The notes beneath the pieces were generated by a model. That model saw only the letters and a list, made by a program, of their open reading frames with translations. It ran no database searches and was not told where the DNA came from. From a virus, in the IMG/VR virus record IMGVR_UViG_3300042465_004842, positions 1-60,955 of that record: a stretch of 60,955 nucleotides of DNA. One strand, given 5' to 3'. The position numbers and the translations under genes are program-made. Shown in pieces: positions 1-60,955 of this stretch; within the stretch, counting starts at the first letter, position 1; the number at the start of each line of letters is the position of its first letter.

Positions 1-127
1 GTCCTAGTGTTGCCGGTTATGGGGGTCGCTTACATGGACATGAACAACGCTACTGCTAGGGCGATGGAAGAAACAAGGAAGATGCGTGAATTACGCGCCA
101 AGATACTACTAGAATTGCAGGGGGAAT
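1..127. repeat. Terminal direct repeat, left copy (assembly join)
   Basis: Bases 1-127 are identical to bases 60829-60955. The 97-codon reading frame starting at 60664 continues without interruption from the right end into the left end when the two copies are merged. A 127-base overlap is the usual signature of a circular contig closed by a k-mer assembler, so this is probably not a physical terminal repeat. The genome unit is 60,828 bp. Confidence 0.93.
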
Positions 128-129
128 AA
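1..129 (+). CDS. Small membrane protein, 3' part (gene crosses the join)
   Basis: This is the last 42 codons and stop (TAA, 127-129) of a 97-residue protein whose start is at 60664 at the other end of the record. The visible part holds the end of a transmembrane helix (VLVLPVMGVAYM) and a charged, helical tail rich in Glu, Lys and Arg. The stop overlaps the ATG of the next gene in a TAATG arrangement, so the two are likely translationally coupled. Its place just before a holin-like gene suggests a role in lysis, perhaps holin- or spanin-like, but no lipobox or family signature is visible. Confidence 0.8.
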   Translation, partial: VLVLPVMGVAYMDMNNATARAMEETRKMRELRAKILLELQGE

Positions 130-644
130 TGCTTACAGTGCTTTCTACACTTATATCGTTCTTAATGGGCGGTGTGCCAAAAATATTCGACTTCTTGCAA
201 GACCGCTCAGACAAAAAGCATGAGATTCAACTAGCCCAGATGCAGACAGAGCGCGAGCTACAACTAGCCGCCGCAGGGTACGCTGCCCAACAACAGATCG
301 AAGCAATCAAGCTAGATGAGATACGGACGCAAACCGCGTCGGACGAGAAAATATCTCTTGTGGATGCGCAAAAAGCTGAGATGAACGCGATTTACGCCCA
401 CGATATGTCGTTAAACGAGGGTACAAGTCAATGGATGAAAGACCTACGCGCATCGGTTCGCCCTGTAATTACTTACGGTTTCTTCTTCCTGCTGGTGGGC
501 ATTGACGGTGTGTTGGCTTACAAAGGACTTACAAGCGGCACAGACTTTGTTCAGTTAGCCGATCAGTTGTGGGACAACGAGACTCAGGCGCTGTTTGCTG
601 CTATAATAAGCTTCCATTTTGGAGGCAGGGCTTTCGGAAAATGA
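129..644 (+). CDS. Putative holin (3-TM gene-transfer-release holin type)
   Basis: 171 residues. An N-terminal hydrophobic stretch (about 1-23) is followed by a long Gln/Ala/Glu-rich helical region (about 30-95) and a C-terminal hydrophobic part. That part contains SVRPVITYGFFFLLVGIDG at about 108-127 and an Ala/Ile-rich segment near 155. The WMKDLRASVRPV motif before the second helix resembles the holin family named for gene-transfer-agent release. Such proteins sit in the inner membrane and open it so that endolysin reaches the cell wall. It overlaps the upstream membrane-protein gene by one base and the downstream endonuclease gene by four (ATGA), and a lysozyme follows within 500 bases. 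The family call is from motif memory; the membrane topology is inferred. Confidence 0.65.
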   Translation: MLTVLSTLISFLMGGVPKIFDFLQDRSDKKHEIQLAQMQTERELQLAAAGYAAQQQIEAIKLDEIRTQTASDEKISLVDAQKAEMNAIYAHDMSLNEGTSQWMKDLRASVRPVITYGFFFLLVGIDGVLAYKGLTSGTDFVQLADQLWDNETQALFAAIISFHFGGRAFGK

Positions 645-1123
645 CTATCGGGTTATATGCAGTGGTTAATAAGCGCACGGGCCAAACTTATGTTGGTAGC
701 AGCAAACACGTTGAGCTGCGGCTTATACACCAAAAATCTTTTTTGAAAACAGGGCATCCGTGCATGATTGCGGCGCTTAAAGGCAAGCCTGTGGACATAG
801 AAGATTTTGAATTTCGTATTTTGGCTAAAACAGCCACCATAGAAGAAGCGCGCGAACTTGAAACCGCTTTCCTTGAAACTTTTTGGGGGGATTGGCTATA
901 CAACAAAGCCCCCCACGCTAACGGTTCTTCTGGGGTTAAGCGCGATCATGCTGTGTATTCGGAAGGCGCTAAAAAGCAGTGGGCTGACCCAGAACAAAGA
1001 ACTAAAAAAATGCAAGCTATGCGGGGGAAAAGGCAGTTAGTAACGTGCCCGCACTGCGGCAAGGAAGGCGGTGGAGGGAATATGCGCAGATACCACTTTG
1101 ATAGGTGTCGCCATGCCAGTTAG
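641..1123 (+). CDS. Free-standing GIY-YIG homing endonuclease
   Basis: 160 residues. The GIY-YIG core is at the N terminus: GLY at residues 4-6 and YVG at 17-19, followed by Arg27 and His30, with a Glu-rich helix (EEARELE) that can supply the metal-binding Glu. The C terminus carries a C-x2-C ... H-x3-C zinc finger (CPHCGK ... HFDRC), common on phage-borne GIY-YIG and HNH nucleases. I chose the ATG at 641 because it forms an ATGA overlap with the holin stop; an in-frame upstream start at 569 would lie deep in the holin gene. It overlaps the lysozyme start by 11 bases. Such genes spread by cutting related genomes at the insertion site and do not normally serve the phage directly. Confidence 0.87.
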   Translation: MTIGLYAVVNKRTGQTYVGSSKHVELRLIHQKSFLKTGHPCMIAALKGKPVDIEDFEFRILAKTATIEEARELETAFLETFWGDWLYNKAPHANGSSGVKRDHAVYSEGAKKQWADPEQRTKKMQAMRGKRQLVTCPHCGKEGGGGNMRRYHFDRCRHAS

Positions 1124-1595
1124 CAAAAAAACTCTTGAATGCATAAAACACCACGAAGGGGTAAGGACTAAACCTTACCGTTGTCCTGCTAAGTTGTGGA
1201 CGATTGGCGTGGGGCATGTGATCGACCCAAACCACGGTAGGTTAAAGATCGAAGACAGGGTAGGATTACCTTGTCCAGAAGGTTGGAACCGCACATTTAC
1301 ATTGGAAGAAGTCAATGCCATACTTGCAAAAGACCTTGAAAGGTTCGAGCGCGGAGTTCTTAAATATTGTCCTAACGCTGGCGCTCGTCAAAGCTGGTTG
1401 GACGCTCTGGTTAGCTTCTCATTTAATGTAGGCTTAGGAACTTTGCAACGCAGCACACTGCGACAGAAACACAACCGGGGCGACTACCAAGGCGCAGCCG
1501 ACGAATTTTTAAAGTATTGCAAAGCGGGGGGTAAGGTCTTAAAAGGCTTAGAGAACCGCCGCAAAGACGAACGCGCCTTATATCTAGGAGCATGA
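1113..1595 (+). CDS. Endolysin, T4/P1-type lysozyme (GH24)
   Basis: 160 residues, normal for the family. The catalytic triad reads Glu15, Cys24, Thr30 in the E-8-C-5-T spacing used by T4-like lysozymes (Asp in T4, Cys in several relatives), inside HHEGVRTKPYRCP and TIGVGH. The later SFSFNVG and LENRRKDERALYL segments are also typical. It cleaves the glycan strands of peptidoglycan at the end of infection. No signal peptide or N-terminal anchor is visible, so it should depend on the holin for export. The start at 1113 was preferred over 1071 because it gives the usual N terminus and only a short overlap with the endonuclease. Confidence 0.93.
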   Translation: MPVSKKTLECIKHHEGVRTKPYRCPAKLWTIGVGHVIDPNHGRLKIEDRVGLPCPEGWNRTFTLEEVNAILAKDLERFERGVLKYCPNAGARQSWLDALVSFSFNVGLGTLQRSTLRQKHNRGDYQGAADEFLKYCKAGGKVLKGLENRRKDERALYLGA

Positions 1596-1596
1596 G

Positions 1597-1767
1597 ATGA
1601 AGAAAAAGCAAGTGTGGGACAAACCCCGGCCCGCGGGCCTCGGACCATCAAAGAAGTTGAGCTCGAATCAGAAAAAGGCAGCTAAGGCATTTGCTAAAAA
1701 AACGGGTACAGTTTATCCTTCTCTGGTAGCAAATATGCAAGGTGCAAAAGCAAAAAAGGGTAAGTAA
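1597..1767 (+). CDS. Small basic protein of unknown function
   Basis: 56 residues, about one third Lys or Arg, with the motif KPRPAGLGPSKKL near the N terminus followed by a helical AAKAFAKKTG segment. It starts one base after the lysozyme stop and ends directly at the ATG of the tail gene at 1768, with AGGGTAAG as the downstream ribosome binding site inside its own last codons. Similar short basic proteins often sit beside tail genes in aquatic phages. The charge suggests nucleic-acid or virion binding, but this is inference. Confidence 0.7.
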   Translation: MKKKQVWDKPRPAGLGPSKKLSSNQKKAAKAFAKKTGTVYPSLVANMQGAKAKKGK

Positions 1768-3909
1768 ATGCCGCTCAAATCATTGCGTTTTAAGCCGGGT
1801 ATTGTCAAAGAGGTTACCTCGCTATCCAATGAAAATGGGTGGTTTAATGGTGACAAGATACGCTTTCGCTTTGGTTTTCCGGAGAAGATTGGTGGTTGGA
1901 TTCGCCTGTCTGACGTTACGTTTCTTGGCACGTGCCGTTCCTTGTGGAACTGGACTACACTCAATGGTAATAACTTACTAAGTGTTGGCACAAATATTAA
2001 ATTCTATATTGAAGAAGGTGGCGCGTTTTACGATATCACGCCACTTCGCGCCACAGTTAGTCCTATGCTTGGCGCGCAGCCTCCTGCTAGTGGTAATCCT
2101 TTCACTACTAATACGACTAGTGGTACGGCAAATAGGGTACTGGTAACAGACAATAATCATGGTGCGTCTACGGGCGACTATGTGACATTCTCTGGCGCTA
2201 CTGCGGTTGGTGGCTTGAATTTAAACAACCAGTATCAAATAACCTACGTCAATACAAACCAATACACCATTATTGCGTCATCTAATGCTACGTCGGTAGC
2301 TACTGGCGGTGGTGTGGCGGTTGTTGCGAAGTATCAAATAAGTATTGGTCTTCCCATATACGAGCAGATTACCGGCTGGAATGCGGGTGCGTGGGGCGGG
2401 ACCGTGGACAACGAACCTATTACGTTGTTGGATGGCGCGATTGATGCGGTGGTTACTACCATCACAGTAGACAGCACTACGGCATATGCAGCAACGGGAA
2501 CCCTGTTAATTGATAGCGAATTAATTACTTACACTGGCAAGACCTCTACTTCGTTTACAGGATGTGTGCGTGGCGCGTTAGGTACGACTGCTGCCTCTCA
2601 TATAGATAATACGATTGTTTACGATGCCACTGAATATGGCGCGTGGGGTGAATCGTACTCTGTAGGCCAAGGTCAACAGTTACGACTGTGGAGTCAAAGT
2701 AACTACGGTGAAGATCTGGTATTTAGCCCACGCGGTGGTGCTTTGTATTACTGGCAACCAAGTGGCAATGTGGTAGCAGCTGCGGATACTGTTGGTACGC
2801 TGATCTCTGGTACGGATGTCCCCTCTGTTCTAAATCAAGTGATGGTGTCTGACGCAACGCGAATTACGATTGCGTTTGGATGCAATGATTATGGCGCGTA
2901 CGATTCAACGATCCAAGATCCGATGTTGATTCGTTGGTCTGATCAAGAGAATGTAAATCAATGGACTCCTGCTGCGACAAACCAAGCAGGTAGTTATCGT
3001 TTGAGTCGTGGCTCTGAGATCGTTGAAGCGATACAGACACGTCAAGAGATTTTGGTTTGGACGGATGCTGCGTTGTACGCGATGCAGTACCTAGGACCTC
3101 CGTTTGTGTGGGGCTTTACGATTGTGGCGGACAATATTTCTATTGTTTCTCCTAATGCTGCAGCAACGGCTAACAATATTACGTACTGGATGGGTACGGA
3201 TAAATTCTATTTCTATTCAGGTAGAACAGAAACCCTTCCTTGTGCTTTGCGTCGCTATGTATTTGAAGATATCAATATGTCTCAGTCGTACCAGTTCTTC
3301 TCTGGTACAAACGAAGGCTTTAACGAGGTATGGTGGTTCTACTGCTCGGAAGACTCTACGTTAATTGATAGGTATGTTGTATTCAACTACCTAGAGAATT
3401 CGTGGTACTACGGTAACTTATCGCGGACCGCGTGGCTTGATAGCTCACTACGTAAGTCACCGATTGCGGCAACGATTACTCCTGATAGTTTTATTCTGCA
3501 GCATGAGACGGGTGTGGATGATGGTGCAACCTCTCCACCTACACCGATTGAGGCGTACATTGAGTCCGCTTACTTTGATATTGATGATGGCGATTCGTTT
3601 GCGTTTGTGCGCAGACTGTTGCCTGATGTGACGTTTGAGGGATCGGATGTTACTTCTCCTGAGGTGACGTTTGAATTGAATGCCTTGCAAAACAGCGGAT
3701 CAGGATATAACTCTCCTGCGTCGCTAGGTGGTAGTAATTCTGCTGATGTAGTGAGGACATCCAGTGTGCCTGTAGAGAAATTCACAGGGCAGGTATTTAT
3801 TCGTGTGCGTGGTCGTGAGATGGCAATTAAAGTGTCATCCAATGGATTAGGTACGCAATGGCAGCTAGGTACTCCGCGCATTGATATTCGTCCGGATGGT
3901 CGTAGATGA
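1768..3909 (+). CDS. Tail protein, P22 gp10 stabilisation-protein-like
   Basis: 713 residues. The opening LKSLRFKPGIVKEVTSL and the later FRFGFPEKIGGW form a conserved N-terminal block of large podophage tail proteins related to P22 gp10, the packaged-DNA stabilisation factor that plugs the portal channel. The remainder is rich in Gly, Thr, Tyr and Trp with beta-strand periodicity, compatible with a beta-propeller. It begins the tail block and overlaps the next gene by four bases (ATGA at 3906-3909). The gp10 link rests on the N-terminal pattern only; a tail-nozzle protein is the main alternative. Confidence 0.65.
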   Translation: MPLKSLRFKPGIVKEVTSLSNENGWFNGDKIRFRFGFPEKIGGWIRLSDVTFLGTCRSLWNWTTLNGNNLLSVGTNIKFYIEEGGAFYDITPLRATVSPMLGAQPPASGNPFTTNTTSGTANRVLVTDNNHGASTGDYVTFSGATAVGGLNLNNQYQITYVNTNQYTIIASSNATSVATGGGVAVVAKYQISIGLPIYEQITGWNAGAWGGTVDNEPITLLDGAIDAVVTTITVDSTTAYAATGTLLIDSELITYTGKTSTSFTGCVRGALGTTAASHIDNTIVYDATEYGAWGESYSVGQGQQLRLWSQSNYGEDLVFSPRGGALYYWQPSGNVVAAADTVGTLISGTDVPSVLNQVMVSDATRITIAFGCNDYGAYDSTIQDPMLIRWSDQENVNQWTPAATNQAGSYRLSRGSEIVEAIQTRQEILVWTDAALYAMQYLGPPFVWGFTIVADNISIVSPNAAATANNITYWMGTDKFYFYSGRTETLPCALRRYVFEDINMSQSYQFFSGTNEGFNEVWWFYCSEDSTLIDRYVVFNYLENSWYYGNLSRTAWLDSSLRKSPIAATITPDSFILQHETGVDDGATSPPTPIEAYIESAYFDIDDGDSFAFVRRLLPDVTFEGSDVTSPEVTFELNALQNSGSGYNSPASLGGSNSADVVRTSSVPVEKFTGQVFIRVRGREMAIKVSSNGLGTQWQLGTPRIDIRPDGRR

Positions 3910-5303
3910 CAACATCTATTATCACGATTGAAGGGGATGTACTAACACAAACCACCCCTCCTGCGTTACCTCACGCTCCTGATCAATATAACCGTCAATA
4001 TCAGGATCAATTAAATAACGTGTTGAGGCTGTACTTCAACACATTAAACAACCTATTGAGTCAACTTATGGCTAACACTTCGACACTGCCTATATCAATA
4101 GGTGGCACTAATACAGATGCCTTTGGTAGGTTGCGTGTAAGTCAGCCATACACATTGTTTGATAGCCAAAGTCGGTACGCTGCGGATATTCAGTTTGATA
4201 CAGCGCTAACTGGCACAGGTTCATCTACTTTTAACACAAACCAGAGTAGCGTTAGTTTGGCGGTAACAGGTGGTGGTGTAGGGTCGGTGGTGCGCCAAAC
4301 GTATCGCGTGTTTCCGTATCAGCCCGGTAAAAGCTTGTTGGTATTAGCTACGTTTGTCATGGACAACGGAACATCCGCTAATTTAAACCAAAAGGTTGGA
4401 TACTTTAATACGGATAATGGTGTATTTTTTCGACGCACCGCTGGGGTTAATTCTTTTGTTGTGCGCACTAACACGACAGGTACTCCCTCCGATGCTAGAT
4501 CAGTAAATCAGTCTGCGTGGAACGGGGACAAGTTAGATGGCACTGGAGCTAGTGGTCTTACCTTAGATCTAACAAAACCACAGATCCTATGGATGGATTT
4601 TGAATGGCTAGGTGTTGGCTCTGTACGCTGTGGTTTTATTATTAACGGTGCGTATATAGTTTGCCACACGTTTGAGACATCTAATGTGTATGGAACTACT
4701 GTTTACATGACCACAGCTATCCTGCCAGTGCGCTACGAAATTACTACGACTACAGCGGCAGTTGCGGCAACACTTACACAGGTTTGTAGTTCCGTTATGT
4801 CTGAGGGTGGGTTTGAGCAAACCTCTCTTGACCATGTGGCGCGACGCACCACAGTATTTACTAACATAGATACCACAGCAACTTTCTTCCCTATCGTATC
4901 TATACGCCTAGCCTCTGGAAGAACAGGTGCTGTGGTACTGCCTAATCGTATTCAGTTTTTACCGTTGACGAATCAAAATTACGAAATAGTGTTGTTAAAG
5001 AATCCAACGCTAACAGGAGCTACTTGGGCAGCTACGGTTCCCTCTGACAGTAATGTAGAGTTTGATGTGGCAGCTACGGCTATTTCCGCTACGGGGACAA
5101 TCGCTCAAACAGACTATATAACTGCTAGTGGAAGTGCGGGTGTTAGTGAAACTAGTGCGCCAACGGGATATAACTGGGATTTGCAATTAGGGGTATCTCT
5201 AGCTGGTGTCAGCGATATATATACATTAGCAGTTCGTACTGTGGATGGAGCTACAAAAGGTAGTGGTGTTGGGTCGCTTTCTTTCTATGATTTAACCCAA
5301 TAG
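3906..5303 (+). CDS. Putative tail/fibre structural protein
   Basis: 465 residues. The N-terminal 70 residues are helical (NVLRLYFNTLNNLLSQL), followed by TDAFGRLRVSQPYTLFDS, a junction I recognise from structural proteins of many aquatic phages. The rest is Thr/Ser/Val-rich beta structure. This layout, a short helical base plus a long beta domain, is what a tail-attached fibre or spike would show. It is coupled to the upstream tail gene by an ATGA overlap. No enzymatic motif is visible. Confidence 0.6.
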   Translation: MTTSIITIEGDVLTQTTPPALPHAPDQYNRQYQDQLNNVLRLYFNTLNNLLSQLMANTSTLPISIGGTNTDAFGRLRVSQPYTLFDSQSRYAADIQFDTALTGTGSSTFNTNQSSVSLAVTGGGVGSVVRQTYRVFPYQPGKSLLVLATFVMDNGTSANLNQKVGYFNTDNGVFFRRTAGVNSFVVRTNTTGTPSDARSVNQSAWNGDKLDGTGASGLTLDLTKPQILWMDFEWLGVGSVRCGFIINGAYIVCHTFETSNVYGTTVYMTTAILPVRYEITTTTAAVAATLTQVCSSVMSEGGFEQTSLDHVARRTTVFTNIDTTATFFPIVSIRLASGRTGAVVLPNRIQFLPLTNQNYEIVLLKNPTLTGATWAATVPSDSNVEFDVAATAISATGTIAQTDYITASGSAGVSETSAPTGYNWDLQLGVSLAGVSDIYTLAVRTVDGATKGSGVGSLSFYDLTQ

Positions 5304-5376
5304 ACTAGAAAAAAAGACACTAAACTGGTACGATTTGTCAACTTTATTATGGCGTAAATAGGCCAAAGGAACGGAA

Positions 5377-7809
5377 ATGGCGGACAATCAAGCAGGCATC
5401 ATGACATTACCAGAAAACCAAGATATGCAGAAACTGAGCATATATGATTCTTATGATGCTACTAATGAGGCATTGACTGCTGCCCGTCCTGATGTTGCGC
5501 AGGATATTGATGCAGAAATGGCTCCTTTGCAGGGTATTGCCGATGATCTTACTGACGAACAGTTAGATCTAATAATCGAGCTAGTTCAATACCTTTACGA
5601 GAATAAAGAAGAATACGCAAAGAACATTGCCGAACTTTCAACAGATAGCGGTTTAGAAGGTGTATTTCCTCCGGAATATGACCCTGAGTTTCTGACTACG
5701 TTCGGTTCTATTTTACTAAGAGAACGTAAATCACGCGGCGCGGACCAGCCTCCATTTCCCGAGAAATTTGCGCTTGGCGGCATTGCTGATGCAGCGCGGA
5801 TCGTGGCTAACCAAGGTCGCTATGGCGATACGATGCTGGCGCATATCACACCTGAAGAAGCTCGTATGCTTCGCAGACAAGGTGGATCTGGCACGATTAA
5901 CCCAGTTACAGGACTACCTGAGTACTGGAACCCTATTAAAGCGGTTAAGAGTGCATTTAAAAGTGTAGCTAAGGGTGTCAGTAGTGCTTGGAAAGCGACT
6001 GTTGGAAAAGTACTAAGTACCGTAGCAAGTGCGACTAAGAAAGTACTGGCTAGTCCAATAGGTCGAATGGCGGCAACTATTGCCCTGACCGCGGCTCTTG
6101 GTCCTAGCGGATATGCGATTATGAGCAGCACATGGGCTGCATCCGCCGCTGCTTCTGCGACAGTTACGTTAGCTTCTGGCGGAAGTGCTAAAGATGCGCT
6201 TAAAGCTGCAGCGTTTTCTGCAATAGCCGCTCCTGACGGTATAGTTGGAAGCTATATAGGACCTACTACCCAAGCGTGGGCAGGAACAAATGAATTTGCT
6301 AAAGCAGCTATGCAGTTTGGTACGAGTGCGGCTGCAACTACTACGGCGGGATTACTTACTGGTCAGAATTTGGAAGAATCAGTTAAACAAGGTTTAACCT
6401 CCGCAGCAATAGCTACTGGGGTGGATCTCGCACAAAAAGGGGTATCAAGTTTTAAATCGGCTAGTGATGAAATAACAGCTGAAGCCGCAAAAAACCAAAG
6501 CTATGCAAAAGTAGCGCAGGACACTGCTTTAAGAAATGCACAAGAAACAGGAAATGCTTTTCTTTCCCCAAGCCAAAGCGTACTTGCTAGTGCAGATGAT
6601 GTATTAATGGGTGGTCGTGCTGGTACTCCATCAACAAGTACCATGCAAGCAGATGCGATTAATGCCGCGACTAATTTTGGAAATCCTCCAGTTAATGCAG
6701 AATTTGCGGCCCCTTCTTATGGTCTTAGTGGTAAGGCTCCCGGATTTGTTCCTCCTTCTGGGACAACATCTGTCGGATTAGCTACACCGCCTAGATTGTC
6801 CGATACCGTAGGTAATTTGGATCTTGGGGGATTTAGCTCCTCTGGTGCTACTCCTGTTGCAGCAGGCACTCCTACTACCACAGGTGGAGTTCCAGAGATA
6901 GGGGCCTCCATTAAGAAAATTGGTGGAGGTATTGCGGATTTTGCTCAAGGTAACTTCAAGCAGGGATTTAACGATGTTGTACAAGGCGGAGAGGATTTGT
7001 TCTTCCCTTCGGGCCCCTCTCCAGAACAAGTTGCAGCAATTGAGGCTAGACTCCCTAACTCACCTAAAGCAGCACAGGCAGCTATTGATAAAATTACTCC
7101 GGGCACGTTCCGTACTTATGGCCCGGGGACAGCGGCTGCTTTAGGTATCGCTGGTCTTAGTGGTGCGTTTGACGCTCCAGAGCCTCCTCCCTCTGAGCAA
7201 AGAACATTGCTTTCTGGTACTCCCGGTGAGGATAGAATTACCGCAAATCCTGCTGATTATGTTGTGCAAGGCATGCCGGGGATAAATTACGGGGAAAAAG
7301 GCGAGATTCTTGCTCCTTCGCCACAAGCTCCTAGGGTTGCCACTATAGAAGATATTCGTGTAGCCCCATCCGGCGACGCACTTACAATGCAGGATATAGC
7401 TAGGCCGACTACGCCTTATGGCATGGACTCTATGCAAGCGCAGAATCAAGAGGTATTTGTAAACCCATTCCAGCAATACTATGAGCAACAATATTTGCCC
7501 TCCCAGTATCGTCCTAGGTATTATGCTATGGGCGGTATTACTAGTTTGTCTGCTCCTATGCAAGCGCCTCCTCCTGCAGGAATCGCTTCACTAAGAGATG
7601 GTGGCAATAGTAACTACCCGCGGCGCACGGGCCAAATAGCTGGGCCCGGCACAGAGAAATCTGATTCAATCCCAGCTATGTTATCTGATGGTGAGTTTGT
7701 AATGACTGCAGCAGCGGTTCGTGGTCTTGGAAAAGGTAGCCGTAGAGAGGGCGCAAAGCGCATGTATGCTTTAATGCATCAACTTGAAAGAAACGCTGCA
7801 CGAGGATAA
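5377..7809 (+). CDS. Internal virion / ejection-type protein
   Basis: 810 residues. Residues about 1-130 are acidic and helical, and the central part is Ala-rich with a possible membrane-active stretch (RMAATIALTAALGPSGYAIM, about 228-250). The C terminus carries GPGTEKSDSIPAMLSDGEF, a motif very common in large internal proteins of aquatic podophages. Proteins of this class are thought to be ejected with DNA or to sit in the capsid interior. A good ribosome site (AAAGGAACGG) precedes the ATG. It heads a run of four large genes separated by three to nine bases or overlapping. Function is inferred from composition and context. Confidence 0.6.
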   Translation: MADNQAGIMTLPENQDMQKLSIYDSYDATNEALTAARPDVAQDIDAEMAPLQGIADDLTDEQLDLIIELVQYLYENKEEYAKNIAELSTDSGLEGVFPPEYDPEFLTTFGSILLRERKSRGADQPPFPEKFALGGIADAARIVANQGRYGDTMLAHITPEEARMLRRQGGSGTINPVTGLPEYWNPIKAVKSAFKSVAKGVSSAWKATVGKVLSTVASATKKVLASPIGRMAATIALTAALGPSGYAIMSSTWAASAAASATVTLASGGSAKDALKAAAFSAIAAPDGIVGSYIGPTTQAWAGTNEFAKAAMQFGTSAAATTTAGLLTGQNLEESVKQGLTSAAIATGVDLAQKGVSSFKSASDEITAEAAKNQSYAKVAQDTALRNAQETGNAFLSPSQSVLASADDVLMGGRAGTPSTSTMQADAINAATNFGNPPVNAEFAAPSYGLSGKAPGFVPPSGTTSVGLATPPRLSDTVGNLDLGGFSSSGATPVAAGTPTTTGGVPEIGASIKKIGGGIADFAQGNFKQGFNDVVQGGEDLFFPSGPSPEQVAAIEARLPNSPKAAQAAIDKITPGTFRTYGPGTAAALGIAGLSGAFDAPEPPPSEQRTLLSGTPGEDRITANPADYVVQGMPGINYGEKGEILAPSPQAPRVATIEDIRVAPSGDALTMQDIARPTTPYGMDSMQAQNQEVFVNPFQQYYEQQYLPSQYRPRYYAMGGITSLSAPMQAPPPAGIASLRDGGNSNYPRRTGQIAGPGTEKSDSIPAMLSDGEFVMTAAAVRGLGKGSRREGAKRMYALMHQLERNAARG

Positions 7810-7812
7810 GAC

Positions 7813-8652
7813 ATGGCAGAAGAAACCCAGATCGTCCGGGAAGCCCCGGAAATTGAGGCCTATAAACTAGGCCTTTTAAAGTCAGCTAAAGGACTTGTTG
7901 AGACTAATGCGCAGCAACCTGCTTATCAAGTTGCAGGGATGTCTCAAGCGCAACAGCAAGCACTGACTCAAGGTCAACAAGGTATCGGCGCGTATATGCC
8001 GTATCTGACCGGAGCTGCAGGTATGCTTGGCGGGGCTACGCAACAGTTTAATCAAGCTGATGCGCAGCGGTTCATGAACCCGTATCAGCAGCAGGTTATT
8101 GACCAATCATTACAACAGATTAATCGCCAAGGTGACATTGCTAGACAAAACCTACAAGCCCAAGCAGTACGTGCTGGTGCATTTGGTGGTAGCCGTGAGG
8201 GCATTCAACGTGCTGAATTAGAGCGTGGTTTAGCTGATCAGCGTAATCAGACAATTATGGGTGGACTACAGCAAGGCTACACTCAGTCACTAGCTGCATC
8301 AGAGGCTGAAAAAAACAGATTATTGCAGGGCACTCAAGCGGGGGCAGGTATTGCTTCGTTACAGCAACAGTTAGGTCAAGGTGATGTCAACTTCTTGTAC
8401 AACTTGGGACAATCACAGCAACGTCAGAGCCAAGCAGAATTGGACGCGCTCCGCGCAACAAACTTACAACAGACTATGCAGCCGTTCCAGAATCTTGCAT
8501 TCTTGTCGGATATCTACAAAGGCGCACCGTCCACGCAAATGACAGCAGGCACAGTAACTCAGCCTGCTCCAAGCCCATTTCAGCAATTTACAGGCTTGGC
8601 AACGGGTCTGGTAGCAGGGGCAGGAGCAGCTAAAATGGCAGGCGTACTCTAA
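7813..8652 (+). CDS. Gln/Ala-rich internal virion protein
   Basis: 279 residues, extremely rich in Gln and Ala with coiled-coil potential through the middle (QQQVIDQSLQQINRQGDIAR). It includes the conserved stretch VRAGAFGGSREGIQRAELER (about 117-136) and a small hydrophobic C terminus (GLATGLVAGAGAAKMAG). The GAFGGSR block recurs in proteins annotated as DNA-ejection or internal proteins of marine podophages. It lies three bases after the previous ejection gene. No catalytic motif is visible. Confidence 0.6.
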   Translation: MAEETQIVREAPEIEAYKLGLLKSAKGLVETNAQQPAYQVAGMSQAQQQALTQGQQGIGAYMPYLTGAAGMLGGATQQFNQADAQRFMNPYQQQVIDQSLQQINRQGDIARQNLQAQAVRAGAFGGSREGIQRAELERGLADQRNQTIMGGLQQGYTQSLAASEAEKNRLLQGTQAGAGIASLQQQLGQGDVNFLYNLGQSQQRQSQAELDALRATNLQQTMQPFQNLAFLSDIYKGAPSTQMTAGTVTQPAPSPFQQFTGLATGLVAGAGAAKMAGVL

Positions 8653-8661
8653 GGAATTAAA

Positions 8662-11088
8662 ATGAAAGAAGAAATTCTAAAGCGCGACATGTTCGCAATG
8701 CCTTTGTCCAGTAAATCAAAGAACACTGGGATAATGCAGGGCTTTGAGGATATGGAAGATACTTCCGTAGAAGAGATGCCGCCTATGGCGCGTGTGCCAC
8801 AGAATCCAGAGATTCTGATGAATAACCTTCGTGGTGACATCCGCTCTGTCGATGCGCGGTACATGGAACTTGCCCAGATGGTTGGTGAGCAGGCAGCGAT
8901 GGATACGCCGCCTGAGGTGCTGGCAATGTTGCAAATGCAGATGGCACAGCCTCCTTCACCTCCTGCAGGAGTTCCTCCTGAGCAGCCTCCTCAAATGGGT
9001 ATGCCTCCTGATATGGGTATGCAAGGAGGTATTGGTGCATTACCACAAGCTGCAGGTATGATGCCGCCCGGCATGGAGGGTGCTCCCCCTTTTCCGGTCG
9101 GGGCTAACGGAGCCCCGCCAACCCCAGATGGTCTACCCCCAGAACGTGCTGCATTAGGTAAGTTTATTTCTGGCGCGGCTCGTTATGGTAGTGACATAGC
9201 TGAAGGCGCACGGACCATGGGCAGGAGTGCCTATGAAGCAGGCTCTGATGCTGTTAGAGCAGCAGACCGTTTCTTAGGTGATACCTTTGCTCGTCCATAC
9301 ATGGACCTTGGCCCGATGACACAAGATGGTCGTCGTTTGGTTGGTCAAGGCAGAGACGACATTGTGATGCAGCAGCCTAATATGTTTACTCCTGTCACTC
9401 CAGTGCCGGGAGAAGGTAGTCGCTTGCGTGGTTTAAATACTATGGATCTTCGTAATCCTACGTTTAGCGAAGCTATTGGCGCTGGTATGCGCATGAATCC
9501 TAAGGGCTTTATAGGTGGCACAGCATTGGCTACGGCCCCTTATACAGCAGAGCTTGCGGGTGATATTGCAAATCGTCTTTCAAAGACAGCAGACAAACGC
9601 TCTGGGGCTGAGTCTCAAGTAGATCTAATCCCGGGCCAAGGTCCGGTGCTCACGGACCCAATGGGCAGACCTATTCGTCAGGGTGAAGCGTTCATGCCTG
9701 CGAATGAAACAATTAATAAGGTAATGCGTGAGCCTTCTGCTATTTCTACGGCTCCTGTCATGCCTGCGATGGAAGAGAAGAAGCCAGAAGAGACGGTTAT
9801 TCAACCGCCTGCGGAAGAACTTACCAATAAATTTATCAAAGAAAAATTAGCAGAGCCCGTAAAGACAAAAGCACAACGTATCAAAGAAGAATACGCTGGC
9901 TTAGAACCAATGTTCACAGAAATCCTTGGCAGTGATAAGGATAGTATGCGCATGAACGCATTGCTTTTGTTGTCTGATGCAGGCTTTAAATTAGCTTCTA
10001 CATACAAACCTACGGCAGCGATGGCGGTAGGTGAGGCATTGTCTGGATTACCTAAGGGTATGGCAGCACTGGCAGCACAAGCTCGTCAAAATGGCATTCA
10101 GCTTAAATCGGCTGCGTTACAACAAGCTGTCAACAATATCAATCTGCAAGACAAGTTTGCGCTTGATCTGCAGTTGGCTAATACTAAGGGCGCATGGAAG
10201 TTGAAAGACACCATGCTCAATAAAGACTTTGAGTTGCAGAAGACTATTGCACTAGAAGGTGGCTCTGTTTTAGAAGACGGTGGCATGGGCCTTCGTGTTC
10301 AAAAAACAAAGAAGGGCTCGTTCCTCGGTACTAGTATCGATCCGAATGACCCAGCATATACCTCTGCCGTTAAGAGTAACTTTACCTTACGTCCAACAGA
10401 TAATCCGTTTGTTGAATGGCGTGGTCAAGCACCTACTACTGTTGAAACAGACAAAGCAGAGCGCGTTAAATTAGGTAACACAATGCGCTCACTAGATAAT
10501 AGTCTGCAGACATTGCAGAACCTGAAGGGATCGTATGCAGGAGCCTATAGCCCCGGCACGTGGTTCACGGACAAGGTTAATAACATATTTGTTCCTATTT
10601 CTGGTGGCTTGATTCGTCCTGATGTAAATCAACAAGACGTAAGCACTCGTATTAGCACTGGCATGAATCAAATCATGAAGAGTATTGCTTCAGCTAATGA
10701 TAGCGGTCGTGTAGCGGTACAAGAGCAAGAATGGGCACGTGAGACAGCAAAAGGCATCAACGATCCTACGGCGTTTTTTGCCAATAAAGAGTTGGCTGCA
10801 AAGCAGTTCAACAGCATGGAAGCTATGCTGCGTAATGCTCGTCAAAATGTATTGACTCAACTGGGTTACATTGATCAAGATTACGTAATGAATACGCCAA
10901 GCACTGGCACACAAAGTGATCCGTTCGTCATCTCTGCTGACCCAGCTGAACAAAAACGTATGTTTACCTATTTGGGCTCGACCATTGGCATGGTTCAAGA
11001 TCCAAATGCTACTGTGTATATTCGTATGCCTAATGGTCGTGTTGATGCCTTTAACCCAACTCAATTGAGAAGCCTAGTCCAAAAATGA
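8662..11088 (+). CDS. Large internal virion protein
   Basis: 808 residues. An acidic Met/Pro-rich N-terminal third contains PPQMGMPPDMGMQGGIGA-type low-complexity sequence (about 94-150). It is followed by an Ala-rich helical middle and a C-terminal domain with alpha/beta character (about 560-808). A clear ribosome site (AAGGAATTAAA) precedes the start, and the end overlaps the next gene by four bases. No known enzyme signature is seen. Size, composition and position match proteins ejected into the host with the DNA. Confidence 0.55.
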   Translation: MKEEILKRDMFAMPLSSKSKNTGIMQGFEDMEDTSVEEMPPMARVPQNPEILMNNLRGDIRSVDARYMELAQMVGEQAAMDTPPEVLAMLQMQMAQPPSPPAGVPPEQPPQMGMPPDMGMQGGIGALPQAAGMMPPGMEGAPPFPVGANGAPPTPDGLPPERAALGKFISGAARYGSDIAEGARTMGRSAYEAGSDAVRAADRFLGDTFARPYMDLGPMTQDGRRLVGQGRDDIVMQQPNMFTPVTPVPGEGSRLRGLNTMDLRNPTFSEAIGAGMRMNPKGFIGGTALATAPYTAELAGDIANRLSKTADKRSGAESQVDLIPGQGPVLTDPMGRPIRQGEAFMPANETINKVMREPSAISTAPVMPAMEEKKPEETVIQPPAEELTNKFIKEKLAEPVKTKAQRIKEEYAGLEPMFTEILGSDKDSMRMNALLLLSDAGFKLASTYKPTAAMAVGEALSGLPKGMAALAAQARQNGIQLKSAALQQAVNNINLQDKFALDLQLANTKGAWKLKDTMLNKDFELQKTIALEGGSVLEDGGMGLRVQKTKKGSFLGTSIDPNDPAYTSAVKSNFTLRPTDNPFVEWRGQAPTTVETDKAERVKLGNTMRSLDNSLQTLQNLKGSYAGAYSPGTWFTDKVNNIFVPISGGLIRPDVNQQDVSTRISTGMNQIMKSIASANDSGRVAVQEQEWARETAKGINDPTAFFANKELAAKQFNSMEAMLRNARQNVLTQLGYIDQDYVMNTPSTGTQSDPFVISADPAEQKRMFTYLGSTIGMVQDPNATVYIRMPNGRVDAFNPTQLRSLVQK

Positions 11089-14000
11089 CAACTCTGACGA
11101 ATGCGCGTGGGGAAGTAGTTGATATAACCACTGGAGAAGTAGTAGGTCGCACGGAAGGTGCGCCTACGGCTGTTGCTCCTCGCTCCGCCACTGCACCAGA
11201 TATTCAGACTGAAGGCACAGATCGATTAACGGGAGCGTTAAAGAATCTCTCGTGGGGTTTTAACTCTGCTTTGTTTGCATTACCAGATGTGGCTACTCGC
11301 GGCATTGGTAAAGCATTGGGCATGAATGAGAAAGAAGTCTTTACCCTTGGTAACTACTTCAACAAAGGTCAAGCTGCTCCACGTAACGTAGAAGAGCGTT
11401 ACTCTCGTGCTATTGGTGAAGGCATTGGCGGTACGATGCCTTTCACAGGTACGCTTGCTTACATTGCACGAACAAAGCCAATGGTTAGTGCTGTGCAAAG
11501 TGGAAAAATGATAGGTAAAGAATTTACTCCACAAAGCATACTCAAGGGTGTAGCTAACGACGCTATCAAGTTTGTTCAACAAAGCCCAAGACTTGCTGCA
11601 GCAATGGATGTTGCGTTTGGTGCAGGCTTTGAGACGATGCGTCAAGCAGTGAAAGAAAACGTAAGCGACGACAATCCAAACAAACAGTTGTATGAGCAGT
11701 TGTTGCCTACTGCGGCATTTGTTGGATTACCTATGGCTACAACAGTAATGCCTAGTGCGATACTCGGTAAGTTTGTAACTAACAAAGTCAGTGGTCTTAC
11801 ATCTGGATTAAAGCAGCTAGATGAAGAAGTAATGCAGGGGATACCAAAGTATTGGAATATCCCGGGCGTAAAACTTATTCCAAAAGTCCTACTAGCTAAC
11901 GCAGAAAGAAAACTCACTTCTGTGTTCGGTGACATACAAGCTAGTCCAGAAGCCCAAGCCGCGTTAAAAGAACTTGAGCGCGTAATGCAAGACCCACGTT
12001 TTGCAGAGGCAGGATTTACTCTTGACTTCACGCAGAAAACAATGAACCCAGCATTACTGCAAAAGCAGAATGCCGTTCTTGAACAACTTGGCCCTGCAGA
12101 GTTAAAGCTATACCGACAGCGTCAGAATGAAAACCAAGCTAAGTTTGATAAGCTGCTAGGTGGCATCGCGCCTGAAGCTAGACAACCTGTCATCGAAGCA
12201 TTCCAAGCAGCGCAAGCAGAACGTCAAAGCTTCTTTGATTCATTGCTGCAAGGTCAAAAGGATCTTACAGAGCAGGAACTTCTATCTATATCCGAGCGCC
12301 TCGGCCCTCAGAACATGGACATGATCAATAACGAACTACGTGGCGCGTTACAAGGCGCTATGGAGTTTGACTACAACATGCGTAAGAATGTTTTAAATCG
12401 CATGGGCCTGCGTCAAGGAACTACTCCTGAAGGACTTCCTGCAGCTACTCGCCAAGACGGTAAATCATTGTTCCCTGCACAAGACATGGAGACAATGGCA
12501 ACAGCGTTGATCAAAAAGTACACACCAGAACGCCCATCTATGCGCTCCAGTGTCCCTGAGCCTATTGCTTTGCTACAGCGCTTTGTTGAGACACAACAAG
12601 CTGCCCGAGCAAGGATGGAAAAGCAGATGGTCAAGCAACTCACTGACCAAGCTATTGAAGAACAAATCCTAGCCGCTGGATTACCAAAAGATATTGAAGA
12701 TGCGGTGCGCTCTTCCGTTACAGCTTTAATGCAGGGTAAGGGTGGCAAAGGAACTAAGCGCCGCGCAACTATTGCTGAGACAGCTAAGATGGATACAAAA
12801 GGCAATGTTACGTTGCCTACAGGTATCCCCGGCAAAAGCATTTCGTTTAACCCAACACAGATACAAGATGATGCTGCCCGTATAGCTAATGAAAACACAG
12901 GCATTAACATCAATCTTCCTGAAGCTTTGGATTATCTGTCTGCTGCTGCGCGTTATCGCAACGATACATTAAGTAGCTACAACGCTGCTATGTCCAAAGG
13001 CGCTACTCGCCTAACAGATGCACAGCGCCTGTTAGATAAGGGCTCTACGGTATACACCGACATAGAAAAACTGATCTTGGACCACGTGCCTAAGATCCGT
13101 ACCGAATACCAAGGCATGAAGAATGTCTTGTCTGATTACCGTGCAGGGTTTGAGCAGAACTTACCGCTGATCATGGCCCAACGAACAGGACGTGGTGATA
13201 CGTTCTTGTTAGGTAATGAACAGCTACTTCAAAAAGCATTTGCCAATGCAAACAATCTGCGCCAACTCCAAGTTAGCCTTGGTGGTACACCACAGTTTGA
13301 TGAGCTGCTTCTTAAAGGCACTGTTGATTGGCTCCGTAGCAAGAATGTTCTTGCGGCTGATGGAACAGTTGATCCTAAAAGAATACGTGCAGCATTAGAC
13401 AAGAATAAGAATATTGTCGAAGCATTGCCTGATGCTATTCAAGCCAAACTGCAAAACGAAGTTGCGCTTGCTGATGACTACGTCAAACGCATGGGCGAAC
13501 TAAATGATCGTCGCATGTTGGCAAAGAATGATGAGTTAGATCAGCTACTAAAAAAAGTAAGTAGACCTGATGCTGACCCAAGAAGCACGTTAGTCAAAGC
13601 AGTGGATGATCCAGCAACAATGCGTGTGTTGGTAAATGAGCTAGGAAAAGATCCTGAGAAGCTTGCTGCTCTGCGTCGCTCTGTGTTTGATCTGGCTGGA
13701 GAAGGTGCGCTGCAAGGCGGTGCGCTATCCAACTTCCTTACAAAGAATGAGAAGTCGTTATCTGTCTTGTTTAAAGACACCAAGCATCTGGAAGACTTAA
13801 AGAAGCTTGCTGATATACAGCGTCGCATTAATGCGTTCAAAGCAATTGGTGATGTTCCAAGCTTTGAATCTATGGATCAGTCTCTCAAACGCTTGTTTGG
13901 TATCGGTATTGGAGCAGCGAGTACTACGTATCGCGCTACAGCAGAGGGCCGACTTTCTCCTACTACGGCGCTTATTTCATTCTTGGTCCGCGCTACAGGA

Positions 14001-14504
14001 AACGTAGAAAACACGCTGTACAACAATATCTTCCGCCGTGCGATGGAAGATCCTAAGTTTGCTGCTGATCTCACTAGCATGAGCACTGCCCAACAGGCAC
14101 AAAAAGTCATGGCTGGGCTGGAGAAAATCGGTATCTATCGATCAATGCTGTTCAAGAGTCTTGGACGTGCTGGAGCGTTGGAGACTGGTCAGGCTGCGAT
14201 GAGCGGTCAAACAGCACCTATTGAAGGTATGCAGGAAAAACCTGTCGTGCCCCGCGGGACTTCTGCACGGGATATGCTGAGAAGCTTGCCTCCTGCGCCG
14301 CCTACCGTGGGCACTAGCATGGGTCCCGCCGCGGGACCTCGCCTACCTACGCAGCCTGCGCGTCCTATTGGGAATACTAATCTGTCCAACATGCAGATGA
14401 TGTACCCAGCGATGTTCCCAAATGATCCAATTAGCGGGATACTGGAGCAACGCCGTAGGCAATTAGAGCAGATGCAACAACCTCCACAACAAGTTCCTCA
14501 ATAA
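11085..14504 (+). CDS. Giant helical ejection-type protein
   Basis: 1139 residues, almost entirely predicted helix. It has a hydrophobic N-terminal patch (SWGFNSALFALPDVATRGIG, about 50-70), long Lys/Glu/Gln/Ala stretches that could form coiled coils, and a Pro-rich, low-complexity C terminus (LPPAPPTVGTSMGPAAGP). This resembles the large ejection proteins of podophages such as P22 gp16 or T7 gp16 in size and composition only; no peptidoglycan-cleaving motif is visible here. It is ATGA-coupled to the preceding gene and closes the ejection block. Confidence 0.55.
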   Translation: MTTLTNARGEVVDITTGEVVGRTEGAPTAVAPRSATAPDIQTEGTDRLTGALKNLSWGFNSALFALPDVATRGIGKALGMNEKEVFTLGNYFNKGQAAPRNVEERYSRAIGEGIGGTMPFTGTLAYIARTKPMVSAVQSGKMIGKEFTPQSILKGVANDAIKFVQQSPRLAAAMDVAFGAGFETMRQAVKENVSDDNPNKQLYEQLLPTAAFVGLPMATTVMPSAILGKFVTNKVSGLTSGLKQLDEEVMQGIPKYWNIPGVKLIPKVLLANAERKLTSVFGDIQASPEAQAALKELERVMQDPRFAEAGFTLDFTQKTMNPALLQKQNAVLEQLGPAELKLYRQRQNENQAKFDKLLGGIAPEARQPVIEAFQAAQAERQSFFDSLLQGQKDLTEQELLSISERLGPQNMDMINNELRGALQGAMEFDYNMRKNVLNRMGLRQGTTPEGLPAATRQDGKSLFPAQDMETMATALIKKYTPERPSMRSSVPEPIALLQRFVETQQAARARMEKQMVKQLTDQAIEEQILAAGLPKDIEDAVRSSVTALMQGKGGKGTKRRATIAETAKMDTKGNVTLPTGIPGKSISFNPTQIQDDAARIANENTGININLPEALDYLSAAARYRNDTLSSYNAAMSKGATRLTDAQRLLDKGSTVYTDIEKLILDHVPKIRTEYQGMKNVLSDYRAGFEQNLPLIMAQRTGRGDTFLLGNEQLLQKAFANANNLRQLQVSLGGTPQFDELLLKGTVDWLRSKNVLAADGTVDPKRIRAALDKNKNIVEALPDAIQAKLQNEVALADDYVKRMGELNDRRMLAKNDELDQLLKKVSRPDADPRSTLVKAVDDPATMRVLVNELGKDPEKLAALRRSVFDLAGEGALQGGALSNFLTKNEKSLSVLFKDTKHLEDLKKLADIQRRINAFKAIGDVPSFESMDQSLKRLFGIGIGAASTTYRATAEGRLSPTTALISFLVRATGNVENTLYNNIFRRAMEDPKFAADLTSMSTAQQAQKVMAGLEKIGIYRSMLFKSLGRAGALETGQAAMSGQTAPIEGMQEKPVVPRGTSARDMLRSLPPAPPTVGTSMGPAAGPRLPTQPARPIGNTNLSNMQMMYPAMFPNDPISGILEQRRRQLEQMQQPPQQVPQ

Positions 14505-14507
14505 ATT

Positions 14508-14762
14508 ATGGCTAAGACTCCTGCATGGACTCGCAAAGAAGGGAAAAGCCCCAAGGGTGGATTAAACGCCAAAGGACGGGCATCCTACAACGCAGCCAAT
14601 CCGGGGAAACCCGGATTGAAGCCCCCTCAACCAGAAGGCGGAGCGCGGAAGAAGTCTTTTTGCGCGAGGATGACGGGGTTGAAAAAGAAATTGACCAGCG
14701 AAAAAACAGCTAACGATCCCAATAGCCGCGTAAATAAAGCTTTGAAGAAATGGAAATGTTGA
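14508..14762 (+). CDS. Small conserved basic protein (TPAWTRKEGK family, probably DUF6321)
   Basis: 84 residues. The signature TPAWTRKEGKSPKGGLNAKG at the N terminus, CARMTGLKKKLTSEKTANDP in the middle and a final KKWKC match a small protein family widespread in cyanophages and pelagiphages, which I believe is DUF6321. Its function is unknown. The basic charge and terminal Cys are conserved features. It is the last plus-strand gene before a convergent terminator. Confidence 0.82.
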   Translation: MAKTPAWTRKEGKSPKGGLNAKGRASYNAANPGKPGLKPPQPEGGARKKSFCARMTGLKKKLTSEKTANDPNSRVNKALKKWKC

Positions 14763-14801
14763 TACGATAGAGTTTCTCGCACGTCGTCTTCCTCCGGCGA
14801 C

Positions 14802-15503
14802 TTACAGGGCTGGCATGATGTCAGCCCTCTTTTTTTCAAACTCCTCCACACGCTGCATCCACATGTCTTGGTAGTTTAAAAACTCCCTGCCACAGGTTAT
14901 GAACTCCTGCACTTCCCCGTTTTGAGCAACCATCATGATCACGCCATGCTCTATCTTCGTTTTATGCACCTCGTTGTGAGCGGTGGCGTAAGCTGCTAAC
15001 TGGATGAAATAGTCCTCGATCCAATCCCTACGCTTCATCTTATTGGTCTGTTTGAAGTCCAAAATGCTTGGACTATCCTTGTAGACTGCCACGCAATCGG
15101 TAGTTCCTGCATAACGGCCCGGGTAGTACAAAGGAACTTCCGCGCCCCATACCTCTTGCACATGCGGGAAGAAGTGCTCGATCAAGGCATAGCCCATGCG
15201 GTAGCCCTTGACTTGCAGCCATGTACGGGGTGGATCCAATGGGCGGTTCAAAAGTAATCGTTCGACTACACCGTGCATGTGCGTACCCACTGTCGCAGCG
15301 TCATTTCTGATGCGCTCTGCCTCTTCTTCCCCGACACGCCTCACCCATTCATCCAAATGCGTTTTGTCCTTGGTTGCGGACAGAATGGTGGTAACGCTAG
15401 GCATATGCCCAATTTCATCGCTTTTGTATACACGTCCGTCAGATGTGTCGATTCTTTCGAGTTTTTGGTACTTGTACTTCTTTCTGATGGGTATTAATTG
15501 CAT
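14802..15503 (-). CDS. PD-(D/E)XK exonuclease (RecB/Cas4-like)
   Basis: 233 residues. An N-terminal MPSVTTIL element and a VGTHMHGVVERLL helix (His at the conserved position of RecB-type nucleases) precede the core. Then come GTTDCVAVY (Asp) and SILDFKQTNK, which gives the D-x-K of the PD-(D/E)XK motif, and QLAAYATAHNE, the QxxxY motif of the Cas4/RecB branch. It should be a DNA exonuclease for recombination or degradation of host DNA. It is transcribed with the helicase upstream (30 bases apart), a frequent nuclease/helicase pairing in phages. Confidence 0.85.
   Translation of the reverse strand: MQLIPIRKKYKYQKLERIDTSDGRVYKSDEIGHMPSVTTILSATKDKTHLDEWVRRVGEEEAERIRNDAATVGTHMHGVVERLLLNRPLDPPRTWLQVKGYRMGYALIEHFFPHVQEVWGAEVPLYYPGRYAGTTDCVAVYKDSPSILDFKQTNKMKRRDWIEDYFIQLAAYATAHNEVHKTKIEHGVIMMVAQNGEVQEFITCGREFLNYQDMWMQRVEEFEKKRADIMPAL
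14806..14836 (+). terminator. Rho-independent terminator overlapping the convergent gene end
   Basis: AGGGCTG (14806-14812) pairs with CAGCCCT (14822-14828) and a seven-base T run follows at 14830-14836. It ends plus-strand transcription of the tail and ejection block. The stem also encodes the last residues (MPAL) of the minus-strand nuclease, so the hairpin and the coding end of the opposing gene are the same DNA. Confidence 0.85.
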
Positions 15504-15533
15504 TATTTTTTCTTTCTGTTAGCTACAGGCTCA

Positions 15534-16991
15534 CTATATGAGCCAGTCTTTAAGTTTTTCTCCGAGTACTTGTCCAGCAATATTGATCTTGTTCCTTAGT
15601 GCTTTGACAATATGCTCGTCTACGGTTTTGGGTGTAATCAGGTCTATATATGTTACTTTTTCAGTCTGCCCGATACGATGAGCGCGGTCCTCGGACTGCA
15701 GGCGTTTCTCTAGGTCAAAGCTGTTGCTGTAGTAGATGACGGTGTGTGATGAAACTAGGGTCAGGCCATAGCCGCCAGTGGTTGGATTTCCTACAAAGAA
15801 GCGTAAATTACTGGAAGGGTCAGAAAACTTATCTACAATTTCTTGCCTATCCTCCGCAGCGGTATCCCCGAAATACGTTGCTACGCTTTCCATTCCGTAC
15901 TCTTTCTGAATGGCAAGTTTAATATCCTGAATATTTTTTCTGTAATTGGCCCAAATAATAACTTTACCGCTGGCCTCCGCCAGTAGCGACATTAGTTCAT
16001 TTACGCGGTTGTTTGGCAGGTCAATTTCCTGCCCATCGTCCAATTTAACGTAGCCACAGGTTATCTGATGCAGCCGCATTAGCTGGGTTAGTGCGTTGTT
16101 TGTGGACACAATCCCCTGATCTAGGACAGATAACGCCATCAGTTTCATCTGGTCGTAGGCCTTTTTCTGCTCGTCAGTGAGCTCTACATCGCGCCTTAAA
16201 TAGATCTTATCGGGCAAATCAAGACATTCCTCTTTGGTAACACGGAAGGAAAAGTCATCCAACTTTGCCTTCAGTTCGTCCAAGTGCCGATAACCGACAA
16301 CCTGCTTAAACGTATGGGTAGCCATTTTCCGCTCTACGAGGATCCCGTACCGCGACTGAAACGTATAAAAACTGTTAAATCCAAGGCAATCTGGGCCCAA
16401 AAACTCGCACTGGGAGTACAAATCCAATGGGCTTTTAGTCACAGGAGAACCAGTAGCTATGCGCTTGTAGTGCGCATCCTTGCCTACTTTGATAATGCTC
16501 TTGGTCCGCTTTGCCGTGTGGTTTTTGATGGTAGTAGACTCATCCACCGCCATCATGGCATTGGTTATACGCAAAAATACCTTGGCAAACTGCTGCCCCT
16601 TGTCTGTGCTAAACGCCTCGATATTCATGATCAAAATCCTGAGATCATCTACCGCATTTAGCATCGCATCCATCTCTACTTTCTCTGCTTTCTTTGGGTT
16701 CGGATTCCAACACGCCATCTGATACTTTACGTGATCAGGCATGTGCTTGGGTATCTCCGACTTATACCAGTTACGATATACGCCCTTCGGGGCCACAATA
16801 AGCAAAGCATCTATGCGTCCCTTGTCATAGAGCATAGCTGCGTTGTTGATGAGCATGAAGCTCTTACCTGTTCCCATCTCAGCGAGAACAGCTACGTTTT
16901 TATCTTCCCAGAACCGCTGTAGGTACGCACCTTGGTGTACAAACGGTTTGTTCTTAAACGGATATCTATCAATAAAATAATTATTTTCCAT
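15534..16991 (-). CDS. SNF2-family DEAD/DEAH helicase
   Basis: 485 residues. Walker A is AEMGTGKS (ending near residue 44), motif II reads VDES, motif III ATGSP, and the C-terminal RecA lobe has RLQSEDRAHRIGQ, the hallmark of SNF2/SWI2 motif VI. These proteins translocate on double-stranded DNA, and phage versions probably serve recombination or replication restart. I placed the start at 16991 because GAAAGGAAG lies at normal spacing before that ATG; a start at 17024 would lie within the promoter. The promoter is divergent from the replication operon. Confidence 0.92.
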   Translation of the reverse strand: MENNYFIDRYPFKNKPFVHQGAYLQRFWEDKNVAVLAEMGTGKSFMLINNAAMLYDKGRIDALLIVAPKGVYRNWYKSEIPKHMPDHVKYQMACWNPNPKKAEKVEMDAMLNAVDDLRILIMNIEAFSTDKGQQFAKVFLRITNAMMAVDESTTIKNHTAKRTKSIIKVGKDAHYKRIATGSPVTKSPLDLYSQCEFLGPDCLGFNSFYTFQSRYGILVERKMATHTFKQVVGYRHLDELKAKLDDFSFRVTKEECLDLPDKIYLRRDVELTDEQKKAYDQMKLMALSVLDQGIVSTNNALTQLMRLHQITCGYVKLDDGQEIDLPNNRVNELMSLLAEASGKVIIWANYRKNIQDIKLAIQKEYGMESVATYFGDTAAEDRQEIVDKFSDPSSNLRFFVGNPTTGGYGLTLVSSHTVIYYSNSFDLEKRLQSEDRAHRIGQTEKVTYIDLITPKTVDEHIVKALRNKINIAGQVLGEKLKDWLI

Positions 16992-17011
16992 CTTTCTTCC
17001 TTTCTTTAAAA

Positions 17012-17045
17012 CAGGTGTTGACAACCTGAATTTTTATTGTACACT
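17012..17045. promoter_or_regulatory. Overlapping divergent promoters with a dyad
   Basis: Plus strand: TTGACA (17018-17023), 16-base spacer, TACACT (17040-17045), driving the replication operon. Minus strand: TACAAT (complement of 17036-17041) preceded by TTCTAA at 16 bases, driving the helicase and nuclease. The two -10 boxes overlap. A dyad CAGGT (17012-17016) / ACCTG (17024-17028) spans the plus -35 box and may be an operator. Confidence 0.7.
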
Positions 17046-17076
17046 CTGTTCTCACATTTAGAAAGGAGAAATAAAG

Positions 17077-17406
17077 ATGTCCGTAGTTTATGTTGTTCAG
17101 GAAATGCCTAACCACGATATTTCTGGTGCTATGCGCTATGGCAAGATTGAGGTTTTGCTCCCAGCAAATACTCAGATTGCTTTTTCAACAGCCCCAGCTA
17201 TCCGCAGGTTACGCCGTAAACTGATGAATTTCAGTGATACTGATTTTCTTTTGTTAACCGGAGATCCTGTGGCTATCGGTTTGGTCTGTTCGATAGCATC
17301 TTTCAATAACGGAGGTCGTTTTACTACGTTAAAATGGGACCGTCGGGAAAAGCTGTACATCCCGATTAAATTAGACGCAACCGAGAATGGAGAAAGTGAT
17401 GACTGA
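17077..17406 (+). CDS. Conserved phage protein of unknown function
   Basis: 109 residues, first gene of the replication operon, with a strong AAAGGAG site. It has alternating strands and helices with no Cys or His cluster. Recognisable conserved points are DTDFLLLTGDPVAIG (about 54-68) and the C-terminal LKWDRREKLYIPI. Proteins with this middle motif are common directly upstream of phage replication genes. The end overlaps the next gene, whose ribosome site (GGAGAAAGTG) is encoded by its last codons. Function not known. Confidence 0.8.
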   Translation: MSVVYVVQEMPNHDISGAMRYGKIEVLLPANTQIAFSTAPAIRRLRRKLMNFSDTDFLLLTGDPVAIGLVCSIASFNNGGRFTTLKWDRREKLYIPIKLDATENGESDD

Positions 17407-17956
17407 TATTCAATCCCTCTTTGAAGAGGACGCAGGTGCTTTGCAGGTCAAGAACGAAGACCTGACTGATGTAGGTTCTTTGGCTAAACGCGCAAAAGAA
17501 CTAGAGAAAGAAATACTTGATCTGGAAGATACGTTGAGTGAGCGCAAGCAACAACAGCGCAAACTCTTAGAGGAAACTATTCCTGCGATGCTGCAAGAGC
17601 TTGGTATGCGTAAGTTCACCATGGCTGATGGCAGCACCATCGAGGTCAAGCCTTTTTACTCTGCAAGCATTAAAGAAGAAAATCGTGCTGTTGCTTACGA
17701 GTGGCTTCGTAGCAATGGTTATGACGACATCATCAAGAACACAGTGTCAGTCCGCTTTGGTCGTAACGAGGACACGCTCTGTGCTAAATTGATCGATGGT
17801 TTGCGTGAGCAAAACTACCCTGTTGAGCAATCGCAAAAGATAGAACCCCAGACATTAAAAGCTTGGGTGAAAGATATGATCGAACGTGGCGTTGAGTTTC
17901 CTAGCGAAACCTTTGGCGTGTACGCAGGTCATAAAGCAACAATCAAGTCCACTTAA
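17399..17956 (+). CDS. Coiled-coil replication-module protein, function unknown
   Basis: 185 residues. Residues about 25-65 form a strong coiled coil (KELEKEILDLEDTLSERKQQ). A mixed domain follows, with GMRKFTMADGSTIEVKPFYSA-type sequence and a helical C-terminal part. The start at 17399 was chosen over 17387 because GGAG sits at correct spacing and the ATG overlaps the previous stop. It is a frequent partner of the SSB-like gene that follows 16 bases later, so an accessory role in DNA replication or recombination is inferred. Confidence 0.75.
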   Translation: MTDIQSLFEEDAGALQVKNEDLTDVGSLAKRAKELEKEILDLEDTLSERKQQQRKLLEETIPAMLQELGMRKFTMADGSTIEVKPFYSASIKEENRAVAYEWLRSNGYDDIIKNTVSVRFGRNEDTLCAKLIDGLREQNYPVEQSQKIEPQTLKAWVKDMIERGVEFPSETFGVYAGHKATIKST

Positions 17957-17972
17957 TCAAGGAGAAAGAACC

Positions 17973-18746
17973 ATGGCAAAAACAGACGTAGCAGTTAAAG
18001 GCACTACCGCAGTAGCTCTTGCAACTAGCTTTGAACAAGACGTTGCGATGGGCGGCTTTGACAACATGAATCAGGAAGACTTTGCACTTCCGTTTCTACG
18101 TTTACTTACGAACACCAGCCCAGAAATCGGTGAGATCGAAGGTGCTATACCGGGCATGATTTACAACACAGTTACAGGACAGCTTTACGATGGTAAAAAA
18201 GGCATCACCGTTATCCCCTGCGCCTACGTACGACAGTACATTGAATGGGCTCCCCGGGGCAGTGGTACAGGAGCACCCGTTACTATTTATCCCGCAACGA
18301 GTGACATCCTGTCGCGAACCCATCGTGAGCCGGGCGATAACAAAGATTATCTGGACAACGGTAACTACATTGAAAACACAGCCAATCATTACGTGATGGT
18401 TGTTAGTGACGATGAGATTCCAGAGCCAGCATTGGTTACCATGAAGTCAACGCAATTGAAGAAGTCACGCAAGTGGAATTCAATGATGCAATCAGCGCGG
18501 CTCATGGGCCAGAATGGTCCATACACGCCACCTATGTTCTCGCATACGTATCGTTTGACTACTCAGGCAGAATCGAATGACAAGGGCAAGTGGTTTGGCT
18601 GGGAAATCGAGCGCATCGGCCCTATCGACAACATGTCTTTGTACTCTGCTGCTAAGAGCTTTGCCACTAGCATTAACTCTGGTGATGTGACTGTAAAGCA
18701 CACTACTGAAGATGCAATGGATCAAGGTAAAGGCGTTCCCTTTTAA
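17973..18746 (+). CDS. Putative single-stranded DNA-binding protein
   Basis: 257 residues with AAGGAG ahead of the ATG at 17973. The in-frame upstream start at 17886 would overlap the previous gene and lacks a site. The central part is beta-rich (IPGMIYNTVTGQLYDGKKGI), as expected for an OB-type fold. The protein ends EDAMDQGKGVPF, echoing the acidic tail ending in Pro-Phe by which bacterial SSBs recruit partners. Position between a coiled-coil replication protein and the primase supports this. The fold assignment is inferred. Confidence 0.6.
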   Translation: MAKTDVAVKGTTAVALATSFEQDVAMGGFDNMNQEDFALPFLRLLTNTSPEIGEIEGAIPGMIYNTVTGQLYDGKKGITVIPCAYVRQYIEWAPRGSGTGAPVTIYPATSDILSRTHREPGDNKDYLDNGNYIENTANHYVMVVSDDEIPEPALVTMKSTQLKKSRKWNSMMQSARLMGQNGPYTPPMFSHTYRLTTQAESNDKGKWFGWEIERIGPIDNMSLYSAAKSFATSINSGDVTVKHTTEDAMDQGKGVPF

Positions 18747-19014
18747 GTTGACGGGGAAAAGCGGATGCTGGTTACAAGTGAAGATACAGATCGGTTCGCT
18801 GATTGATTTTTTGCGCCAGACGCAGCGAGTACCCCACCAGAATCGGCATGGGCTAATAAACGAGCATCAACACATGCGCTGGATAATCGTAACCAGCACT
18901 AAGACGTAAGGGCAGGCCAGAGGGTGATAGTGGCATATTGCACACAGCCAATCGCGAATGCAACCTGCCCTTTCGTGTTTGTTAATGCGTACAACTTTTT
19001 TCGAGACATAGAGA
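18747..19014 (+). ncRNA. Gene-free leader with hairpin; candidate structured RNA
   Basis: These 268 bases have no credible open frame. AAGGGCAGG (18908-18916) pairs perfectly with CCTGCCCTT (18964-18972) around a 47-base loop that contains a smaller TGGC/GCCA hairpin. Upstream, CCAGACGC (18816-18823) can pair with GCGCTGG (18876-18882). No T run suitable for a terminator follows. The element could be a leader controlling the primase gene, a small RNA or an attenuator. Confidence 0.35.
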
Positions 19015-20547
19015 ATGCCCGATATAACAAAATTTAAAGCTATATTCAGTGGGCTGGATATAGCATATGGGACATACATAGTAAAAGGGGAAAGAGGCGA
19101 TGGAAAACAAAATGGGCAAGCCACCGTTGTTAGACAGCCTCCTACCGACGAACTTTGGGAAAGGCATCTATCTGGTATTGAGCCTTCTTTGGGGATCATT
19201 CCTATTAGGGCTGATAACAGTTGTATATGGGGGTGCATTGATATTGATCAGTACCCTCTTGATCACCGAAAGCTCGTTGAAAAAATTGCATCACTATCTT
19301 TACCACTAGTCGTATGCCGCAGTAAATCTGGCGGCGCTCATTGTTTTTTATTTGTAAGAGAACCTATTCCTGCACGTGATATGCAGGCGTACCTAAAAGC
19401 CTGCGCGGCATTATTAGGAGAAGCTGGACGTGAGATATTTCCTAAACAGTCGGAGATACTTGTTGATCGCGGAGACACAGGTAACTTCCTTAACCTACCC
19501 TATTTCTCAGGGGATGCGGGAACACGCTATGCAATTAACTCAGAAGGTGCTGCTGCTACGCTCGATGAGTTCTTTGCGCTTTACGAAGCAGCGGTGCAGA
19601 CCGCGCCGCTCCAATTCCCAGAGGCCCCGAAAGTTGCAGAAGCTGCCGTCAAGGACGGACCACCGTGCTTACAAGCTCTTTGTTCACAAGGATTTCCGGA
19701 AGGTACTCGGAACAACGGCCTATTCAATATCGGGATATATCTCAAACAGGCTAATCCTTCTGTATGGGAAGACAAGCTCATAGAGCACAACTTAAAGTAT
19801 TTTTCTCCGCCTCTGCCAAACAACGAGGCGCAGATCGTCATCAAACAATTAAACAAAAAAGATTATCGCTACAAATGCAAAGATGCACCGCTAAATAGTT
19901 TTTGCAATAGCGGCTTGTGCCGCACTCGTAAGTACGGTATCGGCGGACATGGGCCAGATTCTCCTACGTTATCGTCACTATCAAAGTACGCATCAGAGCC
20001 ACCACTGTGGTTCCTTGATGTAGACGGACGGCGCGTGGAACTCGAAACAGATAGCTTGTTCAACCAAGCTGCGTTTCAAAAAGCTTGCTTAGAAAAATTA
20101 AACACACTACCACCAACACTGAAGAAAACGGATTGGGAGCAACTGCTCAATGGTCTTCTTAAAGAGATGGTAGAGACAGAACAAATCTCCGAGGCCAGCG
20201 AAGATACCTCCGTCACTGGTCGCTTCATGGACTTGCTTGAAGAATTCACCACGCACATGCAGCAAGCGATGGATCGTGATGAACTCCTTATGGGCAGGCC
20301 ATGGATTGATCCAGAGGATGGTAAGTGCTACTTCAGGATAAAAGATCTTGAGAACCACTTAAAGCGAAACAATTTTGTCGGTATGACTTCGCCTAAGATG
20401 GCTCAGCGACTGCGTGACATGGGCGGTGAACCTATCCCACTGTTTCTAAAAGGCAGGACAGTGCGTTGCTGGAAAATAGCCGCATTTAAAAAGCAGGATG
20501 CGCCATTTAATACGCAGACTGTCAGGGAAACAGGAAGTCCCTTCTAA
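19015..20547 (+). CDS. Archaeo-eukaryotic-type primase (AEP, TOTE-like)
   Basis: 510 residues. The AEP core is visible at the N terminus: catalytic Asp76 and Asp78 in WGCIDIDQYP, then SKSGGAH (His109, the sxH nucleotide-binding motif), then an ILVDRGDTGNFLNLPYF segment. A Cys cluster (KCKDAPLNSFCNSGLC, near 285-300) should bind zinc. The layout matches phage primases related to the TOTE primase-polymerases. It makes primers for the polymerase encoded two genes downstream. Its stop overlaps the ATG of the helicase gene by one base. Confidence 0.82.
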   Translation: MPDITKFKAIFSGLDIAYGTYIVKGERGDGKQNGQATVVRQPPTDELWERHLSGIEPSLGIIPIRADNSCIWGCIDIDQYPLDHRKLVEKIASLSLPLVVCRSKSGGAHCFLFVREPIPARDMQAYLKACAALLGEAGREIFPKQSEILVDRGDTGNFLNLPYFSGDAGTRYAINSEGAAATLDEFFALYEAAVQTAPLQFPEAPKVAEAAVKDGPPCLQALCSQGFPEGTRNNGLFNIGIYLKQANPSVWEDKLIEHNLKYFSPPLPNNEAQIVIKQLNKKDYRYKCKDAPLNSFCNSGLCRTRKYGIGGHGPDSPTLSSLSKYASEPPLWFLDVDGRRVELETDSLFNQAAFQKACLEKLNTLPPTLKKTDWEQLLNGLLKEMVETEQISEASEDTSVTGRFMDLLEEFTTHMQQAMDRDELLMGRPWIDPEDGKCYFRIKDLENHLKRNNFVGMTSPKMAQRLRDMGGEPIPLFLKGRTVRCWKIAAFKKQDAPFNTQTVRETGSPF

Positions 20548-22046
20548 TGGCTATCCAAAAGATATTTGGCCCACCCGGCAGCGGCAAGACAACGTATCTG
20601 CTGAACGTCGCGGATAGGGAGATGGAAAATGGCGTTTCTCCAGAAAGAATTGGGTACTTTTCTTTCACCAGAAAGGCCTCCAACGAAGCACGTGACAGAG
20701 CAATCAAGAAGTTTCCGCACTTAAACGAGAAGATTGATTTTCCATACTTCAGGACGTTACACAGTCTTGCCTTTCGATGCCTATCCACAAAAGTGGATGA
20801 TATGATGCAGGGGGAGCACTATGCAGAGTTTGCTAAAGAAACTGGTATATCCCTTGAGATATCTACGGACAGTGAGGAAGGTTATGCGAAAGCGGAAAAT
20901 CCAATCCTTAATGAAATCAACATCGCAAGAATCTGCGGTGTGGACCTCCGGACCCACTATAACAACTCTGTTATCGACATCGAATGGCATCATTTTGAGT
21001 TCGTCGAACGATCCTATCGTCACTACAAAGCCTCGCGTAACCTCCTCGATTTCACCGATCTACTCGAGCTCATCGTCCTTGAAAAACAACGGCTCCCACG
21101 ATTAGAAGTTTTAATCATCGACGAAGCACAAGACTTATCCCGCCTACAGTGGGAGATAGTCCATGCCTTAGTGGAACGCGCATCACGGATCTACATCGCA
21201 GGCGATGATGACCAAGCCGTATTTACATGGGCGGGTGCAGACGTAAAATCCTTCCTAGAATTCAAAGGTGATATACGTGTGCTTGAGCAAAGCTACAGAG
21301 TGCCCTCCTCTGTTCATAAGCTAGCTTCTCATATCGTAAACAGAATACAAGAGCGCCAACCAAAAGATTGGAAGCCCCGCGACTTTGAAGGCAAAATCAA
21401 ACAGTACCAACGCTTTGAAGATGTACCCATGGGGGATGGTGAATGGCTCATCCTGTCATCGACCAACTACATGCTCAACCCAGTACATGAATGGCTAAAA
21501 GCCAATGGCGTTCTGTTTGAGCGCAACAACGTACCCAGCCTATCCCCCACCATGCTAAAGGCTGTTGTGGATTGGGAGCGGCTACGTAAAGGGATGTCAC
21601 TAGGTATCATAGATATACAAGCGATATACAAGTACCTAGGGCCAAAAGACGTGGCCCGTGGCTTTAAGACGTTCAAGGGCGATGTGGATGTGCTTGAGTA
21701 TGATTTACCCACCCTACGTAGGCACTACGGTCTTTTGACTGATGCCCCTTGGTACGAAGCATTGTCACGCATCAGCGAAGACAAGATTGAATACCTACGC
21801 GCCATACTGCGTCGCGGCACTAAGTTATCCAGTTCTGACAAAATTAAACTCTCCACCATCCACGGAGCAAAGGGCGGGGAAGCCGACAATGTCCTTTTGT
21901 TCCTTGATCTCTCCCCTAAGTTTTCTAAAGAGTACGCAAGGAACTCTGACAGTGTGAATCGGTTGTTTTATGTAGGTGTAACAAGAACAAAAGAAACTCT
22001 GCACCTAGTGCTGCCAAGACAATACGACAAAGGATTTAGACTGTGA
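20547..22046 (+). CDS. UvrD/Rep-like superfamily 1 helicase
   Basis: 499 residues. Walker A is GPPGSGKTT (8-16), motif Ia SFTRKASNEA, motif II LIIDEAQDLS, motif III GDDDQAVFTWAGA, motif IV EQSYRVPS, motif V IHGAKGGEADNV and motif VI YVGVTRTKE. All SF1A motifs are present and intact. It should unwind DNA at the fork or during recombination. The genes either side overlap it by one and four bases, so primase, helicase and polymerase are probably made in fixed proportion. Confidence 0.95.
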   Translation: MAIQKIFGPPGSGKTTYLLNVADREMENGVSPERIGYFSFTRKASNEARDRAIKKFPHLNEKIDFPYFRTLHSLAFRCLSTKVDDMMQGEHYAEFAKETGISLEISTDSEEGYAKAENPILNEINIARICGVDLRTHYNNSVIDIEWHHFEFVERSYRHYKASRNLLDFTDLLELIVLEKQRLPRLEVLIIDEAQDLSRLQWEIVHALVERASRIYIAGDDDQAVFTWAGADVKSFLEFKGDIRVLEQSYRVPSSVHKLASHIVNRIQERQPKDWKPRDFEGKIKQYQRFEDVPMGDGEWLILSSTNYMLNPVHEWLKANGVLFERNNVPSLSPTMLKAVVDWERLRKGMSLGIIDIQAIYKYLGPKDVARGFKTFKGDVDVLEYDLPTLRRHYGLLTDAPWYEALSRISEDKIEYLRAILRRGTKLSSSDKIKLSTIHGAKGGEADNVLLFLDLSPKFSKEYARNSDSVNRLFYVGVTRTKETLHLVLPRQYDKGFRL

Positions 22047-23908
22047 GCACCCTACCTATGTTCCCGCCCAACTCATCGTGGGCCGCGCCTGATTCATTCC
22101 CTAACCTATCCACCGCTAAGGAGATTGCAATTGACCTCGAAACCTGTGACCCAAACATGGAAAGCATGGGGCCCGGCTGGCCTCGTAACGATGGGTTTAT
22201 TGTTGGCTACGCTATTGCTGTGGAAGGTTGGGCCGGATATTTTCCTATCGCTCATGCTGGCGGGGGCAATCTTGATAAGCGTCTTGTTGAGCGTTGGATT
22301 ACTGACATCCTCAAGCTACCCGCAGATAAGATCATGCATAACGCCGCATATGACCTTGGATGGCTTAGAGCTAACGGGTTCACTGTCAACGGACGAATTA
22401 TTGACACAATGTTGGCAGCGCCCATCCTCGACGAAAACCGTTTCTCGTACAGCCTCAATGCGCTTGGCTTCGACTACCTTAAAGAGACTAAATCAGAGCA
22501 AGGACTTAAAGAGGCTGCAAAAGACTTCGGGGTACATCCGAAGAAAGAACTCTGGAAGCTCCCCTCCATCTACGTGGGTGCATATGCCGAGCAGGACGCT
22601 GCCCTTACGCTAAAGCTTTGGCAACAGTTCAAAATCCTTTTGCGCCGAGAAGAAGTTGAATCCATCTTCGATCTCGAAACGCGGCTCTTCCCTGCGTTAT
22701 TTGAGATGACGCTAAAAGGCATTCGCTTTGACCGCTCACGCTGTGAGCAAACGATTGAAACCTTGATACAAAATGAGAAAGTACTTCTTGCCAATATTAA
22801 GAAATCCTCTGGGCATCACGTCGATATCTGGGCAGCAGCATCGATTGCTAAAGCCTTTGATGGCTTAGGTATTGCCTACCCACGCAGCGAGACAAACCTA
22901 CCCAGCTTTACAAAAACCTTCTTAGAGGAATGTCCGCACGAAATAGGCAACATGATCCTCCAAGCAAGAGAAACCAATAAGACGCACAGCACGTTCCTGC
23001 GCCCTTACCTTGACTTCTCTGCCAAGACAGGACGTATACACCCCCACGTCAATCAAATGCGCTCCGACGACGGCGGAACCGTCACTGGACGGCTATCCAT
23101 GGCTAACCCTAATCTTCAGCAAGTGCCCGCTAGGCACGAAATCATCGGTCCGATGGTACGAAGCCTCTTCCTACCGGAAGAAGGGCAGCTATGGGCCTCT
23201 AATGACTTCTCCTCACAGGAGCCACGACTCCTAGTCCACTATGCAAGCCTCTTGGATCTACCGGGGGCTGACACCATGGTCGAAGCCTACCGAGCAAATC
23301 CCGACACCGACTTCCACCAAATGGTCGCGGACATGGCAAAAATTAAACGAAAACAGGCAAAAACCATCGGTTTAGGCCTAATGTACGGCATGGGAAAGGC
23401 AAAACTAGCCAACCAACTGGACCTAACCGCCGAAGAAGCTGGTGCATTGATCGAACAATTCCACAAAAACGTGCCGTTTTTGAAAGGAACCGTCAACGCG
23501 GTCATGCGCCGTATCGAAAAACCTATATCCCAAGGCTCTATACGCACTATCCTAGGTCGCAGATGCCGCTTCCCACTGTGGGAACCAATGGAGTGGGGAG
23601 TCAACAAAGCCCTGCCTTATGAGCAAGCGGTCGCGGACTACGGCCCGAGGATCAAGCGCGCAGGGACCTACAAGGGATTAAATCGTCTGATACAAGGATC
23701 AGCCGCAGATCAAACCAAGATGGCTATGGTGGCCCTCCACGAGGCTGGAGAGAGGCTTCTACTGCAGGTGCACGATGAGCTTGTACTCTCCGTAGACACA
23801 AAAGAGCAAGCCCAACGCGCCGCAGAGATCATGGCAGAGGCTGTAAAGCTTGAAATACCCAGCCGTGTGGATGTAGAGATAGGGAACAGTTGGGGGGAGG
23901 CTAAATGA
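22043..23908 (+). CDS. polA: DNA polymerase I, family A, with 3'-5' exonuclease
   Basis: 621 residues. The exonuclease domain keeps its acidic residues (Asp31 and Glu33 in IAIDLETCD, HNAAYDLGWL, YAEQDAALTL), so proofreading should work. Polymerase motif A is NDFSSQEPRLLVHYA, motif B RKQAKTIGLGLMYGMG (about 436-451) and motif C LLQVHDELVL. The residue equivalent to E. coli Phe762 is Leu444. No 5'-3' exonuclease domain is present, as usual in phages. The start is GTG in a GTGA overlap with the helicase stop, with AAAGGA at normal spacing; an ATG five codons later is the alternative. Confidence 0.96.
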   Translation: MSTLPMFPPNSSWAAPDSFPNLSTAKEIAIDLETCDPNMESMGPGWPRNDGFIVGYAIAVEGWAGYFPIAHAGGGNLDKRLVERWITDILKLPADKIMHNAAYDLGWLRANGFTVNGRIIDTMLAAPILDENRFSYSLNALGFDYLKETKSEQGLKEAAKDFGVHPKKELWKLPSIYVGAYAEQDAALTLKLWQQFKILLRREEVESIFDLETRLFPALFEMTLKGIRFDRSRCEQTIETLIQNEKVLLANIKKSSGHHVDIWAAASIAKAFDGLGIAYPRSETNLPSFTKTFLEECPHEIGNMILQARETNKTHSTFLRPYLDFSAKTGRIHPHVNQMRSDDGGTVTGRLSMANPNLQQVPARHEIIGPMVRSLFLPEEGQLWASNDFSSQEPRLLVHYASLLDLPGADTMVEAYRANPDTDFHQMVADMAKIKRKQAKTIGLGLMYGMGKAKLANQLDLTAEEAGALIEQFHKNVPFLKGTVNAVMRRIEKPISQGSIRTILGRRCRFPLWEPMEWGVNKALPYEQAVADYGPRIKRAGTYKGLNRLIQGSAADQTKMAMVALHEAGERLLLQVHDELVLSVDTKEQAQRAAEIMAEAVKLEIPSRVDVEIGNSWGEAK

Positions 23909-24006
23909 CTGTAAAGTTATTTACGCCCCACTGTAAACTTATTCGGTGTTGGTGGCTACTAACCGATTTCTTCAAGCGAGGGAAGACCACTCGTCGGTAC
24001 TCATAG
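23905..24006 (+). CDS. Possible 33-residue ORF after polA
   Basis: This open frame begins in an ATGA overlap with the polymerase stop and ends TAG at 24004-24006. The product is basic with a short hydrophobic patch (RCWWLLTDFF). Only the coupling supports it; there is no homology signal and the protein is very short. It may be chance. Confidence 0.3.
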   Translation: MTVKLFTPHCKLIRCWWLLTDFFKRGKTTRRYS

Positions 24007-24043
24007 CGGAGTAAGGTTTACTTTCACCAACAAACGGAATATA

Positions 24044-24148
24044 TCATTCCCGATCAAAGAAGTAAATGCAAGCCCCTACTAACCCAAGAAGAAGACCTGC
24101 CCCTACCATCGCACCCGCAATCAAAATAATAAAAGCAAAGGTTTCCAT
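24044..24148 (-). CDS. Micro membrane protein, 34 residues
   Basis: The whole protein is one transmembrane helix (FAFIILIAGAMVGAGLLLGL and a few residues more) with a charged end (FFDRE). Its ATG overlaps the stop of the upstream signal-peptide gene (TAATG on the minus strand), so translation is coupled. It is the last gene of the long minus-strand operon. Glycine-rich helices of this type often oligomerise. Function unknown. Confidence 0.6.
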   Translation of the reverse strand: METFAFIILIAGAMVGAGLLLGLVGACIYFFDRE

Positions 24149-24423
24149 TACTTCTTCCCCTTCACTACAAAATTATCAATCGGGTACACCCGTCTCTCCC
24201 CATCCTCATACTTCACATGTATCTTTTCGTTTATATACGCCCAGCAACCGTGGTACACGGTCCCATTAGGCAGCATTGAATACATCGCTTTCAAGCCATC
24301 ACAACTCGCTGTCAGGTATGTCGTTAAAACAATCTCGCCACCCCCTTCGTTCTTGGCAGACAAGTACGGCTCTGCGCGGACCGCGGAAGCAACAAAAAGT
24401 AATGCCAGTGCTAATTTTTTCAT
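24148..24423 (-). CDS. Secreted/periplasmic small protein with signal peptide
   Basis: 91 residues. KKLALALLFVASAVRAEP is a typical Sec signal peptide with an AxA-like cleavage site after residue 17 (VRA/EP). The mature part of about 74 residues contains two Cys (SCDG and HGCWAY) that could form a disulfide in the periplasm. The C-terminal motif RRVYPIDNFVVKG is hydrophilic. Coupled by overlaps to genes on both sides. An exported phage protein could act in superinfection exclusion or lysis timing; this is inference from location only. Confidence 0.72.
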   Translation of the reverse strand: MKKLALALLFVASAVRAEPYLSAKNEGGGEIVLTTYLTASCDGLKAMYSMLPNGTVYHGCWAYINEKIHVKYEDGERRVYPIDNFVVKGKK

Positions 24424-24659
24424 ACGTCCTCCCTTGCAAATTGTCGTATCTCTTCAATGGACAGCCCTGTTTTGTCGTAGATCCGAAGAATGTTTGTAGG
24501 TGACAGATAAAAATGATCGTTTCTGATCTGACTGATTATCGATGTGCTTATGTACAAGTAGTCCGCCAGCTCTTGGTCATTAACAAATTTGTTCTTCTCC
24601 ATCAAAAGTTTAAATAGTTTTTTTTCTTTCTTCACGTGCCTGCTTTTATTGTTTGACAC
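24420..24659 (-). CDS. Helix-turn-helix DNA-binding protein (Cro/XRE-like)
   Basis: 79 residues from a GTG start at 24659, which has AAAGGAG at six bases; an ATG at 24677 without a good site is the alternative. NDQELADYLYISTSIISQIR (about 32-51) is a classic helix-turn-helix with the recognition helix in STSIISQIRND. The ILRIYDKTGLSIEEIR tail is typical of small XRE proteins. Probably a repressor or activator of a phage promoter. A second such gene lies at 29638-29883 in the same operon. Confidence 0.75.
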   Translation of the reverse strand: MSNNKSRHVKKEKKLFKLLMEKNKFVNDQELADYLYISTSIISQIRNDHFYLSPTNILRIYDKTGLSIEEIRQFAREDV

Positions 24660-24846
24660 CAATTTCTCCTTTCTCATTTTCTATGTGCGTCATCACGGAA
24701 CTCGAATCAATGAACTCCATATCTTTATATTTAAACGTGCCATCCAGCCCTTTAATAGCCCTTGCTAGTATCTGACCATTGGATGTATCTATCAAACAGA
24801 TATGCCCGTTAGTCAGCTCTGCCCATCTTCTGCCTTTAGCCTTCAT
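24646..24846 (-). CDS. Small protein of unknown function
   Basis: 66 residues, predicted beta-rich at the N terminus (GHICLIDTSNGQILARAIKG), with no motif I recognise. The ATG overlaps the previous stop by four bases and follows AAGGAGAAG, which is encoded by the last codons of the upstream gene. The last codons (GEIGVKQ) contain the ribosome site for the helix-turn-helix gene. Context: one link in the coupled minus-strand operon. Confidence 0.65.
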   Translation of the reverse strand: MKAKGRRWAELTNGHICLIDTSNGQILARAIKGLDGTFKYKDMEFIDSSSVMTHIENEKGEIGVKQ

Positions 24847-25100
24847 CTCTTCTCCTTATATATTTTTCTTATCCATGTCTTTGTCTCACTCACCCCCTCT
24901 TGCTGGGGATCATACAAGGAGCCTGTGACGATGTCCGCTAACCAGATCTTTCCAAATACGTCTAGCTCCACCATTTTTCTATCCATTGGCACACCCATTA
25001 CGTCTAGTTTTACCTTGATCTTTTTAAGCTCTCTAAGTTTAATAAGATCATGCTCATTGATATATCCCTTGTGGTATCGAATACCCATGGCGCTAGTCAC
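24843..25100 (-). CDS. Small conserved protein, unknown function
   Basis: 85 residues from a GTG start at 25100 preceded by AAGGAGAAGAAC. The sequence is Lys-rich with KIKVKLDVMGVPMDRKMVEL in the middle. It ends KIYKEKR, and these codons form the AAGGAGAAG ribosome site of the next gene. No domain is recognised. Confidence 0.65.
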   Translation of the reverse strand: MTSAMGIRYHKGYINEHDLIKLRELKKIKVKLDVMGVPMDRKMVELDVFGKIWLADIVTGSLYDPQQEGVSETKTWIRKIYKEKR

Positions 25101-25290
25101 TGTTCTTCTCCTTTAATGATTTAGGTATCTTTGGCTTCGGACACCAGCCAATACAACTGTCTTCCCATACACCGATGATGCACACCCCGCCCGGGTTTAA
25201 CAACAACATGCTCGTGCCCCGCGGCGGCGGATCAACAGCAGGATCACGGAAGTACAGTTGATCTGTTGTGGCTTGTTGAAACTTATCCAC
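25093..25290 (-). CDS. Small conserved phage protein (GxGWCPxPK type)
   Basis: 65 residues from a GTG start with AGGAGAAGAAC before it. The segment PPPRGTSMLLLNPGGVCIIG followed by GWCPKPKIPKSL is a pattern seen in many phage proteins related to the DUF551 type, where a G-W-x-P-L/K-P ending is constant. Function is unknown. The C-terminal KEKNSD codons double as the ribosome site of the downstream gene, as in three neighbours. Confidence 0.7.
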   Translation of the reverse strand: MDKFQQATTDQLYFRDPAVDPPPRGTSMLLLNPGGVCIIGVWEDSCIGWCPKPKIPKSLKEKNSD

Positions 25291-25693
25291 CGTTCTTCTC
25301 CTGTAAGGCTACTGCTGCCATTCTGATTGCATCGCTTCTATCCAATGTCATGCCTTCGATATAATCCATTTCTTCCTTGGTCAGTTTGATCCATTCGCGC
25401 TTTGTGTCATGCGATGTTTGATCCATCATCACTGTACGTGCAAGTGCTTCACAGGTTTGGCATGGTGTTGGGTCTTTATACAGAGCAGTCCATCTATCAG
25501 GGTAGCGGTCTAAATCGTTGGGTCGTGATTTAGTAAAACCACCATCAATAAAATTGTGTATCCACGCCACAGGCTCTTGTTCTTCCCGCCATTCTTTTTC
25601 AAACTGCTCCACTGCTTTACATGCCCCTACACATCCGTATTTGTCTGTGCATTTCTCCATTGAACTTCGCGGACAGTCTTTAATTATTCCCAA
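25283..25693 (-). CDS. KEKN-family protein 1, unknown function
   Basis: 136 residues from a TTG start with AAAGGAG at seven bases. The N-terminal third has five Cys (CPRSSMEKCTDKYGCVGACK), which could bind a metal. The C-terminal third has REWIKLTKEEMDYIEGM and ends ALQEKNGG. The same E/R-E-W-(V/I)-x-L-(T/S)-x-E-E motif plus a KEKN ending recurs in the next two genes, so they are paralogues in that region. No enzymatic motif. Confidence 0.7.
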   Translation of the reverse strand: MGIIKDCPRSSMEKCTDKYGCVGACKAVEQFEKEWREEQEPVAWIHNFIDGGFTKSRPNDLDRYPDRWTALYKDPTPCQTCEALARTVMMDQTSHDTKREWIKLTKEEMDYIEGMTLDRSDAIRMAAVALQEKNGG

Positions 25694-26027
25694 AGTTCTT
25701 CTCCTTTAGCTTGGCTTGTAAGGTTTGTAGCAGCTCTAAATCGTTTAGATAAGCCATATCTGCTAAGTCCAGTAATTCCTCGTCCGTCAGCCCAACCCAT
25801 TCACGCTCTGGAACCATTCTTTTCCCATCAGACACGCGCCGCACTTTGCCTGCTTCCCAATCACGATAAAACGCACGTTCTAAATCATCGCCTTTCAACT
25901 CCTTTGATGGCTCAACCTGCTCAACGACTTTAGGATTTATTGCCCCTTGTGGATTTAAACGATCAAATATCTTTTTGCCTAAATCATAAAAATCTTTATT
26001 TTTACCCGTGACGTTGTCTTTAGTCAT
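25680..26027 (-). CDS. KEKN-family protein 2, unknown function
   Basis: 115 residues. The start at 26027 is in an ATGA overlap with the upstream gene and has AAGGAGAAGAAC; the longer frame to 26093 has no site. EREWVGLTDEELLDLADMAY and LLQTLQAKLKEKN form the shared C-terminal motif. The N-terminal half is charged and differs from its neighbours. Probably a domain-shuffled member of a phage family of small proteins with unknown function. Confidence 0.7.
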   Translation of the reverse strand: MTKDNVTGKNKDFYDLGKKIFDRLNPQGAINPKVVEQVEPSKELKGDDLERAFYRDWEAGKVRRVSDGKRMVPEREWVGLTDEELLDLADMAYLNDLELLQTLQAKLKEKNFGNN

Positions 26028-26794
26028 GTGTTCTTCTCCTTCAGCTTGGCTTCGATGGCGCGGAAATATTTGTAGGTATCTGTCGTGTTGCATGACTTCA
26101 CGGTTGCATCAATCTCTTCATCACTCAGCCCAACCCATTCTTTCTTCGGTGGTGCTGTGTAGAGCGCGACTACTTTTGCGTGTGTGCCTTTTAACTCTGC
26201 CATGTGATCTGCATCTTCTTTCACAAAGTACAAATCGTGCAAGCTAATGCACCTACCTTCGCCTTCGTCTACGCCCCACGCTACTGGCTCAGTTCCTGCC
26301 AATTCAGCCTTCGCACTGTTGTACCCGTCTTGCCATGCTGATTGCGTTTGCATTCTTGCGTTAGCAAGGGGATTGCACATGGTGTTTTCCCATGAAACCC
26401 AAGAACCTGACGGACTGCGTCGAGGATCGTACTGCGCGCCAAGTACCTGCGCACTTTGCGCAAAACTTTTATAGTTTTCCTCACGTTCGTCTTGAACTTT
26501 TATTGGCATGTCAGGTATTCCATCCATCACCCTCTTCCTCAACGCTTCGTTCATAGCTTTTTGTTCAGCAATAAACTCAGGCTTTGATGTTAGAGAATCG
26601 CTCCAATGAGCTATCGTTTCGTCAGGCTGCGTATAGTTCGGCTTGCCACCTGAATACGTCTTTACCCACGGCTCCTCATGGATTTCTTTTATCTCGTTAA
26701 TTTGATCTTCCGTTAAGCGGCACACATACTCATCACCTTCTCGTATCCAACGTAGTATCCCCGAGGGGAAGCAAACTTCTTCGTAGGGTTTCAT
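26024..26794 (-). CDS. KEKN-family protein 3, large member
   Basis: 256 residues. The start at 26794 (MKPYEEV) sits in an ATGA overlap with the small membrane protein gene and has GGAG at eight bases; the ATG at 26812 is less likely. The N-terminal 200 residues are distinct, with WIREGDEYVCRLTEDQ and a Trp/Ser-rich region. The end carries KKEWVGLSDEEIDATVKSC and RAIEAKLKEKNT, the motif shared with the next two genes. Function unknown. Confidence 0.7.
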   Translation of the reverse strand: MKPYEEVCFPSGILRWIREGDEYVCRLTEDQINEIKEIHEEPWVKTYSGGKPNYTQPDETIAHWSDSLTSKPEFIAEQKAMNEALRKRVMDGIPDMPIKVQDEREENYKSFAQSAQVLGAQYDPRRSPSGSWVSWENTMCNPLANARMQTQSAWQDGYNSAKAELAGTEPVAWGVDEGEGRCISLHDLYFVKEDADHMAELKGTHAKVVALYTAPPKKEWVGLSDEEIDATVKSCNTTDTYKYFRAIEAKLKEKNT

Positions 26795-26922
26795 AAGGCG
26801 CTCCATAACCATTTAATGTACTTCCCTATCAAAACCCCCGCAGTACTAGCCATAAATACAAATGCGACTATTACCACTAGGCCGTAAATATGCTGCAACA
26901 ATGCTTTTCCCATTTCGTTCAT
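26791..26922 (-). CDS. Micro membrane protein, 43 residues
   Basis: A single hydrophobic helix (GLVVIVAFVFMASTAGVLIG, about 14-33) lies between short charged ends (MNEMGK and KYIKWLW). ATGA overlaps with both neighbours and an AAGGAGAAGCC ribosome site encoded by the previous gene's end make it a convincing gene despite its size. The Trp-rich cytoplasmic or interfacial tail is notable. Function unknown. Confidence 0.68.
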   Translation of the reverse strand: MNEMGKALLQHIYGLVVIVAFVFMASTAGVLIGKYIKWLWSAL

Positions 26923-27107
26923 GGCTTCTCCTTTATCCACGCAGCAACCTTGTAGTAACCATCATAAGTAATAAAATCTTCCGCTAATCGAGCGCGAATA
27001 GCATCAACGCATTCTTGATCAGCTATAGACCAACCATGTCCTGAAGATTCTTTCTCCCATGCTAATAAACAATTCAAAGCCATCTTAAATATTTCGCGGT
27101 CAGTCAT
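26919..27107 (-). CDS. Small acidic protein, unknown function
   Basis: 62 residues, helical, opening MTDREIFKMALNCLLAWEKE and continuing with DQECVDAIRARLAED. This resembles a common phage small-protein pattern (LEALEYHxxQTRPIxxTxxAIxALRxALAE-like) in spacing only. It ends WIKEKP, the codons of which form the next ribosome site. The start overlaps the upstream zinc-ribbon gene by eight bases. Confidence 0.68.
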   Translation of the reverse strand: MTDREIFKMALNCLLAWEKESSGHGWSIADQECVDAIRARLAEDFITYDGYYKVAAWIKEKP

Positions 27108-27267
27108 CTTTTACCTCCCAAATTACTGTTGTATTCGGTGGCATAAGCGCATTAGGGTTGCACTTGCACGGCATACCAGCACCCTCACAAAAGATACATT
27201 CATGCGCTTCTTTGTTTGGGTGGTTCTCACATACCCACAATGTTCCATTGCAGTTAGGACAAGTCAT
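27100..27267 (-). CDS. Small zinc-ribbon protein, 55 residues
   Basis: Seven Cys fall in pairs or clusters: CPNC at the N terminus, then WVCENHP, ECIFCEGAG and MPCKC. The pattern C-x2-C ... W-V-C-E-N-H-P ... C-x2-C-x-G-A-G-x-P-C is one I know from a small protein found in very many phages, sometimes compared to DnaJ-type zinc ribbons. Probably binds zinc. It starts within an ATGA overlap and GGAGGAAGA precedes the ATG. Confidence 0.75.
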   Translation of the reverse strand: MTCPNCNGTLWVCENHPNKEAHECIFCEGAGMPCKCNPNALMPPNTTVIWEVKDD

Positions 27268-27416
27268 TCTTCCTCCATGCCTTCTAAAAGTATCTTGCGC
27301 GTAATGCTTTCTAAAGCTTCTTGATCACTATCCTGTATTGCCTTTGTGTACTTCACTGCCTTTTCTAAATACTCTGGATCGTCATCAATCAATAGTTTTT
27401 GTGTGGGCTTTACCAT
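27264..27416 (-). CDS. Small acidic protein, 50 residues
   Basis: A helical, Glu/Asp/Lys-rich protein (LLIDDDPEYLEKAVKYTKAI ... ILLEGMEEE). GGGGGGAGCA precedes the ATG and the stop overlaps the next start (ATGA). The terminal GMEEE codons contain the GGAGGAAG ribosome site for the zinc-ribbon gene. No family recognised. Confidence 0.6.
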   Translation of the reverse strand: MVKPTQKLLIDDDPEYLEKAVKYTKAIQDSDQEALESITRKILLEGMEEE

Positions 27417-27700
27417 TGCTCCCCCCAAGTCCTATGCTCCTCAGCAATCCACTCCAAGCCATCATATTCTTTGATCTGCCATTTCACACCATCAGGTATT
27501 TCAATAATAAACAAGCTTGCAAAAATACCGTCGGCTGCTTCTCCCATCTCTTCAACTACTTGAATTAGTGCTGGATCATCACGGTCCACGTTACGACAAC
27601 CCCAGTTATTAACCGTAGTGCCTGTAAGCTCCGCGTATCGAGCTGCTGCCTTTTCCGATAAACTAAACCCGCCATAAGCTCTGTTGATGACTAGTTTCAT
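27410..27700 (-). CDS. Conserved phage protein (GGFxLS / WIAExHRTW family)
   Basis: 96 residues from the ATG at 27700, which has GGAGAAGAG and an ATGA overlap. VINRAYGGFSLSEKA at the N terminus, RDDPALIQVVEEMGEAA in the middle and WQIKEYDGLEWIAEEHRTW at the end are hallmarks of a small family seen in a very wide range of phages. Its function is unknown to me; the strict conservation suggests an enzyme or host-binding role. Confidence 0.82.
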   Translation of the reverse strand: MKLVINRAYGGFSLSEKAAARYAELTGTTVNNWGCRNVDRDDPALIQVVEEMGEAADGIFASLFIIEIPDGVKWQIKEYDGLEWIAEEHRTWGEQW

Positions 27701-27897
27701 AACTCTTCTCCATTCTTTTCTAACTCCCACAATGGAATTCTTGCAGCACACTCATCAACCATTACTTCTAGCAGTTTTAATAAATGATGTTCGCTATTCA
27801 TATCAGGGCGAGTAGTTTCAGTAGCATGATCAGCAACATAGCCACGGATAATTTCTACTATCCTTTTTTCAGGGACAAGCGGTATAAATTGTTTCAT
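27697..27897 (-). CDS. Small helical protein, unknown function
   Basis: 66 residues (FIPLVPEKRIVEIIRGYVAD at the N terminus, LWELEKNGEEL at the end). The C-terminal codons supply the GGAGAAGAG site of the next gene. It overlaps both neighbours by four bases. No recognised domain. Confidence 0.65.
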   Translation of the reverse strand: MKQFIPLVPEKRIVEIIRGYVADHATETTRPDMNSEHHLLKLLEVMVDECAARIPLWELEKNGEEL

Positions 27898-28274
27898 TCT
27901 TGCCCCCTCTTTCGGATAGCTTCTCTAAACGCTATTGCCGCATCCATTAAAGCAGCCTCGTAAGCATCAAGCGGAGACATAGTCGTGTAATCGCGGTCAG
28001 GCGTAGTCAAGTGAACTTCAATACTTGCACAAGCCTCGCGCTCCATTTCTACTTCTACTTTGACCATCCTATCGACAACACTAAGGATAGAACTGCTCAG
28101 TGCTTTACAAATCAGTGAAAGCGTGTCGTTAATCATTTCATCGTAAACACCCGGATCAGTTTTTTTAATGACTTCCAACGTCATCTTTGCCTCTTCTAGT
28201 GCCTCACTGTCCGCTATCACCGCCGAATATATGTAATCTATATTTGGCATTACTTCTGCTTTATCCTCTGTCAT
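27894..28274 (-). CDS. EREACA-family protein 1
   Basis: 126 residues. A helical N-terminal two thirds is followed by EVEMEREACASIE and AFREAIRKRGQE. The E-R-E-A-C-A ... A-I-R-x-R-G pairing is a small module repeated in the next two genes of this operon and known from many phage hypothetical proteins, including Ea22/Ead-like ones. Function unknown. It starts inside the end of the upstream micro membrane protein gene. Confidence 0.7.
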   Translation of the reverse strand: MTEDKAEVMPNIDYIYSAVIADSEALEEAKMTLEVIKKTDPGVYDEMINDTLSLICKALSSSILSVVDRMVKVEVEMEREACASIEVHLTTPDRDYTTMSPLDAYEAALMDAAIAFREAIRKRGQE

Positions 28275-28362
28275 AATTTACCCCGTAAAGAAATCCCATA
28301 AAGAAAGACCAGCAAGCAAGTCCGATTACAAACAGCACCATGTCAAGCGGGTAGTCAGTCAT
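28261..28362 (-). CDS. Micro membrane protein, 33 residues
   Basis: LDMVLFVIGLACWSFFMGFL is one transmembrane helix, ending YGVNYDRG. The ATG overlaps the previous stop (TAATG) and GGGGGCAG lies upstream. Coupling and hydrophobic profile support it, although the length is minimal. Function unknown. Confidence 0.55.
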   Translation of the reverse strand: MTDYPLDMVLFVIGLACWSFFMGFLYGVNYDRG

Positions 28363-28604
28363 TACTGCCCCCTTGCGCGGATATCTGCGGCAGCTTCCAA
28401 ATAAGTGTTTGCGTTAAAAGCAATCTGAGCACACGCCTCGCGCTCATCTTTGACTGCGGTTTCTACTTCTAATTTCAATCTCTCAATTTCGTCAGACATG
28501 TCCTGTTTGTTCATCGACATAACCTTCATAGTGTCAATCAGGCTTTGAATGTGATGGTTGAGGGTGCGAATCTCATTTTCCAAAAACTCTTCCCTTGTAC
28601 TCAT
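28362..28604 (-). CDS. EREACA-family protein 2
   Basis: 80 residues, coiled coil for most of its length (EEFLENEIRTLNHHIQSLID, then MSDEIERLKLEVE), ending with KDEREACAQIAFNAN and AADIRARGQ. The C-terminal module is shared with the genes on either side. Four-base overlap with the upstream gene. Probably self-associating through the coiled coil. Confidence 0.72.
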   Translation of the reverse strand: MSTREEFLENEIRTLNHHIQSLIDTMKVMSMNKQDMSDEIERLKLEVETAVKDEREACAQIAFNANTYLEAAADIRARGQ

Positions 28605-28810
28605 TCTCTGCCCCTTAGTCTGATGTTTTCAGCGCAATGGTCACATCCAACTGCGTCCAATCTTTTTGCACATGCATCGCGCTCATCTGCACGAACTAGT
28701 TCAGCAAATTTCTGTGCGTATGCAAGAGCAATAATTGGCATCCAATCATGATCGGTTGCTATATGCAATCCAGCCTCATGCGCCATGCGGATAATGTCTT
28801 CGTTAGTCAT
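28601..28810 (-). CDS. EREACA-family protein 3
   Basis: 69 residues: IIRMAHEAGLHIATDHDW at the N terminus, ADERDACAKRLDAVGCDHCA then IRLRGRE at the end. The N-terminal M-A-x-E-A-G-L pattern with a D-E-R-x-A-C-A tail is common among phage hypothetical proteins. GGAGAAGAAGG before the start is encoded by the previous gene. Function unknown. Confidence 0.75.
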   Translation of the reverse strand: MTNEDIIRMAHEAGLHIATDHDWMPIIALAYAQKFAELVRADERDACAKRLDAVGCDHCAENIRLRGRE

Positions 28811-28988
28811 CCTTCTTCTCCCTCGCCTTCATCATTGCGTCGGCAAACTTGTATGCCTGTTCCGCATGAATCTCATAATGACCTTCCCAAGGTTTTGAAT
28901 CTGCATGCATTAAAACGGGCAGCGCCGTAGCCGCAAAGTAATCCCTTAGCTCCATGCCTTCGCTTCTATGATTTGGAAATGCTTTCAT
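28803..28988 (-). CDS. GMxLRDYFAA-family protein 1
   Basis: 61 residues. EGMELRDYFAATALPVL and AYKFADAMMKAREKKDD are both ends of a small phage protein family with constant L-R-D-Y-F-A-A and A-Y-x-x-A-D-A-M elements. A shorter paralogue lies at 29262-29441. Its end encodes the ribosome site of the next gene. Function unknown. Confidence 0.75.
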   Translation of the reverse strand: MKAFPNHRSEGMELRDYFAATALPVLMHADSKPWEGHYEIHAEQAYKFADAMMKAREKKDD

Positions 28989-29278
28989 AACATGTCCCCC
29001 AAATAGTTCGCTGCTACGTGGTAATAGTTATGTCTGCCACCTGCCTCCATGTGCATCTGCATTAACTTATAATGGTAACGCTTTAACCCATGCGCCTCAC
29101 CCGCATCAAACCCCGCCTCATACGCCGAGACAACCGCTATAGCTGGAAGAGTATTGCGATACATCTGCGAATGCTTGCCCTCACCCTTGGTTATAAATGC
29201 GTGGCACGGGGAACACAGCAAACCAAAAAATATTCCCTGACCATGCTCGTTCTGGCAATCTTTAACGATGCATTTCAT
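28985..29278 (-). CDS. Cys/His-containing conserved protein
   Basis: 97 residues. KCIVKDCQNEHGQGIFFGLLCSPCH gives a C-x4-C ... C-x2-C-x-(H) arrangement that should bind zinc; the rest is helical (VSAYEAGFDAGEAHGLKRYH). Similar proteins with K-C-x4-C ... C-x-x-C-H-x-F ends occur in cyanophages. Start overlaps the previous gene's last codons. Function unknown. Confidence 0.7.
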   Translation of the reverse strand: MKCIVKDCQNEHGQGIFFGLLCSPCHAFITKGEGKHSQMYRNTLPAIAVVSAYEAGFDAGEAHGLKRYHYKLMQMHMEAGGRHNYYHVAANYLGDML

Positions 29279-29441
29279 TTTTCTCCATCCTTTCTTTTCT
29301 CTCTTTCATCATTGCATCAGCAATCGCGTAACTTCTTTTGGCTACCCACTCTCCTGTTATAAGAGGGGAATCTAACTTTCCAGCATTAACAGTCCCCAAC
29401 ATCGCTAACCCAGCAAAGAAATCTATTAGCTCATCATTCAT
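29262..29441 (-). CDS. DYFA-family protein 2 (paralogue of 28803-28988)
   Basis: 59 residues from the ATG at 29441, which overlaps the upstream stop by one base (TGATG) and has GGAGG at six bases; the ATG at 29459 lacks a site. DELIDFFAGLAMLGT and KRSYAIADAMMKERKER mirror the gene at 28803-28988 (DYFAATALP and AYKFADAMMKAREKK), pointing to local duplication and divergence. Confidence 0.7.
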   Translation of the reverse strand: MNDELIDFFAGLAMLGTVNAGKLDSPLITGEWVAKRSYAIADAMMKERKERMEKNEMHR

Positions 29442-29641
29442 CAAATCCTCCGCTGACACATGAACGCCTGCTGCTCTACGCGGAACGCGCCTGCATACTT
29501 GCAGTCCCCAATGACACGGCTTTCAGTCTGCACCTGACCAATAGCCATACCAATAAAGAACATCAACACCGCTGCGAGGGACTTGGCCCATACGTTATTG
29601 ATCCACGTAAGTACCTTCCTGTAATCAAACGTATCTATCAT
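29441..29641 (-). CDS. Single-pass membrane protein, 66 residues
   Basis: A hydrophobic helix (SLAAVLMFFIGMAIGQV, about 21-37) follows a short N-terminal basic/aromatic segment, with a C-terminal tail containing two Cys (GDCKYAG and FMCQRRI). The ATG at 29641 has GGAGG and an ATGA overlap. The topology resembles small inner-membrane phage proteins, including i-spanin-like ones, but the tail lacks a coiled coil. Function unknown. Confidence 0.65.
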   Translation of the reverse strand: MIDTFDYRKVLTWINNVWAKSLAAVLMFFIGMAIGQVQTESRVIGDCKYAGAFRVEQQAFMCQRRI

Positions 29642-29883
29642 TTCTTGCCTCCCGCACAAAGGAACTCAATACGGGCTATAGGCCAGTTCGTCGCCTTGTG
29701 GATAGCGATAATCCACTCGGCTGGCACACTACTGCCACCTTTCTTACGTAGCTTAGAAATGCCGCTGGGCAATACCCCAAGGATCTTCGACAACTCCCTG
29801 TCCGAATCCACCTTGAAATAGCTTTTGACCGTATCCAACACCACATGTGGGGCCACGCCCCGCTTACCCTGTCCTTTTTTCAT
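29638..29883 (-). CDS. Cro/CI-type helix-turn-helix protein
   Basis: 81 residues. SDRELSKILGVLPSGISKLR (about 27-46) is a helix-turn-helix with the recognition helix GVLPSGISKLRK, and WIIAIHKATNWPIARIEFL is a typical C-terminal helix of small Cro-like repressors. The N terminus is basic. It is early in the minus-strand operon and is a good candidate for the regulator that binds the operators in this genome. GGAGGAG precedes the ATG. Confidence 0.78.
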   Translation of the reverse strand: MKKGQGKRGVAPHVVLDTVKSYFKVDSDRELSKILGVLPSGISKLRKKGGSSVPAEWIIAIHKATNWPIARIEFLCAGGKK

Positions 29884-30077
29884 CTCTCCTCCTTCTTAAA
29901 TAACAATAAGAACTTCGCTACCAAGTCAGTAGCCCTAAATTGGCCTACATCCTCCCAGCCCGTTACCAAATTCTGAGCAAACTCCTCCTCAGGAGTAATC
30001 TCACCAGCACGACTAGGCACGTAAAACGCCCCAATCTGCGGCGGCTCTTCCTTTACATATCTCCCGTTTACTAACAT
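29880..30077 (-). CDS. Small protein, unknown function
   Basis: 65 residues. It opens LVNGRYVKEEPPQIGAFYVP, with a Pro/Gly-rich start, then an acidic helical part (EEEFAQNLVTGWEDVGQFRA). TAGAAAGGAG precedes the ATG, and its end KKEER encodes the GGAGGAG site of the helix-turn-helix gene. No known domain. Confidence 0.65.
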   Translation of the reverse strand: MLVNGRYVKEEPPQIGAFYVPSRAGEITPEEEFAQNLVTGWEDVGQFRATDLVAKFLLLFKKEER

Positions 30078-30093
30078 ACCGACTCCTTTCTAT

Positions 30094-30321
30094 TTAATGG
30101 ACCTCATCATCCGGCCCAGCTAATTGATATGCCTTCTCCATCATCCCGTACTTCATTTCTATTGCCAGTAACAATACGTTTACGGGCATCCCTTTGTAAA
30201 AGGCCATCTCCACCAAAAGATTAGTCAAAAAGGCTAACGCCTCCTCAGGGCACATTTCCGACCCAATCTCATCCAGCCCTTCCAGCTCTTCAACCATCTT
30301 CGCGCTCCGAATAGTGCTCAT
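30094..30321 (-). CDS. Small acidic helical protein, unknown function
   Basis: 75 residues from the ATG at 30321 with GGAGGAGCAG upstream; the frame could extend to 30345 but lacks a site there. Sequence MSTIRSAKMVEELEGLDE, then PEEALAFLTNLLVEMAFYKG, two amphipathic helices. It overlaps the upstream gene by 32 bases. No family known to me. Confidence 0.65.
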   Translation of the reverse strand: MSTIRSAKMVEELEGLDEIGSEMCPEEALAFLTNLLVEMAFYKGMPVNVLLLAIEMKYGMMEKAYQLAGPDDEVH

Positions 30322-30586
30322 AGATCTGCTCCTCCCACCGCTCACGGTCCCATCTAGTCGCCTTGGCTAAAATCTCAGGGGCAGGAGTCTTGTCCATGTG
30401 CAACACGTCAAACTCCAGCTCCCTGAACCCATAATAATCAACATCACTATCCCTGCAGGAATAATCAGGGCTCTTTACTATAATGTGCGTGACCCCCAAT
30501 AGGCAATCCAGCTCCACCTCGCCATCCTCCCCGCCGATGTAAAGGTAAGACGGGATGTAGTCCCAATATAGCTTTTCCTTGCTCAT
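30290..30586 (-). CDS. Small acidic protein, unknown function
   Basis: 98 residues, acidic, with aromatic-rich strands (YIPSYLYIGGEDGEVELDCL) and a helical C terminus (ATRWDRERWEEQIYEHY). ATGA overlap with the previous gene. Nothing in it matches a family I can name. Confidence 0.65.
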   Translation of the reverse strand: MSKEKLYWDYIPSYLYIGGEDGEVELDCLLGVTHIIVKSPDYSCRDSDVDYYGFRELEFDVLHMDKTPAPEILAKATRWDRERWEEQIYEHYSEREDG

Positions 30587-30795
30587 AGCGGCCTCTCTAT
30601 CAACGCAGCATAGACCTCATCAGGGACCTCAATCACCGACATATTGTCTGCCTCAAGGCATTCGCCGCAGTACATAATCGGACCATTGTCCGCGCACCAC
30701 GGGTCGTTAGCACGGCGTACCTCGTCTTCAATCTCTAACCAACCACACTCGCTGCAGCGGTAAACAAGACTTTTTTCCTCTGGTTTTGGTTCCAT
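30583..30795 (-). CDS. Zinc-ribbon protein, first gene of the minus operon
   Basis: 70 residues. YRCSECGWLE and MYCGECLEAD give two C-x2-C knuckles spaced for one zinc, a common small zinc-ribbon layout. The ATG at 30795 is preceded by the AGAAAGGATAG leader motif (complement of 30800-30810) found before six plus-strand accessory genes. A candidate promoter is at 30869-30898. Its position makes it the first product of the operon, perhaps a small regulator or host-interaction factor. Confidence 0.7.
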   Translation of the reverse strand: MEPKPEEKSLVYRCSECGWLEIEDEVRRANDPWCADNGPIMYCGECLEADNMSVIEVPDEVYAALIERPL

Positions 30796-30868
30796 TTCGC
30801 TATCCTTTCTGTTAATTTGTTACGTCAAATGTGGCACAATTAAGGCCTGTTTGGGTAGTGCTGAGTGT

Positions 30869-30898
30869 ATTTTAGTTTAGGTAAAGGGGATTGTGCAA
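30869..30898 (-). promoter_or_regulatory. Promoter of the minus-strand small-gene operon
   Basis: On the minus strand, TTGCAC (complement of 30893-30898) is followed at 18 bases by TAAAAT (complement of 30869-30874). The transcript would start near 30860 and reach the first ATG at 30795 through the AGAAAGGATAG leader. The match to sigma-70 consensus is good but it is a prediction. Confidence 0.55.
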
Positions 30899-31247
30899 GG
30901 GGAATAATGGACCGCGGACCGCGAGAGTTTAGATATAAAAGTAATAGAAATTGATTTTTCTATGCTTTTTGAGGGTTTCCTATAGAAGTTTTTGAGGTCA
31001 TAGTAGAAAAAATATTTTTTTTTGTGAAAATAGACGTAATAGACGTAATGCCGTAATAAGCTAGTGTTCATGCGGGTTTTGAGCATTACGGTAGCATTAC
31101 GTATCTATTTTGGAAATGTAATAAATATGGTGTAACAGGGAAATAATCAGGGGGGATCCGCGATATAACTTTTTTTGAAAAAAAACTTGCTATGACCCCA
31201 AAAAACTCTATAGGAACCTTTTTGTTAGGATTTGCACAGTTGTTATA
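30899..31247. other. AT-rich divergent intergenic region, origin candidate
   Basis: About 350 bases without a credible gene between two divergent operons. It is strongly AT-rich, with A and T runs at 31010-31022 and 31169-31185. It contains a reversed copy of the ATAGAAAAATCAATT motif (30949-30963, minus strand) and the CGTAAT repeat cluster described separately. Such a region is typical of replication origins and regulator-binding sites. A 69-residue minus-strand frame here has no coding character. Confidence 0.5.
31027..31111. repeat. CGTAAT iterons in an imperfect inverted repeat
   Basis: CGTAAT occurs at 31035-31040, 31044-31049 and 31052-31057, and in reverse orientation (ATTACG) at 31085-31090 and 31096-31101. 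The arms extend further: AAAATAGA before the first copies mirrors TCTATTTT after the last (ending 31111). Iterons next to AT-rich DNA are typical of initiator or repressor binding sites. Confidence 0.7.
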
Positions 31248-31276
31248 TTGACATAGCTGGTTTTGGTATGTAGTCT
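31248..31276 (+). promoter_or_regulatory. Promoter of the packaging operon
   Basis: TTGACA (31248-31253), a 17-base spacer and TAGTCT (31271-31276) with TATG just before the -10 box. It lies 27 bases upstream of the first ATG at 31303. A perfect -35 box with ideal spacing makes this a likely sigma-70 promoter. Confidence 0.6.
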
Positions 31277-31302
31277 GTGGTTTTTCAGGTTAGGCTATTA
31301 CT

Positions 31303-31518
31303 ATGATTAAAATTGATAGAAATGTACAAATACCCGAGGCTCGGTGTAATTATCCTTTTGAGGATATGGGCTGTGGGGATAGTATTTTGTTCTTAGAGGA
31401 GCGCCGCGCTGCTTCTGCTCGTGTGGCGGCGGTACGGTACGCCAAGAGGCATCGCCCTGCTTGGGTGTTCACACTGAGAAGGGTAGACGATGGCTGGCGC
31501 TTGTGGAGGATCGAGTAA
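31303..31518 (+). CDS. Small conserved phage protein next to terminase
   Basis: 71 residues. The sequence IPEARCNYPFEDMGCGDSIL at the N terminus and VFTLRRVDDGWRLWRIE at the C terminus matches a small family with constant P-F-x-x-M-x-x-G-D-S and F-x-x-R-x-V-x-x-G-x-R-x-W-R-I parts, widespread in phages. Function unknown. Its stop overlaps the terminase small subunit start (TAATG). The ribosome site is weak. Confidence 0.75.
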   Translation: MIKIDRNVQIPEARCNYPFEDMGCGDSILFLEERRAASARVAAVRYAKRHRPAWVFTLRRVDDGWRLWRIE

Positions 31519-32183
31519 TGGCGAAGAAGGATGTCTGGAACGTCCCTCCGGTTATTCAGCAAAAGTCTGCCAATCGGATGGCGGCAAAAGTGGGCCCGTT
31601 GGCGAAGCAGAAAATCCTGACTCCCAAGCATTGGAAGTTTGTGCAGGAGTATGTATCTGGCGATGGAAGAGTAACACTGAAAGAAGCTGCTATTCGTGCA
31701 GGCTACAAGCCGTCCAGCGCTTCTGTCATCGCATGGCAGCTGACAAACCCTGACATCAATCCGCACATTGTCGCGGCGATTCAGGCGTATCGGGCGGAGT
31801 TGGCCTCAAAGTACAACACCAGTTATGAACGCCATATGAAGGACCTGCAGACGATTCGAGACAAGGCGCTAGAGGCTGGAGCTTATGCGGCTGCAGTGCA
31901 GGCAGAATACCGCCGCGGGCAGGCTTTGGGCACGATTTACGTCGAAAGAAAAGAAATCAGGCATGGCACTATCGATTCAATGAGCAAGGAAGAGGTCCAG
32001 CGCAAGCTAGACGAGCTTAAAAAGCTTTATGGGGGCCCACCCCCTACCGCGTTAATTGATGCGCATACAGGGGCTGTAATCGCGAGTGTGGACAGGGAAA
32101 AGGATCCAGCCTTTGTATCGCCAGTGGAAGAGCCACCGTTAGACGTGTTTGAGATGGATAGGGACGATGGCAAGAAAACCTGA
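31518..32183 (+). CDS. terS: Terminase small subunit
   Basis: 221 residues. LTPKHWKFVQEYVSGDGRVT followed by LKEAAIRAGYKPSSASVIAW is the DNA-binding helix-turn-helix region of Terminase_2-type small subunits. A central helical part (YERHMKDLQTIRDKALEAGA) should oligomerise, and the C terminus is acidic. It recognises the packaging site and loads the large subunit. The start at 31518 was chosen from the overlap with the previous stop. Unusually, the large subunit gene lies 4.7 kb downstream. Confidence 0.85.
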   Translation: MAKKDVWNVPPVIQQKSANRMAAKVGPLAKQKILTPKHWKFVQEYVSGDGRVTLKEAAIRAGYKPSSASVIAWQLTNPDINPHIVAAIQAYRAELASKYNTSYERHMKDLQTIRDKALEAGAYAAAVQAEYRRGQALGTIYVERKEIRHGTIDSMSKEEVQRKLDELKKLYGGPPPTALIDAHTGAVIASVDREKDPAFVSPVEEPPLDVFEMDRDDGKKT

Positions 32184-32592
32184 ATCGGTCTTTTCTGACT
32201 TTATCCGCGACAACCTGCAAGGCGTTGATATATCCCGCGTGGAATCTGTAGCGAATTTGGGTTTTCCGGATATGGTCATTGCTGATCGTATGGGAACCGG
32301 AAAAATTGGCTTTCTTGAGAATAAAGTAGTTCAGCGCGGCCTTAAAGTACACCTACGCCCGCATCAGATGTCATTTTTGTATCGCCATTGGTTATACGGA
32401 TGCCCTGCCTATATTTTGGTAAAGCATTTGCCTATTGGAAAGAAAAATTCAATAGTTTTTCTCTACCATGGGGGACAGTGCGATGATTTGCTTGCGCAAG
32501 GCCTGCGCGTACAGCCTGTTATCAAATGGGAAAGTAATGCGATTGATTGGAAGTTATTAAAAAACCTACTATTGGGAATAGAAAAACCATAG
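32167..32592 (+). CDS. PD-(D/E)XK nuclease, resolvase/VRR-NUC-like
   Basis: 141 residues from the ATG at 32167, overlapping the terminase gene by 17 bases. VESVANLGFPDMVIADRM and IGFLENKVVQRGLKVHLRPH give E ... G-x-P-D-x(n)-E-x-K, the catalytic layout of small VRR-NUC and Holliday-junction-resolvase-like nucleases; Gln and His further on fit substrate binding (RPHQMSFL). It probably clears branched DNA before packaging. Phages often place such a nuclease beside terminase. Confidence 0.78.
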   Translation: MARKPESVFSDFIRDNLQGVDISRVESVANLGFPDMVIADRMGTGKIGFLENKVVQRGLKVHLRPHQMSFLYRHWLYGCPAYILVKHLPIGKKNSIVFLYHGGQCDDLLAQGLRVQPVIKWESNAIDWKLLKNLLLGIEKP

Positions 32593-32671
32593 AAAAAACC
32601 AATTGGAATTCCTAGCTGGAAACTATAGAATTGTGGTGCTGGATGTGAACAGCAAAACCTAGAAAGGATAG
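32589..32671 (+). promoter_or_regulatory. Leader module a: promoter, hairpin, AAGGAT motif
   Basis: ATAGAAAAAACCAATT (32589-32604) is followed by TTGGAA (32603-32608), a 17-base gap and TAGAAT (32626-32631). A small hairpin TGCTG/CAGCA (32637-32654) and CCTAGAAAGGATAG (32658-32671) come next, then the ATG at 32676. The same order of parts recurs downstream. Confidence 0.6.
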
Positions 32672-32675
32672 AGAG

Positions 32676-33407
32676 ATGAAAAAACCTAGCGGATACATTA
32701 TTTATCGGGGCGCGTCATTACTTGACGATAAGCCGATTATTGTCGTGGCAATTACTGGCAAATCATCAAACAGCAAAACGGGCGATATGGTGCAAACATA
32801 CATTCTCGCCGATAACGGCAAGAGCCCAATAGAAAGCGCAAAAGCGCTTGACGACGTTTCAATTTGCGGTGATTGCAAACATCGCCGCGGCCTAGGCGGT
32901 TCTTGCTATGTTAATCTCGGGCAGGGCCCGCGGGCAGTGATGGACGGCGTGATTCGTGGCATTTATCCGGACAATATAATTAACGCGGCCTTTGCGTCAC
33001 ATAAGCGCAAAATAAGATTAGGCACTTATGGGGATCCGGCGGCGGTTCCTGCTTATGTCTGGGAAACACTACTTGCGGGCGCTGATTCGCATACTGGTTA
33101 CACTCACCAGTGGCAAAACGGAAAAGCCGACCACGTTAAACAGTGGTGCATGGCTTCAGTAGATACACCGAAGGAGGCGGCACTTGCTAAGATGGACGGC
33201 TGGCGCACTTTTAGGGTTAGAGACGCGGACGGAAGTCTAGAATTCAGTCATGAGATGAAATGCCCCGCCAGTGCTGAAATGAATAAGCGTTTAACCTGCG
33301 ACACATGCATGGCCTGCAGTGGCGGCACTGATAGCAAAAAAGCAAGTGTAACTATAATTGTGCATGGTTCCCTAAAAAACCGTTTTGCTTTATCAGTGGG
33401 GGCGTAA
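32676..33407 (+). CDS. Conserved Cys-rich phage protein, unknown function
   Basis: 243 residues. SICGDCKHRRGLGGSCYVNL (about 62-81) has a C-x2-C ... C pattern followed by GQGPRAVMDG. Then KIRLGTYGDPAAVPAYVW and finally MKCPAS and LTCDTCMACSGG give a second Cys cluster (C ... C-x2-C-x2-C). The blocks are those of a phage family of unknown activity that I know only from hypothetical annotations. The clustered Cys suggest a zinc or iron-sulfur site; no radical-SAM C-x3-C-x2-C motif is seen. First gene of the accessory block, behind leader a. Confidence 0.75.
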   Translation: MKKPSGYIIYRGASLLDDKPIIVVAITGKSSNSKTGDMVQTYILADNGKSPIESAKALDDVSICGDCKHRRGLGGSCYVNLGQGPRAVMDGVIRGIYPDNIINAAFASHKRKIRLGTYGDPAAVPAYVWETLLAGADSHTGYTHQWQNGKADHVKQWCMASVDTPKEAALAKMDGWRTFRVRDADGSLEFSHEMKCPASAEMNKRLTCDTCMACSGGTDSKKASVTIIVHGSLKNRFALSVGA

Positions 33408-33472
33408 TGTTCATTGTGCTTGCGGTGATAATCGTTTTAATTGTAATTATTGATTTAGTTGATTATAAATAG
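33407..33472 (+). CDS. Micro membrane peptide, 21 residues
   Basis: FIVLAVIIVLIVIIDLVD is almost entirely hydrophobic, ending YK. The ATG overlaps the preceding stop (TAATG), so ribosomes finishing the upstream gene could start here directly. At this length the call depends on the coupling and the composition. Confidence 0.45.
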   Translation: MFIVLAVIIVLIVIIDLVDYK

Positions 33473-33478
33473 TTTCCT

Positions 33479-33563
33479 AATAGAAAAAATCAATTGTACG
33501 GACTAACGACAATAAACTATTATTAGTCATCGATTCGCCGAATCGATAAAATAGAAAGGATAG
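33479..33563 (+). promoter_or_regulatory. Leader module b: repeated promoter and hairpin
   Basis: AATAGAAAAAATCAATT (33479-33495), TTGTAC (33494-33499), TATTAT (33518-33523), then a stem ATCGATTC/GAATCGAT around GCC (33529-33547) and AGAAAGGATAG (33553-33563). Positions 33479-33545 are repeated almost exactly at 34144-34210. Confidence 0.7.
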
Positions 33564-33567
33564 ATTT

Positions 33568-33744
33568 ATGTGGCAGAAAATTAAACTTGAGCAGGTTGAT
33601 CCTGAAGCCCTTGGAAGGGAAATTTCTCACACATGCAAGTGGGATGGGCAGGCGATAACGGAAGCTTTTATCGCTGCGTTAACTGACGCTAATTTTCACA
33701 CTTTCGCGGAGAAAGTGACCGCATTATGGGAGGCCGAAAAATGA
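33568..33744 (+). CDS. Small protein, 58 residues, unknown function
   Basis: The ATG follows leader b. The protein opens WQKIKLEQVDPEALGREISH and continues with an acidic helical part (AFIAALTDANFHTFAEKV). The stop forms an ATGA overlap with the next gene. No known domain, but the dedicated promoter and ribosome site support a real gene. Confidence 0.65.
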   Translation: MWQKIKLEQVDPEALGREISHTCKWDGQAITEAFIAALTDANFHTFAEKVTALWEAEK

Positions 33745-33950
33745 ACACATACAAAGTGCGGCACGTGGTGCTCTGTGAAGTTCAGGCATGGTCAATAGTG
33801 AAGGCCGATAATTTTGAAGCGGCGCTTTTGGAAGTGGCTAAAATTACAATCCCGACCAGTAGCGGCAATGGGTACTATTACGACCACGAAGTAATAAGCG
33901 ACCAAGAAATTATCTCCGTTGACGTTGAATTATCTAAGGATAGAAAATGA
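33741..33950 (+). CDS. Small protein, 69 residues, unknown function
   Basis: Starts at 33741 in an ATGA overlap; the frame extends to 33726 without a site. Predicted beta-alpha-beta: TYKVRHVVLCEVQAWSIVKA, FEAALLEVAKITIP and VISDQEIISVDVELS. The layout looks like a small ferredoxin-like or DUF-type fold seen in phage proteins with V-x-A-x-x-x-E-A. Coupled downstream by another ATGA. Confidence 0.62.
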   Translation: MNTYKVRHVVLCEVQAWSIVKADNFEAALLEVAKITIPTSSGNGYYYDHEVISDQEIISVDVELSKDRK

Positions 33951-34138
33951 AAATTGAACTCGACACATTAGACACTGGCGCGACCGTCGTTAATTTTGAG
34001 CATGGCGGTTATTTCATGCTGGAACCAGTAAACGAAGGCACTGGAATTTTTTTAACTGTTATTGACAGTGAGGGGGATGTCTTATTAGAACAGCGCTTTA
34101 ATCTAACGGTTATGCCGTATGACACTATTGAGGATTGA
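33947..34138 (+). CDS. Small acidic beta-rich protein, unknown function
   Basis: 63 residues with ATGA coupling and AAGGATAG ahead of the ATG. Alternating strands (TGATVVNFEHGGYFMLEPVN, GIFLTVIDSEGDVLLEQRF). Strongly acidic. Last gene of the transcription unit that begins with leader b; leader c follows directly. Confidence 0.62.
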   Translation: MKIELDTLDTGATVVNFEHGGYFMLEPVNEGTGIFLTVIDSEGDVLLEQRFNLTVMPYDTIED

Positions 34139-34143
34139 TTCTC

Positions 34144-34237
34144 AATAGAAAAAATCAATTACACAATTTATCGACAATAGACTATTATTAGTCATCGATT
34201 CGCCGAATCGGTAATTTTATAAACCTAGAAAGGATAG
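34144..34237 (+). promoter_or_regulatory. Leader module c: second copy of the repeated promoter
   Basis: AATAGAAAAAATCAATT (34144-34160), TTACAC, TATTAT, CGATTC/GAATCG stem (34196-34210) and CCTAGAAAGGATAG (34224-34237). The 30 bases 34181-34210 are identical to 33516-33545, and both copies keep the same 66-base span from motif start to stem end. Confidence 0.7.
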
Positions 34238-34241
34238 AAAA

Positions 34242-35234
34242 ATGGCTCACATGATAGATGAAACAACCGGACGCGCCGCGATTGCCTACACTGGCACAAC
34301 CCCATGGCATGGCCTCGGACAAGTGTTGACACCTGATTCAACTATTGAGCAGTGGACGCAGGAAGCGGGCCTAGGTTATACAGTGCTTGAAAGCGCCGTT
34401 GAATATTCAACGCCTGCGGTAACAGGGCATCAGGTTTGGCCCGATAGAAAAGTATTGCACCGCTCCGACACCGGCGCTCCGCTTGCTGTAGTTTCAAAGG
34501 ACTATAAAACGGTGCAGCCCGCCGAAGTAATGGGTTTTTTTCAAAAGCTTTTAGATCTCGGCGGTTTTCAGATGGAAACAGCGGGCGCACTGTCGCATGG
34601 TCGACGCGTGTGGGCGCTTGCCAGTGTAGGCGAGGGCGCGGAAGTAGTGGACGGTGACGTAGTGAAGCCTTATTTATTGCTCGGCACTAGTTACGACGGA
34701 ACCATGGCAACCATTGCAAAATTCACAGCGATTCGCGTTGTCTGTAACAATACAATCACGCCTGCAGTCAATAACACTAGCGACGAAATAAACAAGGGTT
34801 ATATAAAATCGGCGGTTCGCGTATTGCATAGCGAGCGGTTCGATGCGGACGCGGTGCGCATGCAATTAGGTATCGTTGCGAATCAATTCGAGCGTTTCAT
34901 GATCGAATCACGCAAGCTTGCACATGTGAATATGTCCTTTAGTGATGCTGACTTATTCGTAAAGGAATTGCTCAAGCCGTACCACACAGGCAAGCTTGAC
35001 ATTGTCGATACGCGGGCATACAAGCGGGTTATTGAATTGTGGCAAGGCCGCTCTATTGGTTCGGATATCCTACGCGCTGCGCATGTGGACGGTTCCCGTT
35101 GGGAAATGCTGAACGCTGTCACGCAACTAGTTGATCATGAGCGCGGGCGCTCGGATAATACCCGCCTCGAGAGCGCGTGGTTTGGCACTGGATCCGCTAT
35201 TAAAAACCGCGCTTTAGAGTTACTGACCGCTTAG
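34242..35234 (+). CDS. DUF932 phage/plasmid-like protein
   Basis: 330 residues. TTPWHGLGQVLTPDSTIEQW and the later VVSKDYKTVQPAEVMGFF, VKPYLLLGTSYDGTMATIAK and FTAIRVVCNNTI are the standard blocks of the DUF932 family found on phages and plasmids. Length is normal. The biochemical function is unknown; an OB-like or nucleic-acid-binding role has been suggested for relatives, which I cannot confirm. It is the largest protein in the accessory block, has its own promoter (leader c) and is followed by a strong terminator. Confidence 0.88.
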   Translation: MAHMIDETTGRAAIAYTGTTPWHGLGQVLTPDSTIEQWTQEAGLGYTVLESAVEYSTPAVTGHQVWPDRKVLHRSDTGAPLAVVSKDYKTVQPAEVMGFFQKLLDLGGFQMETAGALSHGRRVWALASVGEGAEVVDGDVVKPYLLLGTSYDGTMATIAKFTAIRVVCNNTITPAVNNTSDEINKGYIKSAVRVLHSERFDADAVRMQLGIVANQFERFMIESRKLAHVNMSFSDADLFVKELLKPYHTGKLDIVDTRAYKRVIELWQGRSIGSDILRAAHVDGSRWEMLNAVTQLVDHERGRSDNTRLESAWFGTGSAIKNRALELLTA

Positions 35235-35257
35235 TCAGTTAAGTTATGGTCACAAGT

Positions 35258-35289
35258 GCGGGTTTTCCCTCTGGGATTACCCGCTTTTT
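35258..35289 (+). terminator. Rho-independent terminator after the DUF932 gene
   Basis: GCGGGT (35258-35263) pairs with ACCCGC (35279-35284), with an inner TCCC/GGGA stem, and TTTTT follows at 35285-35289. It ends the DUF932 transcript, so the downstream genes need their own promoters. Confidence 0.88.
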
Positions 35290-35391
35290 AGTCAATAATC
35301 GAAATTAATTTTGCATGTGTAAACCTGCCCCGCGGCCCTTGGTGCTCGACGCTTGAAACGTGCGGCGGGCTCGGCGGTGCTCGGCGCGCTG

Positions 35392-35413
35392 CCCGCGGCG
35401 CTTGCGCCGCGGG
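35392..35413. repeat. GC-rich inverted repeat P1 before the 58-residue gene
   Basis: CCCGCGGCGC and GCGCCGCGGG are perfect 10-base arms separated by TT. The stretch upstream (35341-35360, GGTGCTCG ... TTGAAACG) recurs at 35643-35662. The leader motif CCTAAAAAGGATAA follows at 35423. In RNA this is a very stable hairpin placed 30 bases before the start codon. Confidence 0.8.
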
Positions 35414-35442
35414 GATTATTAACCTAAAAAGGATAAAGAAAC

Positions 35443-35619
35443 ATGAAAACAGAGATACGAAAATATGCAGAATGCGCGGCATGGGAGCACTTTTATTCAG
35501 ATGAAGACACCCCTTGGGAACCCTTCGAGCACTACGACGAGGGATGGATTGACGAGCAATGCGACAAGCTTGCCGATTCAATTGAAGCGGCGATGCTCTG
35601 GGCACGAAGCCAGAAATAA
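35443..35619 (+). CDS. Small acidic protein, 58 residues
   Basis: KTEIRKYAECAAWEHFYSDE followed by an acidic Trp-rich part (TPWEPFEHYDEGWIDEQCDK) and a short helix. The ATG follows the leader motif CCTAAAAAGGATAAAG. The acidic, aromatic composition recalls DNA-mimic or anti-restriction proteins, but this is only a resemblance. GC-rich palindromes flank it on both sides. Function unknown. Confidence 0.6.
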   Translation: MKTEIRKYAECAAWEHFYSDEDTPWEPFEHYDEGWIDEQCDKLADSIEAAMLWARSQK

Positions 35620-35623
35620 GTTA

Positions 35624-35645
35624 ACCGCGGCGCTTGCGCCGCGGT
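35624..35645. repeat. GC-rich inverted repeat P2 (copy of P1)
   Basis: ACCGCGGCGC and GCGCCGCGGT around TT, 10-base arms, five bases after the stop of the 58-residue gene. The core CCGCGGCGCTTGCGCCGCGG is identical to that in P1, so the same 20-base palindrome brackets this gene. Confidence 0.82.
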
Positions 35646-35658
35646 GCTCGGAACTTGA

Positions 35659-35680
35659 ACCGCGAACCGCGGTTCGCGGT
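35659..35680. repeat. Perfect 22-bp palindrome P3
   Basis: The half site ACCGCGAACCG followed by its exact reverse complement, no spacer, directly after TTGA (35655-35658). It sits just upstream of the -35 box at 35691, where an activator or repressor would bind. Confidence 0.82.
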
Positions 35681-35690
35681 GAAATAGTGC

Positions 35691-35760
35691 TTGCAATAGT
35701 TTCCAGAAAGCGATAATATTGAATCGTTGGCAGTAGCCAACGATCAACCTAGAAAGGATA
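35691..35760 (+). promoter_or_regulatory. Leader module d: promoter, hairpin, leader motif
   Basis: TTGCAA (35691-35696), 17 bases, TATA-like TAATAT (35714-35719); then a perfect 9-base stem ATCGTTGGC/GCCAACGAT with an AGTA loop (35723-35744); then CCTAGAAAGGATA (35748-35760). The hairpin would form at the very 5' end of the transcript. Confidence 0.78.
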
Positions 35761-35765
35761 ATGTG

Positions 35766-36227
35766 ATGATTGACTTGACATCAAAAGCAATGCTTGCGGC
35801 ATCGATCCGCCATGGTATGTTCGCGAGCCGCGATACAGTTGAAGAGGCGCTCGAGTATGCGAGCGCGACAATTGAGCGCTTATACAATGACGATAAGGCG
35901 GCAATGTATACCGCGCTGCACGTGGTGCTGAATACCATCGCGAATAAGATTACCGCGCTGCCCGATTCGGGCAACCAGTTGCCCGAGCCGCCGCCCGAGG
36001 TTCGGATCGATCATGCTGACTTGCCTGCCACTGGCAATCAACTATTGAACGATAAGATTGCCGATATCGTTGAACAGCTTATCAAATCGCAACTAAATGC
36101 GATTGACCATAAAATCAGAGCGGTTGACGACAGACTAGAAAACTGGTTCGGTAATAATCTAGATATCATTGACGAGCGAATCACTGAGGTGGTTCGCAAT
36201 ATAAGTTTCACTGTCGAAGTTGATTAA
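35766..36227 (+). CDS. Helical protein with C-terminal coiled coil, unknown
   Basis: 153 residues from 35766, set by the leader motif; an upstream in-frame ATG at 35727 would lie in the hairpin. The N-terminal half is compact and helical (DLTSKAMLAASIRHGMFASR). A Pro-rich linker (LPEPPPEV) leads to a coiled coil (KIADIVEQLIKSQLNAIDHK then RLENWFGNNLDIIDERITEV). Self-association is likely. No DNA-binding motif is evident. It has its own promoter (module d). Confidence 0.65.
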   Translation: MIDLTSKAMLAASIRHGMFASRDTVEEALEYASATIERLYNDDKAAMYTALHVVLNTIANKITALPDSGNQLPEPPPEVRIDHADLPATGNQLLNDKIADIVEQLIKSQLNAIDHKIRAVDDRLENWFGNNLDIIDERITEVVRNISFTVEVD

Positions 36228-36232
36228 AATAG

Positions 36233-36305
36233 TTGACAGGGAGCTTGCTCCCTGAGATAATTCCCTTGCTGCATTAATCAATGCAGCATAACCCAGAAAG
36301 GATAG
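36233..36305 (+). promoter_or_regulatory. Leader module e: promoter with palindrome in the spacer
   Basis: TTGACA (36233-36238), 17 bases, GATAAT (36256-36261). The spacer is filled by an inverted repeat CAGGGAGC/GCTCCCTG (36237-36254). A perfect 9-base stem TGCTGCATT/AATGCAGCA with an AATC loop (36267-36288) and CCCAGAAAGGATAG (36292-36305) follow, then the ATG at 36309. Confidence 0.82.
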
Positions 36306-36308
36306 AAA

Positions 36309-36596
36309 ATGTCTAAGACCAAATCAGTTCGCACAGTGACTCTCGGATGGGAAGAGTTCGTCATCCCAACTGGCATGACCGAGGCGCAGGTTATCCTGTT
36401 AGTGGGACAGCTTGCCATGTTGGATAGAATCTCCAGCACTGGCACGAAGGACTATAAGCACAGCTTCTACTATTACAACGATAAGCAAACTGTGAGAGTA
36501 ACGCAGCGCGAAGTGTATGCAGATCAGGCTGCAGCGGCTGCAGCCAAAGAAGCTTACGACGCAGCGCTGCCCGAGCCAGAGACAGCGACCAATTAA
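36309..36596 (+). CDS. Small protein, 95 residues, unknown function
   Basis: VRTVTLGWEEFVIPTGMTEA, then a helix (QVILLVGQLAMLDRI), then YKHSFYYYNDKQTVRVTQRE and an Ala-rich end. A compact alpha/beta domain with an Ala/Glu tail. It has the strongest promoter of the accessory block (module e) and a hairpin terminator-like element right after its stop. No family recognised. Confidence 0.65.
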   Translation: MSKTKSVRTVTLGWEEFVIPTGMTEAQVILLVGQLAMLDRISSTGTKDYKHSFYYYNDKQTVRVTQREVYADQAAAAAAKEAYDAALPEPETATN

Positions 36597-36602
36597 CCTA
36601 GA

Positions 36603-36626
36603 CTATCGGGCCTCGCGGCCCGATAG
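36603..36626 (+). terminator. Perfect hairpin after the 95-residue gene
   Basis: CTATCGGGCC (36603-36612) and GGCCCGATAG (36617-36626) form a 10-base stem with a TCGC tetraloop, followed by ATATTCTTTA. The T run is weak, so termination may be partial or the element may protect the RNA 3' end. Confidence 0.6.
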
Positions 36627-36637
36627 ATATTCTTTAC

Positions 36638-36666
36638 TTGACATTAGCTAGGCCTAGGCCTAGCTA
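36638..36666. promoter_or_regulatory. TTGACA followed by a perfect 22-bp palindrome
   Basis: TTGACA at 36638-36643, then after one base the 22-base palindrome 36645-36666 (half site TAGCTAGGCCT, no spacer). There is no convincing -10 box at 15-18 bases (only TATACC after 21). It shares the TTGACA-palindrome layout with 36233 and 36714. Confidence 0.72.
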
Positions 36667-36713
36667 TACCCGCTCCCCGCCGCCGCCCACTGACACTGTT
36701 GTTAATTTACCAC

Positions 36714-36744
36714 TTGACAAGGCTCAGGGCGCGCCCTGAGCCTT
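36714..36744. promoter_or_regulatory. TTGACA overlapping a perfect 26-bp palindrome
   Basis: TTGACA at 36714-36719; the palindrome 36719-36744 (half site AAGGCTCAGGGCG, no spacer) shares the last A. No -10 box is visible at standard distance. As RNA it would be a very stable hairpin; as DNA it is an ideal dimer site. Confidence 0.75.
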
Positions 36745-36752
36745 AGATCCCT

Positions 36753-36889
36753 TATAGGGGGAGGGCCATAACTGCACCCGTTCTGCTCAGGTCTGCCCTT
36801 CGCTCTGTTTTTGCCAAACAAATACATCTTGGATACTTGGCCCCTCCCCCATAAACAGCCCCCTTCATTTGTAAAACCTGTACGGGGGG
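36753..36889 (+). other. Two GC-rich stem-loops upstream of terL
   Basis: TATAGGGGGAGGGCCA (36753-36768) is nearly complementary to TTGGCCCCTCCCCCATA (36837-36853), enclosing about 70 bases. A second stem pairs ACAGCCCCC (36855-36863) with GGGGGGTGT (36884-36892 region). No open frame is present. Location between the accessory block and the large terminase gene suggests a packaging site or a translational control element. Confidence 0.45.
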
Positions 36890-36905
36890 TGTATATTAAT
36901 AAATT

Positions 36906-38366
36906 ATGAAACCTGAAGACATTGAAGCGGAAAGATTACGCCTCGAGCTGCGGCTCTCGCTCCTCGAAGCGCGAGACAAGGCCACCACTGAGTTCTTAGA
37001 CTTTTGCAAATACGTGTGGCCTGAGATCATTATCGGGGAACACCATCGTCGCATTGCCGCGGCGTTGGATCGTGTTGTCGCGGGCAAATGCAAACGCCTG
37101 ATGATCGCGATGCCCCCGCGCCACGGAAAAAGCCAAATGGGCAGTTATTTATTTCCTGCCTATTTAATGGGGAAGTTGCCACAAAGTAAACTCATTGTTG
37201 GCTCCCACACGGCTGAGTTAGCGCAGCGTTTCGGTAGGATGATTAGGAACCTTGTTGAGGATGAGCGGTACATCGAGTTGTTTCCTGATACCAAGTTGTC
37301 TGTTGACAGCAAGGCTGCCGGACGGTGGAACACGAACCAAGGCGGTGAGGCGTTCTTTATTGGTAAGGGCGGCGCGATGACGGGCCGTGGCGGTGATATT
37401 ATTATTTTGGATGACATCTTGGATGAGCAGGATGCCATATCTGATACCGCTATGGAGAACACGTGGGAATGGTACACATCTGGTCCACGTCAGCGATTGC
37501 AGCCAAACGGTACAATAATTGTTATCAACACTCGGTGGAAGACCGACGATTTATCCGGGCGATTACTTCGCCAGCAGGGACAATTAAAGAGCGACCAGTG
37601 GGAGGTTTTAGAGTTTCCTGCGATCCTCCCGAGCGGCAACCCTTTGTGGCCCGAATATTGGGCGCTTGAGGAGCTTGAAAAAGTCAAGATGTCCATTGGC
37701 TTAAAGAAGTGGAACGCGCAGTGGCAGCAACAGCCTACTAACGATGACGGTGCGATATTAAAGCGCGATTGGTGGCGCAGGTGGCAAAAGGAAGAACCGC
37801 CTAGCTGCAGCTATATCATTCAAACCTACGATACGGCGTACTCCAAAAAGGAGACGGCTGACTTCTCGGTCATCGCAACGTGGGGCGTGTTCCGTCCATC
37901 TGCCGACTCGGGCCCTAATTTAATTTTGTTAGCGGTAAGGAAAGGCCGTTGGGATTTTCCGGAGTTAAAGCGGATTGCCAAGGATGAGTACAGGTATTGG
38001 CAACCGGATAACGTATTGATTGAGGCCAAAGCTACGGGTACTCCGTTGCAGCATGAGATGAGGAAGATGGGTATTCCTGTGACGATGTACTCCCCCGGTG
38101 GTAGGAGGACGGGGCAGGATAAGGTAAGTCGTGCCAATGCGGTCGCTCCCATGCTGGAGTCAGGGATGGTGTGGTATCCGGAGGATGAGGAGTTTGCTCA
38201 GGACTTGGTGGAGGAGTGCGCCGCGTTCCCTAATGGCAGTCACGATGACCAAGTGGATGCAACCATTATGGCTTTAATGCGTTTTAGGCAAGGTAACTTC
38301 ATATCGTTAGAAGATGACGATGATGAGGAGAAAGAGGTTGTGGATACGAGGGTTGAGTATTATTGA
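36906..38366 (+). CDS. terL: Terminase large subunit
   Basis: 486 residues. ATPase: Walker A MPPRHGKS (about 69-76), Walker B DIIILDDILDEQDA. Nuclease (RNase H-like): QTYDTAYSKKETADFSV with the first Asp, NVLIEAKATG with the Glu and HDDQVDATIMAL with the last Asp. All catalytic residues are present. It cuts concatemers and drives DNA into the prohead through the portal. There is no clear ribosome site before the ATG, and GC-rich stem-loops lie just upstream. The gene is separated from the small subunit by the accessory block. Confidence 0.96.
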   Translation: MKPEDIEAERLRLELRLSLLEARDKATTEFLDFCKYVWPEIIIGEHHRRIAAALDRVVAGKCKRLMIAMPPRHGKSQMGSYLFPAYLMGKLPQSKLIVGSHTAELAQRFGRMIRNLVEDERYIELFPDTKLSVDSKAAGRWNTNQGGEAFFIGKGGAMTGRGGDIIILDDILDEQDAISDTAMENTWEWYTSGPRQRLQPNGTIIVINTRWKTDDLSGRLLRQQGQLKSDQWEVLEFPAILPSGNPLWPEYWALEELEKVKMSIGLKKWNAQWQQQPTNDDGAILKRDWWRRWQKEEPPSCSYIIQTYDTAYSKKETADFSVIATWGVFRPSADSGPNLILLAVRKGRWDFPELKRIAKDEYRYWQPDNVLIEAKATGTPLQHEMRKMGIPVTMYSPGGRRTGQDKVSRANAVAPMLESGMVWYPEDEEFAQDLVEECAAFPNGSHDDQVDATIMALMRFRQGNFISLEDDDDEEKEVVDTRVEYY

Positions 38367-38430
38367 TAAAAAGGGTGGGGTATGGTAGCGTAACGGCATT
38401 CTTTTCACGGGCCGCGAGCAATCCTACACC

Positions 38431-41400
38431 ATGGACCAAACCATTCAATCCCTCCAAGACAAGATTCGTGCAGCGGCTGCAGATCGGGGTATTGATCCTG
38501 ACGTTGCGTTACGTATTGCCAATGCGGAGAGTACGCTTAGCAATGCAGCCAAGAATACCCGCTCCTCGGCCCGCGGTCTATTCCAAATTATTGATAGCAC
38601 GTGGAAGAACTTTGGTGGGGATCCTGCCAAGCGCAATGATGTCGATGAGAACATCCGTGTTGGGTTGAATGTTATCTCTGGCAACAGGGATTCGTTTTTA
38701 AAGCGGTTTGGTAAGGAACCCAGTAAGGAGCAGATATACAGCATGCACGTCCTCGGAACAGGGGACGCGTTCAAGGTATTTAATGCCGCTGACGATGCGG
38801 CTATAAAAAATATAGTTCCCAAAAAGGTAATAAAATCTAATCCGTATATGGAGAAGATGAGTGTAGCGGACTTTTTGGATTTCACTCAAGCCAAGATGGC
38901 GAAAAAGGGGACGGTGACACCGAGTGCTACCGTTGTGGCAAAAACGGAAACAGCTCCTGTGCCCATGCCGCAAACTCCTAAGGAGACGATGCGTCAGGCT
39001 CCAAGCAAGATGCCTTCTTCGCGGACCGTGGATCTCCCAACTGCAGCCAATCCAACCGCTCCTCCAATGAATAAGGATTTATTGGCAAGTCTTGGCCCCA
39101 ATTATCAGGCGGCGTTAGCAGCGATGACGCTGTCGGATTCGTCGGAAGATGATGACGATGAGGCGTTGGCAGAGAGGTATGCAGAGCGGTTCGCGGATCA
39201 GGGTAATGAGGTAGTGCCATCTACGCTGGGAGATATCCAGTTATCTTACGCGTCACCGTTTGAGGAGCCAGCCCCTGTGCAAATGGCTACAGGCGGGGAA
39301 GTGGGTGTGCAGAAAATGGCGTTTGGCGGATTGCCATACAAGCCTTCTGCGCTTATTCCTTCTAGGGTAAAGAATCAAGTAGGTCAAGCGCAGGCGGATT
39401 TGGATGCATACAACCAGCAGGTGGGTTCGTACAATGCGCAGATGGAAGATTATAAGCGTCGTGTAGAGGACTACAACAACCAGATCAATGCGTATAACGA
39501 GCAACGAAATCAGTACCTATCATCGTACATAGGTGGAGAAAATCCTACTGTTTATATTAGTTCGCGAGGCAAGTACAGTCCGGCTATTGGTAAGGGGTCC
39601 GTGATACCTGTTGGGGCAAAAGATATAAGTGTTACCCCATACGGCACAGTGCCCGGTCTTAAACTCCCCGGCTATCTCATTCGTCAAGGTGAGTACAGAA
39701 GTCTGTCGGAACCGAGGGCCCCGGGCAACGCTCCGGGCGGCGAGCCTACCGCTCCTGTCCAGCCTAATATCGGTGCAACGCAAGCATCTGTGGAAGCGGC
39801 TAAGGCAAAACAGCGTCGCTTGCAGTTGACGTACGATGTGATGGAAGATCCTGAGAGATTTAATCTGTCTATGCCAGCCATGTTTGCCGAAGGCGGGGAA
39901 GCGTCTGCGTCGGATATGTTGAAACAGTTAAAGCAAGCGGTTGTCCCTGCACAGATTCGCACGTTCATTGAAACAGTAATGATGAATAAAGAGGACAGAG
40001 CAGGTCGTCCCATTACTGAAAAAGATTTCAGTGAGTCGGAGCTGCGTCAGATATTGGATACCATTGGGTTGGCACGTAAGAATAGAACAGCAGAGAATCG
40101 GTACAACGACAACTACAAACCTTCTGCAAAAGAGCAGAAGGAAACTGATGAGTTGTTTAAGAAAGCCTTTGGCACAAATGATGCTGCGCTACAGCTTCAA
40201 CGCGAGAAACGCCAAGCGGAAAAGGATTACTTCCAATCTGGCAAGGGTACAGTGAACTACATGGACTATCCCGGATTTACGTCGGGCTTACGTGACACCA
40301 CTGTCTCAGGTAAAGGCGCTATTCGTAATACGCTAGGTCGCTTTGTCTATGAGACATTACCGGATGGTCGAATACGGGTGAAGGATACGTACGATTTTAA
40401 AGATGATTTGGTAACGGAGTTGGGTCAGCGCCCAAGTGCTGCGTACAAAGATATGGGAACAATGGGTAAGCTAGGAACAATCCTAGTAGATACATTGAAT
40501 AACCCAATGGATTTGCAATCAGAAGAAGGTGGAACGAAAGTGGGTAGGGCCACTTTGCCTAGCCGCGTTGGCAGCGCCTTCATTGGTCAAAATGGCAGAC
40601 CCGTGGATATCACATTGGATCCTCGTGAGTTGATGCCCGGTTATGCTGGCTATGCACATGGGGGTCCCGTGCATCGTGCCAATGGCTCACCTGTTTATGG
40701 CGAGATCCCCGATTCTGGTCCCATTACTGCTGACACACGTGCAGCGATGTCCAACTTCCAAGTGCCTAATGCGCGTGAAGCGTTGGCAGCGTTGAAGAAG
40801 ATTTATGGTGAGGGTGTATCTAACGCGGAGTCGTTAGTGCGTGGCTCACTCGCCGCGGTCCCCGGAACATTCGGCGATATCGGTCAAGAGTTTGATATAC
40901 GTGGCTTGCGTAATTTGCCTACCACTGAGCAGTTGTTGAAAAAGTATCCACAGCGTTTAACGCAGCCAACGGCAGAGACATCTAAGTTTGAAAATGTAGG
41001 CACATACATGCCGCCGCCTATCCCTCCTACGGCTGTCAGTGGTACAGCTAAAGCAATGATGAAGGGATTGAAGGAGTCGGGTCCGCAGGTGGAGAGCATC
41101 ATGCGTAAGATTGCTCCTGCGGCTGAACCGTTTAGTATTCTCCGTCCAACGGGCGGTGAGTTTGCAACGGTCAAGTCAATGAGTGAAGCGCCTATCTCTA
41201 GGTTTGATAGCACTCTTGCAAAGTTGTTTGAATCACGGGCCGAGCCTCAATATGCGTCAGTAAATAAATTCTTTGATACAAAATTTAGAGATTACTTTAA
41301 AAAGCAAGCAGGTAGTGTGTCTGATCCAGTGCGTGAAGGATTGATTAGCGGCAAGATAAAGATACCTAAGGATTCTCCATTAGAGGAAATGTTCCCAGAG

Positions 41401-42516
41401 GCGTTGATTAAAGCAGCGCGTGATGGCGACATCACTGCTATGAAGCTAATTGAAAAACAATTAGATGAAGGCATACAAATTAAATCGTACAAGAAATCGG
41501 ATGTGCGTGAATATGATTCTGATATATTGGCTTCGGATGAAATGCGTTCATCTATTTTGCAGCAGATGAAACGTAATCCAGATATTATTCCTGATGCTAT
41601 GTTGCTACGTTTGGCTAAAAAGAATGCATCTAACTTGTCACCAGAAAAAGCAGCCCAAACAGTAGCCGATATTCGTGCCAAGTTAAAAGCTAATCCAGAA
41701 TTATTCTCTACGGTGTACGAAGAGAAGATTATGCGAATGATGCCGGAAAGACTAACGGAAGTAGTTACTCCAGAGTACATGGAGAAATACCCATCGCTAT
41801 ACGGTAATGTTAAAAATATCTTTGACTCACGCCAAGGCATTATGGCGCTAAAAGGAGCGGCTCCTGTTATTGATGTGGAGAGCCCACCTAGGTTGTTTGG
41901 TATGACATTGAATCGAATGCATGAGCTAATGCAGCGTCTGCCTGAAAAAGAGTTGGAGCGCATGGATGTACCTACTGTGTTGAATAAGGTTATTCAACTA
42001 GACAAAGTAAGTAATGAAGTAGCTGGCTATGCTAACCGAGCAGAGAAGTTGATTTCTGCAGGCAAAGTTGTTCCAGAAAAACTAACTACGTATGGTACAA
42101 AACCATTTACTACTGCAGATGAGCAAGGCTTTATGTGGCGTGAGATAACAGAGCCCGATGCTGCAACTATCCAAGGTAAGTTACTGGGTAACTCTATTGG
42201 TGGGTATGCAAGACCCGGATCGTATGGCAGCTTGTCAAAGGGTCGCACTGCTATAGATAACGGCGAAGTTAGGTTGTTTGGCTTGTACGATAAAAATAAT
42301 CAGTTGATGACTAACGTAGAATACGTTACTAACAAAGCAGAGACGCTGAAAAATAGTATTCCACAGTTTTATGGCAATGGCCCTGCAACAGGCAATGTGT
42401 CGCCAGATAATTTTGTTCCGCAAGTTGTAGAACTAATTAACAAATTAAATCCAGATAACATTCCCCCCTCAATCAAACAATTGTTGAGAGACAGTGGAAT
42501 ATCCATTACAAAGTAA
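38431..42516 (+). CDS. Giant ejection protein: transglycosylase N terminus, PcfJ-like C terminus
   Basis: 1361 residues. Residues about 1-150 form a soluble lytic transglycosylase domain: catalytic Glu in RIANAESTLS, then SSARGLFQIIDSTW and YSMHVLGTGDA. The middle has a predicted coiled coil (DAYNQQVGSYNAQMEDYKRR) and repeated GG-E/P-V patches. The last 150 residues contain QGKLLGNSIGGYARPGSYG, then IDNGEVRLFGLYDKNNQL and IPQFYGNGP, which align in spacing with PcfJ-like domains of phage polyvalent proteins (consensus H-C-V-G-x-Y). Likely ejected with DNA, cutting peptidoglycan first. The role of the C-terminal domain is unknown. Confidence 0.78.
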   Translation: MDQTIQSLQDKIRAAAADRGIDPDVALRIANAESTLSNAAKNTRSSARGLFQIIDSTWKNFGGDPAKRNDVDENIRVGLNVISGNRDSFLKRFGKEPSKEQIYSMHVLGTGDAFKVFNAADDAAIKNIVPKKVIKSNPYMEKMSVADFLDFTQAKMAKKGTVTPSATVVAKTETAPVPMPQTPKETMRQAPSKMPSSRTVDLPTAANPTAPPMNKDLLASLGPNYQAALAAMTLSDSSEDDDDEALAERYAERFADQGNEVVPSTLGDIQLSYASPFEEPAPVQMATGGEVGVQKMAFGGLPYKPSALIPSRVKNQVGQAQADLDAYNQQVGSYNAQMEDYKRRVEDYNNQINAYNEQRNQYLSSYIGGENPTVYISSRGKYSPAIGKGSVIPVGAKDISVTPYGTVPGLKLPGYLIRQGEYRSLSEPRAPGNAPGGEPTAPVQPNIGATQASVEAAKAKQRRLQLTYDVMEDPERFNLSMPAMFAEGGEASASDMLKQLKQAVVPAQIRTFIETVMMNKEDRAGRPITEKDFSESELRQILDTIGLARKNRTAENRYNDNYKPSAKEQKETDELFKKAFGTNDAALQLQREKRQAEKDYFQSGKGTVNYMDYPGFTSGLRDTTVSGKGAIRNTLGRFVYETLPDGRIRVKDTYDFKDDLVTELGQRPSAAYKDMGTMGKLGTILVDTLNNPMDLQSEEGGTKVGRATLPSRVGSAFIGQNGRPVDITLDPRELMPGYAGYAHGGPVHRANGSPVYGEIPDSGPITADTRAAMSNFQVPNAREALAALKKIYGEGVSNAESLVRGSLAAVPGTFGDIGQEFDIRGLRNLPTTEQLLKKYPQRLTQPTAETSKFENVGTYMPPPIPPTAVSGTAKAMMKGLKESGPQVESIMRKIAPAAEPFSILRPTGGEFATVKSMSEAPISRFDSTLAKLFESRAEPQYASVNKFFDTKFRDYFKKQAGSVSDPVREGLISGKIKIPKDSPLEEMFPEALIKAARDGDITAMKLIEKQLDEGIQIKSYKKSDVREYDSDILASDEMRSSILQQMKRNPDIIPDAMLLRLAKKNASNLSPEKAAQTVADIRAKLKANPELFSTVYEEKIMRMMPERLTEVVTPEYMEKYPSLYGNVKNIFDSRQGIMALKGAAPVIDVESPPRLFGMTLNRMHELMQRLPEKELERMDVPTVLNKVIQLDKVSNEVAGYANRAEKLISAGKVVPEKLTTYGTKPFTTADEQGFMWREITEPDAATIQGKLLGNSIGGYARPGSYGSLSKGRTAIDNGEVRLFGLYDKNNQLMTNVEYVTNKAETLKNSIPQFYGNGPATGNVSPDNFVPQVVELINKLNPDNIPPSIKQLLRDSGISITK

Positions 42517-42525
42517 GGAAGTACT

Positions 42526-44877
42526 ATGCCGATAGATCGTAATGAGAGCCTGCCATCAGGCAACATTGATATTGAAGTGTCTGCACTAGAGGACATGCCT
42601 GACGTTGAGATTGAACTTGACGAGGAAGGTGGCGTTACTGTCAATATTGGCGAAGAAGACGACAAAGAGCTTGGGTACGAGGCTAATCTAGCAGAAATAC
42701 TTCCTGAAGAGGTGTTATCCAAAATATCTGATGATTTGGTGTCGCTGTTTGAGGCAGATAAGTCTTCGCGTGAGCAGTGGGAAAAGATGTACAGCGATGG
42801 CTTAGAGCTTCTTGGTACGACTATGGAAGAGCGCACTAAGCCATTTAAAGGCTCGTCCGGTGTATTCCACCCTATGTTGCAAGAATCCGTGGTGCAGTTC
42901 CAAGCACAAGCATTGAAAGAATTGATGCCGTCAGACGGCCCTGTGCGTACACAGGTGCTGGGCAAAGAGACGCGTGAAAAGGTTATGCAAGCGGTCCGCG
43001 TCAAGGATTTCATGAACTATGAGATCACAACAGAGATGCAAGAGTACACGCCTGACTTTGATCAGCTGTTGTACTACGTAGGCTACGGCGGATCCGCTTT
43101 TAAAAAGGTTTACTACGATCCAAGTCTAGGACGTATGGTCAGCCCTCTGGTATTGCCAGACAATCTGTATATCCCGTACCACGGTTCTAGTGTGATGAGC
43201 CGTTGTGAGCGAATCACTCACCGTATTCCTATGTCTACGAATGCGTATCGCAAGGCGGTAGTAGCGGGTCAGTACCTTGATATAGCAGAAGCGGAAGTTG
43301 ATCAAGAAGCAACGCAAATACAGGAGTCGTTAGATAAGGTAACTGGCGTGTCTCCCGCAGGCGAAGAGGAAGAGATGTCGTTGCTGGAGTTCCAGATTGA
43401 CTATGACTTGCCGGGGTTTGAAGACCTAGGTGAAGACGATGAGCCAACAGGAATAAAGCTGCCATACATCATAACTTTGGATGAGGTATCGGGTCAGGTT
43501 GTTGGCGTTCGTAGGAATTGGAACGAAGATGATGATAAACGGATTCGTAAGGAATATTTCATACACTACTTGTTAGTCCAAGGTCCGGGTTCCTACGGTT
43601 TGGGCTTCTTGCATCTGATGGGGGGCTTGACCAAGTCGGCTACGTCGTCGCTACGTCAATTGATTGATGCGGGTACGTTCTCTAACCTTCCTGCAGGATT
43701 TAAAGCTAAGGGTGCGCGTATTGAGAACGATGATGTGCCTATTCAGCCGGGTGAGTGGCGAGATATGGATGCGGGTGGTATGGAACTTACCTCGTCTATG
43801 CTGCCATTGCCGTACAAAGAGCCTAGCCAGACGTTGTTTGCGCTATTGGGCTTCTGTGTTGACGCGGGTCGTCGCATTGCATCGATCACTGATTTGCAGG
43901 TAGGCGACAGTAACCAGAATGCCGCGGTAGGTACAACCATTGCGCTGTTGGAAAAAGGCTCGATGGTAATGTCGGCGGTGCATAAGCGTTTGCATTACAG
44001 CCAGAAGATGGAATTCCAATTGCTGGCAAAAGGCTTTGCAGAATACTTGCCAGATGAGTATCCGTACGATGTACCGGGCGAGAGCCGCAAGATTAAGCGT
44101 TCTGATTTTGATGACCGCATTGATATATTGCCGGTATCTGACCCTAATATCTTCTCTGTGGCCCAGCGTATTACGATGGCACAGACTCAATTGCAGTTAG
44201 CCCAGAGTGCTCCGCAAATGCACAATATGTACGAGGCTTATCGCCGTATGTATGAGGCAATTGGAGTGCGAGATATTGATGGATTGCTAAATAGTCAACA
44301 AATTGACAAGCCAAAAGACCCGATGAGTGAAAACTCACAGGCGTTGGATGGTTCCCCATTGAAGGTATTTGCTGGTCAGCAGCACGATGCGCACATTTTG
44401 TCGCATTTGCTGTTTGGGCTATCTCCTTCGGTGGCTTCAATGCCAAATGTTGTGATAAATCTGCAAAAACACCTGTTAGAGCACGTCAAAACTAAGGCGG
44501 AAGAGTTTGTTGAGGCCCAGTTGTTCAGGGAATATGGCGTGGATCCGGACAAATTGGTGTCAGCCTTGCAACGTGAAGCAATGATTGCATTGAAAGCAGC
44601 TGAGTTTTATCAAGAAGCTAAGGCTTTGCAAGAACAATTGTCTGGCGCTAACCAGCCGCCTAATGATCCATTGATCGAACTGAAGAAACAAGAGCTTGCG
44701 CAGTCCGCGCAACGTGATCAGGCCAAGATTGCTATGGATCAGGCGCGTATGACCCTTGATCAGCAGAAGGAAAACAATGACATGGCTGTTGATCAGGCTC
44801 GATTACAGCAGGCAGCACAGACAGCCAAGGAAAGAAACGCCGTAACGCTAGTCAAGGGGAATAATAATGTCCAATAG
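42526..44877 (+). CDS. Portal protein, P22-like
   Basis: 783 residues, right size for P22-type portals. Recognisable blocks: GSSGVFHPMLQESVVQFQAQ (about 108-127), FDQLLYYVGYGGSAFKKVYY, VLPDNLYIPYHG, and ITDLQVGDSNQNAAVGTTIA in the stem/crown region. The C terminus is a long Gln/Lys/Ala-rich helix (KKQELAQSAQRDQAKIAMDQ), matching the barrel extension of P22 portal. It forms the dodecameric DNA channel. AAGGAAG precedes the ATG. The last 11 bases overlap a small basic gene. Confidence 0.92.
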   Translation: MPIDRNESLPSGNIDIEVSALEDMPDVEIELDEEGGVTVNIGEEDDKELGYEANLAEILPEEVLSKISDDLVSLFEADKSSREQWEKMYSDGLELLGTTMEERTKPFKGSSGVFHPMLQESVVQFQAQALKELMPSDGPVRTQVLGKETREKVMQAVRVKDFMNYEITTEMQEYTPDFDQLLYYVGYGGSAFKKVYYDPSLGRMVSPLVLPDNLYIPYHGSSVMSRCERITHRIPMSTNAYRKAVVAGQYLDIAEAEVDQEATQIQESLDKVTGVSPAGEEEEMSLLEFQIDYDLPGFEDLGEDDEPTGIKLPYIITLDEVSGQVVGVRRNWNEDDDKRIRKEYFIHYLLVQGPGSYGLGFLHLMGGLTKSATSSLRQLIDAGTFSNLPAGFKAKGARIENDDVPIQPGEWRDMDAGGMELTSSMLPLPYKEPSQTLFALLGFCVDAGRRIASITDLQVGDSNQNAAVGTTIALLEKGSMVMSAVHKRLHYSQKMEFQLLAKGFAEYLPDEYPYDVPGESRKIKRSDFDDRIDILPVSDPNIFSVAQRITMAQTQLQLAQSAPQMHNMYEAYRRMYEAIGVRDIDGLLNSQQIDKPKDPMSENSQALDGSPLKVFAGQQHDAHILSHLLFGLSPSVASMPNVVINLQKHLLEHVKTKAEEFVEAQLFREYGVDPDKLVSALQREAMIALKAAEFYQEAKALQEQLSGANQPPNDPLIELKKQELAQSAQRDQAKIAMDQARMTLDQQKENNDMAVDQARLQQAAQTAKERNAVTLVKGNNNVQ

Positions 44878-45010
44878 AAAGCCAAATTTGGTAAAAATGT
44901 CCCAACAACGGACTGTGAAACCTAAAAAGGTTCCACGTGAAACAATTGGAGAGCCTCGTCCTGCCTTTGTTTACAGGAAAGACGCATTTAAAAAAGTAAA
45001 AATTACATAA
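44867..45010 (+). CDS. Small basic protein, 47 residues
   Basis: SNRKPNLVKMSQQRTVKPKK at the N terminus, PRPAFVYRKDAFKKVKIT at the end; about 30 percent Lys or Arg. AAGGGG precedes the ATG, which lies inside the portal gene end. Small basic proteins with R-P-A-F-x-Y-R elements sit near portal genes in related phages. Function unknown. Confidence 0.6.
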   Translation: MSNRKPNLVKMSQQRTVKPKKVPRETIGEPRPAFVYRKDAFKKVKIT

Positions 45011-45034
45011 TTTTAGTGTCTTTGTACAAATAAA

Positions 45035-45051
45035 CATGCATAATATGCATG
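45035..45051. promoter_or_regulatory. CATGCAT/ATGCATG dyad before the co-chaperonin operon
   Basis: Perfect 7-base arms CATGCAT and ATGCATG around AAT. The centre reads TAATAT (45041-45046) and could be a -10 box, with a poor -35 (TCTTTG) upstream. No T run. It lies 48 bases before the next ATG, so it may be an operator for the capsid operon. Confidence 0.4.
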
Positions 45052-45098
45052 TAGCCTTCGGATAGGGCCTGTACTATCTGCGTTCTTGGAGTAATTCC

Positions 45099-45284
45099 AT
45101 GCTTGAGTTCACAGAAAAAGTGTTACACGAACTTCGTTCGCTTAAAAAGCAAACGGAGGACATCATCTTGGGTGGTGGTGTTCGTGACATGGAACAATAT
45201 AAGTTCCTACAGGGTCGTCTAGAGGGGTACAAGTTTGTCGAAGAGAAGATTGCGAGTCTTCTTAAAAACACCTTCATAGATTAA
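45099..45284 (+). CDS. Small conserved coiled-coil protein
   Basis: 61 residues: LEFTEKVLHELRSLKKQTED, an inner GGGVRDMEQYKFLQGRLEGY and a helical end. The RDMEQYKFLQGRLEGY block is one I associate with small proteins upstream of phage capsid genes. TTGGAG precedes the ATG. Function unknown. Confidence 0.72.
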   Translation: MLEFTEKVLHELRSLKKQTEDIILGGGVRDMEQYKFLQGRLEGYKFVEEKIASLLKNTFID

Positions 45285-45293
45285 AGGACCCTT

Positions 45294-45746
45294 ATGACAG
45301 CAAATGCATTAGAAGAGAAGTGGGCGAAGGAAAAGGAAGAAACAGGTCCTACCCTAGATGATGCCTATACCCATGACGGCAGTCTTGTCGTAGAAAACAT
45401 TGACGAGTCTGTTGTTGATCGCATTCCACAGCCTACGGGTTGGCGGATCGTTGTCCTCCCTTATCGTGGTGCAGAAAAATCCAAAGGCGGTATTGTTTTG
45501 GCGGATCAGACACGTGAACGCCAGCAATTGACTACGGTTTGTGGCTATGTACTAGCTGTGGGTAACCTAGCATATCGAGATGAGGTTAAATTTCCTAATG
45601 GCGCATGGTGTAAAAAGGGCGATTGGGTAATTTTTGGTCGCTACGCGGGTGCGCGTATTGGCTTGGATGGTGGCGAGATTCGTATTCTTAACGATGACGA
45701 AATCTTAGCCAATATAAACAACCCAGAAGACATTCTGCATATGTGA
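45294..45746 (+). CDS. GroES-like co-chaperonin
   Basis: 150 residues. After an acidic N-terminal arm (about 1-40), IPQPTGWRIVVLPYRGAEKS KG (residues 42-63) starts a Cpn10 fold; GGIVLADQTRERQQLTTVCG is the GroEL-binding mobile loop region, and CKKGDWVIFGRYAGARIGLD and GGEIRILNDDEIL are typical C-terminal blocks. It should cap host GroEL and help fold the capsid protein, as T4 gp31 does. Its site just before scaffold and capsid genes fits. Longer than host GroES by the N-terminal arm. Confidence 0.88.
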   Translation: MTANALEEKWAKEKEETGPTLDDAYTHDGSLVVENIDESVVDRIPQPTGWRIVVLPYRGAEKSKGGIVLADQTRERQQLTTVCGYVLAVGNLAYRDEVKFPNGAWCKKGDWVIFGRYAGARIGLDGGEIRILNDDEILANINNPEDILHM

Positions 45747-45754
45747 GGTAAGTT

Positions 45755-46711
45755 ATGGCTAATTCAGTACCTGATTCACAGTTGGAATTTAATTTAGGGG
45801 ATGACGAAGTAGAGACTTCGGTATCCGTAGCAGAAGACAAAGAGGAAGACCAAGGCTCTGTTATTGAAGCAGAGGAACAGTCTTCTCCTATAATAGAAGA
45901 ACCACCTCAGGAACCTGTTCAAAAATCAGAACTTGATACGGTTAGTGACGCGGTTCAAAAGCGTATTTCCAAATTAACCGCAAAAATGCGGGAGGCGGAA
46001 CGCCGTGAACAAGCAGCCCTTGAATATGCCAGAGGCATTCAAGCACAGGCTAATGATCTGCAAACCAGATTAGTCCAGACTGATCAAAGTAGGCTGTCCG
46101 AGACTAAGACTAGGATGGATACCCAACAAGCTACCCTTCGTGCCATCATCAAAAGAGCGCGGGAAGAGGGGGATATTGATACCGAGACAGAAGCGCAGGA
46201 AAAACTGTCGGACTTATCGTATGAGCAACGACGTATTTCTGAGTGGATGGCTCAACAGCAGTATCAGCAAGAACAGCAGCAACAGCCACAACCACAACAA
46301 CAATACCAACAACCACAACAGCAACCTAGGCAAGCCCCACAGGCTGCACCTCCTAGCCCAAAAGCGGAAGAATGGGCTGCTAGAAATGAGTGGTTTGGTA
46401 AAGATCGTGTTCTAACGTATGCTGCGTGGGGAATTCATCAGTCTTTGACTGAGGAAGAAGGAATTGACGCAGATACAGACGAGTACTATACTGAATTAGA
46501 TAACAGGTTACGTTTGGAGTTTCCTCAGAAACTTCAGCCTTCTGTTCAAACTAACAGACAACGGAATACCGTGCCATCCGTTGCCCCTGCTACCCGTAGT
46601 TCTGGGATAAATAGTGCACGTCGGACGGTGAGATTATCACCAAGTCAAGTTGCTATCGCAAAAAAACTCGGCGTTCCTCTTGAGGAATATGCCAAATATG
46701 TGAAGGATTAA
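45755..46711 (+). CDS. Putative scaffolding protein
   Basis: 318 residues. Very acidic N terminus (ELVE-type, EDKEEDQGSVIEAEEQ), a coiled coil (RISKLTAKMREAERREQAAL), then a Gln/Pro-rich linker (QQEQQQQPQPQQQYQQPQQQ) and a basic C terminus ending KLGVPLEEYAKYVKD. Acidic start, coiled centre and basic tail before the capsid gene is the standard scaffold layout. No protease motif. Confidence 0.72.
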   Translation: MANSVPDSQLEFNLGDDEVETSVSVAEDKEEDQGSVIEAEEQSSPIIEEPPQEPVQKSELDTVSDAVQKRISKLTAKMREAERREQAALEYARGIQAQANDLQTRLVQTDQSRLSETKTRMDTQQATLRAIIKRAREEGDIDTETEAQEKLSDLSYEQRRISEWMAQQQYQQEQQQQPQPQQQYQQPQQQPRQAPQAAPPSPKAEEWAARNEWFGKDRVLTYAAWGIHQSLTEEEGIDADTDEYYTELDNRLRLEFPQKLQPSVQTNRQRNTVPSVAPATRSSGINSARRTVRLSPSQVAIAKKLGVPLEEYAKYVKD

Positions 46712-46714
46712 ATC

Positions 46715-47185
46715 ATGGCTGACCAGAAACTTACTATCGACCGCGCTCCTCGCACTACACGTGAGAAGGAAGCACGTCGCAAACCTTGGGCTCCTCCTTC
46801 ACGTTTGGACGCGCCACCTGCCCCTCCCGGGTACAAGCATCGTTGGATTCGCGCTGAAATCAACGGATTTGACGACAAGCAACACGTCTACGGTCGTCTT
46901 CGCGAAGGGTATGAACTCGTTCGCAATGAAGAACTACCAGAAGAGTATCGCGACACCATGCCAACAATTGAAGATGGCAAACATGCTGGCGTGATTTCTG
47001 TAGGCGGTTTATTGCTTGCTCGAATTCCTGAAGAAACAGTTGCAGAACGTAACGAGCATTATGGACGGAAGGCACAGGATCAGATTAAATCGGTAGACAA
47101 CGAATTGATGCGTGAAAACGCGCATTCGACAATGCGAATACAGAATCCCGAAAGGAATTCTCGCACTACTTTTGGAAACCGTTAA
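46715..47185 (+). CDS. Conserved protein between scaffold and capsid genes
   Basis: 156 residues. APRTTREKEARRKPWAPPSR, PPGYKHRWIRAEINGFDDKQ, then RLREGYELVRNEELPEEYRD and VISVGGLLLARIPEETVAER. The P-G-x-x-x-R-W-I-R and G-Y-E-x-V blocks are shared by a phage family placed beside capsid genes, probably a minor head protein. No enzymatic residues are evident. Confidence 0.7.
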   Translation: MADQKLTIDRAPRTTREKEARRKPWAPPSRLDAPPAPPGYKHRWIRAEINGFDDKQHVYGRLREGYELVRNEELPEEYRDTMPTIEDGKHAGVISVGGLLLARIPEETVAERNEHYGRKAQDQIKSVDNELMRENAHSTMRIQNPERNSRTTFGNR

Positions 47186-47214
47186 TTCGGTATTTATCTT
47201 TTTAGGAGCTACAA

Positions 47215-47793
47215 ATGGCAAACGTAAATAAGCCTTTTGGTCTGCGCCCGATGGGTAACCTTTCTGCTACTGGTGCTCAGAAGCAGTATGGCTATCTAAT
47301 TGCGGACAACCAAGCTGGCGCAATCTTCCAAGGTGACTTGGTTGTTGTATATGATGGTTACATCATTAAATATGATGCATCCACACATGCTGCACCTACT
47401 GGTGTATTCAACGGTTGTAACTACGTTGATCCAACTTCGGGTAAGCCCACATGGTCTAACTACTACCCCGGTTCAGTAAACATCACTTCTGGTGTTATTA
47501 CTGCTGATGTATTAGATGATCCAAATCAGTTATTCTCAATCCAAGCAGCTGGTACTTTGACACAAGCTGACATTGGTAAAAATGCTGATCCTACTGCATC
47601 AACCACTGGTAGCACAGTAAATGGTGTCTCTAACGGCACTCTTGGTACTCCTGCAAAAACTGCGGCATTGACGATGAAGATTGTTGGCTTGTACAGCACT
47701 CCTAGTAATGAAATGGGCCAGTATGCAGTAGTTATTGTTAAACTCAATCAACACCAGTACGGTAGTGTCGGTGTTGCTGCTGACGGAGCGTAA
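47215..47793 (+). CDS. Putative head decoration protein
   Basis: 192 residues. ANVNKPFGLRPMGNLSATGA opens a beta-rich protein with many Gly, Thr and Ser. The N-K-P-F-G-L-R-P start is a constant feature of a family directly upstream of capsid genes in many aquatic phages. AGGAG precedes the ATG. Small, beta-rich and adjacent to the capsid gene, it is a good candidate for a capsid decoration protein. Confidence 0.7.
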   Translation: MANVNKPFGLRPMGNLSATGAQKQYGYLIADNQAGAIFQGDLVVVYDGYIIKYDASTHAAPTGVFNGCNYVDPTSGKPTWSNYYPGSVNITSGVITADVLDDPNQLFSIQAAGTLTQADIGKNADPTASTTGSTVNGVSNGTLGTPAKTAALTMKIVGLYSTPSNEMGQYAVVIVKLNQHQYGSVGVAADGA

Positions 47794-47795
47794 TC

Positions 47796-48713
47796 ATGGC
47801 TATTTCTCGTTCACAACTAGTTAAAGAACTAGAGCCCGGCCTGAACGCTTTGTTCGGCATGGAATATCGTCGCTACGAAAACGAACACACCCAGATCTTC
47901 TCAGTTGAGACTTCTGATCGTGCGTTTGAAGAAGAAGTGATGTTGACGGGCTTTAATGAAGCCCCAACCAAAAATGAAGGTGCTGGCGTTCAGTACGATA
48001 CCGCTTTGGAATCGTTCACCGCTCGTTACACTCATGAAACTATCGCTTTGGCGTTTGCTCTGACCGAAGAAGCTATCGAAGATAACCTCTACGATAGTCT
48101 GTCTAAGCGTTACACACGCGCCCTTGCTCGTTCGATTCAGTACACCAAGCAAGTTAAAGCAGCTTCGGTATTGAACAATGCGTTTAATACTGGTGGTTCT
48201 TACAACGGTGGTGACGGCGTGTCTCTGTGCAACAGCGCACACCCAACCGCACTTGGTCCTAACTTCAGCAATACTCCTGCTGTAGCTGCCGACTTGAATG
48301 AAACCTCGCTTGAGCAAGGTATTATTGATGTCGCTGGTTACACTGACGAACGTGGCTTGAAGGTAGCTGTATCCGTTGTGAAAATGATTATTCCTTCACA
48401 ACTGCAGTTTACGGCAGAGCGTTTGATGAAATCTACTCTACGTACTGCAACTGCGGATAATGACATCAACGCAATCCGTTCGATGGGCATGGTTCCACAG
48501 GGTTATTCGGTTAATCACTTCCTGACAGATCCAGATGCTTGGTTCTTGATGACTGATGCACCTAACGGCTTGAAGATGTTCCAGCGTTCGCCACTCAAGA
48601 CTGCCTTTGAAGGTGATTTTGATACTGGCAACGTGCGCTACAAGGCACGTGAGCGTTACAGCTTCGGCTGGTCTGATCCTCGTGGAATTTACGGTTCAAC
48701 AGGCGCAGCGTAA
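47796..48713 (+). CDS. Major capsid protein
   Basis: 305 residues. The N terminus (ISRSQLVKELEPGLNALFGM) is followed by EEEVMLTGFNEAPTKNEGAG and a region like the HK97-fold A-domain and spine helix (YTHETIALAFALTEEAIEDN, then YTKQVKAASVLNNAF). Next come LCNSAHPTALGPNFSNT and, at the end, AWFLMTDAPNGLKMFQRSPL. These blocks fit the Mu gpT-like capsid group. A terminator follows eight bases after the stop, which should keep its expression high relative to downstream genes. Confidence 0.88.
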   Translation: MAISRSQLVKELEPGLNALFGMEYRRYENEHTQIFSVETSDRAFEEEVMLTGFNEAPTKNEGAGVQYDTALESFTARYTHETIALAFALTEEAIEDNLYDSLSKRYTRALARSIQYTKQVKAASVLNNAFNTGGSYNGGDGVSLCNSAHPTALGPNFSNTPAVAADLNETSLEQGIIDVAGYTDERGLKVAVSVVKMIIPSQLQFTAERLMKSTLRTATADNDINAIRSMGMVPQGYSVNHFLTDPDAWFLMTDAPNGLKMFQRSPLKTAFEGDFDTGNVRYKARERYSFGWSDPRGIYGSTGAA

Positions 48714-48720
48714 TGTAAGA

Positions 48721-48745
48721 AAAGGGAGCTTCGGCTCCCTTTTTT
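48721..48745 (+). terminator. Strong terminator after the capsid gene
   Basis: AAAGGGAGC (48721-48729), loop TTCG, GCTCCCTTT (48734-48742) and six Ts (48740-48745). UUCG tetraloop and U run make this a textbook Rho-independent terminator. Confidence 0.93.
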
Positions 48746-48760
48746 ATTTGGTCAAAATGT

Positions 48761-48851
48761 TTGCTTTTTGTTCTTTTTATGCTATAAACATATTATTCCG
48801 GGAACCCCGGTATGTCGAACAGTCCCGGCTGACTTCATGCAGATCGACATA
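48761..48851 (+). promoter_or_regulatory. Promoter and 5' hairpin of the downstream virion operon
   Basis: TTGCTT (48761-48766), 16 bases, TATAAA (48783-48788). An arm TATGTCGA (48811-48818) pairs with TCGACATA (48844-48851), and CCGGG/CCCGG elements lie inside and before it, so the transcript begins with a long stem. The ATG of the next gene is at 48875. Confidence 0.55.
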
Positions 48852-48874
48852 CTTACAAGCATGAGGAAAATGAC

Positions 48875-49297
48875 ATGGCACGTTCTACCTTTTCGGGCCC
48901 AGTAGTCTCGAACAACGGCTTTATCGCTGGGCATCAAATTACCACAACAGACAACGCAATTCCCGCTACAGCTGTAGCTACAGCGGCGCAAGTTGCTACT
49001 GGCTACATCACTACTACTTCAGCAGCAACTACCACTATTACCCTGCCAACAGGTACTCTTTTAGGTGGCCTTATTGGTGCAACTCGTGGTACTTCATTTG
49101 ATTTATATGTTGATAACACGGCTGGTGCTAGTGTCGTAACTATTGCGGTAGCTACAAATGGCATTTTGTCCAGCGCAGCGGCTGATACGCCCGGTAGCTT
49201 TGGTGATTTGACCATTGCAGCGGGTGCTACGGGTCTTGCTCGTTTCACCATTATGTTCTCTAGTCCAACGGCATACGTATTTACTCGTACAGCCTAA
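48875..49297 (+). CDS. Small beta-rich virion protein
   Basis: 140 residues, high in Thr, Ala and Gly: FSGPVVSNNGFIAGHQITTT, ITLPTGTLLGGLIGATRGTS, VTIAVATNGILSSAA. A surface-type beta protein such as a head fibre or decoration protein. GAGGAAAA precedes the ATG. It follows the capsid terminator and new promoter. The call rests on composition and position. Confidence 0.6.
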   Translation: MARSTFSGPVVSNNGFIAGHQITTTDNAIPATAVATAAQVATGYITTTSAATTTITLPTGTLLGGLIGATRGTSFDLYVDNTAGASVVTIAVATNGILSSAAADTPGSFGDLTIAAGATGLARFTIMFSSPTAYVFTRTA

Positions 49298-49309
49298 TAG
49301 GAGGCTGTT

Positions 49310-49588
49310 ATGGGATTTGCAAGTGATGTCAAGAGCACTAGATTAGCGGCTAGTGGCGCTATTTTTGCTGGTCGCTCCCGTGTAAGAGGTATTTACATAG
49401 TTCCCGGCGTAGCGGCAGGCTCCGTTGTTGTCAACAATGGCAACGGCGGAACTGCGGTATGCACTATTGATACGGCTGCGTCAGGCACGACTACTTATAT
49501 TCATCTTCCCGAAGACGGTATTTTATGTGAGAACGGCTCTTACGCTGTGCTTACAGGCGTTACTGCAGCCACCTTCTTCTATGCGTAA
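49310..49588 (+). CDS. Small beta-rich virion protein 2
   Basis: 92 residues: GFASDVKSTRLAASGAIFAG, RSRVRGIYIVPGVAAGSVVV, HLPEDGILCENGSYAVLTGV. Short Gly/Ala-rich beta protein with a G-V-x-x-G core, of the kind found repeatedly downstream of capsid genes in aquatic phages. GGAGG precedes the ATG. Probably a minor head component. Confidence 0.62.
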   Translation: MGFASDVKSTRLAASGAIFAGRSRVRGIYIVPGVAAGSVVVNNGNGGTAVCTIDTAASGTTTYIHLPEDGILCENGSYAVLTGVTAATFFYA

Positions 49589-49598
49589 GGATACGAAA

Positions 49599-49793
49599 AT
49601 GAAAAATATGCATAAAATGCCTAATGGCAAAATGATGAAGGATTCGGACATGGAGTATGGTGGCGAATCAGAAAAGATGGAAAAAATGGAATATAAGATG
49701 GGCGGCGGCTATATGAAAAAAATGGCTAAAGGCGGCTCAGTAACTCCTCGTGGTTGCGGGCAAGCTAAGAACAAGCCCTGCAAGATATGCTGA
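49599..49793 (+). CDS. Met/Lys-rich small protein with Cys-rich tail
   Basis: 64 residues from the ATG at 49599 (longer frames run into the previous gene). KNMHKMPNGKMMKDSDMEYG and MEKMEYKMGGGYMKKMAKGG are Met/Lys-rich; the tail VTPRGCGQAKNKPCKIC has three Cys. The ending is close to R-G-T-G-A-A-R-T-Q-K-A-R-I-C of the gene at 50027, so the two share a C-terminal tag. Function unknown. Confidence 0.65.
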   Translation: MKNMHKMPNGKMMKDSDMEYGGESEKMEKMEYKMGGGYMKKMAKGGSVTPRGCGQAKNKPCKIC

Positions 49794-49794
49794 C

Positions 49795-50037
49795 ATGGAG
49801 TTAATGCTTTGGAACATTCTACTTTCTGTTCTCATGACCATTTTTGGGTGGGTATTAAAAGAGAAATCTGATGAGTTGAATCGTATTCAAATTCTCTTGA
49901 ATAGAACAAGAGAAGAAGTAGCAAAAGAATACGTGACAAAAACTGAGGTCCATGCCGATATTAATCGTGTGCTGGATAGATTAGATCGTCTGGATGAAAA
50001 ATTAGATAGGTTAATGGGAGTTAGACATGCCAGCTAA
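49795..50037 (+). CDS. Membrane-anchored coiled-coil protein
   Basis: 80 residues from 49795. A transmembrane helix (MLWNILLSVLMTIFGWVL) is followed by a coiled coil (KSDELNRIQILLNRTREEVA, then INRVLDRLDRLDEKLDRLMG). N-terminal anchor plus periplasmic or cytoplasmic coil resembles i-spanins and small holin partners. It sits in the virion operon, away from the lysis genes. Function unknown. Confidence 0.62.
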   Translation: MELMLWNILLSVLMTIFGWVLKEKSDELNRIQILLNRTREEVAKEYVTKTEVHADINRVLDRLDRLDEKLDRLMGVRHAS

Positions 50038-50344
50038 AAGTGCCAAGCAAAAAAAGCTAATGGATGCGGCTGCGCATAGTCCAGCTTTTGCTAAGAAAGT
50101 GGGTATTCCTTCTAAGGTAGCTAAGAAATTTAGCCGCACAAGTAAGGGCATGGAGTTTAAAAATGGCGGTATTTCTCGTGTAGGTAGAGCCGTTACTCCT
50201 AGTCGCCGTGACCCAGATATTGGAAAGATGATCAAAGAAGTAAAAGTTGAGAAAGATTCAACGATTATGGAATACGCTAGTGGTGGCGAGGTTGTCGTAA
50301 GGGGCACAGGCGCTGCACGTACTCAAAAAGCACGTATTTGTTAA
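50027..50344 (+). CDS. Conserved small basic protein (MPAKSxxQ type)
   Basis: 105 residues. PAKSAKQKKLMDAAAHSPAF then KKVGIPSKVAKKFSRTSKGM are the hallmark of a small family widespread in phages, related in pattern to DUF3008. The tail EVVVRGTGAARTQKARIC resembles the end of the gene at 49599. Overlaps the previous gene by 11 bases. Often near head or tail genes; function unknown. Confidence 0.75.
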   Translation: MPAKSAKQKKLMDAAAHSPAFAKKVGIPSKVAKKFSRTSKGMEFKNGGISRVGRAVTPSRRDPDIGKMIKEVKVEKDSTIMEYASGGEVVVRGTGAARTQKARIC

Positions 50345-50354
50345 AGGAAAAATC

Positions 50355-50801
50355 ATGGCCTTTCTAAAAAAAGTAGCAAGAGCGGTTGCGTCAGGTAGCC
50401 CAGTAGCGGCTGGAAAATCGTCTGGAATGTTTGGCGGAGCACTTAAAAAAGCTATGCCAAAAATTAAAGAAGCAATAGCTAGTGGTGCAGCAGCACCAGC
50501 GGCAGCAGCGAAAGGCCGTGGTCGTTCGGGTTTAGGTGGGATGCTGTCTGGCTCCTACACTGCAACGGCTAAAGCAGGAGCAGCTAATCCTAGAGGCGCA
50601 GGGAGTGGCTTGATGGGTGGTGCAATTAAACAAGCTATGGCGAAACGTGGCATGGGCCTTAAAAACGGCGGCATGGCAGAAGATAAAGCTGGTCGCGCCT
50701 TAGGTAAAAAGACAGCAGACTCAATGGGCCGTGCTATGGCTAAAGCCCCGATGAAGAAAAATATGGGTGGTATGGCTAAAAAATCGTCTAAGAAATGCTA
50801 A
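50355..50801 (+). CDS. Very basic Gly/Ala/Lys-rich virion protein
   Basis: 148 residues, with KKVARAVASGSPVAAGKSSG, FGGALKKAMPKIKEAIASGA and a Lys/Met/Gly-rich end (KNMGGMAKKSSKKC). Low complexity, no folded core apparent, strongly positive charge. It could condense or contact DNA inside the head. AAGGAAAAA precedes the ATG. Ends in Cys like several neighbours. Confidence 0.6.
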   Translation: MAFLKKVARAVASGSPVAAGKSSGMFGGALKKAMPKIKEAIASGAAAPAAAAKGRGRSGLGGMLSGSYTATAKAGAANPRGAGSGLMGGAIKQAMAKRGMGLKNGGMAEDKAGRALGKKTADSMGRAMAKAPMKKNMGGMAKKSSKKC

Positions 50802-50807
50802 TAAGAC

Positions 50808-51482
50808 ATGACCACATCCGGTACAGCAACATTCAATCTTGATATTGATGATCTCATTGCCGAGGCGTTTGAACGCTGCGGCCTTGAGACGCGTACCGGG
50901 TATGATCTTCTGACAGCAAGACGTTCGTTAAATCTTTTGTTTGCTGATTGGGCAAACAGGGGTTTAAATCTGTGGACCATTGAGCAACGTCAGACAACAA
51001 TGGTGCTAGGGCAATTTGAATACACATTGCCAGCAGATACAGTAAATGTATTGTCTGCTGTTATACGTACCAATTCAGGAACCACTAATCAACAGGATAT
51101 AAGTATTGACCGTATTAGTCGTGCGGAATACTTGAATTTACCTGACAAATATACGCAGTCGCGTCCTGCGCAGTATTACGTCGAACGTACAATATCCCCT
51201 AAGCTGTATGTGTATCCTGCGCCTGATTCGTCGCAGCCGTATATCTTCCGCTACTATGCGATTCGTCGTATTGAGGATGTAGGGGCGTATACGAACACAA
51301 CAGATATTGTTTTTAGATTTTATCCATGCATGGCAGCGGGATTAGCTTATTACATCGCACTTAAAAAAGCTCCTGATCGCGTGGTTATGTTAAAGCAGTT
51401 TTATGAAGAAGAATTTCAACGTGCTGCACAGGAAGATAGAGATATTGCGAGTGTGTATTTGGTTCCAGACATGGGTAACTAG
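50808..51482 (+). CDS. Head-tail connector, P22 gp4-like
   Basis: 224 residues. DIDDLIAEAFERCGLETRTG then ARRSLNLLFADWANRGLNLW are typical of the P22 tail accessory factor gp4 family. FEYTLPADTVNVLSAVIRT and YVYPAPDSSQPYIFRYYAIR are later blocks. The portal, gp4 and gp10 sort of P22 tail machine would be completed by this protein, which binds the portal after packaging. The ribosome site is weak. Followed by the adaptor gene at 51820. Confidence 0.78.
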   Translation: MTTSGTATFNLDIDDLIAEAFERCGLETRTGYDLLTARRSLNLLFADWANRGLNLWTIEQRQTTMVLGQFEYTLPADTVNVLSAVIRTNSGTTNQQDISIDRISRAEYLNLPDKYTQSRPAQYYVERTISPKLYVYPAPDSSQPYIFRYYAIRRIEDVGAYTNTTDIVFRFYPCMAAGLAYYIALKKAPDRVVMLKQFYEEEFQRAAQEDRDIASVYLVPDMGN

Positions 51483-51490
51483 GAACTATT

Positions 51491-51823
51491 ATGGGTGGTT
51501 ATGCGTCAGGCAAGTATTCCATAGCCATATGTGACAGATGTGGTCAGCAATATAAGTATTTGGAATTAAAAAAGGAATGGACAGGGTTTAAGGTTTGTCC
51601 GGAGTGCTACGAACCAAAGCACCCACAACTTTTACCTAAGAGGACATTGAATGAGCCGCAGGCAATATATCAGCCGCGCCCTCAAGGTCCTACAGAAGTA
51701 AACGTATTCGTTGGAGGCCCGGGGCCATCTACATTTGAAAGTGTTGGTATGCAACCCACAGCGTTAACTCCGCCATTAGTTGGACTTTTTGCACTAGGAA
51801 CCGTTACGGTAGTGATTACATGA
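51491..51823 (+). CDS. Zinc-ribbon virion-operon protein
   Basis: 110 residues. ICDRCGQQYKYLELKKEWTG and KVCPECYEPKHPQLLP give C-x2-C ... C-x2-C, a zinc ribbon. A Pro-rich middle and a hydrophobic end (LTPPLVGLFALGTVTVVIT) follow. This R-C-G-x-x-Y-x-x-x-E-L-x-x-E-W block is frequent between connector genes in aquatic phages. Function unknown. ATGA overlap with the next gene. Confidence 0.75.
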   Translation: MGGYASGKYSIAICDRCGQQYKYLELKKEWTGFKVCPECYEPKHPQLLPKRTLNEPQAIYQPRPQGPTEVNVFVGGPGPSTFESVGMQPTALTPPLVGLFALGTVTVVIT

Positions 51824-52479
51824 ACTATGCCGAACTAACTGCTGCGATTGAGGACTACACTGAAAATAGTTTTACTTCGGTGGAATTAGCTACTTTTGTG
51901 GATCAAGCAGAACAGCGTATTTACAATACGGTTCAACTAGCTGCTCTTCGCAAAAACGTAGAAGGTCTGCTTACTTCTGGTAATAAGTACCTTAGTTGCC
52001 CATCTGATTTCCTCTCCGTATTTTCTATTGCTGTAGTCAATAGCAGTGGGGAGTATGTGTATCTGCTGGATAAAGATGTCAACTACATTAGGGCGATGTA
52101 CCCATCACCTACAGCTACTGGTCTTCCAAAGTACTATGCAATTTTTGGCCCGACTACGTCTAATGGATCTATAACTAATGAGCTGTCATTGATTTTGGGC
52201 CCAATGCCTGATTCAAACTATACGACAGAACTTCATTATTATTACTACCCTCAATCTATTGTTACCGCAGGTACTTCATGGCTAGGTGATAACTACGATC
52301 CAGCATTGCTATATGGCTCATTAGTTGAAGCTTATATCTTCATGAAGGGCGAACAAGATATGATGGCGTATTACGAAAAGAAATTCCAAGATGCGCTTAT
52401 GCAGCTTAAACGTCTGGGCGATGGCCTTGAGCGTGGTGATGCATACCGTGATGGTCAAGTTAAATATAAGGTTTCGTAA
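51820..52479 (+). CDS. Phage adaptor / tail-completion protein
   Basis: 219 residues. YAELTAAIEDYTENSFTSVE and TFVDQAEQRIYNTVQLAAL are the opening blocks of the phage adaptor family; YLSCPSDFLSVFSIAVVNSS and LHYYYYPQSIVTAGTSWLGD follow, and the end is helical (YYEKKFQDALMQLKRLGD). Similar in role to gp4 above it, and the two may form a ring below the portal. ATGA overlap upstream, TAATG overlap downstream. Confidence 0.75.
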   Translation: MNYAELTAAIEDYTENSFTSVELATFVDQAEQRIYNTVQLAALRKNVEGLLTSGNKYLSCPSDFLSVFSIAVVNSSGEYVYLLDKDVNYIRAMYPSPTATGLPKYYAIFGPTTSNGSITNELSLILGPMPDSNYTTELHYYYYPQSIVTAGTSWLGDNYDPALLYGSLVEAYIFMKGEQDMMAYYEKKFQDALMQLKRLGDGLERGDAYRDGQVKYKVS

Positions 52480-52901
52480 TGGCAATTACGCAAGCATTTG
52501 CTAATAGTTTTAAATCTCAGGTCTTGCAGGGAGATCAGGATTTAACAGCAGATACGCTTAAAATGGCGCTGTACACAAGCTCCGCTTCATTAGGGGCAAG
52601 CACTACTGCTTACGCTACTACGAATGAGGTAACGGGCACTGGGTATACAGCGGGTGGAAATACGATTAGTGGTGTGACAATAGCTACATCGGCTTCTGGG
52701 GTAGTTTATTTAAGCTTTAATACGGTGTCTTGGCCCGGATCGACGTTTACAGCTAGGGGTGCACTTATTTATAACAGCACTAGAAGTAATTCGGCTGTGG
52801 CAGTATTGGACTTTGGGATGGATCAGACTTGCAGTAACCAGATCTTTGCGGTTACGCTTCCACCAAATAATTTTAGTTCTGCGATATTTCGTTTTTCATA
52901 A
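52479..52901 (+). CDS. Tail structural protein, paralogue A
   Basis: 140 residues. ITQAFANSFKSQVLQGDQDL then DTLKMALYTSSASLGASTTA, EVTGTGYTAGGNTISGVTIA and FTARGALIYNSTRSNSAVAV. Paralogous to the gene at 53196 (same F-K-x-x-L/I, A-L-x, G-Y-T-x-G-G-N-T and G-A-x-I-Y-N positions). A compact beta-sandwich is likely. Probably a tail or baseplate-like component. Overlaps the adaptor stop by one base. Confidence 0.7.
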   Translation: MAITQAFANSFKSQVLQGDQDLTADTLKMALYTSSASLGASTTAYATTNEVTGTGYTAGGNTISGVTIATSASGVVYLSFNTVSWPGSTFTARGALIYNSTRSNSAVAVLDFGMDQTCSNQIFAVTLPPNNFSSAIFRFS

Positions 52902-52909
52902 GGTTAGTT

Positions 52910-53194
52910 ATGTTTACTAGTGGAGGCGCACTCTTAGGACAGATTACTGCAATATCGGTATCTGGACGTGGATTTACGCCTGAAGAAGTAGCAGAAATGG
53001 CCTTGGATAAGATTATTTATATCGGAGAAAGCTCCCATCCAGCCCTTCGCGATCAAGCAGAGGCTTTTAGGGATCAGATTCGTACAGTATTGGTGAAATA
53101 CATGAGACAAGCAGTTGTTTCTCACAATACTACGCTTGCAAACAAGCTTCGCGATGCTGGGCATCCTGAGCTAATTAAACTTTTGGAGAATTAA
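52910..53194 (+). CDS. Small conserved helical protein
   Basis: 94 residues. FTPEEVAEMALDKIIYIGES followed by FRDQIRTVLVKYMRQAVVSH and LANKLRDAGHPELIKLLEN. The E-E-V-A-E-M-A and I-Y-I-G-E-x blocks are common in small proteins next to tail genes in aquatic phages. Placed exactly between two paralogous tail genes. Function unknown. Confidence 0.72.
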   Translation: MFTSGGALLGQITAISVSGRGFTPEEVAEMALDKIIYIGESSHPALRDQAEAFRDQIRTVLVKYMRQAVVSHNTTLANKLRDAGHPELIKLLEN

Positions 53195-53195
53195 A

Positions 53196-53660
53196 ATGGC
53201 TATTAGCGTAACCACAGCAATGCCTACGTCCTTTAAAGTAGAGATACTTAAAGCCGTACACAATTTCACAGCTTCTACTGGCAATACTTTTAAGATTGCT
53301 TTGATGAAAGCAACTGCGGCTGGTTCAGGCACGTATGGTGCAGCAACTACTAGCTATACAGACTTGACAGGTAACTCTGATGAGGTTGCTAGTGGTAGTG
53401 GCTATACCACAGGCGGTAATACACTTGTTTCAGTTACTCCTGTGGCGAGTAGCACCACAGCCGTATGTGACTTTGATAATACAACATGGTCTGCAGCTAC
53501 GTTTACTAGCTGTGGCGCTATTATTTATAACGATACAGCAGCAGGTGATCCAGCTTGTGCTGTGTTGAGCTTTGGTGGTGATCAGCAAGTAAGCTCGGGA
53601 GATTTTCAGATTCAATTCCCCGCTCCTGTTGCAGCTACTGCAATCATCCGTATTGCTTAA
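53196..53660 (+). CDS. Tail structural protein, paralogue B
   Basis: 154 residues. MPTSFKVEILKAVHNFTAST, NTFKIALMKATAAGSGTYGA, SGSGYTTGGNTLVSVTPVAS and FTSCGAIIYNDTAAGDPACA correspond block by block to the gene at 52479. GGAGAA precedes the ATG. The two likely come from an old duplication that now flanks a third gene. Confidence 0.7.
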   Translation: MAISVTTAMPTSFKVEILKAVHNFTASTGNTFKIALMKATAAGSGTYGAATTSYTDLTGNSDEVASGSGYTTGGNTLVSVTPVASSTTAVCDFDNTTWSAATFTSCGAIIYNDTAAGDPACAVLSFGGDQQVSSGDFQIQFPAPVAATAIIRIA

Positions 53661-53672
53661 TAGGAAGAGAAT

Positions 53673-54431
53673 GTGCCGAACCTCGTTAAATCGTGGGGTG
53701 AAGGAGCGTGGAGTGACGCTACATGGGGCGGTATCCCTGCTTCCAACACGGTTGGCTGGGGTTCAGGCACATGGGGACAAAATGCGTGGGGCGGTATTGT
53801 TGAAGCCGTTATCCCTACGGGTGTCGAAGGAACAGGTAGTGTAGGAAGTATTTATCCGGTTGTTTCTGCTAATCCTGTAGGGGTTGTAGGAACCGGATCA
53901 ATTGGAACAGTAGTTATACCGCAGCAGGTTGTTTTAACGCCTACTGGGGTACAAGGAACAGGCGCAATCGGTTCCCCTACGTTCTTCTTTGGGGTAGTGT
54001 TTACGCCAAATGGCGTTTCAGGCACAGGCGCAGTAAATGATGCGACAGTAAGTACATCGCCAACGGTTTCGGTTACTGGCGTACAGGGCACGGGTTCAAT
54101 AGGAACTGTATTTGTACCGATTAACGCGGTTGGTGTGCAGGGAACAGGTTCAGTTGGGACTGTTACTACAGTATACGAAGAAATAGTTGTAGTAACTGGA
54201 GTAGAAGGTGTTTCTGCAGTTGGTGGAGTTGGCGTGTCAACTGGAGAAACAGTTCTTCCAGTTGGCATAGCAGCAATTGGCAGCATTGGTACACCTTCGG
54301 TAAGTTATAATCATATTGAAAATGTAATTGGTGTTGCTGGGACGGGAGCGGTAGGAACAGTCCTCATTCGTAAGTGGTCCGTGGTCAACGATTATCAAGA
54401 TCCTAACTGGGTCCTGATCCAAGTAGCATAA
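53673..54431 (+). CDS. Repeat-containing virion protein, GTG start
   Basis: 252 residues. The start is GTG at 53673, after AGGAAG; the ATG two bases earlier is in another frame. Residues 1-40 have Trp-rich repeats (WGEGAWSDATWGGIPASN, WGSGTWGQNAWGG). From about 50 there are eight copies of a roughly 20-residue unit with core GV-x-G-T-G-S-I-G-T. Two short repeat types in one protein suggest an extended fibre or a tail-tip part. Confidence 0.68.
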   Translation: MPNLVKSWGEGAWSDATWGGIPASNTVGWGSGTWGQNAWGGIVEAVIPTGVEGTGSVGSIYPVVSANPVGVVGTGSIGTVVIPQQVVLTPTGVQGTGAIGSPTFFFGVVFTPNGVSGTGAVNDATVSTSPTVSVTGVQGTGSIGTVFVPINAVGVQGTGSVGTVTTVYEEIVVVTGVEGVSAVGGVGVSTGETVLPVGIAAIGSIGTPSVSYNHIENVIGVAGTGAVGTVLIRKWSVVNDYQDPNWVLIQVA

Positions 54432-54440
54432 GGAACTAAT

Positions 54441-55271
54441 ATGGCAAGTACATACAGCAATCTAAAAATCGAACTGATCACTACGGGTGAGCAGGCGGGT
54501 ACGTGGGGAGCCACTACAAACACTAATCTGGGGACGGCGCTTGAAGAAGCGATCACAGGTACTGTGGATGTATCGTTTTCCAGTGCCGATGTCACACTAA
54601 CGCTTACCGATACTAACGCGACACAAACTGCCCGTAATCTGCGTTTAAACCTAACAGGTACGTCTGGCGGTGCAAGGAACTTAATCGTTCCAGCAATCGA
54701 AAAGTTATACATTGTAAATAACGGTTTGGCAGATGCGGTAACTGTTAAGAACTCGACAGGCACAGGCATAGCGGTTCCGGCAGGCAAAACAATGCTTGTC
54801 TTTAATAACGCAACAAACGTCGTCGATGTAACAACCTATTTATCCTCTTTAACCCTAGGTACTGCCCTGCCTGTAGCTTCTGGTGGTAGCGGTGCAGCGA
54901 CACTAACAGGGGTGTTAAAGGGCAACGGCACATCAGCCTTTACCGCAGCTACTGCTGGTACTGACTTTGTTGCTCCCGGTGGTGCGTTAGGCACTCCAAG
55001 CTCAGGCACATTAACCAATACAACTGGCTTACCACTTACTACTGGCGTAACGGGTACGTTGCCAATAGCTAATGGCGGCACGAACGCAACAGCGGCTCCT
55101 ACGGCGGGTGGTGTGCCTTATGGAACTGGTACTGCATATGCGTTTACTGCTGCTGGTACTGCGGGTTATGTATTAACAAGTAACGGTGCAAGCGCACCCA
55201 CATGGGCTGCGGCATCAGGCGGCATCACCACAGGTAAATCCATCGCTATGGCGATGATCTTCGGATTCTAA
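54441..55271 (+). CDS. Putative tail fibre protein
   Basis: 276 residues. ASTYSNLKIELITTGEQAGT and WGATTNTNLGTALEEAITGT begin a family of fibre proteins that continues with beta-rich Thr/Gly sequence, including LPVASGGSGAATLTGVLKGN and PIANGGTNATAAPTAGGVPY repeats seen in many phage fibres. Fibre-shaft like. AAGGAA before the ATG. Confidence 0.72.
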   Translation: MASTYSNLKIELITTGEQAGTWGATTNTNLGTALEEAITGTVDVSFSSADVTLTLTDTNATQTARNLRLNLTGTSGGARNLIVPAIEKLYIVNNGLADAVTVKNSTGTGIAVPAGKTMLVFNNATNVVDVTTYLSSLTLGTALPVASGGSGAATLTGVLKGNGTSAFTAATAGTDFVAPGGALGTPSSGTLTNTTGLPLTTGVTGTLPIANGGTNATAAPTAGGVPYGTGTAYAFTAAGTAGYVLTSNGASAPTWAAASGGITTGKSIAMAMIFGF

Positions 55272-55283
55272 GGAGTTATTTAA

Positions 55284-55682
55284 ATGGCAAACCCAAATAT
55301 TGTTAACGTAACTACCATTTATGGTAAGACTACGTACCTCACCCCATCCGGTACTTCTGCGGTGGTTCTGTTACCTAACGCTGCTTCGTCTGGCAAGGTC
55401 TTAAAGATCAATCAGATTGTTGCGGCTAACGTGAACGGTTCCGCTGCTGTAGATACTACGGTGTCTATTTACTCAAACGGCGCGGTTGCTCAAGGCTCTG
55501 CACCATCGGGCGGTACTGCGTATCCAATCGTAAGTACAGTCTCTGTACCTGCGGATGCTTCGTTAATCGTTACGGATAAAACCACTGCGATTTACTTAGA
55601 AGAAGGCAACAGCATTTCTGTAACTTCTGGTACAGCTAGTGGGATTACCTACTCAATAAGCTACGAAGACATATCGTCTTAA
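55284..55682 (+). CDS. Small beta-rich tail-associated protein
   Basis: 132 residues: PNIVNVTTIYGKTTYLTPSG, KVLKINQIVAANVNGSAAVD, VPADASLIVTDKTTAIYLEE. A compact beta protein with the V-T-x-I-Y-G-K-T-x-x-L-T-P pattern of a family found beside glycine-rich adhesins in cyanophages. Good AAGGAG site. Likely a fibre attachment or tip protein. Confidence 0.65.
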   Translation: MANPNIVNVTTIYGKTTYLTPSGTSAVVLLPNAASSGKVLKINQIVAANVNGSAAVDTTVSIYSNGAVAQGSAPSGGTAYPIVSTVSVPADASLIVTDKTTAIYLEEGNSISVTSGTASGITYSISYEDISS

Positions 55683-55694
55683 TAAGGGGTTGCT

Positions 55695-57338
55695 ATGGCA
55701 ATTCATGGTTATCCCGGTCAGATAATAAGTGCCAACGCGCCTATACCGTTTGGCTCAGGCATCTGGACGCTTTCAACGCTTAGAGGCTACTCCACTGTAG
55801 TTCAGATATTTAATGCGACATCTACGTGGGTATGTCCACAAGGTGTTACGTCTGTAGAGTATCTGGTTGTTGCTGGTGGTGGAGGTGCTAGTCTTGGTGG
55901 TGGCGGTGCAGGTGGATTTCGCACAGGTACAGGTTTATCCGTTATACCCGGAACTTCATATACGATTACGATTGGTAATGGTGGTGCAGGAGGAACATGT
56001 AGTGATACAGCTACCCCTGCCTCAGTTTCTGGAGGAAATTCTTCAATTGGCGCACCCGCTTCTATTACATCGGCTGGTGGTGGTAATGGTGAATCAGTTA
56101 ACAGACGTTTCTTAGCAGGTAGTGGTGGTTCTGGAGGTGGGGGAGGTGCAGAATATGTATTTCTCAACCTTGGGGGCGCAGGAAATACTCCAGCAACCAC
56201 ACCAAGTCAAGGAAATAATGGCGGCAGCAACGGAGGGCCAAGTTTTCAAAATACTCCCGGCCCATATCCATCTGGAGGTGGCGGGGGTGCCGGAGCAAAA
56301 GGTTCAGATGTTACAGTGCTAGCCGTTTCCGGTAGTGGTGGCGTTGGATTAGCATCGGCACTTAGTGGTGTTGGTTCGTATTACGCTGGTGGTGGCGGTG
56401 GCGCTGGGTTTTTTGGCGGTACGGCTGGAAGCGGTGGTTTAGGTGGTGGGGGTAATGGTCAGCAAAGTGCAAATGGTACGGCTGGCACAGCCAACACAGG
56501 CGGTGGCGGAGGTGGTAGTTCTGACACTCGAACTGGCGGCAATGGCGGTTCAGGCATAGTCATCCTTAGATACAAACAGCCCGGAGTTACTGTAGTTACG
56601 TTTAACAGTACGACTACCTACACAATGCCGACTAATGTTGCTTATGCTGACTACCTAGTAGTTGCTGGTGGCGGTGGTGGAGCTGCTTATGGTGCTGGTG
56701 GTGCGGGTGGATTTAGGACAGGAACTGGATTTTCTGTAACTGGAGGCGGCTCGTACACCATTACTGTTGGTAGCGGCGGAACTGCTGGCAACGAATCAAC
56801 TCGCGGAACTTCTGGCGGTAACTCAACATTTAGCACTATTACATCCAATGGAGGTGGTGGTGGAGGTTCTAATAGCGGAACAACCGCTGGTATAAATGGT
56901 GGTTCTGGTGGCGGAGGTTCTACTGGTGGAGCTGGTGGGTCAGGTAACACTCCATCAACTCCTGTGTCTCAGGGAAATAATGGTGGTACAGGTGGGCCGG
57001 GGCCAAATAACAGTGGCGCAGGAGGCGGAGGAGCTGGAACTTCTGGCACTAATGGCGGTTCTAATATTGGCGGCGCAGGCGGAATTGGGTCTGCATCTGC
57101 TGTTAGTGGCGTTAGTATTACTTATGCAGGAGGCGGTGGTGGAGGCTGTAGTTCTGGTTCACCATCAATTTTTGGAGCTGGTGGTGCTGGCGGCGGAGGC
57201 AATGGTAGTAATAGTACAGTTGCAGCGCAAAACGGAGTTGCAAACACTGGTGGTGGTGGCGGTGGTGGTGGTTTCCCAAGCAATCAAACCGGCGGTACAG
57301 GCGGTTCCGGTGTTGTTATCCTAAGACTATATTCATAA
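55695..57338 (+). CDS. Glycine-rich adhesin 1, two repeat modules
   Basis: 547 residues, Gly above one third. Residues about 1-35 form a non-repetitive N terminus (IHGYPGQIISANAPIPFGSG). Two modules of about 250 residues follow. Each has a TTY/STW-x-P start, VEYLVVAGGGG, GAGGFRTGTG, SYTITIGNGGAGG and a poly-Gly sandwich, then a closing GGSGIVILRY/L. This is the architecture of glycine-rich tail-tip adhesins that pack polyglycine II helices and bind host receptors. Paralogous to the next gene. Confidence 0.78.
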   Translation: MAIHGYPGQIISANAPIPFGSGIWTLSTLRGYSTVVQIFNATSTWVCPQGVTSVEYLVVAGGGGASLGGGGAGGFRTGTGLSVIPGTSYTITIGNGGAGGTCSDTATPASVSGGNSSIGAPASITSAGGGNGESVNRRFLAGSGGSGGGGGAEYVFLNLGGAGNTPATTPSQGNNGGSNGGPSFQNTPGPYPSGGGGGAGAKGSDVTVLAVSGSGGVGLASALSGVGSYYAGGGGGAGFFGGTAGSGGLGGGGNGQQSANGTAGTANTGGGGGGSSDTRTGGNGGSGIVILRYKQPGVTVVTFNSTTTYTMPTNVAYADYLVVAGGGGGAAYGAGGAGGFRTGTGFSVTGGGSYTITVGSGGTAGNESTRGTSGGNSTFSTITSNGGGGGGSNSGTTAGINGGSGGGGSTGGAGGSGNTPSTPVSQGNNGGTGGPGPNNSGAGGGGAGTSGTNGGSNIGGAGGIGSASAVSGVSITYAGGGGGGCSSGSPSIFGAGGAGGGGNGSNSTVAAQNGVANTGGGGGGGGFPSNQTGGTGGSGVVILRLYS

Positions 57339-57346
57339 GGTGAACG

Positions 57347-59008
57347 ATGAGTAATTATCCCGGTCGGATCATCACAAAGAATCCGGTAACAATATCAACC
57401 ACGCAAGCGTCAGGTATCTGGACGCTGCAACAGGCGCTGCAAGCTATTCGTTCAGGCGTGTGGCCCGGTATCGGACAAACTATTGTCCAAAGTTTTACTG
57501 GTTCTACTACGTGGACTGCACCTGCTGGTGTTACGCAGGTGGATTATCTGGTAGTTGCTGGTGGAGGTGGGTCAGGCGGTGATACGGCAGGTGGCGGAGG
57601 TGCTGGTGGTTTTCTTACTGGTACGGCTTTAACTGTTGTTCCGGGTACTACTTATGCTGTAACTGTTGGCGCTGGCGGCGCTGGTGGAACAGCAAGCCCT
57701 TTAATAATTGGTTCTAACGGCGGGATTTCGAATTTTAGTTCCATAGTATCTGCTGGCGGTGGTGGTGGTGGTGGCTTTCAGATTAATGGGGCTAATGGCG
57801 GCTCTGGCGGTGGCGGTGGTGGAACCCCAACAAGCACTACTGGTGGTAGTGGTAACACTCCAGCTACTACTCCAAGTCAAGGTAGTAATGGTGGTACTGG
57901 TACTGCTGGTTCTGGTGGTACTGGCGGTGGCGGTGGTGGAGCTAGTGCAACTGGTGGTAATGCTGACGGCACTGCTGCTGGGAATGGCGGTAATGGAACT
58001 GCTTCTACACTATCTGGTTCCTCTGTACCTTATGCGGGGGGCGGTGGCGGCGGTCAAAGAAATAATGCAACTCCTGCTACTGGTGGCACAGGTGGTGGCG
58101 GCGCTGGTAGTAATAGCGGAAGTACGGGTTCTACGGCTGGCACTGCAAATACTGGTGGTGGGGCTGGCGGCGGCAGCGGTGGGTCAGTAAATGGCGCAGC
58201 GGGCGGCAGCGGTATAGTCATCATCAGATACGTAGCCCCTACTACTGGCATTTTTGTTTTTAATAGCACCTATACTTTTACCATGCCGCCTAATGTAACT
58301 ACCGTAGATTATTTGGTAGTTGCTGGCGGGGGTGGTGGGGCCAAAGGGGGCGGCGGAGGTGGCGCTGGTGGGTTTAGAACCGGTACTAGTTTAGCCGTTA
58401 CCGCAGGAGCTTCGTACACAATTACTGTAGGTGCTGGTGGCGCTGGTGGCACAAGTACGTCCGTAAACGCACCTTCTGGCTCAAATTCAATATTTAGCAC
58501 AATCACTTCTAATGGTGGCGGTGGAGGTATGGGTGACGGTGTATCAAGACCCGCAGGCGGATCATCTGGCGGTTCTGGCGGAGGCGGCGCATGGGGTGGA
58601 ACTGGCGGAGCTGGTAACACACCATCAACATCTCCAAGTCAGGGATCTGATGGTGGCGCTGGCGCTCCTACTAATGCCGGAACGCACGGATCAGGTGGTG
58701 GTGGTGGCGCAGGTGCTGTTGGAAGTGCTGGGACTACAAGTCTTGGCGGTAATGGAGGCAATGGAACGGCTTCATCAATTACAGGATCATCGGTAACATA
58801 CGCTGGCGGAGGTGGTGGTCAGTCTTTTACTGCCCCTGCTGGAACCGGTGGGTCAGGTGGCGGTGGTAATGGCAACATCAATGGTTTGGTTGCCTATGAC
58901 GGAACTACTAACACAGGCGGTGGAGGCGGAGGTGGTGGCGGTGGTAGTGGCTATGGTAACGGCGGTAATGGTGGCTCAGGCATTGTTATTCTTAAACTAA
59001 ACAACTAA
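57347..59008 (+). CDS. Glycine-rich adhesin 2, two repeat modules
   Basis: 553 residues with the same plan as the preceding gene: short N terminus (YPGRIITKNPVTISTTQASG), then two modules with VDYLVVAGGGG, GAGGFxTGT, YAVTVGAGGAGG or SYTITVGAGGAGG, and closing GGSGIVIIRY / GGSGIVILKL. With the upstream gene this gives four homologous modules in tandem. Receptor-binding or capsid-surface role inferred. Confidence 0.78.
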   Translation: MSNYPGRIITKNPVTISTTQASGIWTLQQALQAIRSGVWPGIGQTIVQSFTGSTTWTAPAGVTQVDYLVVAGGGGSGGDTAGGGGAGGFLTGTALTVVPGTTYAVTVGAGGAGGTASPLIIGSNGGISNFSSIVSAGGGGGGGFQINGANGGSGGGGGGTPTSTTGGSGNTPATTPSQGSNGGTGTAGSGGTGGGGGGASATGGNADGTAAGNGGNGTASTLSGSSVPYAGGGGGGQRNNATPATGGTGGGGAGSNSGSTGSTAGTANTGGGAGGGSGGSVNGAAGGSGIVIIRYVAPTTGIFVFNSTYTFTMPPNVTTVDYLVVAGGGGGAKGGGGGGAGGFRTGTSLAVTAGASYTITVGAGGAGGTSTSVNAPSGSNSIFSTITSNGGGGGMGDGVSRPAGGSSGGSGGGGAWGGTGGAGNTPSTSPSQGSDGGAGAPTNAGTHGSGGGGGAGAVGSAGTTSLGGNGGNGTASSITGSSVTYAGGGGGQSFTAPAGTGGSGGGGNGNINGLVAYDGTTNTGGGGGGGGGGSGYGNGGNGGSGIVILKLNN

Positions 59009-59014
59009 AAATTT

Positions 59015-59266
59015 ATGGACAAAATTTATCAACTCTACGGTATCGATACAGCTATGCACCTACTGCGCCCCGGCGCTAAGTGGGAGATCAGCAACACCAT
59101 GTTTACACGCTGGGAAGACCCCCGCCCGTGTCCAACTATGGAAGAAGTGTTAGAGACGATGGAGAAGATAAAAGCTTTTGAGGACAGCATCAACACGATT
59201 TGGACTCAAGAGCAGATAGACAAAATGCGTGGACAGCAAGAGATGTACGACAGGGCGGTTGCATGA
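59015..59266 (+). CDS. Small conserved protein after the adhesins
   Basis: 83 residues. YGIDTAMHLLRPGAKWEISN, FTRWEDPRPCPTMEEVLETM and a helical end. The A-M-x-L-L-R-P-x-A-x-W-x-x-x-x-x-x-F-T-x-W pattern is frequent in small phage proteins next to fibres. ATGA overlap with the oxygenase gene. Possibly a fibre chaperone, by position alone. Confidence 0.7.
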   Translation: MDKIYQLYGIDTAMHLLRPGAKWEISNTMFTRWEDPRPCPTMEEVLETMEKIKAFEDSINTIWTQEQIDKMRGQQEMYDRAVA

Positions 59267-59871
59267 ACATAACTAACCTATTCCCCACAGCGGTAGGTTT
59301 TTCCAAGCTCGGGCGTGATCTTACTGCCCGTGAGCTGGAGTTCATCATTGGTCAGGTGCGTTATCCCAATGAAGGCAACACCACCAGCGAAAACAGAAAG
59401 CTGCTGAAGTCTGTTGAGATGACAGAGATTCGTGAGTTTATAGAAGACGCAATGCTGGAGTATTTTAAATCCGTGTATGCGCCTAAGAATGACGTAACAC
59501 CGTACATAACGCAGTCGTGGTCTAACTACACAGAGCCGGGTCAATATCACCACAAACACGCTCACCCTAACAGCATTATCTCTGGTGTGTTCTACCCGCA
59601 GGCGAACAAAGAAACAGACAGAATTTATTTCTACAAAGATGGTTACGAGCGCATCAAGATTCCAACAGAAAACTGGAACCATTGGAATAGTGAGAGCTGG
59701 TGGTTTGATGTTGGTGCAGGGGATTTGATTATCTTTCCATCAAACTTGACGCACATGGTTCAGACCAAGCAGGGCGATGGGACTCGTATCAGTATTTCGT
59801 TTAACACCTTTGTTAAAGGTTACATAGGGTCAGATGAAAGTCTGACTGGCTTACATTTAGGAGAAGAGTAA
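59263..59871 (+). CDS. 2-oxoglutarate/Fe(II)-dependent oxygenase
   Basis: 202 residues from 59263 (ATGA overlap). NITNLFPTAVGFSKL, then SWSNYTEPGQYHHKHAHPNS (His ligands), IISGVFYP, and DLIIFPSNLTHMVQ (distal His) followed by TRISISFNTF (Arg for 2-oxoglutarate). These match the 2OG-FeII_Oxy_5 type common in cyanophages. It probably hydroxylates a protein side chain, perhaps on a fibre. Position directly after adhesin genes suggests virion modification, which is inference. Confidence 0.85.
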   Translation: MNITNLFPTAVGFSKLGRDLTARELEFIIGQVRYPNEGNTTSENRKLLKSVEMTEIREFIEDAMLEYFKSVYAPKNDVTPYITQSWSNYTEPGQYHHKHAHPNSIISGVFYPQANKETDRIYFYKDGYERIKIPTENWNHWNSESWWFDVGAGDLIIFPSNLTHMVQTKQGDGTRISISFNTFVKGYIGSDESLTGLHLGEE

Positions 59872-60239
59872 TGGCACATTTTGCCCAGCTTGATTCAAAC
59901 AACGTAGTTATTCAAGTCATCGTAGTCGATAACAAAGACACGGCTGATGCTTACGGTGTTGAGAAAGAACATATCGGTGCTGCGTTCTGCGAGCGCGTAC
60001 TTGGCGGCAATTGGAAACAGACCAGCTACAACGGCAACAAGCGTAAGAACTACGCTGGTATCGGTTACAAGTACCACGCAGATATAGATGCGTTTGCTGC
60101 GCCTCAACCATATCCAAGCTGGACGCTAGACGCTGATGCTAAGTGGCAACCCCCAGTAGCAATGCCAACAGACGGTACAATGGAAAGCCCTTACACATGG
60201 GATGAGGCTACTACATCTTGGATCCGCTCACCCTCCTAG
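59871..60239 (+). CDS. Conserved virion-associated protein (WKQTSYN family)
   Basis: 122 residues. HFAQLDSNNVVIQVIVVDNK, GGNWKQTSYNGNKRKNYAGI and PYPSWTLDADAKWQPP are the three conserved blocks of a small family found in cyanophages and many aquatic phages, often beside fibre genes. Function unknown. TAATG coupled to the oxygenase gene; GGAGAAGAG precedes it. Confidence 0.82.
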   Translation: MAHFAQLDSNNVVIQVIVVDNKDTADAYGVEKEHIGAAFCERVLGGNWKQTSYNGNKRKNYAGIGYKYHADIDAFAAPQPYPSWTLDADAKWQPPVAMPTDGTMESPYTWDEATTSWIRSPS

Positions 60240-60829
60240 CCGCAGCAAAAACCGCAGCCGCTGCAATACGCAAAGGCTGTGAAATGTATCAGGAGTACAA
60301 AGCGCAAGGGATGGAGCTAGTCGATGCGTACGGACAAGCCAAGGATGTCGTTGCAGATTTATCTGGGCACCTTGGCAATTTCTTTAAGGCGCACGAAACG
60401 CTTGAGAAGCATGTCCACGAAGAAGAGTTAAAGACGAAGAAGGCGCGTGACCCTGAGCTATCTGTAAATCAGGAAGCGTTCAACAGGATACTGGCTCAGA
60501 AAGAAATGATTCGGATGGAAACCGAGTTGCGCGAAATGATGGTGTACCAAGCGCCCAAGGAGTTAGGTGCGATCTGGTCTGAGTTTGAAGTAATGCGCGA
60601 CAGGATTAAAGAGGAACGTGCTGAAGTCCAGCGTCAGGAGTTATATAAGCAGCAGGTGGCTCAATGGCGACGGGCAAGTATAAAAAGAAAAATCGCGGAA
60701 CAGATGACGTCAATACTCGCGGTCGTGTTCATAATATTGTGGTTCCTATGGGTGATGATTCTGATAAGAACGAGCCAAACATACCGTGGAGCTTACTCAT
60801 TACCGTCCTTGTTTTGTGTATTGTGTTAG
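60218..60829 (+). CDS. Membrane protein with helical cytoplasmic domain, TTG start
   Basis: 203 residues, starting at TTG 60218 (DPLTLLAAAKTAAAAIRKGC is the usual N terminus of this phage family), 22 bases inside the previous gene. Long amphipathic helices fill residues 15-160 (ETLEKHVHEEELKTKKARDP, KEMIRMETELREMMVYQAPK). A transmembrane helix near 168-185 (TSILAVVFIILWFLWVMILI) follows. The last 166 bases overlap the next gene in another frame. Next to holin and endolysin genes, so a lysis role (spanin- or antiholin-like) is possible. Confidence 0.72.
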   Translation: MDPLTLLAAAKTAAAAIRKGCEMYQEYKAQGMELVDAYGQAKDVVADLSGHLGNFFKAHETLEKHVHEEELKTKKARDPELSVNQEAFNRILAQKEMIRMETELREMMVYQAPKELGAIWSEFEVMRDRIKEERAEVQRQELYKQQVAQWRRASIKRKIAEQMTSILAVVFIILWFLWVMILIRTSQTYRGAYSLPSLFCVLC

Positions 60830-60955
60830 TCCTAGTGTTGCCGGTTATGGGGGTCGCTTACATGGACATGAACAACGCTACTGCTAGGGCGATGGAAGAA
60901 ACAAGGAAGATGCGTGAATTACGCGCCAAGATACTACTAGAATTGCAGGGGGAAT
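60664..60955 (+). CDS. Small membrane protein, 5' part (gene crosses the join)
   Basis: The frame starts ATG 60664 and runs to the end of the record, continuing at base 1 to a TAA at 127-129: 97 residues in all. The N-terminal 40 residues are hydrophilic and basic (ATGKYKKKNRGTDDVNTRGR). A transmembrane helix follows (SLLITVLVLCIVLVLVLPVM) and then a charged helix. It overlaps the previous gene by 166 bases in a different frame. Both encode membrane proteins, so a common lysis or secretion role is plausible. Confidence 0.75.
   Translation, partial: MATGKYKKKNRGTDDVNTRGRVHNIVVPMGDDSDKNEPNIPWSLLITVLVLCIVLVLVLPVMGVAYMDMNNATARAMEETRKMRELRAKILLELQGE
60829..60955. repeat. Terminal direct repeat, right copy (assembly join)
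   Basis: Identical over all 127 bases to 1-127. Remove one copy to obtain the circular 60,828-bp genome. Confidence 0.93.

Follow-up and report, generated by a model that had tools for sequence, protein, structure and literature searches.

The window analysed here is the whole IMG/VR record IMGVR_UViG_3300042465_004842, 60,955 bases long, and it carries a 127-base direct terminal repeat (1-127 and 60829-60955), which is a sign of a complete genome or of an assembly overlap. A DUF932 gene (34242-35234; Pfam PF06067, E 9e-47) and the large terminase gene (36906-38366) form the left and right borders of a block of small accessory ORFs, the gap between them (35235-36905) being 1,671 bases long; the genes, promoters, terminator and hairpins of this region lie on the + strand. 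Genes A, B and C of this block showed no family match, gene B being without a match in PHROG or Pfam. The Rfam scan gave no family match in the window at the gathering threshold or in the block at E ≤ 1, and megablast of the DNA found no named-phage match.

An intrinsic terminator (35256-35289, d-score 4.1) follows the DUF932 gene and is the only site in the window with a positive d-score, even though the stems of the other hairpins are strong. On its 3' side, a GC-rich stretch with GGTGCTCGG repeats (35320-35412) is seen, and the relatives are GC-rich there too. Gene A (58 aa, 35443-35619) is preceded by the hairpin CCCGCGGCGCTTGCGCCGCGGG (35392-35413), with a clear promoter absent upstream, and the hairpin ACCGCGGCGCTTGCGCCGCGGT (35624-35645) lies directly 3' of its stop; both have 10-bp arms around a TT centre and contain the identical 20-mer CCGCGGCGCTTGCGCCGCGG. 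The perfect 22-base palindrome ACCGCGAACCGCGGTTCGCGGT (35659-35680) is followed by promoter B (35691-35719), assigned by eye as TTGCAA-17-TAATAT or, with a spacer of 15, GATAAT. The 5' leader hairpin of gene B (35723-35744) consists of ATCGTTGGC, AGTA and GCCAACGAT, followed by CAACCTAGAAAGGATA, and the gene itself encodes a 153-aa accessory protein (35766-36227). Ten nucleotides past its stop, the palindrome CAGGGAGCTTGCTCCCTG (36237-36254) fills the spacer of promoter C (36233-36261), which reads TTGACA-17-GATAAT with a TG before the -10 and agrees with the consensus at 11 of 12 positions. The leader hairpin of gene C (36267-36288; TGCTGCATT, AATC, AATGCAGCA) precedes a 95-aa accessory ORF (P0002, 36309-36596), and a 3' hairpin with a T-rich tail (36603-36626; CTATCGGGCC, TCGC, GGCCCGATAG) comes after it; the outer arms of this hairpin, CTATCGG...CCGATAG, recur in relatives while its inner arms differ. 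Two further perfect palindromes sit within the ORFs, at 35967-35986 in gene B and at 36527-36545 in gene C.

The last part of the gap contains two TTGACA motifs without a -10 at normal spacing, one at 36638-36643 with a perfect 22-base palindrome at 36645-36666 and one at 36714-36719 with a perfect 26-base palindrome at 36719-36744. A conserved, promoter-like site (TTGTAA-17-TATATT, 36869-36897) precedes the terminase gene. The GGGGGAGGGCCAT element, at about 36757-36772 and ~140 nt 5' of the terminase start, is strongly conserved in nearly all relatives and, together with the terminase promoter, may serve in packaging or in the control of late genes.

Hairpins of the same kind also occur to the left of the block. 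The leader hairpin ATCGATTCGCCGAATCGAT (33529-33547) stands before a ribosome site at 33553 and a 58-aa ORF (33568-33744), and a second copy of it (34194-34212) lies 5' of the DUF932 gene, in an 81-nt unit (34134-34214) that is 84% identical to 33469-33549. The second copy contains one wobble T-G pair, which suggests that it is kept as an RNA hairpin rather than as a DNA palindrome.

Perfect palindromes are concentrated in the DUF932-terminase gap

In the gap we counted 11 non-overlapping perfect inverted repeats (arm of at least 8, loop of at most 6), while 200 dinucleotide shuffles gave a mean of 0.14 and a maximum of 2. The remaining 59 kb of the window has 9, at the background of about 7 in whole-genome shuffles. 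A TTGAC followed directly by such a palindrome is found three times, against 0.0 times in 300 shuffles.

A previous sequence-only reading of this DNA had placed five intergenic palindromes at 35392, 35624, 35659, 36645 and 36719 and a shorter sixth in the promoter spacer at 36233, and all of them were found where it had put them. Further hairpins that belong with these had escaped it, at 35723-35744, 36267-36288, 36603-36626 and, as leaders, at 33529-33547 and 34194-34212, so that the hairpins are not confined to 35341-36744. It had also emphasised TTGACA followed by a palindrome; the arrangement exceeds the shuffles, but only the motif at 36233 has a normally spaced -10. The arms mostly differ, as it had described, except for the 20-mer common to 35392 and 35624. 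A single mobile repeat was rejected, here as in that reading, because the repeated part is limited to this core.

One palindrome outside the gap, GTTCCACGTGAAAC (44930-44943), is an exact match to a parS-like, ParB-binding site, for which shuffles give 0.15 with one mismatch allowed. The parS-like palindrome is also present in many relatives (for example L056, L068, L071 and L107): GTTNCACGTGNAAC occurs in 44 of 195 loci, often some 400-500 nt 3' of the terminase gene, and in some cases it lies inside the block, as TGTTTCACGTGAAACA.

The layout is conserved in relatives while its letters change

Scans with the terminase, gene C and DUF932 proteins collected about 160 related loci (labelled L). 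By terminase, the nearest named phages are DSL-LC04, 023Pt_psg01 and the Pelagibacter phages HTVC027P/HTVC023P. The system is also present on one contig, a single case, that had been binned with a Rhodoferax genome, from which the host may be a freshwater betaproteobacterium. The gene content of the block differs between relatives, with small ORFs lacking family matches, and the 77 distinct gap sequences have the same architecture in different letters, as expected from the suggestion in the sequence-only reading that the layout is the constant.

In 63 representatives, the palindrome density was 6.6/kb in the noncoding DNA of the block (71 times shuffled) and 1.67/kb in its coding DNA (18 times shuffled), while the DUF932 gene (0.20/kb) and the terminase gene (0.08/kb) were at background, as is the terminase gene of the window. 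The search of relatives for TTGAC-palindrome arrangements, which the earlier reading had proposed, yielded 29 in the 63 distinct blocks against 8.6 expected from density. That reading had named a lack of excess over shuffles and of conservation as the outcome that would tell against it, and both excess and conservation were found. In the whole genomes of six relatives, the main palindrome-dense stretch is at this gap in four; G002 has a weaker cluster and G001 little clustering.

The TTGACA-palindrome pairs at 36638 and 36714 have counterparts in L010, L017, L022, L027 and L118, where other palindromes follow TTGACA or TTGACT; at the 36714 position, other palindromes follow CTTGACA in L010, L017, L022 and L027. 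In L004, L014 and L032, the TTGAC before the terminase is kept without a perfect palindrome. DSL-LC04, with 64% terminase identity, has only three palindromes near the gap and lacks the ribosome-site module, so that the nearer relatives are the typical carriers of the system. A search for the exact 24-nt string of leader and ribosome site gave 6 viral contigs, of which at least four belong to the same group. In more distant relatives (L140-L142, L132 and DSL-LC04), the palindrome AAAAATTTTTTGCAAATTTTT lies just 5' of the terminase, and a similar one is present in HTVC027P.

Alignment with L087, L003 and L092 revealed that close relatives differ by swaps or insertions of whole promoter-hairpin units or genes. 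Compared with these three loci, gene A and its hairpins form a clean insertion of about 255 nt, with GCGGTGCTCGG repeats at the borders. In L092, the promoter, spacer palindrome and leader hairpin of gene B are replaced en bloc between GAAATA and CAACCTAGAAAGGATAATG, while the ORF start is unchanged; the whole promoter B unit is likewise replaced in L004, L005 and L006. At 35659, L087 shares the outer arms of the palindrome and has its inner arms replaced; the palindrome CCGCGGCGCTTGCGCCGCGG of 35392 and 35624 stands at this position.

Hairpins start at the expected transcript start and fill some promoter spacers

The order within a cassette is a σ70 promoter, a hairpin, the fixed ribosome site AACCTAGAAAGGATAG and the start codon of a short ORF. 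Functional-looking promoters fit the σ70 consensus (TTGACA, 16-19 nt, often TGnTATAAT), and the relatives' blocks contain 51 distinct close promoter matches. The counts cover 137 deduplicated promoters located before the ribosome site in 74 loci. A palindrome with an arm of at least 8 is centred 10-20 nt past the -10 in 58 of the 137 (0 shuffled), in the spacer zone in 16 (0.8 shuffled) and about 60 nt upstream in 12 (0.4 shuffled). Leader hairpins start mostly 4-9 nt past the -10, with 4-7 nt the most frequent distance; transcripts of σ70 promoters begin at this place, so that the hairpins would stand at the transcript start. About a third of the promoters are without a leader hairpin with arms of at least 6.

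When arms of at least 7 are counted, 29 of the 137 promoters (21%) have a palindrome between the -35 and the -10, versus 1.7% with shuffled spacers, and its right arm usually ends at TATAAT. Examples are TTGACA-CTGCCCTCGGGCAGTG-TATAAT in L003, TTGACA-GGGCGCATGCGCCCTG-TATAAT in L005, TTGACT-CGCAGCATTTATGCTGC-GATAAT in L107 and TTGACA-GGGAGCTTGCTCCCTGA-GATAAT in the window, where the spacer palindrome of promoter C is replaced by ACACTGCCCTCGGGCAGTGT in L003 and by ACAGGGCGCATGCGCCCTGT in L005 and L006. An upstream stop codon lies within 40 nt in 18 of 29 promoters with a spacer palindrome and in 22 of 95 without one (Fisher p 2e-4). Only one of the 29 spacer palindromes passes the intrinsic-terminator d-score, so their terminator role is weak; classical intrinsic terminators were rejected as their identity, and most hairpins of the block are not of this type.

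The E. coli case of a palindrome within a σ70 promoter is reportedly a laboratory promoter, while here a natural family with diverse palindromes is found, for which any effect of supercoiling is putative. This precedent (Horwitz and Loeb 1988, as cited in PMC6060812) would fit a DNA-level switch, in which the spacer palindromes would form cruciforms on negatively supercoiled DNA and so turn the promoter off or adjust its strength. The perfect dyad symmetry placed exactly between the -35 and the -10, the free choice of sequence and the lack of a G-U bias in these palindromes (see below) are consistent with such a switch; however, just one promoter in five has a spacer palindrome, many of the arms reach no more than 7-9 bp, and the leader, 3' and coding hairpins would be unexplained. 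We consider this switch very unlikely.

The sequence-only reading had also raised hairpin-dependent, single-stranded promoters used by a virion or phage RNA polymerase; such promoters would be N4-like, a class with a conserved hairpin sequence. The palindromes that follow TTGACA without a -10 at 36638 and 36714 are in line with this idea, but the stems, 8-14 bp long, and the loops have no common sequence, ordinary σ70 consensus elements are present where genes follow, and the strongest hairpin class lies 3' of the -10. On the evidence of the promoter and hairpin sequences, we regard such promoters as extremely unlikely.

Pairing is kept while the arms diverge

At orthologous promoters, the arms differ and are still perfectly paired. 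In comparisons of similar hairpins, stem positions where both partners had changed and pairing was retained outnumber other changes, by 192 to 30 in the leaders, 37 to 12 in the spacers and 788 to 30 before the terminase; the sequences are related, so that these counts are not independent, and the hairpins had been chosen as good stems. Among the positions that are not Watson-Crick pairs, the leaders have 12 G-U and 1 A-C, as an RNA stem would lead one to expect; this bias is absent from the spacer palindromes (1:3) and the pre-terminase palindromes (6:6), 125 of 141 of the latter being perfect. In a second, clustered scan with a stricter threshold, the excess of G-U over A-C was significant in no single class. 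We consider an RNA function to be reasonably supported for the leaders alone, as the bias is confined to them, and the same sequence comparison reasonably supports the view that the pairing of the leaders is conserved rather than their sequence.

The divergence of the arms also bears on the proposal that the palindromes are operators to which dimeric regulators bind, among them perhaps the CI-like helix-turn-helix proteins encoded at 24420-24659 and 29638-29883 (Pfam PF07022, E 9e-5 and 1e-5). The presence of these two proteins, the overlap of palindromes with a promoter and one lineage that repeats TATTGACGCGCGTCAATA over several -35 boxes speak for operators. The half-sites, by contrast, differ within one genome and at orthologous promoters with pairing kept, which rules out one common operator sequence, and the largest palindrome class lies 3' of the -10. 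Operators are thus a very improbable explanation of the set.

Palindromes also occur at fixed positions inside ORFs

The accessory ORFs of the 63 representatives contain 94 palindromes in 56 kb, 18 times the shuffled value. They recur at matching positions of the proteins, with arms that differ (LADMVRE/LADIVRQ/FADIVRD; SGNQLPE versus SSAAALE) and without a G-U bias. This excess within ORFs points to template switching, as a mutational process, or to a DNA-level role as a further cause of the perfection of the palindromes. For the spacer, pre-terminase and coding palindromes, a DNA-level role such as a cruciform or a purely mutational origin may apply. One reading, possible but in our view doubtful, is that the whole block is kept palindromic as such, with short perfect palindromes whose arms change together in promoter spacers, leaders, gene ends and coding stretches. 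The cause would be either local replication or repair in which one arm is rewritten from the other, a natural concerted evolution by template switching, or a DNA-structural function, for instance as recombination hot spots that drive cassette shuffling.

An explanation that dispenses with selection is that, in this fast-evolving block, template switching between inverted-repeat arms during replication makes the palindromes and transfers each change to the opposite arm, so that they stay perfect. The palindromes would then fill only the letters not fixed by the -35, the -10, the ribosome site or codons, which would produce the constant layout. The coding palindromes with other arms at the same protein positions are the strongest argument for such a by-product, and the mostly perfect pre-terminase palindromes with equal numbers of G-U and A-C agree with it. 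Against it stand the G-U bias of the leaders, the far higher frequency of leader hairpins than of spacer palindromes in the same promoters and the link between spacer palindromes and a nearby upstream stop. In the same genomes, palindromes are at or close to background in the flanking genes and in much of the remaining noncoding DNA, so the mutational process would need to be confined to the block. Overall, we judge a pure mutational by-product to be unlikely.

A probable shuffled array of promoter-hairpin cassettes

The explanation that we favour, and that we hold to be somewhat probable, is that the DUF932-terminase block is a PeSL-like shuffled array of small accessory-gene cassettes, in which leader hairpins protect the mRNA and junction hairpins cap it. 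Most cassettes would be their own transcription unit, with a host-type σ70 promoter, an RNA stem-loop at about +1, the fixed ribosome site and a short ORF, and whole promoter-hairpin units are exchanged between constant flanks. The leader stem-loop most likely keeps the triphosphate 5' end base-paired, which would most likely slow RppH/RNase E decay; in E. coli, a 5' hairpin stabilises mRNA and impedes RppH (review PMC3997798). Hairpins 3' of ORFs most likely act as 3' caps for the mRNA of the preceding gene and give the following unit some insulation; in the window we propose this for 35624/35659, the spacer palindrome at 36237 and 36603/36645/36719. To save space, such a hairpin may overlap the next promoter, fill its spacer and end at the -10. 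If pairing alone matters and not the letters, the arms would drift by paired changes. The sequences themselves show the layout, its excess over chance, its conservation, the paired changes and the exchange of modules, and from them we infer promoter activity, the transcript start, mRNA protection and the 3'-end role. Among the three possibilities raised by the sequence-only reading, intergenic RNA hairpins fit best. Several observations point against the cassettes: the low terminator scores of the spacer palindromes, the lack of a G-U bias outside the leaders and of a significant one in the stricter scan, and the third or so of promoters without a leader hairpin. In addition, a promoter is not visible for gene A despite its hairpin, the TTGACA motifs at 36638 and 36714 have no -10, and no UTR or promoter role explains the 18-fold excess of palindromes in ORFs.

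PeSLs (promoter-early stem-loops) reportedly join a strong σ70-like promoter to a stem-loop and lie in a hyperplastic region, in the gaps of its small ORFs; the stem-loop is said to be an effective transcription terminator and the carrier a T4-type myovirus. They are described in T4-type phages (Arbiol et al. 2010; Comeau et al. 2014, as cited in PMC4503421). The block resembles them in its composites of σ70-like promoter and stem-loop, which separate the small ORFs of a region that varies, in a strong σ70-like promoter (promoter C) and in the exchange or insertion of units and genes between close relatives with short constant flanks, as for genes A and B. In contrast, the present carriers are an unrelated phage group of about 60 kb with DSL-LC04 and HTVC023P/HTVC027P as terminase relatives, one hairpin stands at the expected transcript start and often one within the -35/-10 spacer, most stems are without a T-tract and their arms evolve by paired changes, and palindromes also occur within ORFs. 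As the carrier is not a T4-type myovirus, we describe the block as working like PeSLs and do not file it as a member.

The leaders also resemble the 5'-terminal stem-loops of the E. coli ompA and papA mRNAs (Emory 1992; Bouvet and Belasco 1992, as cited in PMC3997798), in that they would begin at or a few nucleotides from the transcript start and lie 5' of the ribosome site; mRNA-stabilising stem-loops of that class begin within about 0-4 nt of the start. The leaders differ in that a modular leader with varying stem letters is common to many unrelated phage ORFs, and its stabilising effect is putative. As far as we found, the promoter-hairpin layout is apparently undescribed in this phage group and is like that reported in T4-type phages.

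PeSL-like cassette shuffling is seen here in freshwater phages that are widespread and have pelagiphages as relatives, and the block provides a large natural set of σ70 promoters whose spacers are palindromic and whose leaders start with a hairpin. If the arms truly evolve in concert even in coding DNA, the block would be a natural system for the origin and upkeep of palindromes.
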